64,000 nt of DNA from Sphingomonadales bacterium (GTDB lineage Bacteria > Pseudomonadota > Alphaproteobacteria > Sphingomonadales > Sphingomonadaceae). The stretch spans positions 53,364 to 117,363 of the forward strand of contig JANXSN010000053.1 in NCBI GenBank assembly GCA_025352685.1. The letters are read 5' to 3'. A model generated the notes under the pieces. It was given only the letters and a program-made list of their open reading frames with translations, was not told the DNA's origin and did not search any database. The number at the start of each line of letters is the position of its first letter. The first letter of the stretch is position 1. This document shows positions 1 through 64,000 of the stretch, one piece after another. The position numbers were made by a program, and so were the translations under genes.

Positions 1-1282
1 ACCGTCCAAAGAGCGTGTCGAGCATCGCCTCAGTGTCCGCTGTGCCGGTGATCCGATCGAGCGCGCGAAGCGCAGCACGCAGATCTTCGGCGCGCAGAAC
101 ATCGTCGTGCTGGTTGCTTGCGCGCGCTAGGCTGATAGCCGTGTCGCGGATGTGCCCCTGCTGGGCCACGGTGAGTGTGAGTCCACCGACTGCCGGCAGG
201 ACGCGGATTGCTTCCCGGATGACCCGAGCAGTCAGGGCACCCATGCCCTCGCCAGTCTGCGCGGAAACGCAGAGATCGATCGGCCCTTGTGGTTCGCCTA
301 GGTCGCTTTTGGCGCCAATACGCAGCACGTGGTTGCCTGCCGGGGCATCGGAAGGATTGCCAAGCCAAAGCAAAACATCGCTCTGCCTGATCGCGGCCTC
401 GGCACGAGCGATGCCTATGGCTTCAACCGGATCGTCGGTCTGGGCGCGCAACCCCGCCATGTCGACGAACACGACTGGTATACCATTGAGGTTAACGGGT
501 GTCTCGATCACGTCGCGCGTCGTCCCCGCTATCGGCGAGGCGATAGCGGCCTCTCTACCAGATAATGCATTGAGAAGCGTAGATTTTCCTGAGTTTGGTG
601 GTCCAGCGATACCAACCCGGACACCGTCACGCAACCGCTCAGCAGGGGGGTTGGCAAGCGTGGCTTCTAGCTCAACTGCCAAGCTGAGCGCGTTGCGCTG
701 CAACTCCAAGTCAGTACCGCCTACGTCACTCTCATCGGCAAAATCGATCAGCGCTTCGGCGCGCGCGGCGAGTTGCAAAAGTGATACCTGCCAGCCTTCG
801 ACCCTGCGACGCAAGCCCCCTTCGGCGAGTATCAGCGCTGCCGTGCGCTGCCGTTCGGTTTCGGCAGCGAGCAGATCGGCAAGCCCTTCGACCTGAGTGA
901 GGTCAAGACGCCCATTCTCGAACGCGCGGCGCGTGAACGCGCCTGGTTCAGCAGGCTGTAGGCCAGGGAAATCGGCGAGCGCGGCCTCGACAGCGGCGAC
1001 GACGGCGCGACCGCCATGCAGATGAAGTTCGACAATGTCTTCGCCAGTTGCCGTATCAGGGCCGGGAAGCCACAGGACCAGCGCGGTATCGAGACGGATA
1101 GTGCTCACCGGATGCAAGAGCGTGCGAACAACTGCGGTGCGCGGCGCTGGTAATTTCTTTCGCGAAAGCGTGATCAGTGTTCCGGCGCAAGCCGGCCCGC
1201 TGATCCGGACAATTGCGATTGCCGAGGGAAGTGCTCCGGTGGAACGGGCGAAAATGGTCGGACGGTTTGACGAGGCGGTCAG
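1..1282 (-). CDS. mnmE: tRNA uridine-5-carboxymethylaminomethyl(34) synthesis GTPase MnmE (3' end beyond window)
   Basis: Manual minus-strand translation gives TIFARSTGALPSAIAIVRISGP...GIAGPPNSGKSTLLNAL (G1 motif)...TTRDVIETPVNLNGIPVVFVDMAGLR; open to the left window edge. No ATG/GTG/TTG near the expected start. Confidence 0.93.
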   Translation of the reverse strand, partial: MTASSNRPTIFARSTGALPSAIAIVRISGPACAGTLITLSRKKLPAPRTAVVRTLLHPVSTIRLDTALVLWLPGPDTATGEDIVELHLHGGRAVVAAVEAALADFPGLQPAEPGAFTRRAFENGRLDLTQVEGLADLLAAETERQRTAALILAEGGLRRRVEGWQVSLLQLAARAEALIDFADESDVGGTDLELQRNALSLAVELEATLANPPAERLRDGVRVGIAGPPNSGKSTLLNALSGREAAIASPIAGTTRDVIETPVNLNGIPVVFVDMAGLRAQTDDPVEAIGIARAEAAIRQSDVLLWLGNPSDAPAGNHVLRIGAKSDLGEPQGPIDLCVSAQTGEGMGALTARVIREAIRVLPAVGGLTLTVAQQGHIRDTAISLARASNQHDDVLRAEDLRAALRALDRITGTADTEAMLDTLFGR

Positions 1283-1518
1283 CGCTTGCCCTGTCCCGTC
1301 ACATTGTCGAACAGCTGTGTCCATAATTTCATGCCCGTCTCGCCCATCGGCATCCAGTTCTTCATCATGCCCTCCAAAGTGTCGCGCGAAACGCCACCGG
1401 TTTTCACCACGTCAAGCATCTGACTGATATAGGCATCATGAACCGGGGTCAGGTCGGGGAGCCCCATAAAACGTCGCGCTTCCTCAGGCGTGCAATCGAC
1501 ATCGACAGTGATTTTCAT
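1279..1518 (-). CDS. DUF6489-like small protein
   Basis: 79-aa ORF MKITVDVDCTPEEARRFMGLPDLTPVHDAYISQMLD; directly upstream of mnmE. Confidence 0.75.
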   Translation of the reverse strand: MKITVDVDCTPEEARRFMGLPDLTPVHDAYISQMLDVVKTGGVSRDTLEGMMKNWMPMGETGMKLWTQLFDNVTGQGKR

Positions 1519-1580
1519 GGCCGGCCCCCTTCACTGCAGGTTATGCGGGCAAGAAGAACTGCTCGCAAGGGAACCAATAG

Positions 1581-2315
1581 TCACGCACCGACTAAAGACC
1601 GTGCAAGGGGCTCGAAGTCGTGCCAGCCGTCATAAATCATCTTGCCGGCAACATAGATGACAATGATCAGCCCGCCCCACGCAACCCATTGGTAGCGCTC
1701 GATATATTTAGCGATCACATTTGCAGCGACGCCCATCATCGCGACCGACAAGATGAGGCCGATAACCATGATGCCAGGATGCTCCCGAGCCGCCCCTGCA
1801 ACGGCAAGGACATTGTCGAGGCTCATCGATATATCGGCGAGCGCAACCGCCCGAGCGGCGCTACCAAAACTCTTGGCGGGCCTGATCCCGCTTGTCTCGT
1901 GCTCACCGGCCTCGATTGTACCGGCACCTGCTCGCTTGGGTCGAAGCTCGCGGTACAATTTCCAGGCGACCCACAGCAACAGCAAGCCGCCCCCAAGAAC
2001 AAGGCCGTATTCCTTAAAGCGTCCAAGCCCGTATAGCGCCGCGACGGCGAAAACAATCCGCAGCAGGAGCGCCGCAAAAATGCCGATTGCAATGACCCGC
2101 TTGCGTTGTTCGGGCGGCAATCCTGCAGCGAGCGCTCCGACGATGATCGCATTGTCACCCGCAAGCGCAATGTCGAGCATGACGACCGTCCCGAAGGCGG
2201 TCATCGCTGATGCGCTGCCCAAGTTCTGAAAATCGGCAACAATATGATTCCATAGCCACGCCAGAGACACGGTGTTGGTCACAAGGCCCCCTAACATTGG
2301 CAAAGGATTCAACAC
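1581..2315 (-). CDS. TerC family integral membrane protein
   Basis: 244-aa hydrophobic ORF with VMLDIALAGDNAIIVGALAAGLP and ALADISMSLDNVLAVAGAA motifs. Confidence 0.88.
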   Translation of the reverse strand: MLNPLPMLGGLVTNTVSLAWLWNHIVADFQNLGSASAMTAFGTVVMLDIALAGDNAIIVGALAAGLPPEQRKRVIAIGIFAALLLRIVFAVAALYGLGRFKEYGLVLGGGLLLLWVAWKLYRELRPKRAGAGTIEAGEHETSGIRPAKSFGSAARAVALADISMSLDNVLAVAGAAREHPGIMVIGLILSVAMMGVAANVIAKYIERYQWVAWGGLIIVIYVAGKMIYDGWHDFEPLARSLVGA

Positions 2316-2337
2316 GGCGGTGTAATGACCTCGATCG

Positions 2338-3594
2338 TTACGAATTCATGCTGTCAAAGAAGTCTTCATTAGTCTTCGAATCTTTCATCTTGTCGAGCAA
2401 GAATTCCATCGCGTCGGTGGTGCCCATCTGCATGAGGATGCGCCGCAGCACCCACATCTTGCTGAGCTTGTCTTTCGCAACGAGCAATTCTTCCTTCCGG
2501 GTTCCCGACTTGCCAACATCAAGTGCCGGAAACACGCGTTTGTCGGCAACCTTGCGGTCGAGGACAATTTCCGAATTGCCCGTTCCCTTGAACTCTTCGA
2601 AAATGACTTCGTCCATACGGCTACCGGTATCGATTAGCGCAGTCGCAATAATCGATAGCGATCCACCCTCTTCGATGTTGCGCGCCGCACCGAAGAACCG
2701 TTTCGGCCGCTGCAAAGCGTTGGCGTCGACGCCGCCGGTCAGTACTTTGCCCGAACTTGGAACGACGGTATTGTAGGCACGACCAAGGCGGGTGATTGAA
2801 TCGAGCAGGATGACGACGTCCTTTTTGTGTTCAACGAGGCGCTTGGCCTTCTCGATCACCATTTCGGCAACTTGGACGTGACGTGTCGCCGGCTCATCGA
2901 AGGTCGAGGAAATTACCTCCCCCTTCACGCTGCGCTGCATATCCGTAACCTCTTCCGGGCGCTCGTCGACGAGCAACACGATGAGGAAAACCTCCGGATG
3001 GTTGTCCGTAATTGCCTTGGCGATATTTTGCAGGAGCATTGTCTTGCCTACGCGCGGGGGGGCAACAATCAGGGCTCGCTGACCCTTACCCTGCGGTGAA
3101 ATGATGTCGATCACCCGGGCCGACTTGTCCTTGACCGTCGGGTCAAGCGTATCGAGGTTCAGCTTTTCGTCTGGGTAAAGCGGTGTCAGATTGTCGAAAT
3201 TGACACGGTGACGCACGACCTCAGGATCGTCGAAATTGACAGCTGTCAGTTTCGTCAAGGCAAAGTAGCGTTCGCCGTCCTTGGGCCCACGAATTTCGCC
3301 TTCTACAGTGTCACCCGTCCGAAGGCCGTGCTTGCGGACCTGATTGGGCGAGATGTAAATATCGTCGGGGCCAGCGAGATAATTTGCTTCCGGGCTTCGC
3401 AGGAAGCCGAAGCCATCCTGAAGCACCTCGATGGTACCAATGCCCATGACGAGCTCGCCGTTTTCGGCCTGTTCCTTCAGAATCGCAAACAACAGATCCT
3501 GCTTGCGCAACGTCGATGCGCTTTCCACGCCGAGCACTTCAGCCATCTCGACCAGTTCGGCAGGCGATTTTTTCTTTAATTCTTTCAGATGCAT
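2338..3594 (-). CDS. rho: Transcription termination factor Rho
   Basis: [24 protein letters not shown]...[17 protein letters not shown]...[19 protein letters not shown]. Start placed at ATG 3594; the upstream extension of the listed ORF looks spurious. Confidence 0.97.
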
Positions 3595-3724
3595 AAAAAT
3601 ATTCCGGGAGAGAAAGCGACAGGTACACCGGTCACGCGAGGACACCGAGAACCGGCACTCGAAACAGCGAACAGGACGTTCGCGCACTGGATAACCTCGG
3701 CGCGGCCGGCTTGAAAGTCAAGGC

Positions 3725-4192
3725 TCAGAAGGGACGAACGATGACCAAAATGACAATCACGATGGTGGCAAGACCGGGAATTTCGTTGAGCAAACGCAAT
3801 GTTCGTCCCGATGCCGTACGGCGTCCGGTGGCCAAGGCCCGAGCATATCGAATCATCCAGGACTGGTAGACTGTCAGCCCAATGACCGTCAGAAATTTCA
3901 GGCGGAACCACCATTCCCCCGATGCACCAATATTAACGATCAGAGCCAGCCCAAGCGCCCACACCGCAACCATCGCTGGGTTCATGATAATTGCGATCAG
4001 TCGCTCTTCGCGATTTGCCCAGATTGTTTCCTCGGGCGATCCGGGCAGGGTTTCTTGATGGTACACAAGGAAGCGTGGAAGCATGAAAAGACCGGCCATC
4101 CAAAAGATGACGAACACGAGGTGCGCGGCCTTTACCCAGGGATAGGTTCCACCAAGCCAGCCCGTGCCAAACCAATCAACCATGATATTCAC
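3725..4192 (-). CDS. hemJ: Protoporphyrinogen oxidase HemJ (CopD/UPF0093 family)
   Basis: 155-aa membrane protein AAHLVFVIFWMAGLFMLPRFLVYHQE...WRLNEIPG-type C-terminus; adjacent to hemE. Confidence 0.87.
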   Translation of the reverse strand: MNIMVDWFGTGWLGGTYPWVKAAHLVFVIFWMAGLFMLPRFLVYHQETLPGSPEETIWANREERLIAIIMNPAMVAVWALGLALIVNIGASGEWWFRLKFLTVIGLTVYQSWMIRYARALATGRRTASGRTLRLLNEIPGLATIVIVILVIVRPF

Positions 4193-5217
4193 GCCCGAAT
4201 CTGCGCCAGTACCGCTTGAACATGGATAAGAGGAGTATCCGGAACAATGCCGTGGCCAAGGTTGAATATATGAGGTCGACCGGCGAACGCCTTCAAGATC
4301 CGGGCAACCGCATCGTGGAGCTGCGGACCACCCGTCACCAGCGCCAATGGATCCAGATTACCTTGAACGGGCAAGTGCCGGGGTAGTGCGGCGTGCGCCC
4401 ATTCCGGGTCAACCGTCTCGTCGACCCCGATCGCATCAACGCCGGTTTCGCGTGCATAAGTAGCAAGCTTGCCACCTGCACCCTTTGGGAACCCGATCAC
4501 TGGAGTGGTGGGATGCGACTGTTTGAGCGCGGCGACGATCTTGGCATTGGGTGCAATGACAAGCTGCTCGAACTGGCGCGGTGACAAGCTTCCCGCCCAG
4601 CTGTCGAACAGTTGCACAGCATCTGCGCCGGCATCGATCTGGGCCCGCAGATAGCCAATTGTGGTTTCGGCAATGGCATTGATTAATGCGGTTACCCGTT
4701 CGGGTTCGCGGTAAGCAAGGCGACGCGCTTCGGCTTGCTCGCGGCTTCCTTGCCCTGCGATCATATAGGTTGCGACCGTCCACGGACTACCCGCAAAGCC
4801 CAGGAGAGCCTTGTCTGGCGAGAGCTGCGCCTTGACCCCTGTGACAGTCCGGAAAATCGGTTCGAGCCTCTCGGGGGCCGCTTGCAGGCTCTCCAGCGTG
4901 GCATCAAGCATCTTGGGTGACAGGCGCGGACCTTCGCCTTCTTCGAACCACAAATGCTGACCCATGGCATAGGGTACGACCAGGATATCGGAAAACAGGA
5001 TCGCAGCATCGAAATCGAAGCGACGAAGCGGCTGGAGTGTGACTTCGATCGCCGCCTTGACGTCGTAGACCAGATCGAGAAAGCCGCCCTTTTCGGCCCG
5101 CAGTGCGCGATACTCTGGCAGATAACGTCCTGCCTGACGCATGAACCAGACGGGGGGGCGTGGGGCAATTTCGCCGTTCAGAACGTTCATGATTGGCGCG
5201 TGCGATATCTCGGGCAA
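4189..5217 (-). CDS. hemE: Uroporphyrinogen decarboxylase
   Basis: 342 aa; PPVWFMRQAGRYLPEYRALR, FSDILVVPYAMGQ, FNLGHGIVPDTP. TTG start. Confidence 0.96.
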   Translation of the reverse strand: MPEISHAPIMNVLNGEIAPRPPVWFMRQAGRYLPEYRALRAEKGGFLDLVYDVKAAIEVTLQPLRRFDFDAAILFSDILVVPYAMGQHLWFEEGEGPRLSPKMLDATLESLQAAPERLEPIFRTVTGVKAQLSPDKALLGFAGSPWTVATYMIAGQGSREQAEARRLAYREPERVTALINAIAETTIGYLRAQIDAGADAVQLFDSWAGSLSPRQFEQLVIAPNAKIVAALKQSHPTTPVIGFPKGAGGKLATYARETGVDAIGVDETVDPEWAHAALPRHLPVQGNLDPLALVTGGPQLHDAVARILKAFAGRPHIFNLGHGIVPDTPLIHVQAVLAQIRA

Positions 5218-5509
5218 GCGGTCTTCCTATTCTAGATTCTTATAAAAGAGATGATGCTAGTAGATGGGGATCGAATGCCGGGGTTTATGCTGAGTCACGG
5301 GTTCTGCCAACAGTTTGACTTGGCGTAATCTGCCAATGATCAACGATTCGCATCCATGCATCCCCGTTATCCACAAGGTGGGCACCAAACGATGCGGTTG
5401 TGGATGAGTCTGGGCATGGGTGTTGGGGCATCGGGGGTGCTTTGCTCTCCTCGTTTTATGCAGATTGCTGTCTTTGCGCTTTTCCCGTGTTTTGTGCACA
5501 GGGAGCATT
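5218..5509. other. Putative chromosomal replication origin (oriC)
   Basis: Intergenic between divergent hemE and ppsR. Perfect DnaA box TTATCCACA at 5367-5375 and one-mismatch box TCATCCACA on the minus strand at 5399-5407; AT-rich stretch at about 5225-5260. Same gene neighbourhood as Caulobacter Cori. Confidence 0.65.
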
Positions 5510-6325
5510 GTGACCCGGCTCCACCTCCATCTCGTCTCAGACTCGACTGGCGAAACGCTCGAGATGGTTGCCAAAGCGGCGCTTGCCCAGTTCGACGACG
5601 TCGAATCCATGAAGCATTTTTGGCCGATGGTCCGCAGCGAGGGTCATTTGCAGAGGATTATGGGTGATATTGGCAAAAATCCTGGCCTTGTTCTGTTCAC
5701 GCTTGCCAATAATGCGATTCGAGGAAAGCTGGAAGACTTGTGCGCGGCGGCGGGATTGCCAGCAGTTGCACCGCTTGATTCGGTGACCAACAGACTCTCG
5801 TCGATGCTGGGGCAGCAGATGACAGCCCGCGTTGGGGCGCAACATACGCTTGATGCCGCTTATTTTGCCCGTGTCAATGCCATACAGTTCACCATCGCTC
5901 ACGATGATGGAACAGGGTCGGAAAATTGGGAGCAGGCAGACATTATTCTTGCAGGCGTTAGCCGCACCTCCAAGACTCCCACATCGATTTATCTCGCAAA
6001 TCGCGGCTACAAGACCGCAAATATCCCGGTCGTCATCGAGTCTCCACCGCCCGAATCGCTCTATCGTCTGAAAAACCCGTTGGTGGTCGGCCTTGTCACC
6101 AGCGCCGAACGGTTGATCCAGATCCGTCGCAATCGCTTGCTCTCGCTTAATCAGGCACCTGAAACCGATTACGTTAATCAGGAGAAGGTGGCAGCCGAAC
6201 TCGCCTTTGCACGACGAATATTTGCCGATAACGCGTGGCCGGTCATCGATATGACCCGGCGGTCGATCGAAGAAGCCGCGGCGGCGATCATTAATCTGTG
6301 CAACCAACGGCGCGGCACGGTCTGA
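5510..6325 (+). CDS. ppsR: Pyruvate, phosphate dikinase regulatory protein (DUF299/PPSR)
   Basis: LHLHLVSDSTGETLEMVAKAALAQF...GVSRTSKTPTSIYLANRGYKTANIPVV. GTG start at 5510 preceded by AGGGAG. Confidence 0.93.
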   Translation: MTRLHLHLVSDSTGETLEMVAKAALAQFDDVESMKHFWPMVRSEGHLQRIMGDIGKNPGLVLFTLANNAIRGKLEDLCAAAGLPAVAPLDSVTNRLSSMLGQQMTARVGAQHTLDAAYFARVNAIQFTIAHDDGTGSENWEQADIILAGVSRTSKTPTSIYLANRGYKTANIPVVIESPPPESLYRLKNPLVVGLVTSAERLIQIRRNRLLSLNQAPETDYVNQEKVAAELAFARRIFADNAWPVIDMTRRSIEEAAAAIINLCNQRRGTV

Positions 6326-6906
6326 TGCTTGTTCTGGCTTCGACCAGTTTGGCTCGGCGTACAATGCTGGAAGCGGCAGGTGTGACACATGTCGCCGTTG
6401 CTGCGGGCGTGGACGAAGAGGCTACCAAAGCGGCGCTCAGTCACCTCGGCGGACGCGCGCTGGCCGATGCGCTAGCAGAATTAAAAGCTGTGAAGGTGTC
6501 ACTGCGCCGCCCAGGCGATCTTGTGCTGGGCTGCGACCAGACACTTGAATGTGACGACGGCCGATTGCTCGACAAGCCCGGCGACATCCTTGGCCAACAA
6601 CTTCGGTTACTGTCGGGCACGACGCACCGCCTCCACTCGGCGGTTGTGGCGGCCGAGAACGGCCGACCTGTCTGGCGACACGTCGAGCGGGCGAAAATGA
6701 CCATGAGAGTGCTTAGCGAAGATTTCATCGCTGACTATTGCGCGGCGGAAGGGGAAAGTGTTGGCGGTTGTATTGGTGGTTACCGCATCGAGGGACGTGG
6801 CATACAGCTGTTTTCCCGGATTGAGGGCGACCATTTCACGATCCTGGGCCTTCCTTTGTTGCCCGTGCTCGACTGGCTGCGGGTCCGCGGAGTGCTGCCG
6901 TCATGA
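6325..6906 (+). CDS. maf: Maf family nucleotide pyrophosphatase
   Basis: MLVLASTSLARRTMLEAAGV...LVLGCDQTLE...GGYRIEGRGIQLFSRIEGDHFTILGLP; TGATG overlap with ppsR. Confidence 0.92.
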   Translation: MLVLASTSLARRTMLEAAGVTHVAVAAGVDEEATKAALSHLGGRALADALAELKAVKVSLRRPGDLVLGCDQTLECDDGRLLDKPGDILGQQLRLLSGTTHRLHSAVVAAENGRPVWRHVERAKMTMRVLSEDFIADYCAAEGESVGGCIGGYRIEGRGIQLFSRIEGDHFTILGLPLLPVLDWLRVRGVLPS

Positions 6907-7721
6907 CAGCGCCCTACGCAGAGGTTATCGGCGACCCGATCGGGCATTCCAAGTCACCCACGATTCATAAATTCTGGCTAGATCGGCTGAGACTCGTGGG
7001 CGACTATCGTGCGGTACGAGTCGTGATGGATGATATTGGAGCCTATATTTCGAACCGGCGCGCCGACCCAGCATGGCGCGGTTGCAATATCACAATTCCT
7101 CACAAAATCGCGATCATGGATTATATTGGTGATCCGGGAAGTGTTCGCGACTCGATAGGCGCGATGAATACGGTCCTGCGGGATTCCGCGGGTGTGTTGA
7201 CGGGTACCAACACCGATGCGGGCGGCTTCTTTGCGCCGATTGCCCAATTGGCTTTGGCGGGAAAGCCGGTTGCGGTCGTCGGAACGGGCGGTGCGGCGCA
7301 CGCCGTGTTGTTCGCACTTTCCCGCGTTGGGGTCGGCCCAGTTACGGTGCTGGCGCGCAACCCGTTAAAAGCCGCACGGTTGCTTGCACGCTTCGGTTTG
7401 ACGGGCAATGTGCAGACGTTGAGCGTGCCGCTACCGCCTGTTGCCCTGCTCGTACAGGCCACCCAGCTCGGCATGGTAGGACAACCGCCGCTTGATCTCG
7501 ACCTGTCGCCACTGCCCGACGAGGCCGTTGTGTACGACTTGGTCTATGCACCCGTTGTGACTCGGTTGCTCGCAGCGGCCGCTGCGCGAAGACTTGAAAC
7601 GGTCGACGGTCTCGAGATGCTGATCGGACAGGCTGCGCTTGCCTTTGAACTATTCTTCGGAGTCGAACCGCCGCGCGACGTTGATGCCGACGATGAATTA
7701 CGGATATTGCTGACGTCATGA
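6903..7721 (+). CDS. aroE: Shikimate dehydrogenase
   Basis: EVIGDPIGHSKSPTIHKFWL...NITIPHKIAIMDY...GTGGAAHAVLFAL. Confidence 0.93.
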   Translation: MTAPYAEVIGDPIGHSKSPTIHKFWLDRLRLVGDYRAVRVVMDDIGAYISNRRADPAWRGCNITIPHKIAIMDYIGDPGSVRDSIGAMNTVLRDSAGVLTGTNTDAGGFFAPIAQLALAGKPVAVVGTGGAAHAVLFALSRVGVGPVTVLARNPLKAARLLARFGLTGNVQTLSVPLPPVALLVQATQLGMVGQPPLDLDLSPLPDEAVVYDLVYAPVVTRLLAAAAARRLETVDGLEMLIGQAALAFELFFGVEPPRDVDADDELRILLTS

Positions 7722-8326
7722 ACCCGGTTCCCCCGATTTTAGGCTGCCTCACGGGCTCGATTGCCATGGGAAAATCTACTGTGGCGGCGATGCTGCGCGA
7801 TCTGGGCGTGCCGGTATTTGACGCCGACGCCGTGGTTCATGATTTTCAGGGCCGCAATGGCCGACTCGTTCCGGCTATCGAAGCTCAGTTTCCCGGAACC
7901 ACGACTACAGCTGGCGTCGATCGACAGAAATTGGGAACACAGGTGCTCGCCAACGATGCCGCGATGTCGAAACTCGAAGCGATTGTGCATCCTGCGGTGG
8001 CCGAGGAGCGGAAGATTTTCCTCGCGGCGCACCGCGACGCACCACTTGTTGTGCTCGATATTCCCTTGTTTTTCGAAAAGTCTGGCGAGAGCGCCATGGA
8101 CGCGATCATTGTCGTGTCGGCAACACCAGACATTCAGCGAGCTCGGGCGCTCGCGCGACCCGGCATGACACCCGAAAAATTTGAAGCGATCCTTGCGCGA
8201 CAAATGCCTGATGTCGAAAAACGTGCACGAGCCGATTTCGTGATCGACACCGCGGTTCCCTTGGCTGTCACCCGTGCGCGTGTCGCCGAGGTCATTGCTT
8301 GTATCTTGGACCGCGAAGGCCGATAG
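7718..8326 (+). CDS. coaE: Dephospho-CoA kinase
   Basis: GCLTGSIAMGKSTVAAMLRDLGVPVFDADAVVHD; 4-bp overlap with aroE. Confidence 0.94.
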   Translation: MNPVPPILGCLTGSIAMGKSTVAAMLRDLGVPVFDADAVVHDFQGRNGRLVPAIEAQFPGTTTTAGVDRQKLGTQVLANDAAMSKLEAIVHPAVAEERKIFLAAHRDAPLVVLDIPLFFEKSGESAMDAIIVVSATPDIQRARALARPGMTPEKFEAILARQMPDVEKRARADFVIDTAVPLAVTRARVAEVIACILDREGR

Positions 8327-8336
8327 CCGGGACTCA

Positions 8337-9044
8337 ATGCGCGAAATCGTGTTCGATACCGAGACCACTGGCCTCGATCCCTCCCAGGGAGACCGCATCG
8401 TCGAAATTGGCTGCATCGAGCTGGTCAATCGATGCGAGACGGGTCGCACCTTCCATGCCTACTTCAATCCACAAATGGCGATGCCCAGCATTGCCGAACA
8501 AATCCACGGCCTCAGCGACACCTTCCTGACTGACAAGCCCCTGTTCGAAGACCTTGTCGAAGACCTGCTCGATTTCATCGAAGATTCCCCGCTGGTCGCG
8601 CACAATGCGATGTTCGATTATGGTTTTTTAAATGCCGAACTTGCAGCGTGCGGGCGGTTACACATCAATCGGTCGCGGATTGTAGACACACTAGCGATTT
8701 CGAAAACACGGCATCCGGGCGCCAAGCACAGCCTCGATGCGCTGTGCAATCGCTACGGCATTGACCGCAGCCACCGCATCCAGCACGGCGCGCTGCTTGA
8801 CGCACAGCTGCTGTCGCAGGTTTATATCGAGCTGACCGGCGGCCGACAAATCGGGCTCGACATGGCGGGACCCGAATCGGTTGGACATGTGGCTGCCGCC
8901 CCGGCCTCGCTATCATGGAACTCTGTTCGCCGTCCGCGTCCGCAAGTGCTGTCCGACGGAGACATTGCGCGTCACCGTGCGTTTGTGACTACGCTTACCG
9001 ACCCTTTGTGGGCATCCGGTGACGATTGGGACGTCGCTTCGTAG
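8337..9044 (+). CDS. dnaQ: DNA polymerase III subunit epsilon
   Basis: MREIVFDTETTGLDPSQGDRIVEIGCIEL...HNAMFDYGFLNAEL...KHSLDALCNRYGID. Confidence 0.95.
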   Translation: MREIVFDTETTGLDPSQGDRIVEIGCIELVNRCETGRTFHAYFNPQMAMPSIAEQIHGLSDTFLTDKPLFEDLVEDLLDFIEDSPLVAHNAMFDYGFLNAELAACGRLHINRSRIVDTLAISKTRHPGAKHSLDALCNRYGIDRSHRIQHGALLDAQLLSQVYIELTGGRQIGLDMAGPESVGHVAAAPASLSWNSVRRPRPQVLSDGDIARHRAFVTTLTDPLWASGDDWDVAS

Positions 9045-9081
9045 GGAATGGCGCCCCTGTTTTGTAAGAAGGAGAAGTCGC

Positions 9082-9669
9082 ATGGAGATTCGCGTTTCGG
9101 GACATCAGGTCGCCACCGGCGCTGCGTTGCGAACACATGTCGACACGCGCATGCAGGGGATGGCAAATAAATATTTTGCTCGTGCAATCGGTGCCAACGT
9201 GACGTTGGGTAAAGGGCCGCATGACAATGGTTTTTCATGCGATATCGTCGCTCATGTCATGCACGGGGTGATCCTGAAAGGGAGCGGCACCGCGATGGAA
9301 GCGCATCCCGCTTTCGACGCAGCCGCAGAAAAGATCGAGCGCCAGTTGCGCCGCTATATGCGACGGCTCAAAGATCATACCGGGCCCGCTGTTTCCGCCG
9401 ATGACGCCGTGTCCCAAGCCGTTTTGGACAATGCACGTTATACCGTGTTTGAGGCCGAGGAAACCGACGAAGAGGCTTCGGATCACCCCGTTGTTGTTGC
9501 CGAAACCCGAGTCGACGTACCCGACGCCAGCGTGTCGGACGCGGTCATGATGCTCGACTTGCGCAACACGAACGCGCTGTTGTTCAAAAACGCGGGAACC
9601 GGGGCATTCAACATGGTCTATCGACGCGGCGATGGCACCATTGGCTGGGTGGAGCCCTTGCGTAACTGA
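9082..9669 (+). CDS. hpf: Ribosome hibernation promoting factor (long form)
   Basis: MEIRVSGHQVATGAALRTHVDTRM...; C-terminal NTNALLFKNAGTGAFNMVYRRGDGTIGWVEP. Confidence 0.92.
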   Translation: MEIRVSGHQVATGAALRTHVDTRMQGMANKYFARAIGANVTLGKGPHDNGFSCDIVAHVMHGVILKGSGTAMEAHPAFDAAAEKIERQLRRYMRRLKDHTGPAVSADDAVSQAVLDNARYTVFEAEETDEEASDHPVVVAETRVDVPDASVSDAVMMLDLRNTNALLFKNAGTGAFNMVYRRGDGTIGWVEPLRN

Positions 9670-9717
9670 GCATTCTGCGAAAAGGGGCGCGTCGATACGT
9701 CTTTATCCGGATCAAAA

Positions 9718-10185
9718 ATGACCGAATTGTCACAATTTTTCGCACCCGGCGCGATGGTAGTTGCTCTACCTGTTTCGGGAAAAAAGCCTTTGTTCCAAGC
9801 ACTCGGCGCGATTGCTGAACGCGTTTACGCTATCGATCAACTCAAGGTCATCGAACGCCTGACCGAGCGTGAGCGACTCGGGTCAACCGGTTTTGGTGGC
9901 GGGGTCGCGATCCCGCACGGTAAAATTGACGGGATCGATCACGTCGTTGCCGTGTTTGCTCAGCTCGCGCAGCCCATCGATTTTGCTGCAGTTGACGACA
10001 TGCCGGTAGACTTGGTGTTCATGCTCTTGTCACCGGTCGATGCGGGCGCTGATCACCTGAAGGCGCTGGCGCAGGTCAGTCGTGCGCTGCGCGACCGGAC
10101 CTTTGTCGCCAAACTCCGCGGTGCGGCGTCCGACGACGCGTTGGCGGTGCTGTTCGAAGGCGGCGAAGCGCGGGATGCCGCCTGA
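9718..10185 (+). CDS. ptsN: PTS IIA-like nitrogen regulatory protein PtsN
   Basis: EIIA-Ntr fold signature RERLGSTGFGGGVAIPHGKIDGIDHVVAVFAQL. Confidence 0.92.
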   Translation: MTELSQFFAPGAMVVALPVSGKKPLFQALGAIAERVYAIDQLKVIERLTERERLGSTGFGGGVAIPHGKIDGIDHVVAVFAQLAQPIDFAAVDDMPVDLVFMLLSPVDAGADHLKALAQVSRALRDRTFVAKLRGAASDDALAVLFEGGEARDAA

Positions 10186-10636
10186 TTTGGTAACACCCGG
10201 CGCGGCGGCCCACCATCGTGCCCTCGAATCGCTTTATCGCGCCGCACCGATCAACCTTCTTTTCCCCTCTACGCTGGACATCACGGGGGAAGGCTTGGCG
10301 ACAATCCGGTTTGAGGTCGGAGAATCAGCCTACCATGCGGGAGGAGCGGTTCACGGTACGGCTTATTTTAAAATGCTTGATGATGCGGCCTTTTATGCAG
10401 CCAACAGCTTGGTTTCTGACCGTTTTTTGCTGACGACCGCATTCAATTTGCTATTCACCAAGCCGCTGAAAAGGGGACCCGTTTTTGCCGAAGGGCGATG
10501 GGTCAGCGGAAGGCGCCGGGTCTTCATCGCCGAGGCGCGGCTGATTGATGCCAATGGTGATGAAGCTGCACGGGGAACCGGCACGTTCATGCGGTCTCAG
10601 ATCGCGCTTTCGACGCTTCCTGGCTATGCAAGATGA
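10175..10636 (+). CDS. PaaI family (hotdog) thioesterase
   Basis: GGAVHGTAYFKMLDDAAFYAANSLV; hotdog fold pattern. Confidence 0.82.
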   Translation: MPPDLVTPGAAAHHRALESLYRAAPINLLFPSTLDITGEGLATIRFEVGESAYHAGGAVHGTAYFKMLDDAAFYAANSLVSDRFLLTTAFNLLFTKPLKRGPVFAEGRWVSGRRRVFIAEARLIDANGDEAARGTGTFMRSQIALSTLPGYAR

Positions 10637-10977
10637 TGACGCCTCGCCTCACGAGCGCGATGCTGGTCTCGGCGCTGGTCCGACGTGTGGGTCTGGCGGG
10701 CGGCAATGCCGTTGTCGTCGCACGAGGTGATCCGACGGCAGGTTCGGTGTTGTTGATCTGCCTCGAAAAGGGCATTCGAACCGCGTTTCGCGAACAGGTG
10801 CTTGATGCCAGTGGTCGTTACGAATGGTCTGCAGTTGGTCCTGGGCCTCACGCAGAGTCTCCCGAGGTTGACGCGTGGCAGGCGCGCCGTCGTCAACGCG
10901 ACCCTGATTTGTGGATCGTCGAACTGGACATCGCGAATGCGGAACGCTTCGCCGCCGAAATGAACAACGGCAGTTGA
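10633..10977 (+). CDS. DUF1491 family protein
   Basis: MMTPRLTSAMLVSALVRRVGLAGGNAVVVARGDPTAGSVLLI...RRQRDPDLWIVELDIANAERF. Confidence 0.82.
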   Translation: MMTPRLTSAMLVSALVRRVGLAGGNAVVVARGDPTAGSVLLICLEKGIRTAFREQVLDASGRYEWSAVGPGPHAESPEVDAWQARRRQRDPDLWIVELDIANAERFAAEMNNGS

Positions 10978-11148
10978 CTTTGTGCACCGCAACAAATTAG
11001 GCGAGATTCACTGAAAACGCGCTGTCGTGTTGTACCGATCTGCAATGTAAGTGGACGGAAACGCGCCGATCGCAGTCGGAGAGGTGACCGGGGCATATTT
11101 GTTGTCGCCCGGCTTTTTGGTCGCCTAGCCGCATAATGCAGATTATTA

Positions 11149-11778
11149 ATGTTCGATTTTTTTCGGGTTGCAGGTCTTGCGACCCTGGCTCTGGGTGCCG
11201 CCGGTGCTTCGGGCGAAATGCCGGTGACCTCGCCCACCACTTATGCTGTTCCAGCAGTTATCACCGAATCCCTTCCGTCCTTGCCCGCTGTTCTCCCGTT
11301 GCCGCAAGATGTCCGGCCGAAAGCCGTAGACGAGTCGACGATATCAAGTTCCTCCGAGCCGCGTATCGAGTCGCTTGCTGCTCTGGTTAACCAATATGCC
11401 GCAACCGAAGCTGTTGACCGCGAGCAGAATTGTCTCGCGGGTGCGATTTACTTCGAATCCAAGGGAGAACCGCTCGACGGCCAGCTCGCGGTGGCACGTG
11501 TTATTTTGAACCGTGCGCAGTCGGGACGTTTTGCATCGACGACATGCGGTGTCGTTTTTCAGCGCGGTCAATTCTCTTTTGTGCGTGGCGGATCGATCCC
11601 GTCGGTTTCTCACGCCAGCAACAATTGGCGGACGGCGGTTGCAATCGCTAAAATTGCGCAAGACGACTTGTGGGAATCGACGACTGACGACGCGCTCTAT
11701 TTTCACGCACGCCGCGTCGCACCCGGATGGCGCATGGCGCGCGTCGGCGCGATCGGCAACCACGTCTTTTACCGCTGA
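11149..11778 (+). CDS. Cell wall hydrolase (SleB/CwlJ-like)
   Basis: EQNCLAGAIYFESKGEPLDGQLAVARVILNRAQSGRFASTTCGVVFQRGQFSFV. Confidence 0.9.
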   Translation: MFDFFRVAGLATLALGAAGASGEMPVTSPTTYAVPAVITESLPSLPAVLPLPQDVRPKAVDESTISSSSEPRIESLAALVNQYAATEAVDREQNCLAGAIYFESKGEPLDGQLAVARVILNRAQSGRFASTTCGVVFQRGQFSFVRGGSIPSVSHASNNWRTAVAIAKIAQDDLWESTTDDALYFHARRVAPGWRMARVGAIGNHVFYR

Positions 11779-11818
11779 CCCTACTTGCACCGTTCTTGTC
11801 TTGTTCTAAGCTGGGTCA

Positions 11819-12301
11819 ATGGAAGTGCTCGTTCAACCAACCGGAGCGGATCGTCTCGTCGCTGCCGATGTCGCCCGCGGGACGACGCGGATGCTCGCCC
11901 GCGAGGATTGCCTAGCCGTTGCTGAGGTCGCACTCGGCAATAACCGCCGTGCCGACCTAATGGGCTTGTGTCCCAAGGGCTTGGTGACGATCGTGGAAGT
12001 AAAGATCTCGCGGGCTGATTTACTCGGCGACGCTAAATGGACTGACTATCTCAATTATTGCGACAGGTTTTTCTGGGCGATCCCTGTCGGTTTTGATGTT
12101 GCGCTGCTCGATCGGCCTGAACTGTTGCCTGAACGCGCCGGAGTGATCGTCGCTGACCGTTATGATGCCGCGATTATCCGCCAGCCCATACCCGTGCCAC
12201 TTGCTGCCTCGCGCCGGCGCGCCGAAACGCTGCGCTTTGCCCGGCGTGCCGCCCGTCGGTTGATCGGCGAGGTCGACGATCAGACCTTATCGATGCGTTA
12301 G
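11819..12301 (+). CDS. MmcB family DNA repair protein
   Basis: RADLMGLCPKGLVTIVEVKISRADLLGDAKWTDYLNYCDRFFWAIP. Confidence 0.85.
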   Translation: MEVLVQPTGADRLVAADVARGTTRMLAREDCLAVAEVALGNNRRADLMGLCPKGLVTIVEVKISRADLLGDAKWTDYLNYCDRFFWAIPVGFDVALLDRPELLPERAGVIVADRYDAAIIRQPIPVPLAASRRRAETLRFARRAARRLIGEVDDQTLSMR

Positions 12302-12892
12302 TTAATGCGGGCCCTGAACAGGCTTGGTCAAAGCGGGCTTGGCTGCATCCATTTCTTTCAACAGCGCTGTCAGTCTTGCATCGCGTTTCGCCAAGTCGCG
12401 TGGTGAAAAACCCGCATTGTCGGCACGAGCTGGGTTTGCTCCCGCAGCCAAGAGTAAGCGCACCGTTGCGACGTCGTTGTTCTGAACCGCTTTGCTTAGG
12501 GCCGTTTCGCCGTTGCTGTTGGCGATATCGACGCTCGCGCTTCGTCCGAGCAAGATTTGCACCCCTTCGGCCCAGCGCAATTCCGTCGCAATCAGCAGCG
12601 GTGTTTTTCCCTGCACGTCGCGCAAATTCGGGTTTGCCCCTCGTTGCAGTAGAAATCCGAGCCAAACCAGGTCACGCCCCGAGGTGACGATATGGAGCGC
12701 TGTTTCGCTTGACGCGCCGTCTCGAGTGTTGACGATCACGGTGCCGGGTTTGTTCAGCAGGTCGGTGACTTTGACCCCATCACGATCGCGCACTGCCTTC
12801 AAAAAGTTGAAGCTGTCAGAAAATTGCGCGTTAGCAACCGTCGGCGCGCTCATGGCGACAATCAAAGCAGGAATCAGGTAGCGGTTGTTCAT
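12302..12892 (-). CDS. Ankyrin repeat domain-containing protein
   Basis: Signal peptide then GETALSKAVQNNDVATVRLLLAAGANPARADNAGFSPRDLA repeats. Confidence 0.88.
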   Translation of the reverse strand: MNNRYLIPALIVAMSAPTVANAQFSDSFNFLKAVRDRDGVKVTDLLNKPGTVIVNTRDGASSETALHIVTSGRDLVWLGFLLQRGANPNLRDVQGKTPLLIATELRWAEGVQILLGRSASVDIANSNGETALSKAVQNNDVATVRLLLAAGANPARADNAGFSPRDLAKRDARLTALLKEMDAAKPALTKPVQGPH

Positions 12893-12956
12893 GGAAACCC
12901 CAAAGTCTTGGCGTACTATCTTGCGGTTGCGGCGTTAACAACGCAAGGCTGAGTGA

Positions 12957-13535
12957 ATGATGAACCTGCGCCTTTCGCTCATGCCGCTTTTGTTTCTCGT
13001 CGCCTGCCAGGAAACGAGTGCTGTGCCGCCGCTCGCGGGGGCAAGTATTGGGGGGCCGTTTACACTTGTTGATCAGAACGGACAGTCGCGCTCGGATCGC
13101 GATTTTACGGGAAAATACCGGATCATGTATTTTGGCTATACCTTTTGCCCAGACGTCTGCCCGGTCGACGTTGCGCATATCGCAGCAGGTTATCGAGCTT
13201 TCGCAAAGGTTGACCCGGCACGCGCCGCGCGTGTGGTGCCAATCTTTGTGACTGTCGATCCGGAACGCGATACGCCCGCGGTTCTCAAACAGTTTACAGC
13301 GGCGTTCGACCCCTCGCTCATCGGTCTCACTGGTACATCTGTGCAAATTGCCGCTGTAACCAAGGCCTACGGCGTTCCCGTCCAGATCAACAAAAGGCCG
13401 GGCAACGCAGCTTATCTGGTCGACCACGGCCGCGCGACCTATTTGATGGGTCCCGATAACAAACCTATTGCGCTGTTGTCTCAGGACGCCACGCCCGAGG
13501 TGATTGCCAGTGAGCTGAAAAAATGGGTGAGGTAA
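12957..13535 (+). CDS. SCO1/SenC family protein
   Basis: Lipoprotein-like N-terminus; YFGYTFCPDVCPVDVAHIAAG (CxxxC), VTVDPERDTP, YLVDHGRATYLMGPD. Confidence 0.93.
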   Translation: MMNLRLSLMPLLFLVACQETSAVPPLAGASIGGPFTLVDQNGQSRSDRDFTGKYRIMYFGYTFCPDVCPVDVAHIAAGYRAFAKVDPARAARVVPIFVTVDPERDTPAVLKQFTAAFDPSLIGLTGTSVQIAAVTKAYGVPVQINKRPGNAAYLVDHGRATYLMGPDNKPIALLSQDATPEVIASELKKWVR

Positions 13536-13966
13536 CCGGCAATTTCTGGGAAGATGTTCCGCTCGAAAAGCTCGATCGAGGTCAGTGGGAAGCTTTGTGC
13601 GATGGCTGTGGCAAGTGTTGCCTCCACAAACTCGAGGACGAGGAAACGGGCGAGCTGTTCGCGACCAACGTTGCTTGTAAATTGTTGGACAGGCGTTCGG
13701 CACGGTGTTCGGATTACCGTAACCGCCACGCTTATGTGCCCGATTGCATCCGGTTGACCCCGGCCAAGCTTCTCGAGCTCGATTGGTTACCTGTTTCCTG
13801 CGCGTATCGGCTGCGCGCCGAGGACAAGCCATTGCCGGTGTGGCACCATTTGATAAGTGGCGACCGTGACAGCGTCCACCGCGCTGGCATGTCGGTGCGC
13901 GGCTGGACAATAAGCGAGAACGATGCGGGCGATCTGGAATATCATCTCACCGACCGGATCGTCTGA
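13523..13966 (+). CDS. YcgN family cysteine cluster protein
   Basis: WEALCDGCGKCCLHKLEDEETGELFATNVACKLLD...CSDYRNRHAYVPDCIRL. Confidence 0.9.
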   Translation: MGEVTGNFWEDVPLEKLDRGQWEALCDGCGKCCLHKLEDEETGELFATNVACKLLDRRSARCSDYRNRHAYVPDCIRLTPAKLLELDWLPVSCAYRLRAEDKPLPVWHHLISGDRDSVHRAGMSVRGWTISENDAGDLEYHLTDRIV

Positions 13967-14675
13967 CGCCGGCGCCTTCCCGCCGTTTATCGGCGGCGGG
14001 CGCACGCGGGTCCTGACGATTGTGCGGCGGGCACAGGCGCGCGGGATGAAGCTCAGCGTCGATCCGCGCGACGCGACCGTGCGGCTAACGCTGGGTAGCC
14101 GCGCGCCGTTGAAACCCGCGCTCGGCTGGGCGGCCGAAAAACGGGACTGGGTCGAGGCCGAACTTGCGCGTCTGCCGCAGCCGCACCCGATCATGCCCGA
14201 TTCCGAATTTAGGCTCGGCGACGATCGAATCAGTATCGACTGGAACCCAGCCTATCCGCGCCGTATCGTGCTGGCCGACGGCGTATTGCGGGTGGGCGGG
14301 CTATGCGATGGCTTGTCCTTGCGCGTGCTGCGGTTCTTGCGTGCTCATTCCCTGAGCGTTCTGACCGCTGAAACCCGCGCGTTGGCTCAAAGCCATGGCA
14401 TTAGCGTGGGAGCGGTCGGTGTTGGCGACCCCAAGGGACGGTGGGGTAGCTGTGCGTCTTCGGGCGACATCCGTTATAGCTGGCGACTTATATTGGCGCC
14501 GGTTCACGTCCGTCAGGCGACGATTGCGCATGAAGTCGCGCACCGCGTGCACATGAATCACGGCGCAGAGTTTCACGGATTGGTCACACATTTGAACGGT
14601 TCCGACCCCAGTCCAGCCCGCCGTTGGTTGCGGGCGCATGGGACTGCGCTTCACTGGTTCGGGCGCGATCGCTAG
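13923..14675 (+). CDS. YgjP/SprT-like zinc metallohydrolase (M48 family)
   Basis: KGRWGSCASSGDIRYSWRLILAPVHVRQATIAHEVAHRVHMNHGAEFH: HEVAH motif. Confidence 0.9.
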   Translation: MRAIWNIISPTGSSDAGAFPPFIGGGRTRVLTIVRRAQARGMKLSVDPRDATVRLTLGSRAPLKPALGWAAEKRDWVEAELARLPQPHPIMPDSEFRLGDDRISIDWNPAYPRRIVLADGVLRVGGLCDGLSLRVLRFLRAHSLSVLTAETRALAQSHGISVGAVGVGDPKGRWGSCASSGDIRYSWRLILAPVHVRQATIAHEVAHRVHMNHGAEFHGLVTHLNGSDPSPARRWLRAHGTALHWFGRDR

Positions 14676-14681
14676 CAAGAC

Positions 14682-16745
14682 CTAGTTAGGGCGCGTCTGG
14701 CTGTTGCCTGGTTGGACGGGGCGCGGTGTCCGTGAATTGCGGCCGAGCGCGTCGTCGATCCATTTCTGATCCAGCCGAGGTGGCGGATTCGTATCGGGGC
14801 TTTCCAACCGGGTTTCGCTCGATTGATCCATGGGGTCTGGCTCTGCCGCTTGTCCGCTGCCATCGGGAGCCGTCGCGTCGTCCGCATTGCCGAAATAAGC
14901 CTCTTGATCGGGTTCAAGCTGCCATTCAGGCAACGTCACGTCAGTCTGAAACTTCTCGATCGGCCGTTTGGCGACGGCCACTGTCATGAACTGTGCAAAG
15001 GCACGCGCGGGATTACGCCCACCCTGCAGGCCGGGCACCGGCTTATTGTCGTCACGGCCCATCCAGACGCCCGTCGTAATCCCGCTCGAAAAGCCAAGGA
15101 ACCAACCGTCCTTGTTCGATGTCGTTGTCCCTGTCTTGCCCGCGACCGGGCGCCCGATCTGGGCTGCCTTGGCGGTTCCCGTGTTCACCGCCGTCTGCAA
15201 AAGATCGATCATCTGTGCCGCTACCTGAGGTGCGACCAGAACATGGCTCGTATCAGCGCGGTGTTCGTAGAGAACGTCCCCTGTTGCTGTCGTCACCTTG
15301 GTGATGCCGTAGGGCGCAATGGCAATCCCGTTGCCGCCGACCGAGGCGAATGCCCGTGTCATGTCGATCAAACGGACGTCGGACGTACCCAGCACCATCG
15401 AAGGGTTCGTGTTGATCGGCGTGGTGATGCCAAAGCGGCGCGCCATGTCGGCAATCGCGCCGGTCCCGACTTCAGCTCCTAATTGTGCAGCGATGGTGTT
15501 GACTGAATAGGCAAAGGCAGTGCGCAGGGTCATTTCCCCGGCGAATTTACGGGACGAATTGCGCGGCCTCCAGCCAGCGATATCGACTTCCTTATCGACC
15601 ATCATGTCGGCAGCGGTATGTCCGGCCTCGAGAGCGGCGAGATAGACGAAAAGCTTGAACGCCGAGCCGGGTTGGCGGACGGCCTGTGTCGCCCTGTTGT
15701 AGATCGACCCGACATAATCCTTACCGCCCACCATAGCGCGGACCGCACCATCACGATCGAGCGAGACCAGAGCCCCTTGTGTTCCGTCGGGCGTATTTGC
15801 AACGATTGCCGCGTCGGCCGCGCGCTGCATATTGAGGTCGAGCGTCGTCCATACATCGATGGGCCCGTTCGTCGCGTCGATCATCGTGTCGAGCTGGGGT
15901 AGCGCCCAGTCAGTGAAGTAGCGGACGCTGTTTTGTTGAGGTTCAGGAGCAAAGACGATCTTGTCGGGCGCCGCATCGGCAGCCTGCTCGGCTGTAATAA
16001 CGCCCTGGTCGCGCATCACTATAAGCACTACACCGGCGCGACCGATCGCTGCCTGAGCATCGGCGGTCGGCGAATAGTTTGACGGTGCCTTGACCAGACC
16101 CGAAATCACAGCTGCTTCGCCCAGCGACAATCGATCGGCAGGGTGACCGAAGAACTTGCGGCTCGCGGCATCAACCCCATAGGCCCCGCCGCCGAAATAA
16201 ACGCGGTTGAGATAGAGTTCGAGGATCTGGTCCTTGGAGAATTTGCGCTCCAGCGCGAGCGCCAGAATGATTTCGCGAATTTTGCGAGTCCAGGTCTTGT
16301 CGTTGGTCAGAAAGACGTTGCGTGCAAGCTGCTGGGTGATCGTCGATCCCCCCTGGGTAAACCGACCTTTGATGGCGCGCACGTAGAACGATCGGACGAT
16401 GCCAACCGGATCGACGCCGAGATGATTGTGGAACCGACGATCCTCAACGGCGACCATCGCTGTTTTCATGGTTGCGGGCAGCTGGCCGTAGTCGAGCCAT
16501 TGGCCATAACTCGGGCCCATTGACACGAGCACCGTGCCGTCGGCCGCATGGACCCGGATCATCTGGCCGTTCGGGGAAGATTTGAGGTCCGAAAAACTAG
16601 GCAATGTCGAATAGGCCACCGATACGGCAATGACGAGGCTAATCAACGAAAAGAGGGTCGCGACCAGCCCGGTCCGGACGATGCGTCGCGCCCAGCCTTT
16701 CCACCGGCCGGCGCGAGGAGAGGGATCGGGGGAACGCGCAACCAT
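14682..16745 (-). CDS. Penicillin-binding protein 1A family transglycosylase/transpeptidase
   Basis: 687 aa; VEDRRFHNHLGVDPVGIVRSFYVRAIKGRFTQGGSTITQQLARNVFLT; transpeptidase RQPGSAFKLF, SVNTIAAQLG, KTGTT. Confidence 0.95.
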   Translation of the reverse strand: MVARSPDPSPRAGRWKGWARRIVRTGLVATLFSLISLVIAVSVAYSTLPSFSDLKSSPNGQMIRVHAADGTVLVSMGPSYGQWLDYGQLPATMKTAMVAVEDRRFHNHLGVDPVGIVRSFYVRAIKGRFTQGGSTITQQLARNVFLTNDKTWTRKIREIILALALERKFSKDQILELYLNRVYFGGGAYGVDAASRKFFGHPADRLSLGEAAVISGLVKAPSNYSPTADAQAAIGRAGVVLIVMRDQGVITAEQAADAAPDKIVFAPEPQQNSVRYFTDWALPQLDTMIDATNGPIDVWTTLDLNMQRAADAAIVANTPDGTQGALVSLDRDGAVRAMVGGKDYVGSIYNRATQAVRQPGSAFKLFVYLAALEAGHTAADMMVDKEVDIAGWRPRNSSRKFAGEMTLRTAFAYSVNTIAAQLGAEVGTGAIADMARRFGITTPINTNPSMVLGTSDVRLIDMTRAFASVGGNGIAIAPYGITKVTTATGDVLYEHRADTSHVLVAPQVAAQMIDLLQTAVNTGTAKAAQIGRPVAGKTGTTTSNKDGWFLGFSSGITTGVWMGRDDNKPVPGLQGGRNPARAFAQFMTVAVAKRPIEKFQTDVTLPEWQLEPDQEAYFGNADDATAPDGSGQAAEPDPMDQSSETRLESPDTNPPPRLDQKWIDDALGRNSRTPRPVQPGNSQTRPN

Positions 16746-17181
16746 TGGTGTCGGCCGACTACGCGCTAACGCTGCGGGTCACAAGCGTCGCTTCCCGAGC
16801 CCCGTCATTGGCCTTCGCACTCGACCGCGGTGCCACCCAGGCGATCGTGAAGGTCGGCGCCGGGGGCGCGGGGAAAGACGCCGTCAGCCTGCGACACCGG
16901 GGATAGAAATCCTTCGATGCCAACCCTGTCTCTGCTGACGGCGTACTCGTCGACGACGGCATCGCAGTAGGCCGGCTTCGAGCGATTGAGCTCACCGTGT
17001 CCGACCCATATTTAGCGTCGCGCTGGGCCTTTTAGACTGGTGCGCCTGGCGCAACGTTATGCGGCTCCCATTTTGTTTTTGTCGTGGACGCCGACGGTGC
17101 GTGTGGCCGCGCCCTTTAGCGAGACGTCGGATCTCTCGGTCGATACGCGCCGGCACGAGAGGGATGCGACGGCCATCCGCT

Positions 17182-18264
17182 TTAATCGCCGATTCGCGTC
17201 ATCCGCGCTGCAAACCCGGCAAGTGCTGGCAAGGCGTTCAATAGGGGCAGAGCTAGGCGCACGACTGTGGGCCGCTCTGCCTGACGCCACAAAAATCCCG
17301 CCATGGCCACCGGGAGACGCGTGCGGGCTGCAAGTTCACGCTGAAAGGCCGGGGCGGCCGCCGCCCCTCCACTCAGGAATGCCCTTGCTGCTAGGGTGCC
17401 GCTGGCGATGGCAATGCCCATTCCCTCGCCAGCGAGCGAGGGGATTACGGCAGCCTGGTCGCCCAGCCGAAAGATACCGGGCACGGTTTCCAGTGCGCGC
17501 CAGCCATAGGGAACAGCGCCAATCGCGTCGGTCGGCGTGCCCTCGGCGAGAAATGCTAGCCGTTCACCGAGTAGCGGATGCGCCAAGGCCAGTTCATGCA
17601 AGAGCATCGCCGGGTTACCCTCGGCCTCGGTTAGCCGCGATTTGCGCAGCGCCATGCAAAGGTTCGCACTACCGTCTTCTTGCAGCAAGAGCCCCGCGTA
17701 GCCGCCCGCAAACAGGTGTAGCTCGATGGTGTGGTGGAGCATTTGGCGAAGTGCGGGGTGCGGGGCGATGCGAATGCGGAGGCCCAGCGGTGCATCGCCA
17801 TCAGGCTTTGGCCGGGAAAGTCCGCGTACCTCATGCTTGCCAACCGCGAGGAACAGCGCGTCAGGGGTGAAGGTCTGACCTTCGGTATGGACGACGCCGT
17901 CGGCATGACTACGGACGGTCACGCCGCGCTCGAGCGCCGCCCCGGCGCTCAGCGCCACGCGCTGCATCGCTGTATCGAGACAATGCCGTGAGACGCCGAC
18001 GGCCGGCGCCGGCAGCTGCGCCGTCACGATACGTTTGCCCGACATGATCCGCACCTGTGTAATCGGGTGCGCTTTGAGGCCCACGATACCAAGCGTTTCT
18101 AATTGCCTCAGCGATTGCCAGCTGAGAAACCCGCCGCACAGGGCATCGCCCGTTTCGCGCGTTTTTTCGATGACGATCGGCTTTGCTCCTGCCCGAGCGA
18201 GCGCAATCGCAGCGGCGCAGCCCGCTGGTCCTGCGCCGAGGATCAGCGGAATTTCGCGACGCAT
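17182..18264 (-). CDS. FAD-dependent oxidoreductase (geranylgeranyl reductase-like)
   Basis: MRREIPLILGAGPAGCAAAIALARAGAKPIVIEK...RLGDQAAVIPSLAGEGMGIAIASG. Start taken at 18264, not the 614-aa ORF start. Confidence 0.85.
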   Translation of the reverse strand: MRREIPLILGAGPAGCAAAIALARAGAKPIVIEKTRETGDALCGGFLSWQSLRQLETLGIVGLKAHPITQVRIMSGKRIVTAQLPAPAVGVSRHCLDTAMQRVALSAGAALERGVTVRSHADGVVHTEGQTFTPDALFLAVGKHEVRGLSRPKPDGDAPLGLRIRIAPHPALRQMLHHTIELHLFAGGYAGLLLQEDGSANLCMALRKSRLTEAEGNPAMLLHELALAHPLLGERLAFLAEGTPTDAIGAVPYGWRALETVPGIFRLGDQAAVIPSLAGEGMGIAIASGTLAARAFLSGGAAAAPAFQRELAARTRLPVAMAGFLWRQAERPTVVRLALPLLNALPALAGFAARMTRIGD

Positions 18265-18929
18265 AACCGGAACGGAAAAATATGGGTGACCCGAGCGCCC
18301 GAGACGCCGGCTTCGGCAAGTATCGACCTCCATTCGCCATGACGATAGCTTCGCGCGATCGAGAGCTGGCCGTCGTGGCGGACAATAGCGTGCCATCGCA
18401 TCAGGCGGGCAAGCAGTGGAAACCCGGTCCATGCAACGCCGTGGCGGTGCAGATCGTTGATAAACCAGCCGCGCGTCGCTTCCTTGTCCATGAATTGCAG
18501 AAAGTTGATCAGCTGTCCGTGGGTCATATGATGCGCGACCAGACTCGACAAGATCACGTCCCATGCTCCGCCGGACAGATCGGCGTAGTCGCCGGTCCGA
18601 TACTCGATCGCCATGTCGGCAGGGGTTGACGCCGACGCCGCAGGCGCGCTGCGCGGATTGAGGTCGATGCCGACAAGCTCGACCGGCTGACCGACTGCCC
18701 GAGACCACTTCGCAATCGCCCGCAGCATATCGCCGTCGCCGAATCCCACGTCGAGAATGCGGATTGATTCCTGCTTGGGCGAGATCTCTTTCAGGAAACG
18801 CAAGGTCGGCTGACGTGCCAAGGTGAGCGTGTTGACCTTTGCGAGATCGCGGACAACGGCCGCATAGGTGTCCGCGTCGAGGTCCTCGCTGTCCATCAAC
18901 TCGTCGGCAAGGGCGCGCTGAGCGAGCAT
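18243..18929 (-). CDS. SAM-dependent class I methyltransferase
   Basis: RILDVGFGDGDMLRAIAKW...VGIDLNPRSA...DVILSSLVAHHMT. Confidence 0.87.
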   Translation of the reverse strand: MLAQRALADELMDSEDLDADTYAAVVRDLAKVNTLTLARQPTLRFLKEISPKQESIRILDVGFGDGDMLRAIAKWSRAVGQPVELVGIDLNPRSAPAASASTPADMAIEYRTGDYADLSGGAWDVILSSLVAHHMTHGQLINFLQFMDKEATRGWFINDLHRHGVAWTGFPLLARLMRWHAIVRHDGQLSIARSYRHGEWRSILAEAGVSGARVTHIFPFRLCVAKFR

Positions 18930-20005
18930 CAGCGGGTCCAGCCGAAACGAAAGCCCTCAGCGGCAAGACCGGGGCCGAACGCCAAGGCAACGCCGCGTTG
19001 CGGACGTCGCATGAACAGCCGCGCAAGCACGAACATCAGCGTTGAGGAGGACATGTTGCCAAAATCGGCGAGGACGCCTCGCGAGTCGGCCAGCGCGTCT
19101 GGATCGAGCGCGAGCGACGTTTCAACCGCATCGAGAATCGAGCGACCTCCAGCATGAATTGCCCACCCGTCGATGACCTGGGGATCTACGCCGCCGGTCA
19201 GAGCCGCCCGTGTCTTGGGGTCGGACAGGGCAGTGGCAATTCGTCCTGGTACCTCGCCTGACAAATGCATGGCAAAGCCGGTGTCGCCAACCGCCCACGC
19301 GATAAGCCCCTCGCTGTCGGGCAGGGTAGCGGCGAACGGCGCTTCGAGGGTTAGTCCTTCACCGCCGGCTTCGACGATCGCCGCGCCCGCACCGTCACCA
19401 AATTGAAGCATGGCCAACAGCGGCTCGATATCAGTCGCTGGTTGCAGATGGAGCGTGGATAACTCGACAGTCACAACCAGTACCCGTGCATCGGGCTCGG
19501 ACCGGACGATATGTCGCGCGGTCTTGAGAGCAGTTACTGCCGCGTAACAGCCCATGAACCCGATAAGCACACGCTCTACGCCGTCCGACAGACCCAGGCG
19601 TTCGCACAAGATCTGGTCGATACCAGGAGCAGTGAATCCAGTGCAGCTCGCGACCACGATATGGCTGATTCGGCCAAGCTCGCCGAGCTTGGCGATCGCC
19701 AGCAGCGCCAGCCTCGGCGCGGCTTCGGCATAGATCGCCATACGTTGCGAGGTAGGCGGCATTTGTCCATCTGCATAAAACCCGGCCTCGCCGACGGGCG
19801 AGGCGCCGCCCGGCCCCAGGGGAAACACGGACCAGCGGTGATCAATGCCGGCACGGCCGGCCATCCGGTCGAAAATCGCCGTGCCGCGGCGATGGCCGAG
19901 CCGCGCGCGGGCCCACCCAATGAACGCCTGATGGATATCATGGTCAGGTACTGCACCGCCAATGGCGGTAATACGGGCAAGGGCGGGGACGCGCGGCACA
20001 ATCAT
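18929..20005 (-). CDS. Type III polyketide synthase
   Basis: HIVVASCTGFTAPGIDQIL (nucleophile Cys), GWAIHAGGRSILDAVE (His), LADFGNMSSSTLMFVL (Asn). Confidence 0.92.
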   Translation of the reverse strand: MIVPRVPALARITAIGGAVPDHDIHQAFIGWARARLGHRRGTAIFDRMAGRAGIDHRWSVFPLGPGGASPVGEAGFYADGQMPPTSQRMAIYAEAAPRLALLAIAKLGELGRISHIVVASCTGFTAPGIDQILCERLGLSDGVERVLIGFMGCYAAVTALKTARHIVRSEPDARVLVVTVELSTLHLQPATDIEPLLAMLQFGDGAGAAIVEAGGEGLTLEAPFAATLPDSEGLIAWAVGDTGFAMHLSGEVPGRIATALSDPKTRAALTGGVDPQVIDGWAIHAGGRSILDAVETSLALDPDALADSRGVLADFGNMSSSTLMFVLARLFMRRPQRGVALAFGPGLAAEGFRFGWTR

Positions 20006-20074
20006 TATAGACCCAACGCGCGAGACAGCGCAGCGGGACCACGATGCCGCAGTTAACCAATCATTGGAAGCGTC

Positions 20075-20590
20075 ATGACTATAACAACGATTGTGGGTCG
20101 TTTTTTTCTTCTGATGATCGCGCTGGTCGCGACGCCGAGCATGGCACCGTCACAGTGCCGCCTGTGTGCCGCACCCACCGCGCCCCGGGTCATCGCCGCG
20201 CGGCCGCTGAACATCGAGATCGAAACTTCGCTCGATCTGGGCCGAGCAGCCGACAGCGGCCGCGGCGGGTCGATCGTGCTCGACGAACGGACGGGCGCCC
20301 GACACATTGTGGGGCTCACCGACCTGGGAGGCGTTGCGCTTACCGGGCGGGTCCGTTTAACCGGGGAGCCGTTTCGGCATGTCCGTGTCAGCTTGCCCGG
20401 CAGCGTCCGTCTGCTCTCGCCTGACGGCAGCGGCCTCGACGCTGTTGACCTGCGGACTGACCTGCCCCCTGACCCCGTTCTTGACGCCAATGGTAGGCTC
20501 GGCTTTGCGTTTGGTGGCCGACTAGTCGTCAAGGGTCGTACTTCGGGGGACTTTCGCGGACGCATCCCGATTGTCGCGGACTACCAATAG
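20075..20590 (+). CDS. DUF4402-like putative pilin/secreted subunit
   Basis: Signal peptide, then beta-rich protein ending GDFRGRIPIVADYQ, resembling the DUF4402 C-terminal strand. Confidence 0.65.
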   Translation: MTITTIVGRFFLLMIALVATPSMAPSQCRLCAAPTAPRVIAARPLNIEIETSLDLGRAADSGRGGSIVLDERTGARHIVGLTDLGGVALTGRVRLTGEPFRHVRVSLPGSVRLLSPDGSGLDAVDLRTDLPPDPVLDANGRLGFAFGGRLVVKGRTSGDFRGRIPIVADYQ

Positions 20591-20754
20591 CGGGTCGAAT
20601 GAACGCTGGACGTCAAGCGCAGAAGGTTCATGCAACATTTACCATTCGGCGAAATCGTTCCTGAACGCCTTTCGGTCCACAGGACCATGGTGGCCGGGAC
20701 GTGGGGTTCCGGGCTTGGGCAATTTACAGACCTAATTTAGGGGACCGCTCCATT

Positions 20755-21240
20755 ATGAATAAGATTTTCAAAGTGCTTGCGCTGACCGGTGTCATCACGC
20801 TCGGTTCGGGTGCTTCGGCTGCCAACGCAGCAACCGCTCAGGCGTTCGCCAAGGCGAACATCGTGAAGCAGATCACGATCACAAAGAATGCTGATCTCGA
20901 CTATGCGACGATCGTGACCGGCGCCACCGCCTCGACGGTTGTTGTCAGCCCTGCTGGCGTGCGTACATGCGGTGCTGGGCTGGTGTGTTCGGGCTCTCCC
21001 CTGGCAGCCAACTTCACCGTCGTTGGAACAGTGGGGCAAATTGCGCTTGTTACTGTTCCGGGAACTGTCTCGCTGACCTCGGCCGGCAATACGATGAGCT
21101 CGACACTTGTTTCTTCGGCGGCGACGATGACGCTCGCTGCCAGCAACACCTTGACCGTCGGCGGCACCTTGTCGGTTGGCGCGAACCAGGTTGAGGGCGT
21201 CTACAGCGGTCAATTCACCGTCAACGTCGACTATCAATAA
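20755..21240 (+). CDS. DUF4402 domain-containing fimbrial-type protein
   Basis: MNKIFKVLALTGVITLGSGASAANAATAQAFAKANIVKQITITKNADLDYATIVTG...GVYSGQFTVNVDYQ. Confidence 0.85.
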   Translation: MNKIFKVLALTGVITLGSGASAANAATAQAFAKANIVKQITITKNADLDYATIVTGATASTVVVSPAGVRTCGAGLVCSGSPLAANFTVVGTVGQIALVTVPGTVSLTSAGNTMSSTLVSSAATMTLAASNTLTVGGTLSVGANQVEGVYSGQFTVNVDYQ

Positions 21241-21257
21241 CGACTTTAAATCAACAC

Positions 21258-21289
21258 GAAGTCCGCCAACCGTGAGGTCGGCGGGCTTC
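21258..21289 (+). terminator. Stem-loop, possible intrinsic terminator/attenuator
   Basis: GAAGTCCGCCAACC-gtga-GGTCGGCGGGCTTC: 14-position stem with one wobble and one mismatch, between pilin and chaperone genes. Confidence 0.55.
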
Positions 21290-21373
21290 CTGCTGTTCGG
21301 CCTAGGGTTACCGGTATTTTAACCTTGGCTTGTTACGACGGCCTGGAACACTTCTAACAGGGCCGGACCAGCC

Positions 21374-22189
21374 ATGAACCCTAATCGACTGCGCCTTCTG
21401 GCGTTTTTTGCCGCGTGTATTTCTGCATCGCTTGCAGCGCCTGCCGGTGCCGCCGGCGATCTTCTTGTTGCTCCGACGCGACTCGTCCTCGAGGGCGGAC
21501 GCGGCACCGAAATTATCTTGAACAATGTCGGAAGTCAGCCCGCCACCTATCGAATCTCGGTCGAGCTGCGCCGCATGAATGCCGAAGGACGGCTCGAGGA
21601 AGTCGCCCCTGAAGGCGCGACCGAGAAGGAAAAGGCGACGCTGGCAATGATCAGCTATGCGCCGCGCCGTGTGACGCTGCCGCCCAATCAGCCGCAGGTT
21701 GTCAGGGTCGGGGCCCGCCTTTCGCCCGATCTTCCCGACGGCGAATACCGCGCGCACATGCTCTTCCGCGCCGTACCTGATGCAACGCCGGTTACCTCAA
21801 CTCCGCGTGCAGGCCTGTCGATTGCGCTGACACCGATTTACGGCGTCACCATTCCGGTGATCGTTCGAAAAGGCGCGCTTCAGGCCAGCGCGGCTATCTC
21901 TGCGGTCCATCTTGATCGGCAGGGCGGGCAAACAGCGCTGGCTTTCACGCTTGCCCGCAGCGGCAGTCGTTCGGTTTATGGCCGGTTGCGGGTAACGCGC
22001 CCCGGCGTTTCCAAGCCGCTGTACGAAGCGCGAGGGATCGCCGTTTATGCGGAATTATCTCAGCGGACGGTCAGCCTCGCGCTTTCGCCAGAAGCGGCGG
22101 CGCTGATGCCGGGCACTGTGACGGTCCAGTATCTCGAGGACAACGACACCGGCGGTTTGATCGCTGAATCACAGGCTGTCCTGCGCTAG
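21374..22189 (+). CDS. Fimbrial biogenesis periplasmic chaperone (PapD-like)
   Basis: DLLVAPTRLVLEGGRGTEIILNNVGSQPATYRISVELRRMN...LPPNQPQVVRVGARL. Confidence 0.85.
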   Translation: MNPNRLRLLAFFAACISASLAAPAGAAGDLLVAPTRLVLEGGRGTEIILNNVGSQPATYRISVELRRMNAEGRLEEVAPEGATEKEKATLAMISYAPRRVTLPPNQPQVVRVGARLSPDLPDGEYRAHMLFRAVPDATPVTSTPRAGLSIALTPIYGVTIPVIVRKGALQASAAISAVHLDRQGGQTALAFTLARSGSRSVYGRLRVTRPGVSKPLYEARGIAVYAELSQRTVSLALSPEAAALMPGTVTVQYLEDNDTGGLIAESQAVLR

Positions 22190-22215
22190 GAAACGGAGAA
22201 CAAGGGACCTTCCCG

Positions 22216-24891
22216 ATGGTGCGCGCCGTGCGCGCGGTGTTGGCGCTTCTGGCCGGGGCTTTGGCTCTGGTCCAGGCAGCGCCTTCACGTGCGTGGACGC
22301 CCAATCCCGACGACGCGTTGCTCTTTGAAGTCCGGATGGGACAATACCGGGTGGGCGATGGCGTCCGAGGCTATGCGACGCCCGAGGGGGTCTGCGTCGA
22401 TCTCGCTGATACGGTCATTGCGCTCGATATCCCGATCCGCCTCGACAAACAGTCGCGCCGCGCAACGGGCTGGGCGTTCGAGGAGCGGCACACCGTTACG
22501 ATCGACCGCGCAAGCGGTGTGGAACAAATTGCGAACGTCACACAAAAAGTTGCGCCGCACGACATTCGCGATACGTCTGAGGGGTGGTGTGTTGCAACAA
22601 CTGCGCTTTCGCGCTGGTTTGGCGCTACGTTTACTGCCGATACCCCCAACTCGCTCCTGATCGTCAAATCGGATCGAAAGCTTCCGCCCGAGGCCGCCGC
22701 CGAACGGCGCGCCCGCGCAGCAATCGCGCGGCCGGCGACCAGCTTCGACTTGGCGAGCCTGCCCCAATCGCGGGTGAGCTTTAAAGGGATCAAGCCCCCC
22801 GCTCTCGACGTCGTCGCTAGCATTGGTGGTCTCAGGGACCGGCTCAGCGGGCAGCGGGTTGATGTCCAATATGAAATCTACGCTGCGGGCGAAGTGGGAC
22901 CGGTTGCCTATAACGCGCGCCTGTCTTCCAATCGTAACGGCGTGCCCGCGACGCTGCGTGTTCAGGCCTATCGCGCCGATCCTGCGGGTAACTTGCTTGG
23001 CCCGCTCAAGGCCACGACGGTCGCCGCAGGCGACATACAGGGATTTTCAACGCCCTTGGTCGCGGTGTCGAGCGCAGGTCGCGGCGCGGTGGTTACCAAC
23101 CGCCCCGTTGAACGGTCGGATCGCTTCGACCGTATCGATTTGCGAGGTGAATTGCCCAGGGGCTGGGACGCCGAACTATACCGCAACGGGCAATTGCTCG
23201 CTTTTGCGCAGGACCGCGCCGATGGTCGCTACGAATTTCTTGATGTCCCGCTTCAGTACGGCCAGAACCGGTTCGAGATTGTGCTTTACGGGCCACAAGG
23301 CCAGATCCGACGCGAGATCAGAAGCGTGCCGGTCGGCTTCGACAGCATACCGCCGCGCCAAACATTCTATTGGGCAGGGATCAACGAGGACGGCCGCGAT
23401 CTGCTCAATCTCGGCGGCACACCCGTTTTCGGTCCTGGCGGGTGGCGCGGCACATTCGGCCTTGAGCGGGGATTAAACGCCAAGACGTCAATTGCCGCGT
23501 TTGCCCACAGCTTGGTAATTGATGGCGCGGGGCGACAGAATTATGTCGAGGCCTCGATGCGCCATGCCTTTGGCTCGGCGCTTATCGAAGTGTCGGGGTC
23601 GGCCGAACTGGGAGGCGGGACTGCAATCCGTGCCCAGGCAGTGGGCGAGATCAAACAAACGCGTTACAGAATCGAAACAATATGGGCTGATGGTTTCCGG
23701 TCTGATCGCATCTTGCAAAATGTCACCGGTCTCCACAGCATCACCTTTGATCAGATATTCGGACAGGGAGTTGGGTCGATTCCAGTCAGCCTGGCGGCGC
23801 GCTTGACGACACGCTCAACTGGCGACGACACCATCGATATCACGTCGCGCGTCTCGGCCAATCTGGGGCGCGTTGCTCTTACCGGCGAGCTCCGCTGGCT
23901 CGAGGAGAAACACAAGGTCGGCCCTGATTCGCCTGGCGTCATGGACGCAGGTTTGCTCGCCAACGCCCGGATTGGTCGTGTCCGGCTCCGCGGCGAGGCA
24001 CGATTCCGCCTCGCTCCCGAAACACGCTTCGACAGCGCAACCGTTGTCGGCGAATGGTCGGCGGGGCGCGACGCGACGCGTGGTACGTCGTGGCGTGCCG
24101 AAGTTGGCTATGATCGCGCGATGGAGCGCGCACGCGCGGCACTTGGGTATATTCGCCGCTTCGACAAGCTGGCGTTGACGGCAAGTGCAGAGGCAGCGAG
24201 CGACGGCTCGGTTGCAGCCGGACTTAATCTTGCCTTCAGCCTCGGCGTCGATCCCCGAGATCGCGGCATTCGAATGACGGCCGACAAGCTTGCCTCGCGT
24301 GGCAGCGCGTTGGTGCGCGTCTATCGCGATCTTAACGGCAACGGACGCCATGACTTCAACGAGCCATGGGAAAAGGATGTGGCTGTGACGGCGGGACGGG
24401 TCCCGGTCGATCAGTCTACCAACGCCAAAGGTGAAACGCTGGTTGACGGTCTTGAACCCTTCCAGCCCGTTCTAATCGGTATCGACGCCAGTTCGCTGCC
24501 CGATCCCATGGTTCAACCCTCGCTTCCGGGTGTTGTCGTGACGCCGCGCCCCGGAGTTGTAGCAGTGATTGAGCTTCCGCTTGTGGGGGCTGGCGATATC
24601 GACGGTACCCTCGTCAGGGCGGCAGGCAGATCGATTGAGGGCGTTGATCTCGAACTCCTTGATTCCGAGAAGCGCGTCGTGGCGCGCACGCGCACGGACT
24701 TTGACGGGTTCTTCCTGTTCGATCGCGTTGCTTATGGGCGCTACACCGTGCACATTTCGCAGCTCTCGGCAGATGCAGCCAAGCTGTCGCCAGTGCTGGC
24801 GACATGGGCCGACGTAGGGCCACAACTGCCATCGGCACACATGGGCGCGGTCGCAGCCGCGCCGGCGACGGTCCAAGCAGCACAAAAATAA
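22216..24891 (+). CDS. Fimbrial usher-like outer membrane protein
   Basis: 891 aa, signal peptide, long beta-rich middle, C-terminal RVYRDLNGNGRHDFNEPWEKDVAVTAGRVPVDQSTNAKGETLVDGLEPFQPVLIGIDASSLPDPMVQPSLPGVVVTPRPGVVAVIELPL; follows chaperone gene. Confidence 0.78.
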   Translation: MVRAVRAVLALLAGALALVQAAPSRAWTPNPDDALLFEVRMGQYRVGDGVRGYATPEGVCVDLADTVIALDIPIRLDKQSRRATGWAFEERHTVTIDRASGVEQIANVTQKVAPHDIRDTSEGWCVATTALSRWFGATFTADTPNSLLIVKSDRKLPPEAAAERRARAAIARPATSFDLASLPQSRVSFKGIKPPALDVVASIGGLRDRLSGQRVDVQYEIYAAGEVGPVAYNARLSSNRNGVPATLRVQAYRADPAGNLLGPLKATTVAAGDIQGFSTPLVAVSSAGRGAVVTNRPVERSDRFDRIDLRGELPRGWDAELYRNGQLLAFAQDRADGRYEFLDVPLQYGQNRFEIVLYGPQGQIRREIRSVPVGFDSIPPRQTFYWAGINEDGRDLLNLGGTPVFGPGGWRGTFGLERGLNAKTSIAAFAHSLVIDGAGRQNYVEASMRHAFGSALIEVSGSAELGGGTAIRAQAVGEIKQTRYRIETIWADGFRSDRILQNVTGLHSITFDQIFGQGVGSIPVSLAARLTTRSTGDDTIDITSRVSANLGRVALTGELRWLEEKHKVGPDSPGVMDAGLLANARIGRVRLRGEARFRLAPETRFDSATVVGEWSAGRDATRGTSWRAEVGYDRAMERARAALGYIRRFDKLALTASAEAASDGSVAAGLNLAFSLGVDPRDRGIRMTADKLASRGSALVRVYRDLNGNGRHDFNEPWEKDVAVTAGRVPVDQSTNAKGETLVDGLEPFQPVLIGIDASSLPDPMVQPSLPGVVVTPRPGVVAVIELPLVGAGDIDGTLVRAAGRSIEGVDLELLDSEKRVVARTRTDFDGFFLFDRVAYGRYTVHISQLSADAAKLSPVLATWADVGPQLPSAHMGAVAAAPATVQAAQK

Positions 24892-25105
24892 GGGCTGGAG
24901 TACCGCCACGAGTTAACGTCGCCCGAACGACCGCCCGACAGCATCCTCTGGCATGTCTGCACGGCTGGCGGCAGTCGTTTCGCGTAGCTTCTGCAAACGA
25001 TTTGCATATGTCTGGTGGCGGCTCGACAACGCCAGGGTTTCGCTCGCGCGTTCGACAGCAATCGAACCGCCAGCGGTAAATCAACTAATGAATGGTAAGG
25101 CCTAG

Positions 25106-26528
25106 CATTACAGTTGCATTCTAGATTTGACGTGAGCTTTGCGTGCGGCGGCCTGGTGCGCACGTCTCCAGCATGACCACGCAATGACATAGGCAGGCTG
25201 GATGCGGCGCTGTGCGAGCCGGATGGCGAGGCGGCGTACTTCCTGTATTGACCAGCGGATCAGATCCGGATGGTTCTGGTTCTCAGTCTTTTTGGGGGCG
25301 TCAGGGTGTTGGCACGGTACCGGATGACCGCCATCATCGCGAACGCCAGCATGACGAGCGACACGTGCCGGTGCCAGCCATGCCAGGATCGGGTTTCGTT
25401 ATGGTCGAGACCGAGTTCGTTCTTGGTGGTCTCGAAGCTGTCCTCGATCGCCCAGCGGTGACCCTCGACGGCGACCAGGGCCTGGATGGCTGTTCCCGCG
25501 GGGCACCAGGTCGTGAAGAAGGCAAACTCGCCGTCACTGATAGTGCGCCGGATCAGCAAGCCACGGGTCCACAGACCGGATTTCGTCTCGTCATATTCGT
25601 CGGCATGGAGATCGGCGAGTTCGAGGTACGCCCAGTCGTGAAGCCGCGCACCTTTCGTGCCCTCGCCGGCCGAAAGACGTTGCCATGCCGAAGGGGCAAG
25701 ATCGCGGGCAATTTCTGCAGCAGTGCCGGCGATGGCTGGCTTGCCTGCCCATGAGCCAAAATGATGATCGGACCTGACCCCAGCACATAGCCTTTGCACG
25801 CACGCCGCAGGGCCTGCTCGACGTCGCCGACACCATAAACAGCATCCGCTGCGACCCAGGAGAACGGGACGCCTGCCGAGATGGCCCGGCGGATCATCTG
25901 CACCGCCAGCGCGGGCTTGGTGGCAAAGGCCGTGTCGCCCGGAACATGAGCGGCGGCGAGCCGCGCGGCATCACCAGTCCAGCTTTTCGGCAAATACAAA
26001 GCGCGGTCTATGAAAGCATGGCCGCGCGTGGACACATAGGCTGCAAAGACGCCGATCTGGCAGTTGGTGATCTTGCCGGCAGAGCCAGTATATTGGCGTC
26101 CCACGCCGCACGATGCCTTGCCCTGCTTGAGAAAGCCCGTCTCATCGATCACCAGAACCGCCACCAGAACCGCGTCGTCAGCGCCAAGATGTTCGACCAC
26201 ATAGCCGCGCACGATGTCGCGCAATCCGTCGGCATCCCACCGCCCTCGACCCAGAATGGCTTGCTGGCGCCAGGGTCCGGGATCGCCTGCTGCTTCAGCC
26301 CGAATCCACCCCGTCTTGCGGCGCTCGTCACCCAGCAACCCATCAAGGAAAAATCCGGCCGAAGCCGCCACACGCTCTTGCGTGAACAGCCCGCTCATCC
26401 GAGCCTTTACATCCCTCAAAGAAGAAGCCCAAAGCTCCAGCGTCGTCTCGATCGATGCACCCATCACCACAGCCTCCTACCATGGAGACCCATTGATTCA
26501 GAGTTCGGTTAACTACGAAACTGTAATG
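25106..26528 (-). mobile_element. IS701-family insertion sequence
   Basis: Terminal inverted repeats CATTACAGTT (25106-25115 and reverse complement ending at 26528), flanked by CTAG (25102-25105) and CTAA (26529-26532), both fitting YTAR; transposase fragments inside. Confidence 0.8.
25260..26470 (-). pseudogene. IS701 family transposase, frameshifted
   Basis: N-part ORF 25553-26470 and C-part ORF 25260-25799; family sequence moves from CKGYVLG to RSDHHFGSWAGKPAIAGTAAEIARDL in another frame near 25757. Confidence 0.82.
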
Positions 26529-26874
26529 CTAAGCCTCCCGCTGCTCCAGCGACGGTCTTTGAGCCACTGGATCTTCATGATTTTCTTGGCCGGCACAGGA
26601 ACTTTGGTAGCGATTTCTACAGCGCCCCGGATCTAAAAGGGGATGCTGTCGGCAGGGGATCGATCTCAAAGACGACGCGGCGGAGGAGGAGTGTCCGCCT
26701 TCAACCACCGATACCCAGCTTCAACTAATTCTCAATCGGCCCAAGCTCACGTGCGCCGGCAATGCCGCCGCGGCGCTGATCGCTTCCAGTTGGTCGGCTT
26801 GCGCTGCTTCCCTCGCCCATCGAAGAGGGTCCATTTGCTGATTGTTAACCATATTGGGCGGAAGAGTACCCCGC

Positions 26875-27213
26875 ATGGAATACGATCCTGTTCAAGAGGT
26901 ACGTCTCGCCCACAAAGATGCGTACGCTGAAATTTACGATGTCGTATCCGATGCGGCGGCATCCCCGTCGCTGGCGCTTCCGACAGGCGCCCAGAACCGC
27001 CTTTGGTTGGCTCTGGACCAGCTGCGAGCCTGCAACGCGCCAAGCGAAGACATCGAATTCGCGCAGGGAATCTCGGTGACATTGCACGTTGCTGCCCATG
27101 CACTCCGCCGTTCGCGTCGGGGCAACATCGTGCTCAAACAGAATCTGTCTCACTACCTCACGACGACGGCTGGCGAGTGGCTCAAGCAGCTTCCCATGCA
27201 GCTCAGTGCGTAA
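26875..27213 (+). CDS. Hypothetical protein
   Basis: 112-aa ORF MEYDPVQEVRLAHKDAYAEIYDVVSDAAASPSLALPTGAQNRLWLALDQLRACN; plausible composition, no recognised domain. Confidence 0.5.
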   Translation: MEYDPVQEVRLAHKDAYAEIYDVVSDAAASPSLALPTGAQNRLWLALDQLRACNAPSEDIEFAQGISVTLHVAAHALRRSRRGNIVLKQNLSHYLTTTAGEWLKQLPMQLSA

Positions 27214-27439
27214 TCGACGCTGCAGGACGAGGATTGCTTTCACAGTGCGCCGACACGGGTGAGCTCAAAGCCAACAGGCCCCATATCTGAAACGCACGAG
27301 ACCGGGATCGCTCGAACGCATGGGAGCGCGATTGCCGATGGGAGAGTCGGCAAGGGATCCGGTTTGATGCGAGCCCTGCGCCACCAAGCTCTTCGTACCC
27401 TGCGAACACTGTTGCGTAACGAGCAACCCGGTCATGGCG

Positions 27440-30400
27440 TCACGCCAACACGTCTTCGGATGCGCTGTGCCGAAGATCGTCGATCTCCAGATCCGCCAGA
27501 CCGGCTCTCCTCCGGGCCGTATCCCAGCTGTTGAAGAAAGAGCGATAGGGTCTCCCGGTCTTGGGGTTCATGATGACCTGCGGACACGTCGCAGCACGAG
27601 GCAATTCCCGGAATATCGCAATGGCGGCACCTGAGAGGGCGACGGTGCGCTCTTTTCCTGACTGGGCTGAGGGTATGCGCCAGATGCGGCGGTCCAGATC
27701 AACGTGAGCCCATTCAGCCTCAAGCAAGTCCCGCTGGCGGGTACCTGTCAACATAAGCAGCGTGACGATCGATTTCAGCTGCAGGTTGAGACTGGCTTCG
27801 GTCGCCGTGTTCAAGCGTTCCAGCTCCTCGTTTGTCAGCGAGCGCTCACGCGCACTGCGGTTGACGAGCGAAACGCCTTGGGCCGCATCGCCGCCATGCG
27901 TTCCCCATTGCATTGCCATGACAAACATCTGGCCAAGTAAGCCTCGAAGCCGGTTCGCTTTCGCCGGAGACCAGTCCTCTTGGCTTATCATTCTTGCGAG
28001 CCACTCACCAATTTCCGACGGCGCGAGTTCATCGGCGCGTTTCGTCCCGAAACGGGGCAAGATATAGTCTTTCAGACAGCATAAGTCGGTTTCATGACGC
28101 TTTGCGTCGCCGCGCACGGTTTCCAGATATTGTTGGGATAACTGGTTGATCGTAGGCAAACTGCGGTGAGCGCCGGTTTCGGGAGAAAACTCACCGAGTT
28201 CGCGTTGGATCGACAGGGCGCCTTCTGCGCCCGAAGCCATGAGGTGTGCCCGGACCGGCGCCTGTGTCATGCCGAGCTTGGCCCGGATCGTTTCGAGCGA
28301 CGCTGTGTTATCGGCGCCGGCCACCGGCTCTGCGTCTGGCGCCTCTGCTGAAGGCAAGTTCACCTTGCTCAAGACCGCAGCCGAGACGCGATTGCTGGTG
28401 CAAAGCCCTCCGTCACCGTCACTGACCAGAGGCTGCTCAAACTCTATTCCTAGCCGGCCCTTGGCCACCCGACGTACGCGGCCAAAGACAAGCTGCCCTT
28501 CGCGCAAGTCAAGAAGTACCAGGCCGCCGACGGGGATATCGAGGGACCCTTCGATCAGGGCGCCGGACTCGGACAGGTTGCGGATAAGCACCGAGTGATA
28601 CACATGGCCGTCGATCGCGCCGACGGTGCGATACATCGATTGCCGTTCGAAGCGCTGCTTGGCGGGGCCCGACGGCACCATCAGCCATTCGCCATTTTCC
28701 AGTCGCTCACCGATTACCTCTGATGGTACGGCTTTGCTGTAGATCCATCCCTGGACGTGACTGACCCGCAAGCTCCGAACGAGATCAAGCTGATCGTGCG
28801 ACTCGATGCCTTCCGCAGTCGTCTCCATACCCAGCGCTTCGGCGAGCGCGACGATCGCCGCAATGATGGCGCGGTTGCGCGACTTTGGCAGGGTGGCGGA
28901 GCGCACAAAGCTTTGGTCGATCTTGATTTTGTCGAACGGCGCCGTCCGCAGATAACTGAGCGACGAATAGCCGGTGCCAAAGTCGTCGAGCGCCAGACGC
29001 ACGCCGATCTGCTTGAGCGTTGCAAACATCGTGGCGGTGGCAGCGCCCTCGCTCAAGAACACGCCCTCGGTGATCTCGATTTCCAGCCGATCGGGCGCGA
29101 GGCCGGAAGATGCAAGGGCTGACAAGACGACCTTGGGCAGCGAACTGCTGATAAATTGAAGGGGCGAAACGTTAACCGCCACCCTGATTTTTCCGGGCCA
29201 TTTCGCGGCGTCTTCACACGCCTTGCGCAGGACCCACTCGCCCAGCTGCTCGATCAAATTCGCCTCTTCGGCGATCGGAACGAACAGTGCGGGCGAGATC
29301 GGCCCTCGTTTGGGATGGTTCCAGCGAACGAGGGCCTCGACGCCAGTCGTGCATTCGGTCTTTGCATCGACAATCGGTTGATAGAAAAGATCGAGCTCGC
29401 CGCGGGCAAGCGCATCGCGCAGGTCCCCCTCGAGGATCCGTTTGTCTTCGGCTGCCCTAAGCAGCTCATTCGAGAAGAACCGAAATCGACCACGCCCGGC
29501 GTCCTTGGCAGCGTAAAGCGCTAGATCGGCGTTGCGGATAAGCTCGTCGCTCGCCACGCCGTCGAACGGGCTCATCGCCACGCCGATTGACGCACCGATG
29601 ATACAACGATGGCCATCAACGGAATAGGGTTGGGAGAGCGAGCTGATGACGTGCGTGCCCAGATCACCGAGCGCCCCACGGTCTTGGCAATCGCAGACGA
29701 TTATCTGAAACTCGTCGCCACCCAGCCGGAAAACCCGGTCGCGGTCGCCCACAATCTTGAGCAGTCGCTCGGCGACCTGCTTCAACAGCGCGTCGCCCGC
29801 CGGATGGCCGAGCGTGTCGTTTACCTGCTTGAAGCGATCGAGGTCGATCAGCATGACGGCGCACGATCGTTTTTGGACCTTGAGCGCAACGAGGTGCGCC
29901 TCGAGGGCGACTGCCATCGACCGACGGTTCGGGAGGCCGGTCAGGGCATCGTACATGGCGAGCTGCGACGCATGTTTGGTCGTCTGGCGTTGCTCGGTTA
30001 TATCGACAGCGCTGCCGCGATAGCCGGTGAACTGCCCGCTCGGGTCAAACTGGGGGTTGCCCGAAACCGCCCACCACCGTTCATCGCTTGCGACCGCCGC
30101 GCGCAGAGCAAGCTTTTCAAAGCTCAACCGCTTCGCCAGCTGAAAAGCGAGGGTCCGTGAGGCCTTGGTTTCTTCGTTCGACGTCTGAAACAGCTCGGTG
30201 AAAGGCGCGCCGGCAAGCCGGGTAGCATGGTTGGCGAGGAGGGTAACGACGCTGTCCGTCAGATAGGTCAGGCGTCCGTCGTGATCGGTCGACCAGAACC
30301 AGCCTTGCCGGGAGTCCTCGTAATTCTCCAGCAGCAGCCTCACCTCGGCCTTGTTTACCGTCGCACGAAATGAGGCTCTTTGATCGTCCGCTGCAGGAAC

Positions 30401-30502
30401 CGAGGCCTGAGGCGCAGGCTCGCCCCGACTGTCGGCCGCAATCGCGTCCCGCCGGCCCATTTGCCAGAAGCCTAGTTTTGCCATCCCACTTATGTCTCGC
30501 AA
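27440..30502 (-). CDS. PAS-GGDEF-EAL-PilZ protein fused to truncated tyrosine recombinase
   Basis: 1020-aa ORF: RLGGDEFQI, EALVRWNHPKRG, EITEG, DDFGTGYSSLSYL, AEGIE; PilZ motif NLSESG; C-terminal TVRGDAKRHETDLCCLKDYILPRFG...LLMLTGTRQRDLLEAEWAHVDLDRRIWRIPSAQSGKERTVALS...DLRHSASEDVLA*. Confidence 0.88.
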   Translation of the reverse strand: MRDISGMAKLGFWQMGRRDAIAADSRGEPAPQASVPAADDQRASFRATVNKAEVRLLLENYEDSRQGWFWSTDHDGRLTYLTDSVVTLLANHATRLAGAPFTELFQTSNEETKASRTLAFQLAKRLSFEKLALRAAVASDERWWAVSGNPQFDPSGQFTGYRGSAVDITEQRQTTKHASQLAMYDALTGLPNRRSMAVALEAHLVALKVQKRSCAVMLIDLDRFKQVNDTLGHPAGDALLKQVAERLLKIVGDRDRVFRLGGDEFQIIVCDCQDRGALGDLGTHVISSLSQPYSVDGHRCIIGASIGVAMSPFDGVASDELIRNADLALYAAKDAGRGRFRFFSNELLRAAEDKRILEGDLRDALARGELDLFYQPIVDAKTECTTGVEALVRWNHPKRGPISPALFVPIAEEANLIEQLGEWVLRKACEDAAKWPGKIRVAVNVSPLQFISSSLPKVVLSALASSGLAPDRLEIEITEGVFLSEGAATATMFATLKQIGVRLALDDFGTGYSSLSYLRTAPFDKIKIDQSFVRSATLPKSRNRAIIAAIVALAEALGMETTAEGIESHDQLDLVRSLRVSHVQGWIYSKAVPSEVIGERLENGEWLMVPSGPAKQRFERQSMYRTVGAIDGHVYHSVLIRNLSESGALIEGSLDIPVGGLVLLDLREGQLVFGRVRRVAKGRLGIEFEQPLVSDGDGGLCTSNRVSAAVLSKVNLPSAEAPDAEPVAGADNTASLETIRAKLGMTQAPVRAHLMASGAEGALSIQRELGEFSPETGAHRSLPTINQLSQQYLETVRGDAKRHETDLCCLKDYILPRFGTKRADELAPSEIGEWLARMISQEDWSPAKANRLRGLLGQMFVMAMQWGTHGGDAAQGVSLVNRSARERSLTNEELERLNTATEASLNLQLKSIVTLLMLTGTRQRDLLEAEWAHVDLDRRIWRIPSAQSGKERTVALSGAAIAIFRELPRAATCPQVIMNPKTGRPYRSFFNSWDTARRRAGLADLEIDDLRHSASEDVLA

Positions 30503-31440
30503 AGTTCCCCTGAGCGGCGTTACACGCAGTGCATTTCCGAAGCGTTAAACGTGCCGCGCACGCCTCGTTCCAGAACCGTGATTTCCGCGCTCATATTTAG
30601 CAGGTCGCTGCTTGCCGCATTCGCTCGAGGACTGCGCCCATACGGACGACGCGGTCCATCGCCGGCGACGCACCGACGTGCGCATTGCTGCGGCGACGGA
30701 ACGAGCACCGCTGCTTGCAGCGCTAGGCGTGGAGGATTGGCACGACGCGCAGCGCTGCCGCAAACACGTCTCGCCCGATATCGTATCTCTGTTTACCGCG
30801 ACGACCAAAAAAATACGACGACCCCCGTGTATGCCCAGCGCACCGGCGTTCGCAGCGCGAGCACTGGACGCCCTAATGTCGACGTAAACAATTTATATTG
30901 CCCACACGAGGCGATGAGATCTCAAACCGACGAACGATCGCACGACGTCTTGGTGCTGCGTCTGATTTAGACAGGCGACGAACATGATGTTTCCGTAATC
31001 GAGATTACAGGTCTCGTTGGGCGTAACATATCAAAAATAGGGATATTTTTCTCCGAACATACAGCCGCTACCTCGACTTCGAGCGCTTGGTGTCCGGGAG
31101 GGGTTCTCGCGCAATCGTCGAGAGCCGGTGGCACCGAGAGGAACATTGGTCGCCCGCGCATCGGGCACGGCCCGGCGAGGGCGGGGCGCGCACGCCGAAC
31201 GAGACGAGAGTGAGGGAATCTGTCCACCATTGTCTGCGGCAAGAGCCGCCTGGACAAGGATGGTGTTGTAACGCCTGTCCATCCTCGCGTGGATGCGGTC
31301 CAGGACGCAACAGGTCTGTTCAAGCACGAGCCGTTTGCCGGTTGAGACCAGCGACACATGCCTGCCTGGTAAGCTGGCTCTGGCTGTACTGCCGCGGTTT
31401 CGGGAACCGGGCAAGGCGACCTGAACGTCGCCATGTGCGT

Positions 31441-33456
31441 CTAACGCTCCACGAACGCAAACTCGTGCTGACCGTCCCGCATCAGTAAGGTTCGCTTCCC
31501 ATCCTTGCTGCCGACGACGAGCGGGGTGAACAGCAACGTGGGGTCGAGCGCGACGAAGCTGACTGTGCCGTCGTCATTGCGCCGCGTCCCCATCGGCGTC
31601 GCCATCGTACGAAATGCGAACTGCACACCGCTGCCTGTGCGAGCCACAGCGATAGGCCCAAGATCCAGGTTGTAATAGCTCGAAGCGAGAGCGGCGGCAG
31701 CCTGCGCGTCGGGCTTGATCGAGACTCGCGCGCGCTCGGTAGCAATTTCAGCGTGGATGCGCTTGGCCGAAGCGGCGACATCGGCGGCTGCCTCGGGCTT
31801 GCCGTCGTAGAGCAGTTCAAGCAGCCGGCGCATGAGAGGGTGCAGCAGCGATTGCCCATTGTCGGCATTTGTCAGGATTACCGCGCCGATATCGGCCGAG
31901 GGAATCATCATAATATCGGTCTTGTAGCCGGCAAGACTGCCGCCGTGATGGACCACGTCAATGCCGTAGGTGCGGTCGACCTCCAACCCCATGCCGTAGA
32001 CCTGGTCCTCGCCGACCGATACGTTGGCGACGCGACGCTGCATCAGGTTCTTTGCCGAAACGTACTGCCGCCCATCGTCGAGCTTGCCCTCGTTCAGCTC
32101 GAAGCGAACATACTTGATGAGGTCACTGGCGGTGGACCAGGATCCGCCCGCCGCGCCGTAGCGGGTAAAGGCATAGTTGAGCTTCATGCCCGCCCCGAGC
32201 ATCGGAACCGGTTTACCGTCGATCGCATCAGCATGGGGCCGCGCCCAGTCGCCCCGCGTCGCCTGGTCGAAGTCGAGCGTGGTCCGCGTCATGTCGAGCG
32301 GTCCCCATACCTTTTCACGCATCGCGCGCGCGAACGCCTGATCGAGCGGCAGGGTGGGATAAGCGATATGTCCACCGATGTAGCCGGCCGCCGACGCCAT
32401 GAGGTTGCTGTATTGGAAAACCTCGCCGAAGCCGCTGGTGGGCTCGGTGGCGGCGAGCTGAGCGAAGGTGTCCGACGCAGCCGCGTCGGGGTCCGAGTTG
32501 AGGATCACCTGCATGTCCTTGCGAGGCAGGCCGGTGCATGCGCAGACGAGATTTCGCACGAGGACCTTGCTCGTGGTCTGCGGACTTCCGAGGCGGAACG
32601 TCGGGTAGACCTGCGTAACCGGCTCGTTCCAGGCGAGCTTACCCTCGTCAACCAGCTTGGCCAGCATCAGCGTGGCCATGCCTTTGGTATTGGAGGCGAC
32701 GGCAAATTCGGTGTCACCGTCGACTGGTGTCGGGTCGCCAAGTAGCCGCACGCCCACGCCGCCGGCGTAAATCGTCTTCTCGCGTGTGGTGAGCGCGAAT
32801 GCGGCACCCGGCACGCCGAGCTCTTGGATCGACTGCTCGACAAACCGCCGTAGCTCGGCGATGCGAGCGGCGTCCATCGGATGCGCCGTGCGGCCGGTGA
32901 AGCGCTCGCGGGCATAGCCGGCGGGGCGGAGGCTCTGCCCGATCAGGCCGATCGCAGCGAGACGCTTCTCACCCGTGCCCTGATTGCCGTCGGTGAGCAC
33001 GACGATCCACCCGGAGCCCTTGCGTAATGCCAAGGCGTTAAGGTCGCGCTTCTCGTTGGGCGAGGTCTCATAATCGACGAACTGGCGTTCATCCCACCCG
33101 TCGCGCGGGGCGCGCGCGGTGATGAGCTTGGGGGGGCGGGTCTGGCTCGGCTTCCACGTGGCCCACGCCGCCGCCGCAGCCGCTTTGGCGTCAGCCGATG
33201 GCCCGACATCGACCACCGCGACACCGAAATCCTTTTCCGGCGCGACGAGCTCGATCAGCATAGGCTTGGTCTGCTCGGCCCAGCCTCCCGGAGCAGTGAA
33301 CGTGGCGCCGGACGGGGTCTTGTCGGGTCGGTCTGCGGCGGCTGAGGAGGGTGCGGCCGGGGCAGTGGGATCGGCGGGCATAGCGGAAGTCTGGGCCACG
33401 GTAGCTGAAGCCGCTCCGGCCAAAAGCATTGTTAGCGCAACTCTACGCAGAAGCAT
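31441..33456 (-). CDS. Serine hydrolase (beta-lactamase/penicillin-binding class C family)
   Basis: 671 aa; VASNTKGMATLMLAKLVDEGKLAWNEPVTQVYPTF (SxxK-type), QYSNLMASAAGYI (YSN), VVHHGGSLAGYKTDIMMIPS. Confidence 0.88.
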   Translation of the reverse strand: MLLRRVALTMLLAGAASATVAQTSAMPADPTAPAAPSSAAADRPDKTPSGATFTAPGGWAEQTKPMLIELVAPEKDFGVAVVDVGPSADAKAAAAAAWATWKPSQTRPPKLITARAPRDGWDERQFVDYETSPNEKRDLNALALRKGSGWIVVLTDGNQGTGEKRLAAIGLIGQSLRPAGYARERFTGRTAHPMDAARIAELRRFVEQSIQELGVPGAAFALTTREKTIYAGGVGVRLLGDPTPVDGDTEFAVASNTKGMATLMLAKLVDEGKLAWNEPVTQVYPTFRLGSPQTTSKVLVRNLVCACTGLPRKDMQVILNSDPDAAASDTFAQLAATEPTSGFGEVFQYSNLMASAAGYIGGHIAYPTLPLDQAFARAMREKVWGPLDMTRTTLDFDQATRGDWARPHADAIDGKPVPMLGAGMKLNYAFTRYGAAGGSWSTASDLIKYVRFELNEGKLDDGRQYVSAKNLMQRRVANVSVGEDQVYGMGLEVDRTYGIDVVHHGGSLAGYKTDIMMIPSADIGAVILTNADNGQSLLHPLMRRLLELLYDGKPEAAADVAASAKRIHAEIATERARVSIKPDAQAAAALASSYYNLDLGPIAVARTGSGVQFAFRTMATPMGTRRNDDGTVSFVALDPTLLFTPLVVGSKDGKRTLLMRDGQHEFAFVER

Positions 33457-35089
33457 CGATCTTCTCCCCCCCGAAAAATAATGCGCTACCGCTTCGCCTA
33501 TCCGTGCGCAAAGAGTTTTGGTGGTGCGATCGAACTTACCAACCCGCGCCGTCGATTCCGGGGCCAGGGTCTGAACCGCACTGCCGACTCGAAATGAACG
33601 AGTGGCCGGAGCTGGGAAGAGGAAAGGCAGGCGCGAATGTCGAAGAATGGGTCAGCGCGGCCCTTGCACGCGGACGGCTGAAGTCGCACACCGACCGGTA
33701 GAAAGGAGGGGCGGCCCACCCGTGTAATCCGATGCTGACGGCCTGCCGGCGCCCCGTCAAGGACGGCATGGTCCCACCATTTTCACCGGCAGAACGGGCT
33801 AGCCCAATACCCTCTCAGTATCGCCCGCCGCTGAAGAAAATCGTCTCCCCTACCGCCGCCTGAGGCGGCCGCTGACGCGGTCCCTAACCGGTGGCCGGCA
33901 GGCCGTCCCCACCTCCTCATCGGCATTCCGCCGGCACGGAGAAAGGCCGACGAACGCGATCATTTATCAGGCCGAATATGCCTTCCTGACGAAGCGTCTC
34001 GATGCCGTCGAACGGACCCTCGCCTGGCTCGAGAGCAGAGGTCGCCGCTTCACCCGGCCCGCCCGCGACCTCACTCAGGAACAGGCCGATCTTGGCCGAC
34101 GGCTGCTGCAGATCGAGGACCTACCCGCGTACGACGAGGTTGACTGAACGAGGGGCTCCGGCCCCCAATTTGCTCGCGTCCGACACGATTTTCGACGGCC
34201 TCGGCTTGTTTCGACGGCCTCCGCTTGCATAACATAAGAGCAACTCGGTCGGCAGCTGGCCGCTGTTTTCTTCCGGCATGCCCTCCGGAACGGCCGCGAC
34301 ACACCGCTTCAAATCGTGCGTTTCGAGGCTATCGATGTCAGCCGGATCGGCGCTTCGGCGGGTGTCGAAACTGGGTAATCGAGGAGGTCGCCATCAGCAG
34401 CATTGGCGAGTTGGGACCACCAAATTTGGTGCCCCGATCGAACTCGGAACCGTCGCCAAACACTCGGCCGGCGACCCTGCATTCGCCATTCCGTGCCGGT
34501 CGCCGGCGTCAGAGTTGGCAGCCTGAAGAGCGGCTTTGGAAACCGGCAACAGGGGACGAGGGCAGCCCGCTTCGATACACACTCCGCGCCGCCAAACTAC
34601 CTCTGCAAGGCCAGCATTTTTGGGCCACGGAGGAGCTCCAGTTCGCGGGTCGGCGTGCTGCGTTTCATGAGCGTGTTCTGGAGGTTCTGATGGCTGTGAC
34701 GCACCCAGAGCGGAACATCGGCGGAACATCGAGCCTTGCGCCGGGCAGGCGCGGCGCGCTAGCCTCTTATTTAGCCGCATTCGCTCACGGCTAAGTCCCC
34801 ACCGGAAAACGCTAAATCAGCGGAGGTCCAGATCGCGATGACCACGCCCGAGAGCCGCCAAGCGGTGCTAATCGATCACCACACCCTAAGCAACATCCGC
34901 GCAGGTTGTGCTTGAAGTCCGCAACTTCTGTTTTTGAACTGCCTGTGCCATGGCGACCCGCGCAAATGTTAGTTCTCTTGTTGGTCTTTCGTCACGCGAT
35001 CTGGAATTAACAGATGATAAAACAGCTCTTTATGGCGAAGCAGTTGATGCTGCCACCCCAGCTCCATCTTCGTAACCAGGGGAGCGCTT

Positions 35090-36325
35090 ATGTCGGTACG
35101 ATATAACGTCCTCATCGTGGGGACCGGGCATGGCGGTGCGCAGGCAGCGATCGCATTGCGCCAACGCGGCTTCACAGGAACGATCGGGATGGCCGGCGAA
35201 GAGCCCGAGATACCTTACGAGCGGCCGCCACTGTCGAAAGACTATCTGGCTGGCGACAAGGAATTCGATCGCATCCTGATCCGACCCGCAACCTTTTGGG
35301 CTGAGCGCAATGTGGCCATGCTCACAGGGCAACGGATTATTGCGGTCGATCCCGTCGCCCATGTCGTCACCTCGCACGACGGTGAACGCATTGGCTATGA
35401 CAGTCTGATCTGGGCAGCAGGCGGGCATGCGCGACGGCTGAGCTGCCAAGGTCACGACCTGACTGGCGTTCATGCGGTACGCAGTCGCGCCGATGTCGAT
35501 CGGATGATCACTGAACTGGTGACGACGACTCGCGTTGTGGTGATTGGTGGCGGCTACATCGGACTTGAAGCCGCAGCCGTGCTGAGCAAGCTCGGCAAGC
35601 AGGTGACGGTGCTCGAGGCGCTCCCGCGCGTGCTGGCACGCGTTGCCGGCGAGGAATTGTCGCGCTTTTACGAGTCCGAGCACCGCGCGCACGGCGTCGA
35701 TGTTCGATTGGACACGCTGGTCGAAAGCATCGAAGGCATGAACGGTCGCGCATCGGGCGTGCGCCTGGCAGACGGTGAGATCGTTCCCTGCGAAATGGTG
35801 ATCGTCGGGATCGGCATTATTCCGGCGGTCGAGCCCCTTCTCGCCGCGGGGGCGAAGGGCGCAAACGGCGTATGGGTCGATGCCGTGTGCCGCACGACCC
35901 TTCCGGACGTGTTCGCGATCGGCGATTGTGCGCTTCACGCAAGCGCATTCCAGGATCGACAAGAAATCCGACTTGAGTCGGTGCAAAACGCTAACGACAT
36001 GGCGACGACAGCGGTCAAGGCCTTGATGGGCACACCCGAACCCTATCATGCGGTTCCGTGGTTTTGGTCGAACCAGTATGATCTGAAACTGCAGACCGTC
36101 GGTTTGTCGATCGGCTTCGACCAGGCAATCGTTCGCGGAGACATGACCACGCGCAGTTTCTCTGTCATTTACCTGCGTGGCGGTGCGGTCATCGCACTCG
36201 ACTGTGTCAACGCGGTCAAGGACTATGTACAAGGCAAGGCCTTGGTCGTGAACGCGACCCGTGCCAGTCCCGCGGCGCTTGCCGACGTGCATGTGCCGCT
36301 GAAAACTCTCGTGGAGCGTGTATGA
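35090..36325 (+). CDS. FAD-dependent NAD(P)H:ferredoxin/rubredoxin reductase
   Basis: [24 protein letters not shown]...[13 protein letters not shown]...[30 protein letters not shown]...[10 protein letters not shown]. Confidence 0.9.
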
Positions 36326-36816
36326 CTGATCAGGGGCTTCGCGACGATTTCAGGCAGGCGATGCGGCGCCTGGCGACAACGGTTGCAATCGTTACGACCG
36401 GCAATCAGCAGAATTACGCGGGGATGGCCGCAACGGCGGTTATGTCGGTGACCGCCGATCCGCCAACTCTGGTCGTCGCGGTCAACCGCAGCGCGAGCAT
36501 GACGCCGGTCCTCGGCGAGCATGGCTGGTTCTGTGTCAACTTGCTTGCCGAGCGACACCAGGAGCTGGTTGCGGTCTTTGGCGGCAAGAAAGCCGGGCAA
36601 GCGCGATTCGAAGTTGGGGATTGGGCGTTCGACGCGACGCACCCCCCGGTGCTGACTGATGCCGCAGCGAGTCTGGTCTGTCAGACCACGGGGCGTTTCG
36701 ATGTCGGTACGCACACTTTGTTCGTGGGAGAAGTCCGCGCGATTGCCAACCACCCGCGAATCGATCCGCTGATCTGGGTCGACGGACGGATCGCTTCGGC
36801 CGTCACGGCTGGCTGA
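36322..36816 (+). CDS. Flavin reductase family protein
   Basis: [51 protein letters not shown]. Confidence 0.9.
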
Positions 36817-36845
36817 AATCATCACGTGTTAAAAGGATAGGGCCC

Positions 36846-37748
36846 ATGGCTGCGTTCGAAACGATCACGACAGCCATTGACGACGGCATCTTTACGCTCA
36901 CGCTCAACCGACCGGATCGGATGAATGCGTTCACGTCGTTGATGCGGGACGAGATGTGTCAGGCGCTCGATCTGGCCGATGCCAACGACGCCGTGCGCGC
37001 CGTGATCATCACCGGAGCGGGGAAAGCGTTTTGCGCCGGCGCAGACCTGCGCGAAGGCCCAGGAACGTTCGATTATGCAACGCACGGCAGCGCCGAAGGA
37101 GCGAGTTCGCCGCTCCGCGCCGATGGCACGGTCGATTGGGAACACGAAAATGTGCGGGACAGCGGCGGCCGACTGACCCTGCGGATGTTCAATGCCAGGA
37201 AGCCGTTGATCGGCGCCATTAACGGCGCTGCGGTCGGGATCGGCGCAACGATGTTGCTGCCCATGGATTTCCGGTTGGCCAGCCACAGTGCGCGTTTCGG
37301 ATTCGTGTTCGCCCGGCGCGGAATCGTACCCGAGGCAGCGTCTAGCTGGTTTCTCCCGCGCCTGGTCGGGATCGAGCAGGCGCTCGACTGGTGTTATTCG
37401 GGCCGAGTGTTCGGTGTGGATGAGGCGCTGGAGGGCGGGCTGTTACGGAGCAAACACGCCGCCGAAGACTTGCTCCCGGCAGCACGGGCGTTGGCAAACG
37501 AACTGACCCTGGAAAGCGCGCCAGTTTCGATTGCGCTTACCCGACAGATGATGTGGCGGATGATGGGCGCATCGAGCCCGATGGATGCTCATCGACTTGA
37601 TAGCCGCCTTGTCTGGGCGCGCGGTGGTATGGACGATGCCAGGGAAGGTGTTGCATCGTTCCTCGAGAAGAGAGCAGCCGTTTATCCCGACTCCGTGTCA
37701 GCCGACCTCCCGCATTTCGCGCCCTGGATGGACGATCCCACTTACTGA
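36846..37748 (+). CDS. Enoyl-CoA hydratase/isomerase family protein
   Basis: LTLNRPDRMNAFTSLMRDEM...VIITGAGKAFCAGADLRE...GAINGAAVGIGATMLLPMDFRLAS. Confidence 0.93.
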   Translation: MAAFETITTAIDDGIFTLTLNRPDRMNAFTSLMRDEMCQALDLADANDAVRAVIITGAGKAFCAGADLREGPGTFDYATHGSAEGASSPLRADGTVDWEHENVRDSGGRLTLRMFNARKPLIGAINGAAVGIGATMLLPMDFRLASHSARFGFVFARRGIVPEAASSWFLPRLVGIEQALDWCYSGRVFGVDEALEGGLLRSKHAAEDLLPAARALANELTLESAPVSIALTRQMMWRMMGASSPMDAHRLDSRLVWARGGMDDAREGVASFLEKRAAVYPDSVSADLPHFAPWMDDPTY

Positions 37749-38155
37749 GCTTTCGTCCATGTCTGCGTCTGGCAGAAGAAGGCGATGCACCCCTGTACCT
37801 TGAGGGACCCGTCGCCGTTCAGCGCCAACAGCGAGCGGTAGGTTCGCCCGTGCCGCGGATCGTAGATGGTGCCCGACCATATCGTGCCGGTGTCACGAAA
37901 GCCGATCAGGATCGGCAGGCCGACCAAGGGGCGCGTCCGCAGCGTCGCTTCGGGATTGTTGCGGTCAACGGAAGCCCCGCCCGGTACCGGTTTCAATAAC
38001 TTAGCGACATTGCCGCACAACTTTGTTCCGCACGGTGCAATTTCAACAACAGAATCCTTACCCGCCGTCACCCATTTTCCGGCAATCGACGGGGCCGCCA
38101 TCGCTGGGCAGGCGGGCAGACAGAGCGCAGCAATAAAGGCAACACGAAACGACAT
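37742..38155 (-). CDS. DUF2147 domain-containing protein
   Basis: SIAGKWVTAGKDSVVEIAPCGTKLCGNVAKLLKP...GTIWSGTIYDPRHGRTYRS. Confidence 0.87.
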   Translation of the reverse strand: MSFRVAFIAALCLPACPAMAAPSIAGKWVTAGKDSVVEIAPCGTKLCGNVAKLLKPVPGGASVDRNNPEATLRTRPLVGLPILIGFRDTGTIWSGTIYDPRHGRTYRSLLALNGDGSLKVQGCIAFFCQTQTWTKAQ

Positions 38156-38209
38156 GGGGAACGCTCTCCGACTTGGCTAAACACGATACCGGTGCAATAG
38201 TCCTGCCGG

Positions 38210-39415
38210 ATGAACAAGAGCCAAGTTTTCGCGACCGCCCTGGCGTTTGCTGCCGCCCCGCTCGCCGGCAAAACGATTCGCGTATCTCCCAGTAATAATT
38301 CACAAGAAGCGCTGCAGACTGCTTTGATCGACGCGCAGCCCGGCGATGTCGTCGCGCTCGCCGCGGGCCGTTACATGCTGACCGACGGATTGTCGCTCGA
38401 CGTGAACCGTGTGACCGTTCGAGGGGCGGGTCCGGATAAAACGATTCTGGATTTCAAGACCCAAAAAGCCACGGGCGAAGGGTTGCTCGTGACATCCAAC
38501 GACGTTGTGCTGCGCGGGTTTGCGGTCGAGGACGCGCGGGGCGATGCGATCAAGTCGAAGGGCGCAGACCGTATCGTTTATTATGACCTGCGCGTCGAAT
38601 GGACCGCCGGTCCCAAGGAGACCAACGGCGCCTACGGTGTCTATCCGGTAGCTTCGACCGACGTCTTGATCGACAAAGTGACCGTGCGCGGGGCGTCGGA
38701 TGCCGGGATTTATGTCGGCCAGTCAAAGAACATCGTCGTGCGCAATTCGCTGGCGGAATTCAACGTGGCAGGAATCGAGATCGAAAACAGCTACAACGCC
38801 GACGTTCATGACAATGTCGCGACCAGAAACGCAGGCGGCGTGCTCGTGTTCGACCTGCCCGATTTGCCGCAAAAGGGCGGTAATTCGGTGCGTGTCTTCA
38901 ACAACCGGATCGTCGACAACTCGACACCCAACTTTGCGCCCAAGGGCAATATCGTCGCCACCGTTCCGACCGGAACGGGCGTCATGGTGATGGCCAACCG
39001 CAACGTTCATGTTTTCGGCAACAGCATCGGCGACAATTCAACCACCAACGTCATGGTTGTTGCGTACAAAAAACCTTTCACCGACGCGCAATACAACCCC
39101 CTGCCGCGTGACGTGGTTATTCACGACAATACGCATGGAAGAAGCGGCTGGGCTCCGACATTCGTCGGCGGTGCGATCCTCGCCAAGGCAATGGGCGGAT
39201 CGATCGCTCCTATCTTCTGGGATGGTGCGGGCGGCGCGCCGGCGACCAATATCCGTATCACCGACAAGGTTGGCGTGGTGACTATGGGTCTGATCGAACC
39301 GCTCACCCCGATCACGCAAGCCAAGCCCGCGCCGATCGATCTGTCCAAAAGCGCAGGTGTTCCCGAGCCACCCGCAGTCGTCTTGCCCGCGAGTATGGAA
39401 GCGGCAGTCAAATAA
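38210..39415 (+). CDS. Parallel beta-helix (right-handed) repeat protein
   Basis: NNSQEALQTALIDAQPGDVVALAAGRYMLTDGLSLDVNRVTVRGAG...NIVVRNSLAEFNVAGIEIENSYNADVHDNVATRNAGGVLVFDLP. Confidence 0.88.
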   Translation: MNKSQVFATALAFAAAPLAGKTIRVSPSNNSQEALQTALIDAQPGDVVALAAGRYMLTDGLSLDVNRVTVRGAGPDKTILDFKTQKATGEGLLVTSNDVVLRGFAVEDARGDAIKSKGADRIVYYDLRVEWTAGPKETNGAYGVYPVASTDVLIDKVTVRGASDAGIYVGQSKNIVVRNSLAEFNVAGIEIENSYNADVHDNVATRNAGGVLVFDLPDLPQKGGNSVRVFNNRIVDNSTPNFAPKGNIVATVPTGTGVMVMANRNVHVFGNSIGDNSTTNVMVVAYKKPFTDAQYNPLPRDVVIHDNTHGRSGWAPTFVGGAILAKAMGGSIAPIFWDGAGGAPATNIRITDKVGVVTMGLIEPLTPITQAKPAPIDLSKSAGVPEPPAVVLPASMEAAVK

Positions 39416-39416
39416 C

Positions 39417-40352
39417 ATGTGGAAGGCGGCGCCCGCACTCTTGCTACTCGGCGCGGCGCCCGGAGCCCAGCCGGTAGCGCTCGACTTGATCGAGTCGGAC
39501 GCGCTGCCCGCAAAATTATCCGATTTCCACTTTTTCAAGGGCGCCGCACCTAACGCTGGCGTGGCGCCTTATGCACTGAACACGCCATTATTCTCGGATT
39601 ACGCCGAAAAGGATCGCTATCTTTATCTCCCGCCTGGCACCCGAGCAAAATTTTCCGGCAATGGATTGCCCGATTTTCCGGTCGGCGCGGCCCTCATAAA
39701 AACCTTCCGTTACGGCGCCACGAAAGTCGAAACTCGCGTCCTTCTGCACCGCGGCTCGGCGTGGGTGGCGCTCCCCTATGTCTGGCAAGGCAACGATGCT
39801 GTGCTGAAACGCGCAGGCACGCGGGTCGCCGTTACCACGCCTGGCAAAACCCTCGACTATGCAGTGCCAAACGTAAACCAGTGCAAGGAATGCCACGCAT
39901 TGAACGGGGTGTTGACCCCGATCGGTCCAAAAGCGCGCAATTTGGCTCGAGGGATGCTCGGAAACAACGCGACCGGGGTTCGCCTGCCGACATGGGACGA
40001 TACCGCCGCACCAGTCGGGGCGCGCGCGCGCGCCTATCTCGATGTCAATTGCGGTCATTGCCACAATCCGAAAGGCGCTGCGTCGAACTCCGGTCTCAGC
40101 CTGACCTGGGAGACGAGCGCGACAACCGCGATCGGCATCGGCAAGACGCCTGTTGCTGCGGGGCGTGGCAGTGGAGGGTTTCTCTACGACATCGATCCCG
40201 GGCACCCCGAACGATCAATCATGATCTATCGCATGGCGACGACAGAGCCCGGTGTCGCAATGCCCGAGCTGGGGCGGGCTATGGTTCATAAGGAAGGCGT
40301 CAACCTCGTGAGCGACTGGATTGCCGACATGAACCACAAGAGCAACCAATGA
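39417..40352 (+). CDS. SO2930-like diheme c-type cytochrome
   Basis: Two CxxCH sites: NQCKECHALNG and VNCGHCHNPKG; immediately after beta-helix gene. Confidence 0.85.
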   Translation: MWKAAPALLLLGAAPGAQPVALDLIESDALPAKLSDFHFFKGAAPNAGVAPYALNTPLFSDYAEKDRYLYLPPGTRAKFSGNGLPDFPVGAALIKTFRYGATKVETRVLLHRGSAWVALPYVWQGNDAVLKRAGTRVAVTTPGKTLDYAVPNVNQCKECHALNGVLTPIGPKARNLARGMLGNNATGVRLPTWDDTAAPVGARARAYLDVNCGHCHNPKGAASNSGLSLTWETSATTAIGIGKTPVAAGRGSGGFLYDIDPGHPERSIMIYRMATTEPGVAMPELGRAMVHKEGVNLVSDWIADMNHKSNQ

Positions 40353-41215
40353 GCGATTGGGTGATCGGCGTCGTCGGTGGATCGGGGCTCTACGCGATCG
40401 ACGCGCTTGAGGGCGCGCACTGGATCGACGTCGCGTCGCCTTGGGGAAAGCCATCCGATGCCTTGCTGACCGGCACGATTGCTGGCGTCAAGTTCGTCTT
40501 TCTGCCGCGCCACGGACGTGGTCATCCGATCCCACCAGGCGAGCTCAATGCGCGGGCGAATGTGGATGTCCTGAAGCGTACCGGCGTTACCGATATCGTG
40601 TCGATCTCGGCGGTCGGTAGCCTTGCGGAAGAGTTGCCGCCGGGGCGCTTTGTGGTGGTCGATCAGTTCATCGACCGCACCAAGGGGCGGCCGTCGACCT
40701 TTTACGCAACCGGCATGGTCGCCCATGTTTCCATGGCTGATCCGGTCTGCCCCCGACTGTCCGAGCTTGCCGCCAGTGCTGCGCGAGCAGCGGGCGCAGA
40801 CGTTACAAAAGGCGCAACCTATCTCGCCATGGAGGGGCCTCAGTTCTCGACACGCGCAGAGTCCAATTTGTACCGACAATGGGGTGCGCACGTCATCGGC
40901 ATGACCGCGATGCCCGAGGCGAAACTCGCCCGCGAAGCCGAGCTTCCCTATGCCCTCGTGGCCATGGTGACGGATTATGATTGCTGGCGCGAGGGCGAGG
41001 ACCATGTCGATGTCGCAACCGTTGTGGCGCGGCTCGACAGCAATGCCGCAACCGCGCGCGCGCTGGTGTTCGAGTTGGCCAAATTGCTACCACCCAGACG
41101 TCCAGCTTCGCCAATCGATACAAACCTCGACTTCGCCTTGATCACAGCGCCAGACGCACGCGACAAGGGGCTGCTGGCAAAGCTTGACGCAGTTGCCGGA
41201 CGGGTGCTGAAATGA
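40349..41215 (+). CDS. mtnP: S-methyl-5'-thioadenosine phosphorylase
   Basis: VIGVVGGSGLYAIDALEG...FLPRHGRGHPIPPGELNARANVDVLKRTGVTDIVSISAVGSL...MEGPQFSTRAESNLYRQWG. Confidence 0.93.
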   Translation: MSDWVIGVVGGSGLYAIDALEGAHWIDVASPWGKPSDALLTGTIAGVKFVFLPRHGRGHPIPPGELNARANVDVLKRTGVTDIVSISAVGSLAEELPPGRFVVVDQFIDRTKGRPSTFYATGMVAHVSMADPVCPRLSELAASAARAAGADVTKGATYLAMEGPQFSTRAESNLYRQWGAHVIGMTAMPEAKLAREAELPYALVAMVTDYDCWREGEDHVDVATVVARLDSNAATARALVFELAKLLPPRRPASPIDTNLDFALITAPDARDKGLLAKLDAVAGRVLK

Positions 41216-41423
41216 ACTTGGTGTCGTCATCGGGAACCCGCGCACAGGCGAGGTCAAGCCCGTTCAATTCTCTGCGTGCGCTCGTTGTGCCCGCTACCGC
41301 GGCGGTGCCCCCTGTCCAGAATCGCCCTAGTCCGGGCGCCAGCCGGACCTGCACGCCAGGGCGAGAGGCAGCGCTGGCAGACAGTCGACGTCGGAGCAAC
41401 CGCACCCTACACACCGAGACACC

Positions 41424-41792
41424 ATGAGCATTTTTGGAGTTATCCAGAGCACGATTTTCGGATCCGACACTACCGAGAGACCAGTCCGTGGACCGGCTTC
41501 ACATCACGAGCCAACGCAAGTGGCTGGAGCCCTGCCCCGAGCATCGGATCCGGCAACAGCGGCTGAAATAGACGCGCGACTCGCGCAGATCGCCGCTGGC
41601 AAAGGCGCGCCGTCGAGCTACAAGACGTCGATCATCGAACTGATGCGGCTACTCAACATCGACTCGAGTCTTGGCAACCGTATCGAGCTCGCCAAGGAGC
41701 TCGGCTACACCGGGGATACCAATGACTCGGCAACAATGAGCATCTGGCTTCACGATGCAGTGGTGAAGACCCTGACGACGCACAGCGCGTAA
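41424..41792 (+). CDS. DUF3597 domain-containing protein
   Basis: MSIFGVIQSTIFG...YKTSIIELMRLLNIDSSLGNRIELAKELGYTGDTNDSATMSIWLHDAVVKTL. Confidence 0.87.
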   Translation: MSIFGVIQSTIFGSDTTERPVRGPASHHEPTQVAGALPRASDPATAAEIDARLAQIAAGKGAPSSYKTSIIELMRLLNIDSSLGNRIELAKELGYTGDTNDSATMSIWLHDAVVKTLTTHSA

Positions 41793-41944
41793 CAGCGGAT
41801 AAACGTTTGTAATTCAGAGCAGTTCGGCGTTTCTAAAGTGTCGAAATGCTCCGGCCTGACCTTTGAACGGGTAGTAGGCGAGCCCCGGTGGTTCTGGCGC
41901 ACTTGGTGCGTGGCGCAATAGTGCACTCCAACCGGGGGCAATCG

Positions 41945-42395
41945 ATGAGAATGAGCACCTTTACCGCGTCAATTCTGCTGGCTGCCACGGCTCTGGCTTC
42001 GCCAGCGCTTGCGCTGCGATCGATCGCCAAGCCTGGCAACTAAAGCGATGTATCGACGATCAAGATCCTGCCGGGCCAGTTCGAAAACGACATGGACTTT
42101 CTCACGCGCGAATGGGTTAGGCGGCAGGAATAGTCCAAACAGAGAGGCTATATTACCAGCTACCGCGTTGTGCAGAATCTGCATCCGCGTGAGGGCGAAC
42201 CCACGATCCTTCTGATCACCGAATTATAGTTCCATACCTGGCAATGCGAAAATCGAGCGGCGCAGTGACGAATATGTCGCAACGATGAAAGTGGATGACA
42301 ATGGATGAACATGCGATGGATGCCGCTGCCGAAAAGCGAGGTCCGATGCGCACGCTGGGTAGCCAGACGATGCTGCAGGAAATCATCCTGAAATA
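41945..42395 (+). pseudogene. Decayed small secreted protein gene
   Basis: MRMSTFTASILLAATALASPALA signal peptide followed by stop-interrupted coding-like blocks STIKILPGQFENDMDFLTREWVR, SKQRGYITSYRVVQNLHPREGEPTILLITEL, MDEHAMDAAAEKRGPMRTLGSQTMLQEIILK. Confidence 0.6.
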
Positions 42396-42472
42396 GAGTA
42401 TCGCTGCCACGGGCGAGGGCGCGCCCGAACCGCTCCCTTGCCCGGGCGACAGCGGCGTCTTACGAGTGGGGG

Positions 42473-43411
42473 ATGTCTAATATGCTGTCCGTGCCACCAC
42501 TGTCTCTCGCTACTCAAAGTACTGATTTCACGGACTTTGCTGCCGCGTTCGGCGGCTCGTTCCAGCGGTTCGGCTTTGCCGTGGTAGCCGATCACGGCAT
42601 CGATGCAGCACTCATCGATCGCGCCTGGGTCGCGACGAAATCCTTTTTTGCACAGTCAGTCCCCGACAAGATGGCCTATCGTGCCGGAAAAGGGGGGCAG
42701 CGCGGCTATATTCCCTTCGGGATCGAGATCGCCAAAGGCGCGACCGAGAACGACCTGAAGGAGTTTTGGCACATTGGTCGCGACCTGCCACCCGGACACA
42801 AGTTCGCCGACCATATGCCCCAGAATATCTGGCCTGCGCATCCGCCCGAATTCCGCGACATCTTCATCGAGCTTTATGCCGAGTTCGACAAAGTCGGCGC
42901 GAAGTTGTTATCAGCGATCGCTGTGTATCTCGGGCTCGACAAGGAGTGGTTCGTGGAGCCGGTGCGCGACGGAAATTCGGTTTTGCGCCTTCTCCATTAT
43001 CCGCCCGTATCGCCCCAAGCGCCTGGCGTGCGCGCAGGCGCGCACGAGGATATCAATCTCATCACGTTGCTGTTGGGGGCCGAAGAGGCGGGGCTGCAGC
43101 TGCTCGACCGAGACGGCAATTGGCTGGCGATCGATCCTCCCCGAGGCGCCCTCGTCGTCAATGTCGGCGACATGCTCCAGCGGCTGACCAATCATGTTTT
43201 GCCCTCGACCACGCACCGCGTCGTCAATCCAGAGCCCGGACGACGCGGATCGGCGCGCTACTCGATGCCGTACTTCTTGCACCTTGCAAGCGATTTCCCG
43301 ATCGTGACGTTGCCGGGATGTGTCTCGACGGCAAATCCTGACCGTTACCCCAGATCCATCACCGCTGATGCGTATCTGCGAGAGAGGTTGCGCGAGATAG
43401 GCTTGCTCTAG
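42473..43411 (+). CDS. Isopenicillin N synthase family 2OG-Fe(II) dioxygenase
   Basis: GVRAGAHEDINLITLLLGAEEAGLQLLDRDGNWLAIDPPRGALVVNVGDMLQRLTNHVLPSTTHRVVNP: HxD...H and RxS-like motifs. Confidence 0.92.
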   Translation: MSNMLSVPPLSLATQSTDFTDFAAAFGGSFQRFGFAVVADHGIDAALIDRAWVATKSFFAQSVPDKMAYRAGKGGQRGYIPFGIEIAKGATENDLKEFWHIGRDLPPGHKFADHMPQNIWPAHPPEFRDIFIELYAEFDKVGAKLLSAIAVYLGLDKEWFVEPVRDGNSVLRLLHYPPVSPQAPGVRAGAHEDINLITLLLGAEEAGLQLLDRDGNWLAIDPPRGALVVNVGDMLQRLTNHVLPSTTHRVVNPEPGRRGSARYSMPYFLHLASDFPIVTLPGCVSTANPDRYPRSITADAYLRERLREIGLL

Positions 43412-43424
43412 ATAGAGCGCGCTA

Positions 43425-44717
43425 ATGACTGAGCCTCTCAAAATTGCCCTTGCTGGCCTCGGCACCGTCGGTGGTGGCGTCGTCAAACTCCTCGACGTCA
43501 ACCGCGAGCTGATTACCCGTCGTGCCGGCCGGTCGATCGAGATTGTGGCGGTGAGTGCACGCGACCGCAGCCGTGATCGCGGCGTCGACCTTTCGCGCTT
43601 CGATTGGGAGGATGATACCACAGCTTTAGCCGAGCGAGACGGGATCGATGTCATTGTGGAGTTGATTGGCGGGAGCGATGGCCCGGCGCTGGCGCTCGCC
43701 AATCGCACCATTGCCGCCGGGCGGGCATTTGTTACAGCCAACAAGGCGATGATCGCACATCACGGCCTCGAGCTCGCGAATGCAGCGGAGAGGGCGGGGA
43801 CAGCCTTCAAATACGAAGCCGCAGTCGCAGGCGGAATTCCGGTTATCAAGGGGCTGCGGGAGGGCGCCGCGGCCAACGAGCTGACCCAAGTGTACGGCAT
43901 CCTCAACGGCACGTGCAATTACATCCTGACGCGAATGGAGACCGAAGGCTCCGACTTTGCCGATGCGCTCGCCGACGCCCAGGCACTGGGCTTTGCCGAG
44001 GCCGATCCCTCGTTCGACATCGACGGCATCGATGCGGCGCACAAACTCTCGATCCTTGCAAGTCTCTCATTCGGTACGCGTATAAGCTTTGGCGATGTCG
44101 CTCTCGGCGGTATTCGCCACGTTCAAAGCGGTGACATCGCGCAGGCGCGAGCGCTCGGCTATTGCATCCGGCTTGTCGGATTGGCGGAGGCAGACAGCCA
44201 CGGACTTTTCCAGCGCGTGCATCCCTGTCTCGTTCCGCTGTCACACCCGCTCGCGCACGTGCAGGGACCGATGAACGCCGTCGTCGCCGAGGGTAATTTT
44301 GTTGGTCGCTTGTTCTTCGAGGGACGCGGCGCGGGCGAAGGGCCCACTGCGTCTGCCGTCGTTGCCGACTTGATCGACATCGCGCGTGGTGAAGTTGGAC
44401 CTGCTTTTGCCATGCCGATCGCTGCACTCACCGCAGCGACCCCCGCTAACCCCGGCGACCGGCGCGAGCGCGCGTATCTGCGCTTCACTGTTGCAGACAA
44501 GCCCGGCGTACTCGCCGAGCTAACCGCAGCAATGCGCGACGGCGGCGTGTCGATCGAAAGCATGATCCAAAAGGGCGAGAGCGAAGATGGTAGCGTCTTT
44601 GTCGCGATGACGACCCACGACGGCCCAGCGCGCGCTGTGCAGGCCGCTTTGGACCGCCTTGAGGGCAGCGCCAGTTTTACCGGAAAACCGATGTGGATGC
44701 CGATCCTTCACGTGTAA
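43425..44717 (+). CDS. hom: Homoserine dehydrogenase
   Basis: KIALAGLGTVGGGVVKLL...KYEAAVAGGIPVIKGLREG...GILNGTCNYILTRME; C-terminal ACT domain. Confidence 0.95.
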   Translation: MTEPLKIALAGLGTVGGGVVKLLDVNRELITRRAGRSIEIVAVSARDRSRDRGVDLSRFDWEDDTTALAERDGIDVIVELIGGSDGPALALANRTIAAGRAFVTANKAMIAHHGLELANAAERAGTAFKYEAAVAGGIPVIKGLREGAAANELTQVYGILNGTCNYILTRMETEGSDFADALADAQALGFAEADPSFDIDGIDAAHKLSILASLSFGTRISFGDVALGGIRHVQSGDIAQARALGYCIRLVGLAEADSHGLFQRVHPCLVPLSHPLAHVQGPMNAVVAEGNFVGRLFFEGRGAGEGPTASAVVADLIDIARGEVGPAFAMPIAALTAATPANPGDRRERAYLRFTVADKPGVLAELTAAMRDGGVSIESMIQKGESEDGSVFVAMTTHDGPARAVQAALDRLEGSASFTGKPMWMPILHV

Positions 44718-45092
44718 CTACGGCCCAATCGGGCGCAGTTTGAGCGTGTCAGAGGAGAAGTTCGTCCTAACCGACACCCCCACCATACCGCATCCAGCGA
44801 GGACGGCACCAATGCCACAAGGCAATTCGCGTTCGCTCGCAAGGCGATTGCGTTCGCCCGATACCGTCTCGCTGCGCGGATCGCCTGCGTCATAGCCAAT
44901 ATAAGGCACCCGCCAGCGATCAGCGCGCCGGTGACCACACACGATGATCTCGTGATCGGAACCGGGGCGCGCGCACCGCGGCTCCACAGTCGTCATTCGC
45001 CGATAGTTTTCCAGGCTGTCCGCAGTTTTCGCCGAGGCCGGCAAGGCAACGCCAATTGCCATTGCCGCGACGAGCGTTCTCGACATTGACAC
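44718..45092 (-). CDS. Hypothetical secreted protein
   Basis: 124-aa ORF with signal peptide MSMSRTLVAAMAIGVALPASA and CARPGSDHEIIVCGHRRADRWRVP. Confidence 0.65.
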   Translation of the reverse strand: MSMSRTLVAAMAIGVALPASAKTADSLENYRRMTTVEPRCARPGSDHEIIVCGHRRADRWRVPYIGYDAGDPRSETVSGERNRLASERELPCGIGAVLAGCGMVGVSVRTNFSSDTLKLRPIGP

Positions 45093-45130
45093 ACACGCCT
45101 CCTATCGGCCTGCGAAGACAGTCAGCAAGG

Positions 45131-46126
45131 ATGCCAGAGATCGTGCCAGAAACCAAGGTCGCACCAAGCGACGTCCTCGACCGGGTGCTCGTCCTTGAAA
45201 TGGTGCGCGTTACCGAAAAGGCGGCCATCGCCGCCTCGACCTTGATCGGGCGCGGCGATGAAAAGGCAGCTGACGCGGCAGCCGTCGAAGCGATGCGTGA
45301 CGCCCTCAACGCGCTCTATATGGACGGTACCGTCGTGATCGGCGAAGGCGAGCGCGACGAGGCGCCGATGCTGTTCATCGGCGAAAAAGTTGGCTCGGCA
45401 CCCGGCAGGGGACCAAAGATCGATATTGCGCTCGACCCGCTCGAGGGTACGACGATTACCGCAAAGGCGGGACCCAATGCGCTGGCTGTGCTGGCGGCGG
45501 CAGAGCATGGCAATCTCCTCAACGCACCCGACGTTTACATGGAGAAGATCGCGGTCGGCCCCGGCTATCCGGCGGGCGTGATAGACCTGAAAAAAACGCC
45601 GACCGAAAATATCATGGCAGTGGCCGCTGCCAAGGGCGTATCCGCGCGCGAGATTATTGCCTGCGTGCTCGACCGGCCGCGTCACGAAAAGCTGATTGCC
45701 GAGTTGCGCGCGATTGGGTGCGGCATCATGCTGATCCCCGATGGCGATGTTGCCGGCGTCATTGCGACGACCAACCCCGAGACCACGATCGACATTTATA
45801 TGGGATCAGGCGGCGCGCCGGAGGGCGTGTTGGCTTGCGCGGCGCTTCGCTGTGTCGGTGGACAGTTCAAGGGAAGGCTCGTGTTTCGCAACGACGACGA
45901 ACGCGCCCGGGCGCGCAAATGGGGTATTGAGGATCTTGACCGGATATACGACCTCGAGGACCTGGCAAAAGGTGATTGCATCTTTGCCGCCACAGGCGTC
46001 ACCGACGGATCGCTGCTGGCGGGCGTCAAGCGACTGCCTGGCGGACGGATGACAACCGAAAGCGTCGTGATGCGCGCCTCATCGGGCACGATCCGCTGGG
46101 TACGTGGCGATCACCGCGTTGCCTGA
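45131..46126 (+). CDS. glpX: Class II fructose-bisphosphatase
   Basis: EMVRVTEKAAIAASTLIGRGDEKAADAAAVEAMR...GTVVIGEGERDEAPMLFIGEKVG...IDIALDPLEGTTITAKAGPNALAVLA. Confidence 0.95.
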   Translation: MPEIVPETKVAPSDVLDRVLVLEMVRVTEKAAIAASTLIGRGDEKAADAAAVEAMRDALNALYMDGTVVIGEGERDEAPMLFIGEKVGSAPGRGPKIDIALDPLEGTTITAKAGPNALAVLAAAEHGNLLNAPDVYMEKIAVGPGYPAGVIDLKKTPTENIMAVAAAKGVSAREIIACVLDRPRHEKLIAELRAIGCGIMLIPDGDVAGVIATTNPETTIDIYMGSGGAPEGVLACAALRCVGGQFKGRLVFRNDDERARARKWGIEDLDRIYDLEDLAKGDCIFAATGVTDGSLLAGVKRLPGGRMTTESVVMRASSGTIRWVRGDHRVA

Positions 46127-46132
46127 CGCGCT

Positions 46133-48034
46133 TCAGCGGACCTTTGTGGTGAAGGTTAGCGTGAAGCTCGGCTGATTGGTCAGCGTTGCGCCGGCCATGG
46201 TGCCGCCGGGCGCAATCCGGATGCCAGTGACTGCTGCATCAAATCCTTGGCCGTCGGCGACCGGCGTGTACGTATAGGCGCTGTTGCCTCCCACCGCTTT
46301 GGTCCAGGTAACATTGACCGCGTAATTATAGGTCAGCCCGCTCGCAACCGCGCCATCGGTAAAAGTTATCGGCGTCCCCGCAACATAGGCCTGTATCTGG
46401 GTCGGCAGCGGGTCGGTAACGACAACTGTGCCGGGATCGACCTGCCCGGGCCCGGAATTGGTCACCGTGATCGAATATTGGATCAGCGCGCCCGGAATGG
46501 CCTTTGGATTCGTTGTTCCATTCTGGGGATCCGACAAAACCACCCACGCTTTGGTCGTGCTCAAGATCGCCTTGGTGGGATTGGGCGTATTGGTCAGCGT
46601 ACAGGCGATATTGTCGCCCCATCTCGGATTGACCGTGCCTCCGACCGTTGTCGGCAACGTTGTGCCTGAAACGCCAAAGCTGTTGTTGCACGACATCGCG
46701 CCGCCATAGAGCAGCGTGTTTGTCGTCCCGGCTGCAATTTCGCTCACCGTATACGCGGTTCCTGCGGTAACCTGCTGCACGCCCGTGGTTGCAGTGTTGA
46801 CGGTATTACCCGTACCCGTGGTCGTCACACTGGCAACGACCGCTGCTCCGTTCTTGATCTGTACGGTAAACTGGTCGGTGTCGAAGACCCGGTTGGCGCT
46901 CAACGCTTTCGCGAGACTCAATCGCGGTTGCGGCGTGTTGACAAAGGTGCACATGATCGCGTCGCCATAGGAGATCGAACCGAGCACATAGTTGGTGGTG
47001 ACCAGGTTGGTGGGGAGCGTGGTCGGCGAACCGCTGTTAGAATTAGTACAGCTCAGACGCGCCATGTATTGCGACAATGTACTGGCACTCCCGGCGGCCA
47101 CGGCCTCGTTCAGCGTGACCGAAATTCCCGACGCGAGCGAGGCTGCAGCGTTGTTGAAGGGCCCTGCCCCAGCCCCGGTGGAGGTGGCCGACGCGAGCGT
47201 GATGCCCGATGTCGTTGCTTTGACGCTATATGTGAACTGATCTGCCGCGGCGAGGCGCGTCGAGGCGATCGTCTTGTTGAGCCGCACCGAGGCGAACCGA
47301 ACGGCGAACATGACGCCCTGCAAGCCCCCAGCCACAATGGTGGTCGTGACAGTAGATGGCGAGGTACTTCCGAATATCTGTCCACCGACCGTGCCAGCAA
47401 CGCCGGTGACCCCGACCGACGAACCGCTGCTGGTATAAGTCGGATAGATCGCCCCCGAGATCGGCGGTACCAGATCGAGGAGCTGCCAGTTGCCGCCATT
47501 CGTGGCGTAAGTCAGCGATTCACCTGTGTTACTCGATTCACCGTCGGCGACGATGAACATGTAGCTACCGGCCAGTGCCCCTGCGGGAGGCGTGATCGAC
47601 ATGCCCGACAGCGTAAGCGTAACCGTGCTCGCGTTGTTTGTCGTATACATGATCGGCTTGCCCGGGATCGACAAAAACGATGTGTTGCCGATGGCGGCGC
47701 CAGTCCAGGCCGGGGCTGCGGTCGCGGTAACACCGCTCGCTGCCGAGCTGACCGTCTTCACCGTGACGTTGAAAACCGATCCGTCGCTGAGGTTGAACGA
47801 CATGACCTGGCCGGCTGCCGAGCGTGCAGTTGCGTCGTTGTAGCTCGTCATGTCGAGCCAGCAATAGGTGTCCCAGCCGTTCGCCGCTGCTCCGGCTGAG
47901 CCGGCTGCAGCGCAGCTCGCGGCATTTGCCGCCGACACGGTAAGGCTCAACATGACAAGCGCAAGCAGAGCTCTGCACGTCCATCGTACCGATCGCACGA
48001 CTCTGCATACCCGTTGCATCTGGCCCCACATCAC
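46133..48034 (-). CDS. Large secreted surface protein with prealbumin-like/DUF11-like domains
   Basis: 633 aa, signal peptide, repeated modules (CTFVNTPQPRLSLAKALSANRVFDTDQFTVQIKNG; YTVSEIAAGTTNTLLYGGAMSCNN; DUF11-like ALIQYSITVTNSGPGQVDPGTVVVTDPLP). Confidence 0.8.
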   Translation of the reverse strand: MMWGQMQRVCRVVRSVRWTCRALLALVMLSLTVSAANAASCAAAGSAGAAANGWDTYCWLDMTSYNDATARSAAGQVMSFNLSDGSVFNVTVKTVSSAASGVTATAAPAWTGAAIGNTSFLSIPGKPIMYTTNNASTVTLTLSGMSITPPAGALAGSYMFIVADGESSNTGESLTYATNGGNWQLLDLVPPISGAIYPTYTSSGSSVGVTGVAGTVGGQIFGSTSPSTVTTTIVAGGLQGVMFAVRFASVRLNKTIASTRLAAADQFTYSVKATTSGITLASATSTGAGAGPFNNAAASLASGISVTLNEAVAAGSASTLSQYMARLSCTNSNSGSPTTLPTNLVTTNYVLGSISYGDAIMCTFVNTPQPRLSLAKALSANRVFDTDQFTVQIKNGAAVVASVTTTGTGNTVNTATTGVQQVTAGTAYTVSEIAAGTTNTLLYGGAMSCNNSFGVSGTTLPTTVGGTVNPRWGDNIACTLTNTPNPTKAILSTTKAWVVLSDPQNGTTNPKAIPGALIQYSITVTNSGPGQVDPGTVVVTDPLPTQIQAYVAGTPITFTDGAVASGLTYNYAVNVTWTKAVGGNSAYTYTPVADGQGFDAAVTGIRIAPGGTMAGATLTNQPSFTLTFTTKVR

Positions 48035-48086
48035 ACTGCAGCGCCTAGCGATATAAGGTTAATGAACGGGCAAAACTGTCGAACAA

Positions 48087-49871
48087 ATGTCACTTGTTAA
48101 CAATCGCTCGGATCCACATAGCGTCCGGATGAATCCGCTGTCGGTCACAAATTCAATTTCGGGTCAGTCGTGGAGGTGGCGCAGTGGAGTCGGGCCCGGT
48201 GATGACCTGATCGCGGGACTGTTGCTCGCGCGCGGATGCCGCCCTGAAGAGATCGACGCACACCGCATGCCGACCTTGCGCGGGTTCATGCCCGACCCGT
48301 CGATGTTCCGCGACATGGATGTGGCCGCAATGCGACTGGCCGATGCGGTAGAGCGCGGAGAAGCAGTCACTGTTTTTGGCGATTATGACGTCGACGGTGC
48401 CACTTCAGCGGCGCTGTTGATCCGCCTTTTGCGCGGGTTAGGCCTCAATCCTCAAGCCTATATTCCTGACCGGTTGATGGAAGGATACGGACCGTCGGGT
48501 GAGGCGCTGGTCAAGATCGCAGCGGGTGGAGCGTCGCTCATCATCACTGTCGACTGCGGCGCACAAGCATTCGAAGCGTTGGCTTCGGCGCGCGAGGCAA
48601 ACGTCGATGTGATTGTCGTCGACCACCACAAATGTGCCGCCGAGTTGCCGCTTGCACTCGCGCTGGTAAATCCGAACCGCCTCGACGAGGGAGAAGGCGC
48701 AGCGCACGGGCACCTTGCCGCTGTCGGTGTCGCGTTCCTGCTCGGGGCTGCACTGCTGCGCGAATTACGTGCCCGCGAATTCTTTGCGACGCGTTCCCAG
48801 CCCAGACTTGTCGAGCTGCTCGATCTGGTCGCGCTCGGCACAGTTGCTGACGTTGCAGCGCTCACAGGACTGAACCGCGCATTCGTGACGCAGGGGCTTA
48901 AAATCATGGCAGCGGGCCGCAACGTGGGGTTGGAGGCCCTGCTGGCAATTTCGCGATTGAAGCGGGCGCCACAATGTTCGGACCTCGGCTTTGCCCTGGG
49001 CCCGCGCATCAATGCGGGCGGGCGGGTCGGCAAGTCGGACCTCGGTGTTCGGTTACTGACGACCGAAGACCCCGCAGAAGCCGCAGACATTGCTGCTGAA
49101 CTCGACCGTTTGAACGAGGAACGCCGCACAATCGAAGCGAGCGTGCAGGCCGAGGCTGAAGCCATTGCCGTGACCAAAGGTAATCGCGCCGTCGCAGTGA
49201 TCGTTGGGCGGGGCTGGCATCCGGGCGTTATCGGTATCGTGGCGGGACGTTTGAAGGAAAAGCTCGGCAGACCCGCCATTGTCATCGCGCTTGACGACAC
49301 GGGAGCCGGCAAAGGATCTGGGCGCTCGATCTCGGGCGTCGATCTTGGCGCTGCCATCCTTGCGGCCAAGGAAAAAGGTCTGCTCGCCGCAGGCGGTGGT
49401 CACGCGATGGCGGCCGGGTTGACCGTGGCCGAGGATAGGCTGGACGAATTTACAGAGTTCATGGAAGAGCGTCTCGCTGTCGACGTCGCACGCGCTTCAG
49501 GTGATCGGGCGCTGCTGCTTGATATTGTCGTGTCGTGCGGGGGCGTTACGCCATCGCTGGTCGAGGCTCTGGAAGGCGCTGGCCCCTACGGCATGGGATG
49601 GCCTTCGCCACGCGTCGCAGCGGGACCGATGCGTGTCATCAAGTCCGACATTGTCGGAAGCGGCGGTCATGTGCGCGCGTTGATGCAGGGCGACGACGGC
49701 CGCAGCCTCAAGGTCGTCGCATTCAGAAGCGCCGACACCGCGCTTGGTCAGGCATTGCTCGCCGCCCCTCGCGACCGGCGCTTGTGGCTCACAGGACGGG
49801 CCAAGATCGATGATTGGGGTTCGCGCCCCGCGGCGGAACTGCACGTCGACGATGCGGCTTGGTGCGATTAA
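48087..49871 (+). CDS. recJ: Single-stranded-DNA-specific exonuclease RecJ
   Basis: VFGDYDVDGATSAALLIRLLRGLG (DHH family), VDHHKCAAELPLALALVNPNR, GPRINAGGRVGKSDLGVRLL. Confidence 0.95.
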   Translation: MSLVNNRSDPHSVRMNPLSVTNSISGQSWRWRSGVGPGDDLIAGLLLARGCRPEEIDAHRMPTLRGFMPDPSMFRDMDVAAMRLADAVERGEAVTVFGDYDVDGATSAALLIRLLRGLGLNPQAYIPDRLMEGYGPSGEALVKIAAGGASLIITVDCGAQAFEALASAREANVDVIVVDHHKCAAELPLALALVNPNRLDEGEGAAHGHLAAVGVAFLLGAALLRELRAREFFATRSQPRLVELLDLVALGTVADVAALTGLNRAFVTQGLKIMAAGRNVGLEALLAISRLKRAPQCSDLGFALGPRINAGGRVGKSDLGVRLLTTEDPAEAADIAAELDRLNEERRTIEASVQAEAEAIAVTKGNRAVAVIVGRGWHPGVIGIVAGRLKEKLGRPAIVIALDDTGAGKGSGRSISGVDLGAAILAAKEKGLLAAGGGHAMAAGLTVAEDRLDEFTEFMEERLAVDVARASGDRALLLDIVVSCGGVTPSLVEALEGAGPYGMGWPSPRVAAGPMRVIKSDIVGSGGHVRALMQGDDGRSLKVVAFRSADTALGQALLAAPRDRRLWLTGRAKIDDWGSRPAAELHVDDAAWCD

Positions 49872-50093
49872 GGAAAGAGTACGCGTTGGTGCTTTCCCCG
49901 CCCTCCCACCCGAGCGGGGTCGAGGCGACCACCCCGCACTCGAGCTGAGCGCGCATTATCACGGCAGTTTGTCGGGCGCCGATGCTTGCGAGGCCGACGA
50001 CAACAAGCCCGAGAAAGTGTGCGATCGCCGGGTTCTGTGACACCCAAGGTTGACGATACGGACTTTTATGCTAAGCGCGCGCCTCGCTTCGAT

Positions 50094-50168
50094 GGCCCCA
50101 TCGTCTAGCGGTTAGGACGCGGCCCTTTCACGGCTGAAACACGGGTTCGATTCCCGTTGGGGTCACCA
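50094..50168 (+). tRNA. tRNA-Glu (anticodon TTC), CCA encoded
   Basis: GGCCCCATCGTCTAGCGGTTAGGACGCGGCCCTTTCACGGCTGAAACACGGGTTCGATTCCCGTTGGGGTCACCA; acceptor, anticodon and T arms pair. Confidence 0.96.
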
Positions 50169-50333
50169 AGCAATTTCAATTACATAGCTGGCAGGCTCAG
50201 AGAGCCCTCGGACGACTTCGGTAATAGATCGGTTATAAACGGTCTGGAACAGTGCCCGACAGAAAAATATCCATTTGGGCAACAGCAGCCGATCTGCAAC
50301 ACAAACAGTGTAGGCGATAATACCCCCGATTTG

Positions 50334-50696
50334 AACGCTATCGGCGCTGCCGGCGCTATCGGTCGCGACCCTTCGGAAGCCTATCTCCGAAGTCTCGGCA
50401 TGCTCGACGATGTCGTGCGTGAATGCATTGCGATCTCGCGCACCCATGCAGGGATTTCTTCGCCGACTAGCCGGCAATTCTATGCTTCTGTGTTGTTCAC
50501 GATGATGGTGACCAAGAGCGTCAGCCTACTTGTGCTGGCACTCCACACTAATTGGGCCTCGAAAACAATCGAACGTTGGGACTACGCCTCAATGATTGGC
50601 ATTGCACGAACGCTGATCGAGCTGCGTGTGGCATTCTACTATCTGTGCACAAAAGAATGCTCAGACGAGGTCGTGTCCCGGGCTGTGGTGTAGGTT
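50334..50696 (+). pseudogene. Hypothetical protein fragment, 3' end replaced by IS256-type element
   Basis: ORF ...GMLDDVVRECIAISRTHAGISSPTSRQFYASVLFTMMVTKSVSLLVLALHTN...AFYYLCTKECSDEV then enters the left end of the IS. Confidence 0.45.
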
Positions 50697-50825
50697 TTTT
50701 GGTAGCAAAGCTGACCGGTCGCAAGCCATCCACCAGGCGCTGTAGCGGTCGGTCAGCTTTGCGGGTGGTCATCGGCGATCTTTGGATAAGCTTGGGTTGC
50801 GAAACTCAACTTATGGAGATCACCA

Positions 50826-51450
50826 ATGCCCCAAGACATGATGGACCTGCAGGCTCTGGTAGGAAAGAGCCCGGACGCTGATTTTCTGCGCGAGATGATT
50901 GGCTTTGCCGGCAAACGGCTGATGGAGCTCGAAGTGGGCGGCCTGACGGCGCTGCCTACGGCGAGAAAGATATCGAGGCCTGGTCCAGCGTACTGGCTAT
51001 CGCGAGCGCGACTGGGAGACGCGTGCCGGCACCGTCGAACTCCGGATCCCCAACTTGCCGCAAGGGGAGTTACTTCCCAAGCTTTTTGGAAGCCAGGCGA
51101 CTTGCCGAAAAGGCGCTGACGGCCGTCGTGCAGGAGGCGTACATCCAGGGGATATCGACCCGCTCGGTCGACGATCTCGTCAGGGCGATGGGAATGAGCG
51201 GCATTTCAAAGAGCCAAGTTAGCCGCCTGTGCGAAGAGATCGATGTCCGTGTGAAGGCGCTCCTCAATCGACCCATCGCGGTCGGTGTGAACAGCGACGG
51301 TCGGCGCGAGTTGCTTGGTATGGCAATCGGCCCGTCTGAGGCCGAAGTGTTCTGGACCGACTTCCTGCGCGGCTTGGCGCGCCAAGGCCTGCGCGGCGTC
51401 AAGCTGGTCATCTCTGATGCGCGCGAAGGCATCGGTCGATGGCAGAGTAA
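50826..51450 (+). pseudogene. IS256 (Mutator) family transposase relic with frameshifts and internal deletion
   Basis: [41 protein letters not shown] / [24 protein letters not shown] / [61 protein letters not shown]... in different frames; stops at ISDAREGIG. Confidence 0.88.
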
Positions 51451-51601
51451 TCTACCCCGGTTGTGACAATTGAAGTCAGGAGGCGGGGCCAGCCGCAGCG
51501 TTTACCCTTCCCTTCGCGGGTCGTCCGAGTCTAATTCGGGGTTTGCCCTGAGTCGAGTTTCGCGTACTGTTTGCCTGAGATTGATCCACGGGAGGTTTCA
51601 T

Positions 51602-52108
51602 ATGTCGCAACAGATTTGGCGGATCGCCGCGATCCTCTTGTTATTTCCGTCGCTGGCAATCGCGCAGGATCGGATGGCGCGACCCGGTAACGGGCCTCAG
51701 CCACCGCAGCGTCCTGCGACCGGAGGTCCTCAAATCCAACCGCCCCGCCCCGGCGGTCCCCAGATCCAGCCACCACGCCCCGGCGGCCCCCAGATCCAGC
51801 CGCCGCGCCCGTTTCCGGGTCATTTGCGACCGCCCCATTTCGGCCATCGACCAGGCTTCCATAGGCCGCCGCACTATCGTCCTAACCCGTACCGTTACCC
51901 GCACGGCTATGCCTATAGGCGTTGGCACATTGGCGCAGTCTTGCCGCATATCTTGTTTGGCTCAGCCTATTATTTCAACGACTATCGTCTGTTTGGCTTA
52001 TACGCGCCCCCGCGCCACTACCATTGGGTCCGCTATGGTCCCGACTTAATTCTCGTAAACACCCAAAACGGACATGTACGGGACGTTCATTACGGCGTGT
52101 TTGCGTAG
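51602..52108 (+). CDS. RcnB-like secreted proline-rich protein
   Basis: Signal peptide, Pro-rich repeats, C-terminal YNDYRLFGLYAPPRHYHWVRYGPDLILVNTQNGHVRDVHYGVFA-type RcnB ending. Confidence 0.75.
   Translation: MSQQIWRIAAILLLFPSLAIAQDRMARPGNGPQPPQRPATGGPQIQPPRPGGPQIQPPRPGGPQIQPPRPFPGHLRPPHFGHRPGFHRPPHYRPNPYRYPHGYAYRRWHIGAVLPHILFGSAYYFNDYRLFGLYAPPRHYHWVRYGPDLILVNTQNGHVRDVHYGVFA
51721..51810 (+). repeat. Three tandem 30-bp units encoding GGPQIQPPRP
   Basis: Units 51721-51750, 51751-51780 and 51781-51810 align in register. Confidence 0.95.
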
Positions 52109-52282
52109 GGAAACAATGCAGCTTGCCGTGTAGCATCGGGCGGGTTCTCGCCGCGCAACGGCGTGATTGTCGGAGCGTAGAGTATTCCGATTGACCTCGG
52201 CAGCGCATTGTTAGGTTGTTCGACACTACCGGTATATTCTCCGCCAGCGTTTCTGGCGCACTTTGATAGGACGGAGAACATC

Positions 52283-53383
52283 ATGGCCAAAGCCCTAGCG
52301 AGCGGAGGCATTCCAACTTGGTCTGTAATCTTCCCCGTCGCTGCGGTGCTCATACTGGCAAGCCTCAGTCCATCGTCGGCCAACGGCTTAGGGGCCATCG
52401 CACTCTTCGCTGCTCTAATCTTCGCCGTCTTCGCCGCTGTTTATCACGCAGAGGTAATCGCACATCGTGTGGGAGAGCCGTTCGGGACGCTCGTGCTAGC
52501 GGCGGCCGTTACTCTAATCGAAGCGTCTTTGATTATCTCGTTGATGCTTTCGGATGATGGCGGCAATTCTACTTTGGCGCGCGACACCCTCTTTGCGACG
52601 GTGATGATCGTCCTAAACGGTATCGTCGGTTTGTGCGTCATCGTCGGCGGCATCAAGCATGGCGGGCAGGGCTTTCAGGTGTCCGGCGCTTCAGCGTTCC
52701 TGATTGTTCTAATCACCGTCGCGACGATTACCCTGGTTATTCCAGTGTACACTCTGTCTGCAGCTGGCCCGGTGTTTACTTCTAGTCAGCTAATCCTGGT
52801 GTCCACAGTATCGCTCGCCGCCTACGGCGTGTTTCTGTTTGTTCAGACCGTCCGACATCGCGATTACTTCCTTCCTGCATTGGGCGCATCTGATGAAGAG
52901 TTACATATGCCACCGCCAACGAACCGCGTTACCGCGCTGTCGGGGGTCTTTCTCCTTGTCGCGCTGGCCGCCGTTGTCTTGTTGGCAAAGACGCTTTCCT
53001 ATCCGATCGAATCAGGCGTGCGGCATCTGGGGGTAGCTGAACCTGGCGCCTTAGTGGGCGCAATTGTCGCGAGCTTGGTGCTGCTACCCGAAGGCGTGGC
53101 AGCTGTCCAAGCTGCTCGTCGGGATCGCTTACAGACCAGTCTGAACTTAGCGCTCGGATCTGGCTTGGCTTCGATCTCTCTGACCATCCCGGCCGTAGCC
53201 GGAGTCTCGTTATTGCTCGGTAAACCCTTTGTCTTGGGACTGGGAAGTAAGGAAATCGTGCTTCTCGTGCTCACGTTCGGAATTTCGATCCTGACCTTGG
53301 GAGAGGGAAGGACGACGGTGCTGCATGGAGCCGTGCACCTCGTGATCTTCGCCGTGTTTGCGTACTTACTGATCGTGCCTTAA
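52283..53383 (+). CDS. Calcium/proton antiporter (ChaA-like)
   Basis: MAKALASGGIPTWSVIFPVAAVL...AEVIAHRVGEPFGTLVLAAAVTLIEASLIISLML...EPGALVGAIVASLVLLPEGVAAVQAARRDRLQTSLNLALGSGLASISLTIPAV. Confidence 0.9.
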   Translation: MAKALASGGIPTWSVIFPVAAVLILASLSPSSANGLGAIALFAALIFAVFAAVYHAEVIAHRVGEPFGTLVLAAAVTLIEASLIISLMLSDDGGNSTLARDTLFATVMIVLNGIVGLCVIVGGIKHGGQGFQVSGASAFLIVLITVATITLVIPVYTLSAAGPVFTSSQLILVSTVSLAAYGVFLFVQTVRHRDYFLPALGASDEELHMPPPTNRVTALSGVFLLVALAAVVLLAKTLSYPIESGVRHLGVAEPGALVGAIVASLVLLPEGVAAVQAARRDRLQTSLNLALGSGLASISLTIPAVAGVSLLLGKPFVLGLGSKEIVLLVLTFGISILTLGEGRTTVLHGAVHLVIFAVFAYLLIVP

Positions 53384-53406
53384 AATCGGGTCGGTTTTGC
53401 GACCAC

Positions 53407-53945
53407 TTGTGGTCAGAACAGATCCTGAGTCACACATCCGACGAAGTGATTGGACGCAGTTTTCGTGAGTTGATCTGGCCGGGCGATCTCGGCGCAACAA
53501 CGAGCGCCGTCGCGGCCGCCAGCGCTGGCCGCGACCTCAACGGATTTCAGAATCGCTATCGAGCCAAGGATGGGACGCTTCGCTGGATAGCGTGGCGTAC
53601 CACTTTGGAGAATAAGCAGATCTTCGGTTACGGACGCGGCATTGCCGCTCGGAGGGAACGGGAAACCAAACTCCTGCAAACGCAGGAAGCGCTCTGACAA
53701 GCCCAGAAGATGGAGGCGATGGGCCAGCTCACCGGCGGCGTCGCTCACGACTTCAACAACCTGCTGACCCCCATTATGGGCTCACTGGACATGCTGAAGC
53801 GCAGAGGAGTTGGGGGCGAGCGAGAACAACGGTTGATCGCGGGTGCCGCGCAAGCCGCCGAACGCGCAAAAATACTGGTTTAAAGGCTTCTCGCGTTCGC
53901 GCGCCGTCAACCGTTGCAGGTCCCCCGCCGCTGCCGAAGCGCACA
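53407..53945 (+). pseudogene. PAS-domain histidine kinase fragment with two in-frame stops
   Basis: ...GRDLNGFQNRYRAKDGTLRWIAWRTT...[41 protein letters not shown]...[24 protein letters not shown] at 53695-53697 and TAA at 53881-53883. Confidence 0.88.
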
Positions 53946-53948
53946 GGC

Positions 53949-54719
53949 TTGGCCTGCACGTACGCGGGGCCGCTCGATGCTGTGCGTGCAGGTTATGATG
54001 AAGTCACGCACATCAATTTCATCATAATGCAGGCGATGCCGCAGGAAGTCGTGGATAAGGCGAATTCCGCAGCTCGCCTTGAAGGTCCGGCGCGGTACGG
54101 CGAGGTACGGCGAGGTACGGCAAGGACATGGATCTCGATTCGCCGGCGATGAAGGCGTTTTATGCCGAGCTTGCGGCGCGACACACCATTGTCGACCCGA
54201 CGCTGACAGTCTGGGAGCCGCTGCTAACGTCTGACGGCAGCGTCATTTCCCTCGAATATGCACCGTTTACTGAAATTGCGCCGCCATCGGTCACACGCGG
54301 TTGGAAGATCGGTGGCTATCCTTTGTTTGGCGGCCTGACGCGCGACGATTTCCGCAAGAGTTTTGCCAAGATGGTCGGTCTGTTGGGTAGACTCCATCAG
54401 GCGGGGGGTACCGATCGTTGCTGGCACCAGCGGCTCGGGGCTCGAACTGGTGCGCGAGCTCGAGCGCTATCAACAGGCTGGCCTCAGCAACGCCGCAGCC
54501 TTGCAGACTGCAACGATCGTCCCCGCACGGATGACGGACATGGCCGACCGCACCGGGTCGATTGCGCCCGGCATGACGACGGACCTGATCCTCGTCGACG
54601 GCGATGTCTCGAAGGATCTCGCCGATTTGCGTCATGTCGACACCGTATTCCTGGACGGCTATCGCCTCGACGGCGTGGCTTTGCGTCAGGCAAGTGGTTT
54701 GAGCGGCATGCCGAAATAA
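53949..54719 (+). pseudogene. Amidohydrolase family C-terminal fragment with two frameshifts
   Basis: GYDEVTHINFIIMQAMP...GPARYG / KDMDLDSPAMKAFYAELAARHTIVDPTLTVWE...GLLGRLHQAG / VPIVAGTSGSGLELVRELERYQQAGLSNAAALQTATIVPARMTDMADRTGSIAPGMTTDLILVDGDVSKDL. Confidence 0.87.
54094..54123 (+). repeat. Tandem 10-bp repeat GGTACGGCGA x3 (last unit GGTACGGCAA)
   Basis: Units at 54094-54103, 54104-54113, 54114-54123; sits at the first frameshift of the amidohydrolase pseudogene. Confidence 0.95.
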
Positions 54720-54833
54720 CGACGTCGAAATCACGGCACTGAGCGTGAATCGCACCCCGTTCGCAGATTCCGACTGGAGTCGTGTGCCCGTGAACGGGCG
54801 GCAGCTTTGGGCACGAGCTACATTGCCAATCGT

Positions 54834-55670
54834 CTAGGCAACCCTGTCGTGCTTGTCTGCCCGCCGCTTGCCAAGCAGCAGGCGCTTTTCGAGATGCGCG
54901 CGGAGTTGCGTATAATAGGCGGTTAAAAAGCCCTCGATATCGGTGACCTCGGTCTGCCAACCAATCTTGTCGATAATGGCTTGGGCCACGGTTATCGTTG
55001 CCTTGGCGTCGCCCCGCCTCAGCACACCCTCAAGCGTTTCGAGTTCATAGACTCCGTAGGCATCTAGCTGGACGCTGGTAAATACGAAAAGGTTCACGAG
55101 CCGAGCCGTGGTCAGGTCACGGCCGAGTTTGTCACGCGTGGTCCGGATGACCCACGTGCCGGCAAGCAAATCACCAACGCGCAGCCGGTCCTTGTTGAGC
55201 AGCGGGAAAAGCAGGAACACGCCGGTCCAGCCGAAGCCGAACCACCCCGTCAGCGAATCGACGGACTGCTCGGCGAGTCCTGCCAATAGCATCGATAAAG
55301 GTAGAAACACCTCGATCTCGCGAAGCAGATTACGAGCGATGACGGCATCGCCCGTCAATCGTCCGCCGTCGCGCGCGACGACGCGCAACCCCATCCAGCG
55401 TTTGCCGAACGTCGCCGCGCGCGGCCGCATTTCCATGATAATGAAATAGAAATTCCGGATCACGAACGAACCGAGGAGCCAGACGACCCCGACTGGCTCC
55501 AATGATTTCTCGCCAACGCCCCAGACGCCGAAGACCGCGATCAGCGTTAGCGCGATCATCGCCCCGACGAGCACGAGACAGTCGAGTATGAATGCGGCCG
55601 CCCGCTGTCCTGCATCGCCGAGGACGACACCGAGGTCCACACCCTCGGGCGTGACAAGGCGGCGGCGCAT
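54834..55670 (-). CDS. RDD family membrane protein
   Basis: MRRRLVTPEGVDLGVVLGDAGQRAAAFILDCLVLVGAMIAL...TFGKRWMGLRVVARDGGRLT...NKDRLRVGDLLAGTWVIR. Confidence 0.9.
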   Translation of the reverse strand: MRRRLVTPEGVDLGVVLGDAGQRAAAFILDCLVLVGAMIALTLIAVFGVWGVGEKSLEPVGVVWLLGSFVIRNFYFIIMEMRPRAATFGKRWMGLRVVARDGGRLTGDAVIARNLLREIEVFLPLSMLLAGLAEQSVDSLTGWFGFGWTGVFLLFPLLNKDRLRVGDLLAGTWVIRTTRDKLGRDLTTARLVNLFVFTSVQLDAYGVYELETLEGVLRRGDAKATITVAQAIIDKIGWQTEVTDIEGFLTAYYTQLRAHLEKRLLLGKRRADKHDRVA

Positions 55671-55680
55671 CGATCGCGCT

Positions 55681-56670
55681 TCACGCGGCACGACGGAACC
55701 TGACGATGTAGTAATAGGCGATCCAAAAAATGAGCATCCCGCCACCGATCGTAAAGCGGATGGCGTCCGAATTGACGGTTTGCCGGCCAATCCCTTCGAG
55801 GAGCCCTGCAATCGCAAGCATGAGGATCACGCCGATCATCGCAATACCCGCGGTGCGCCCGGCCTCTGCCGCCGCCGCCATGCGGGTTGCTACACCGGGA
55901 AAGGCAATGCGCGTCCCGATGCGCAGCCCCGCTGCTGCCGAGATGACGATGGCATAGAGCTCGGTCGTCCCGTGGATCGACAGCCATCCCGTCATCGGGA
56001 CGCCCATCCCTTTGGCTACATAAATCTGGAGCATCGCGCCGAGCATCGCGCCATTGGAAAACAAGAGCATCAAGGTCGGCACGCCGAACGCAAAGCCCAA
56101 TGCGAAACACCCGAGCGCAATCTGGGCGTTGTGGGTGAACAGCATCGTCGCAAAGAAGCGTAAACCCGATTGGCCCGTGGGCTGCGTATAAAGAACTTGC
56201 TTGAGCGCTTCGGCGGTCGCGTGCGGCCCGCGCCCTCCAGCCATGTCTGAGCCAACGATGGCGCCGAACCAGTCGGGATTTCCCTGCACCAGCAGATAGC
56301 CCGTCATCGTTCCGGCAGTCAGAATGACCAGCGCAACCAATGTCTCACGCCACATCGACCGCACGGCGCCGGGCCAGTCGACGAGGAAGAACTGCGCGAG
56401 GCGTTTTCCGAATCCGCCACTCGCACCATAGATCGCGAGGTAAGCACGCAACGACAGTGCCTCGAGATAGTCGATCAGAGCCCGGTCGAGCACGGTCGAT
56501 CGCGCCACCGACAAAGATGACAAAGTCGAACGATAGAGCAGTGGCAGTTCAAGCAGATCGTCATCGCTAAGTGCACGCGGACTACGCACTTCAATGCGCT
56601 TCAGCATTGCCTCTAACCGTTGCCAGTCGAGTTCGCGTTCGGCGCGGAAAGACCTGCTGTCCTGGCTCAC
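55681..56670 (-). CDS. Stage II sporulation protein M family membrane protein
   Basis: ALGCFALGFAFGVPTLMLLFSNGAMLGAML...GWLSIHGTTELYAIVISAAAGLRIG. Confidence 0.9.
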   Translation of the reverse strand: MSQDSRSFRAERELDWQRLEAMLKRIEVRSPRALSDDDLLELPLLYRSTLSSLSVARSTVLDRALIDYLEALSLRAYLAIYGASGGFGKRLAQFFLVDWPGAVRSMWRETLVALVILTAGTMTGYLLVQGNPDWFGAIVGSDMAGGRGPHATAEALKQVLYTQPTGQSGLRFFATMLFTHNAQIALGCFALGFAFGVPTLMLLFSNGAMLGAMLQIYVAKGMGVPMTGWLSIHGTTELYAIVISAAAGLRIGTRIAFPGVATRMAAAAEAGRTAGIAMIGVILMLAIAGLLEGIGRQTVNSDAIRFTIGGGMLIFWIAYYYIVRFRRAA

Positions 56671-57944
56671 AGCAGGTTGCGCCGCTTGAGCCCGAGATAC
56701 GCATTAACCAATTCCGGCCCCACCTTGTCATAGCTGGCTTCAACGATGTGGACGCCGAGCCGTTCAAGTCGTGCAACGACGATACGCCGTTCGCGCAGCA
56801 TCGCGGCCGCAATGACTGCTCGCGACACGTCGTCGGCATGAAGCGGCTCCGCCTCAGCCATGGCTGCAAGCTCGACATCATGCATCAGAACAAACAGGAC
56901 AAGGTGCCGTTCTGCAAGCCGTCCGACTGTCTTCAGCATAAGCTCCGCACTGGTCGGATCGACGAAATCGGTGAAGACGAGCACCAACGAGCGCCGCTTG
57001 AGCTGCGCGCCGAGCGTGGTCAACGCGAGCGTAAAATTGGTTTCTTCGTTCGAGTAGTCGAGCTCGGCGGCCAGGCGCTGGAATGTGCCGAACGACCCGA
57101 CGCCCGACACCGCGCCGCTGCTGATGCGAGGCCGCGCATCAAAACCGAACAGCGAGACCTTGTCACCCAGCTTGAGTGCCACGAAGGCAGCAGTCAGCGC
57201 CGCCGATATCGCGCGGTCAATTCGCGGTACCCCTTCAACAGGCTCGCACATCAGCCGTCCAGCATCGATGGCAAAGACGACATCGTTGTTACGTTCGGTC
57301 CGGTATTCCTTGGCGATCAGCCCGCCGTGGCGGGCGCTCGCCTTCCAGTCGATCGTGCGCCGATCCATGCCGCTGCGAAATTCCGCGAGCGCCTGAAACT
57401 CTCCCGCAGCCCCCGTATCAACTTGAACGATCGCACCGAGGCTCGCATCGCGGCGGAACAAGCGAAGCGCTTCTGCCCGTGCGGGACGGACGTCGGGCAG
57501 GATGGCAATCTGGCGATCGAGCGCCACGCGTCGTTGCCGCCATGCCAGGCCAAACAGCCCCGGCCAGCGTAGCCACAGCGCGTCGATCGCTGCCGATCCG
57601 CGCCGCACGGCCGTGTATGTTTTGCGTAGCGAGCGCGCGCTCTCTTCGCCAGCGAGGCGGGCGTCGTGTTCGATGACCGCCTCGAACCGGCTGGTGCCGC
57701 TCATGCGCGCGGTAATAGCGAGGCGGACCTCCTCGCCAACGAACGCAGCACTCGGTGCGTCGAGCGCCACTTCCAACGTATTGGCGCTCGAAGTTCCCAG
57801 TGCGTCGGCAAGGGTCAAGGCGAGAATGAGCACGACGAAGACGAGGCCCGCATACCAAAATTGCGGCACGGCGAGCGCGACGGCGAGCGCCGGGATCGCG
57901 CTCGCTGCTGCCAGAAGTGCCGCCCGCCCGCTCGGGTAGATCAT
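56667..57944 (-). CDS. DUF58 domain-containing protein
   Basis: [47 protein letters not shown]. Confidence 0.93.
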
Positions 57945-58897
57945 CGCGGCGCTTCTGTTCGCGCAATCAATTCAGCAACGACAGCTTCGACCCGCTTGCC
58001 GTCGATCTGTGCCGAAGGAGACAGGATGACGCGGTGACGCAGAAGCGGCAGCGCGAGTGCTTTTACATCATCGGGGATCGCATAGTCGCGTCCATCGAGG
58101 GCCGCGCGCGCGCGCGCGGCACTGGCCAGCATCGCCGCCGCGCGCGGACTTGCCCCTGTTTCGAGCGAAGGGCTCTCGCGGGTCGCGCGGACCAGTCGCA
58201 CGACATAGTTGACGACGTCGTCGACAACGCGGATGTTTGCGACCGTTGCGCCCGCCGTATCGAGCGTGTTGGCACTGGCGACAGCTTCAATGCCCCATTC
58301 CTCGATCTGCGGCGCGCCGAACCGCGCACCATGCCGAGCGACGATGGCAGTTTCCTCCTCGATGCTGGGATATTCGACCACCTGCTTGAACAAGAACCGA
58401 TCGAGCTGCGCCTCGGGCAACGGATAGACACCTTGTTGCTCGATCGGGTTCTGTGTCGCGACCACCATAAAATGCTGAGACAGCGCATGGGTCGTTCCGT
58501 CGAAGGTCACTGAGCGTTCCTGCATCGCCTCGAGCAGTGCGGCCTGCGTCTTGGGCGGGGTCCGATTGATTTCATCGGCGAGCAGCAACTCGGTGAAGAT
58601 CGGCCCCTTGGTCAGCGTGAACGTCGATGTTTGAAAGTTGAACAGATTCGCACCGATGATATCGCCGGGCATCAAATCGGGCGTGAACTGGATGCGGCCG
58701 TAACCGAGGCCTGTTGCCCGCGCAAAGCAGCGCGCAAGAAACGTCTTGGCCGTCCCCGGCGGCCCTTCGAGCAAAATATGACCCTTGGCAAACAGGGCCG
58801 TCAGCATCAGGTCGACCGTGTCGTCGTGCCCGGTGATTGCCTTTGCGACTTCGCCCCGGATCCGTGCGCCGAGCGTCTTTACCTCATCTACCGTCAC
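57941..58897 (-). CDS. MoxR family AAA ATPase
   Basis: [50 protein letters not shown]...[23 protein letters not shown]. Confidence 0.95.
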
Positions 58898-60113
58898 GCG
58901 TTACCTCTTCTTTCCAGTGATGAAGGGCGTACGCGGCAGCGCGCATCCCTTCGGAATCCTTTGCATCACGCGCGGCGGCGGCCAGCGTCGCAAAGTCGCA
59001 CCCTTGCACGCCTGGCAGTTGTGCCAGCCAGTCTTCGAGCGGTCCGGGCTCCAATGCTGACGCGCCGAGCGCTATGGCCGCGCTCTCCCTCACGATCGCC
59101 ACATAGCGGTCGCCCAACCGACGCACGGCTCCAGCCCGGGCGAGCAGAATCGCTGCATTGTCAGCGAGCGCCCGCTTACCGAACGGAATGGCGCGTGGTT
59201 CAGGCAACGCCGGCCCGAAGCGGCCGAAGGCGTGAATGCCGACCAGCAAGGCGGCCGCGAGCACGGCCAGTGTCATTGCAAGAAACGGCGGTTCAAACAT
59301 CAGTTGCAAGAGATTGCGGTTATCCACCCCGTTCAGGATCATGTCGAAGCCGACTGAATCGTCGGTGCTGGCGCGCAAGGCATCCACGATTTCCAAGGCG
59401 CTCCGCGCCCCTTGCGGTGTTTTCAACGCCATGTTGGACAGAAGATCGGGATCGGCCAGGATATAATCTGCGGCCCCGTTGTGCAGGTCGGTTCGACCCA
59501 GCACGGTCCGTCCGGCGGTGTCGACCAGCACCGGTAACATGCCAGATACAATGAAATGGGGGTTGCGCGGCATCGGCACATCGACGCCGGCCATCTCGCT
59601 GCCCCGTACACCGCGCACGCGACCGCCGCTCACCGCCTTACCCTCGGCAAATTTGATCCGTCCGAACACCGCAAGGAGATCGGGCGAAAACGCAGCATCG
59701 AGCGTGCCGTTCTGTTGCACCCAATCAGGCTTGCCAAAAATCGGGGATGTCATCCATTTGGGCAGGATGTAGAGCGTTTTAGTTCCTTCAGTCCCCCGAC
59801 GCTCGGCCACCAAGGTCTTCAGTTTGGCCACATCCGTGCCGGGCTCGATCGTCACAATCATGAACCCCGTCGCCAACCAGTCATTCCTGCTCTGGGTGAA
59901 GTCGGTGCGCCGCCCGGTCGTTTCCGACAGGTGGTACAGGCCGTAAAAGCCAACCGCGGATTTCGAGATCGGACTAACGCCGTTGCCACCTCGAATTTTG
60001 AGCTGTGGCGCATAGGCGGTGAGGAAGAGGAAACCCAGGAACGCGACGATCCCGGCAAGCACCAGCAGCGCAACCAGGCGCGCCGAAAACGGATTGGCAT
60101 TACCGTCAGCCAC
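58884..60113 (-). CDS. DUF4350 domain-containing protein
   Basis: [65 protein letters not shown] start at 60113 chosen, overlapping the upstream gene end. Confidence 0.8.
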
Positions 60114-60765
60114 GCGTAGGCGCTCGCGCCCACGTGGCAGGCGTTGCAAATCGGGCATAGGCAGCACGGCAGTCGGCCCACGCCTCCGACGTAACGGCGC
60201 GGCTGCCGAACGCGCTGACCTCGACAACGTTGGCAATCGCAGCAAAGGCCGGACGCGCTGCGCCCGGCAGCGCGTCGGCCCCGGCAATGTCGCGGGCCGT
60301 GAGCGAGGGCTTCAGAAACTGTGGTAAGCGCCGAGCGATATCCTCGACACTACGGTGGAGCAGCAAACGAGCCGCCTCGGCATAACGACCTTGCGCGGCC
60401 AGATCCTCTGCTTCGGCAAGGAGCGCGCGTGCAACCCCTTCGTCGGGCCGCCAGTCCTCGGTTTCGGTTTCGGCATCAGGGCGACGACGGGGCCACGGCC
60501 ATTCAAACCCGTCGCTGTTTCGGATCACGAAATAAACGGCAATCAGAACTGCGATGATGATCGCGCCCCAAAACATATAGGGAAAGGCCGGAGCCAACCA
60601 TCTGAAAAATGCAGCAATCGCTTCGAGCCACGCCGGCGGCTTTGGTGGGCGTGCAAGGGCAGGCAAGTCGAACTGGATCGAGCCGTCAGCGACGAGCGCG
60701 CGGTGCGTCAACTCCAGCCGTCCGCCGCCCAGCGCTTCGGCTCCCTGTCCCGCTGCAGTCGCCAC
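60106..60765 (-). CDS. DUF4129-like membrane protein
   Basis: Single TM plus C-terminal ARALLAEAEDLAAQGRYAEAARLLLHRSVEDIARRLPQFLKPSLTARDI. Confidence 0.78.
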   Translation of the reverse strand: MATAAGQGAEALGGGRLELTHRALVADGSIQFDLPALARPPKPPAWLEAIAAFFRWLAPAFPYMFWGAIIIAVLIAVYFVIRNSDGFEWPWPRRRPDAETETEDWRPDEGVARALLAEAEDLAAQGRYAEAARLLLHRSVEDIARRLPQFLKPSLTARDIAGADALPGAARPAFAAIANVVEVSAFGSRAVTSEAWADCRAAYARFATPATWARAPTRG

Positions 60766-60913
60766 AAAATCCCCGAACCATATGTCTGGACAGGTGTTTG
60801 ACCCGACCCCGCGACGTGCGCAAGCAAGGAACGTCGTTGGGAGCGATATTCAACATGGGTAGACAAGGCCTGCAGGAGTTGCGAGCCTGTCCTCGCGCTC
60901 GGGGGAATACGAC

Positions 60914-61699
60914 GTGGCAACAGTTGCGCTCACACGGCAGTTCGAGATCAGCGGCGTTTTCAGACGCATGGTGACAGGAATTTCGGCGCACTGGAAAGTG
61001 CTTCTAGGCATTGCAGTGGGAGTTGGGATCTTGGTATCGATCAGTGCCGGCGTGGCTATGCCGATTGTGCTGCATTCGGTCGACCCCAAGAACCCGCACT
61101 CAGTTTTGACGATGTTCGTTTCACCGGTTTACTGGCTCGTCACTGTGGCATCCATACTGCTCAATGCCTTTGCGTTGAGCGCCATGCTCGGCGCCTTGTT
61201 GCATCAAGGCGATGAGAACGAGTTTGATTTCGCATCTGCGTTGACTTCAGGAACACGCGACGTGCTGCCAATGATCGGACTGACCCTCCTGTGGATGGGC
61301 GGGATATTGTTGGGGTACATATTGCTCTTTGTACCGGCGCTGATGCTTTTGACGATGTGGAGCGTGTCAGCGCCTTCGCTAATTGCCGAGCGTACCGGCG
61401 TCATCGCTGCCTTCGGACGCAGCCGGGAGCTTACAAAGGGGATACGCTGGCCGATCTTCGGAGCGCTTCTGCTCTTCGCGATCAGCTATGTGTTTGTGGC
61501 CTTTGGGTTGCGGGGCTTTTCGCAACCAGACACACTTAACCTTTACAAAACGAACACCGCGCTATCGTTTGCGATCAATCTCGTGTCCTCATCGTTCCTC
61601 GGCATTCTGTTAAGCGCGTTCCTCGCAGGGCTCTACGGTGAGGTACTCGAAGCAAAGGAAGGTGGCAGCCAGAACCAGCTTTCCGAAGTATTTTCCTGA
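60914..61699 (+). CDS. Multi-pass membrane protein (DUF4013/BPSS1780-like)
   Basis: 261 aa; LWMGGILLGYILLFVPALMLLTMWSVSAPSLIAERTGVIAAFGRSRELTKGIRWPIFG. Confidence 0.75.
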   Translation: MATVALTRQFEISGVFRRMVTGISAHWKVLLGIAVGVGILVSISAGVAMPIVLHSVDPKNPHSVLTMFVSPVYWLVTVASILLNAFALSAMLGALLHQGDENEFDFASALTSGTRDVLPMIGLTLLWMGGILLGYILLFVPALMLLTMWSVSAPSLIAERTGVIAAFGRSRELTKGIRWPIFGALLLFAISYVFVAFGLRGFSQPDTLNLYKTNTALSFAINLVSSSFLGILLSAFLAGLYGEVLEAKEGGSQNQLSEVFS

Positions 61700-61770
61700 A
61701 TCGAGCGGCGACAGGAAGCATGGCAGTCAGCGAGGCGTCACTTACCGTGCCGACCGCGGAGACGATCTGC

Positions 61771-62646
61771 TCACGACACTGTCCCCAACGCATCGAGCGT
61801 GCGAAGCGCAGCCTTGAGGTGCGGAATATCATACATCTTGCCATCGATACCGAGCGTGCCAGCGTCAGGGTTGGCCGCGAAAGCTGCGACGATCCTGCGC
61901 GCGTCGGCGACCTGTTCGTCGGATGGCGAGAAGCAGCGGTTGATCGTCGCAACCTGATCGGGGTGTATCGCGAGCCGACCGACAAAGCCGTCGCGCCGCG
62001 CCCGTCGGCAATCGCGCTCAAGCCCGTCACCATCGCGGAAGTCGGCGTACAGTGTGTCGATCGGCGCTACACCAGCGTTGCTGGCGGCGTAGAGACACAG
62101 ATTACGCGCGTGAGCATAAGGTTGGGTCCAGCTCCCGTCTTCTTCCTTGTTGCTGGTTGCGCCGATTGCGGCAGCGAGATCCTCGGCGCCCCAGGTCAAA
62201 CCCACCAAACGCGGATGCGCCGGGGCATAGCTACCGAGCGCAAACATGGCAGCCGGGGTTTCAGTCGCGACCACAGCAACCTTGACCGTGCCAATTTGTA
62301 AGCCGGCTTTTTCTTCCAGCGCGTCGAGATAGTGGCCGATGCGGGCGATATCTTCGGCACCGTCCGCCTTGGGGACAAGCAACCCGTCGAGGCCCGGCTT
62401 AACGACAGCTGCGAGATCGCCAAGCGTCAGCCCGGTATCGAACGGATTGACGCGCACGAAGAATGACCAGCTTCGCGGCGCGGTATCGTCGAGCAGCGCG
62501 GCGACCATCGCACGGGCCGTCGCCTTCATCGACGGTGCGACAGAATCCTCGAGATCAAGGATCAGGGCGTCAGCACCGACGCCTCGTGCCTTGGCGAACT
62601 TGCGCTCGCTGTCACCAGGCACGAACAGAAGCGAGCGCAGCTTCAT
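61771..62646 (-). CDS. HpcH/HpaI aldolase / citrate lyase beta-like CoA ester lyase
   Basis: RSLLFVPGDSERKFAKARGVGADALILDLEDSVAPSMKATARAMV...LTWGAEDLAAAIGAT...GRLAIHPDQVATINRCFSPSDEQVADARRIVAAF. Confidence 0.93.
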   Translation of the reverse strand: MKLRSLLFVPGDSERKFAKARGVGADALILDLEDSVAPSMKATARAMVAALLDDTAPRSWSFFVRVNPFDTGLTLGDLAAVVKPGLDGLLVPKADGAEDIARIGHYLDALEEKAGLQIGTVKVAVVATETPAAMFALGSYAPAHPRLVGLTWGAEDLAAAIGATSNKEEDGSWTQPYAHARNLCLYAASNAGVAPIDTLYADFRDGDGLERDCRRARRDGFVGRLAIHPDQVATINRCFSPSDEQVADARRIVAAFAANPDAGTLGIDGKMYDIPHLKAALRTLDALGTVS

Positions 62647-63107
62647 GCCGAACCTGTCTCGGGTTGCGCCAGCATCAACGCCGCGCGGGTGGTCTTGCAG
62701 ACGACCTCGTCGCGCTGGTTGAAGCCGACGTGTTCAAAAGTGACAATGCCTTGACCCGGGCGCGAGCTCGACGGGCGCAGCGCCATGACGGTCGTTTCGG
62801 AGCGGACCGTGTCGCCAGCGAACACCGGTGTCGGGAAAATCGTATCCGTCATGCCAAGATTGGCCACGGTCGTTCCCATCGTCGTATCCTGTACCGAGAC
62901 GCCAATTACCAACCCCAGCGTGAAGATCGAGTTCATCAGCGGTTTGCCGAATTCGGTGGTCGCAGCATAGGCATGGTCGATGTGGATCGGTGCCGGATTA
63001 TAGGTCAGCGACGAAAACAACATGTTGTCCATGTCCGTCACGGTTCGTCGAACCTCGTGGACGAATTTCTGACCGACAGAAAAATGTTCAAAATAGAGTC
63101 CAGCCAT
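62643..63107 (-). CDS. MaoC family dehydratase
   Basis: YFEHFSVGQKFVHEVRRTVTDMDNMLFSSLTYNPAPIHIDHAYAATTEFGKPLMNSIFTLGL. Confidence 0.92.
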   Translation of the reverse strand: MAGLYFEHFSVGQKFVHEVRRTVTDMDNMLFSSLTYNPAPIHIDHAYAATTEFGKPLMNSIFTLGLVIGVSVQDTTMGTTVANLGMTDTIFPTPVFAGDTVRSETTVMALRPSSSRPGQGIVTFEHVGFNQRDEVVCKTTRAALMLAQPETGSA

Positions 63108-63389
63108 TATCTGTCCTTCAGTAGAACCGTCCGCAGGTCGAAACCACGATTTTGCTGCCTTATGGTGTGCTGCCGAGATTGTCTGTCATATTAAACTTCA
63201 TGTCACGGCGGCGCGCCCGGCCGGCGTGGCCCTCAAGCATGCCTTTGACCGCGCAGTCCACAACTGCGGCCGGACCGCCCGAAAGCTATAACTGTGAGTG
63301 CGCTGGGCGGCGCGGTATCAACCACCGCTTGGTCGTCCGTATTCCAGAGTTCGTTCAACTAACTTGGCGGCATCGTCACAGGTTACGAG

Positions 63390-63650
63390 CCTGATGTTCA
63401 CGGCGTTGTTGCGTAGCATTTCCTGGTCACGCATTTCACACGGACCGTGTCAAAGAACACCAGGGGTACAGCGCGCGAACCGCAAGTTGCTCTCAGGCAG
63501 CCACTTCGTCGAGCCGGGTGTCGAGTACCGAGCTGATCGGTTTCGGTCACGCCTCGAGGCGGACCAATTGCGCAATTGGCGAGTGATCTCGCAAATGCCC
63601 ACGCCACGCGCTGCGATCGCGACAATCCTGCCATTGAACTTGTGGTACTG
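63390..63650 (-). pseudogene. Degenerate IS256-like transposase fragment
   Basis: Minus frames: FNGRIVAIAARGVGICEITRQLR, then VPLVFFDTVRVK, then (shifted) MRDQEMLRNNAVNIR, matching the order of the IS256 catalytic-region motifs. Confidence 0.65.
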
Positions 63651-63828
63651 CCGGCTCGTATTTGGCGATCAGCTGCCGGGCGGAGCTCGACTGGCGCTCA
63701 CTCGCGGATGATGCCCAGCATGGCTGACCGCTGACCGCTGATCGGCTCCTCGCGCGACATCCACCATTTGGTCCCTCGCTAACAGGCTCAAGCACTAACT
63801 CCATCAGCGAAAGCGGAGGCATTCAGCA

Positions 63829-64000
63829 GGCTTTGTTGCATAATGTGGCGCGAGCATGGCCGCGCTTTTACTTGAAGCTATTATGCGACGCGGACGGTCA
63901 CCGGTGTTCCTATTTCGGAGAACCGATTGAGGATTGCGGCACGGACTTTGAGCTCGGTAATCTGACGGTCGAAGGTGCGCGCCATGACGCGCTGGCCCAG
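63829..64000 (-). mobile_element. Terminal part of IS5-family (IS903-group) element, running off the window
   Basis: End GGCTTTGTTGCATAA at 63829; minus-strand transposase C-terminus LGQRVMARTFDRQITELKVRAAILNRFSEIGTPVTVRVA* with stop at 63881-63883. Confidence 0.82.

Follow-up and report, generated by a model that had tools for sequence, protein, structure and literature searches.

Why should a protein of c-di-GMP signalling end in a piece of a phage-type tyrosine recombinase, and what could such a piece do there? The question is raised by a single gene of a sphingomonad genome, which lies in a window of 64,000 nucleotides, the whole stretch of DNA that was analysed. The gene runs on the minus strand, as do all of its features given below, from 30502 to 27440 as one 1020-aa frame opening with TTG at 30502. 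A preliminary description of the locus had reported a single uninterrupted frame of 1020 aa; uninterrupted it is, but homologue alignment favours the ATG at 30484 as the likely start (MAKLGFW..., 27440..30484, 1014 aa). Residue numbers of the fusion protein (R916, R1005 etc.) refer to the 1014-aa form and Pfam ranges to the numbering of the 1020-aa ORF. A long frame open by chance was ruled out, because 15 other sequences carry the full-length fusion at 49-66% identity.

The c-di-GMP half of the protein

The Pfam search proposed together with the preliminary description returned PAS, GGDEF, EAL, PilZ, core-binding and catalytic domains in that order, with a linker between the PilZ domain and the tyrosine-recombinase core-binding domain. 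The PAS domain comprises residues 62-167 (29984..30301; PAS_4 4.5e-7, ORF 68-173) and is followed by a GGDEF diguanylate cyclase domain at 176-332 (29489..29959; 5e-42, ORF 182-338) and an EAL phosphodiesterase domain at 354-584 (28733..29425; 2e-69, ORF 360-590). The intact GGDEF motif and EAL signatures that had been read from the sequence are confirmed by these matches and by residue scoring in 14 homologues. RLGGDEF is present in the window protein and the GGDEF motif is intact in 13 of the 14 homologues scored; the EAL metal and catalytic residues E383, N438, E470, D500, D501, K521, E558 and Q578 are identical in all 14. Judged by these residues the EAL enzyme is intact and the GGDEF enzyme probably so, the GGDEF inhibitory-site Arg being seemingly missing in the window protein (GDRD, judged by eye).

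The segment formerly called PilZ-like proved to be a PilZ domain at residues 611-684 (28433..28654; Pfam 2e-4, ORF 617-690). Its score lies about at the cut-off of 22.5 bits (22.1 bits for the whole protein, 23.5 bits for the fragment), the motif NxSxxG is found in 14/14 homologues, and the model resembles the c-di-GMP-bound PilZ structures 8u0i and 4xrn in Foldseek comparison. RxxxR has no exact match (QRFERQSMYR in the window protein), with conserved Arg residues at that place. The window protein probably senses c-di-GMP via this domain.

The recombinase tail and its active site

A variable linker (residues 700-785, 28130..28387), the least conserved part of the protein with a mean pairwise identity of 0.285, many gaps and parts at pLDDT <50, leads to the recombinase tail. 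The SAM-like core-binding domain at 786-872 (27869..28129) gives a Phage_int_M match below the cut-off (ORF 801-875, 1e-4). The N-terminal part of the catalytic domain at about 882-1011 (27452..27841) matches Phage_integrase above the cut-off (5.5e-14, ORF 888-1017), covering only profile positions 2-139 of 172. AlphaFold models this catalytic part mostly at pLDDT of about 85-94, and Foldseek matches of the tail include XerA, lambda Int and the catalytic domain of HP1 integrase (HP1: TMt 0.57, rmsd 2.8). A SAM-like N-domain and a "catalytic-fold start" had been noticed before; both are there, but that wording understates a truncation that would leave the recombinase dead in every member.

In active integrase relatives the set R, K, H, R, H, Y is complete in 34/34. 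Among the fusions both Arg are kept in 15/15, K is lost in 13/15, and the second H and Y are missing entirely. Active-site Arg I (R916, 27737..27739) is thus shared by 15/15 fusions and 34/34 active integrases, and box II, which reads H-x-x-R in active enzymes, is D1002-D-L-R1005 in the window protein (27470..27481), with R1005 present in 15/15 fusions. The first position of box II is D in 11/15 fusions and H in 4/15, as against H in 34/34 active integrases. Counting full-length fusions, R916 is kept in 16/16 and so is the box II Arg, both being invariant. The frame ends directly after box II (27440..27469): it terminates after IDDLRHSASEDVLA, and the segment for the second active-site His/Trp and the nucleophilic Tyr is missing, so that of R-K-H-R-[H/W]-Y the window protein lacks K, H, H/W and Y and has the two Arg only. 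Every fusion copy shares this end point, an LR motif followed by unrelated short tails. The idea that the missing C-terminus is still encoded farther downstream, or in a different frame, was rejected: a profile of the C-termini of active integrases had no match in any frame over the 3 kb that follow. Read from these residues, the recombinase part is truncated and catalytically dead in every fusion member. Recombination by the textbook mechanism appears excluded, because K is mostly lost, the second H and Y are gone and the first H is mostly D.

Members differ in what precedes the catalytic part. The core-binding domain is missing in G297/L044, where the catalytic part is kept; the Novosphingobium lentum copy (L051, 3240-6077) has a Gly-Ser repeat linker (GSGGSGSGGSGAGGSASGGSG) in place of the core-binding domain and likewise keeps the catalytic part. 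A Pfam match to Flavivirus capsid in one fusion member was taken as a chance match.

Origin, distribution and surroundings

Both halves have separate relatives in sphingomonads. Solo GGDEF-EAL-PilZ proteins are common there; the solo PAS-GGDEF-EAL-PilZ proteins of ~750 aa (examples are those of G155 and G280, which belong to the window's genus) show the domain order of the fusion and align with the window protein over some 700 residues at 63-65% identity, but end soon after PilZ without a recombinase part and do not share the neighbourhood of the fusion. Sphingomonad tyrosine integrases (e.g. L013, L014) are about 43-44% identical to the recombinase part and have the same core-binding/catalytic order. 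In contrast to the fusions, they possess an arm-binding domain and a complete C-terminus with R-K-H-R-H-Y kept in 34/34; the fusions have lost the arm domain, the second H, Y and most positive charge, and mostly K.

The recombinase halves of the fusions form a single clade against the 34 active integrases (support 99/90), and the EAL-PilZ halves form a single clade against 73 solo proteins (support 100/99), with the closest solo relatives coming from the window's own genus. The main groups L038+L039, L040+L163-L166 and L041+L167+L042 are common to both trees. Single clades with matching topology in both halves therefore indicate that the fusion arose once, in an ancestor, and was passed on as one unit. 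What was joined to a solo GGDEF-EAL-PilZ gene was an integrase's core-binding domain plus the front of its catalytic domain, without the arm-binding domain or the C-terminal end with the catalytic Tyr. As judged from the trees, this was one in-frame fusion in a sphingomonad ancestor, and it has been preserved and is not debris. A leftover of an integration event had been considered before; for a recent event, this is contradicted by the single old origin, the matching trees and purifying selection. Across the 14 fusion genomes searched no close solo copy was found: the fusion is the one strong match for its PilZ type, and two of these genomes give a second, distant match.

The preliminary description had allowed for the halves being separate genes elsewhere, with no other genome carrying the fusion; instead, several genera of sphingomonads share the conserved fusion. 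It occurs in 14 further sphingomonad genomes, in N. lentum, on plasmid pTHN and on an IMG/VR contig, i.e. in at least 17 other sequences. When 399 genomes of the window genome's GTDB-style family were searched at the protein level, it was found in a single frame in G311, G091, G216, G226, G230, G074, G305 and G297 and in part in G386, G311 and G091 being of the same genus as the window genome; with about 10/399 it is rare and patchy in the family. Order and genus searches added G494, G558, G1009, G1011 and G1033. Named carriers include Sphingomonas sp. LaA6.9, Allopontixanthobacter sediminis, Sphingomicrobium astaxanthinifaciens and N. lentum. Elsewhere in the class, a sample of 385 genomes yielded ordinary integrases only and no fusion, and the best matches among phage sequences were distant integrases at 20-28% identity. 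Two distant fusion lineages occur in a single genus, g79, a pattern suggestive of horizontal transfer or of repeated loss.

The copy carried by plasmid pTHN of Novosphingobium sp. THN1 is shifted out of frame by one base at a G run that lies after PilZ and before the recombinase part (L035, about 10959), either a sequencing error or a sign of a decaying copy, and its box II reads YELQ, i.e. with Gln at the second Arg. On the IMG/VR contig (L169, 3087-4473) the fusion gene ends ~120 bases before a tRNA-Val adjoining a provirus-type integrase gene; the tRNA-Val is apparently used by the provirus, and the fusion gene there appears to be host flank. Among the fusion loci only L169 adjoins a tRNA, and a link to a tRNA attachment site was not found.

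A conserved operon partner was likewise not found: the ORFs around 16 fusion loci have almost nothing in common, and solo copies of the same genus show no synteny with fusion loci. The surroundings in the window look chromosomal (rho, recJ, glpX, homoserine dehydrogenase, PBP). About 1 kb downstream of the fusion gene a transposase (25260-26470, minus strand; DDE_5 1e-41) is split over two overlapping frames and is probably a frameshifted IS copy. Further along (22216-24891, plus strand), an 891-aa protein, whose C-terminal end is SdrD_B/carboxypeptidase-regulatory-like, resembles outer-membrane usher-type proteins and adjoins a 271-aa protein without Pfam match. At two other loci (L040, 1607-3979; L165, 5565-7598) a second c-di-GMP turnover protein lies no more than about 5 kb from the fusion gene; GGDEF and EAL motifs were read in the former, and the latter is a similarity match only.

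What the tail may do

Two properties of the tail bear on its function, its charge and its conservation. From active integrases to fusions the mean net charge, a crude proxy that does not take in surface distribution, falls from +6.8 to about 0 in the core-binding domain and from +8.2 to +1.0 in the catalytic part. The window protein has a core-binding charge of 0, and clearly basic core-binding domains are seen only in the earliest-branching fusions (L038 +9, L039 +5). By this measure DNA binding by the fusion tail looks weakened. The catalytic part is about as well conserved as the PAS domain (mean pairwise identity 0.467 and 0.477) and much better than the linker, whereas the core-binding domain is weakly conserved and near-neutral in charge and, like the linker, drifts fast. 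The closest pair, G226/G386, has a dN/dS of about 0.06 for the catalytic part (dN 0.019, dS 0.307) and about 0.02 for the core-binding part (dN 0.008, dS 0.405); these are NG86 values of a single close pair, of which one member is a partial, frame-interrupted MAG copy, other pairs being dS-saturated. Going by these values, the recombinase half is under purifying selection and not decaying.

Our preferred reading, to which we give a probability of roughly one half, is that the tail is an exapted, catalytically dead recombinase half-domain that gives a c-di-GMP enzyme a non-catalytic module for output or targeting. The signalling enzyme, with the tail added at its C-terminus, would comprise a PAS sensor, a GGDEF cyclase, an EAL phosphodiesterase and a PilZ receptor. 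Mainly a binding or targeting module, the tail may dock with its half-fold and Arg-Arg pocket on a partner or a phosphate-bearing ligand, and docking would place or tune the enzyme according to PilZ and PAS input. A recombinase-style grip on DNA is probably gone. A narrower version, in which the two invariant Arg, which formerly gripped the scissile DNA phosphate and now stand beside the Asp that replaced His, bind a small phosphate-bearing molecule (c-di-GMP, pGpG or GTP, for example) or a nucleic-acid end and control cyclase and phosphodiesterase, we consider a long shot; if true, the Arg-Arg ligand pocket would be a recombinase turned second-messenger sensor.

Against the preferred reading, both phosphate-gripping Arg are kept in all full-length fusions and the core-binding domain is basic in L038 and L039, which fits residual DNA binding. 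That the genes next to the fusion are not conserved also counts against it. The preliminary description had indeed put forward c-di-GMP-gated DNA binding, whereby the dead recombinase would bind DNA under PilZ/EAL control of its occupancy and act as a transcription or nucleoid factor. The confidently predicted fold of the catalytic part and the still basic basal members also speak for this, as does the precedent of MrpR, the master repressor of the Bacillus prophage SPbeta, which has a tyrosine-recombinase fold without recombinase function and binds DNA (PMC10516654). MrpR, however, is a stand-alone full-length fold that keeps K and Tyr and has lost the first Arg (PMC10516654), whereas the fusions keep both Arg, have lost Tyr and mostly K, and are joined to c-di-GMP domains; moreover, the Tyr of MrpR, in a C-terminal part that the fusions are without, is required for binding. 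With core-binding and catalytic parts that are near-neutral in most members and a core-binding clamp missing in two, gated DNA binding is possible but disfavoured. Regulation of active recombinases would be another role, the truncated domain serving as a poison subunit in an integrase or Xer complex and coupling recombination to c-di-GMP. Active recombinases swap their C-terminal segment between subunits; loss of this segment would suit a capping role, and the fold matches XerA and lambda Int. We nevertheless think this unlikely, since the window's genome has no close active integrase (best 24-34% identity, E 1e-6), neighbours are not conserved and presence is patchy.

The tail could also be passive: an old integrase fragment reached by neutral read-through, with no function. 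Fast drift of linker and core-binding domain would agree with this, and solo homologues in the same genus could do the same core job; but the low dN/dS of the catalytic part in the closest pair, a frame that has stayed open and a box II Arg that all 16 full-length copies retain, and no stop-codon decay apart from the pTHN frameshift make it improbable. An artefact or pseudogene, by chimeric assembly or as a recent integration scar, might be suspected from the transposase pseudogene downstream. Homologues in many genomes, from independent assemblies of many species with matching trees and purifying selection, led us to reject it almost entirely.

Domestication of dead recombinases is already known from MrpR and from Cryptons. 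Crypton-derived DUF3504 proteins of animals contain a domesticated recombinase domain in multidomain host proteins with catalytic residues lost, and protein-DNA or protein-protein roles have been proposed for them (PMC3212892). They differ from the present family in being eukaryotic, of another recombinase lineage, without the second Arg and Tyr in all cases and without a c-di-GMP link. In the openly accessible literature searched we found no description of GGDEF-EAL-PilZ joined to a recombinase, and the joining to a c-di-GMP signalling protein thus appears new within that literature.

In animals there are well-documented cases of mobile-element enzyme domains reused without catalysis; in bacteria such cases are rare. 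The fusion lends itself to a clean test: a single gene whose tail can be removed and solo relatives as natural controls, together with a natural series of tails from basic H-containing through neutral D-containing to clamp-less. A truncated integrase domain that was apparently fused once and kept across several sphingomonad genera would link mobile-element remnants to second-messenger control.
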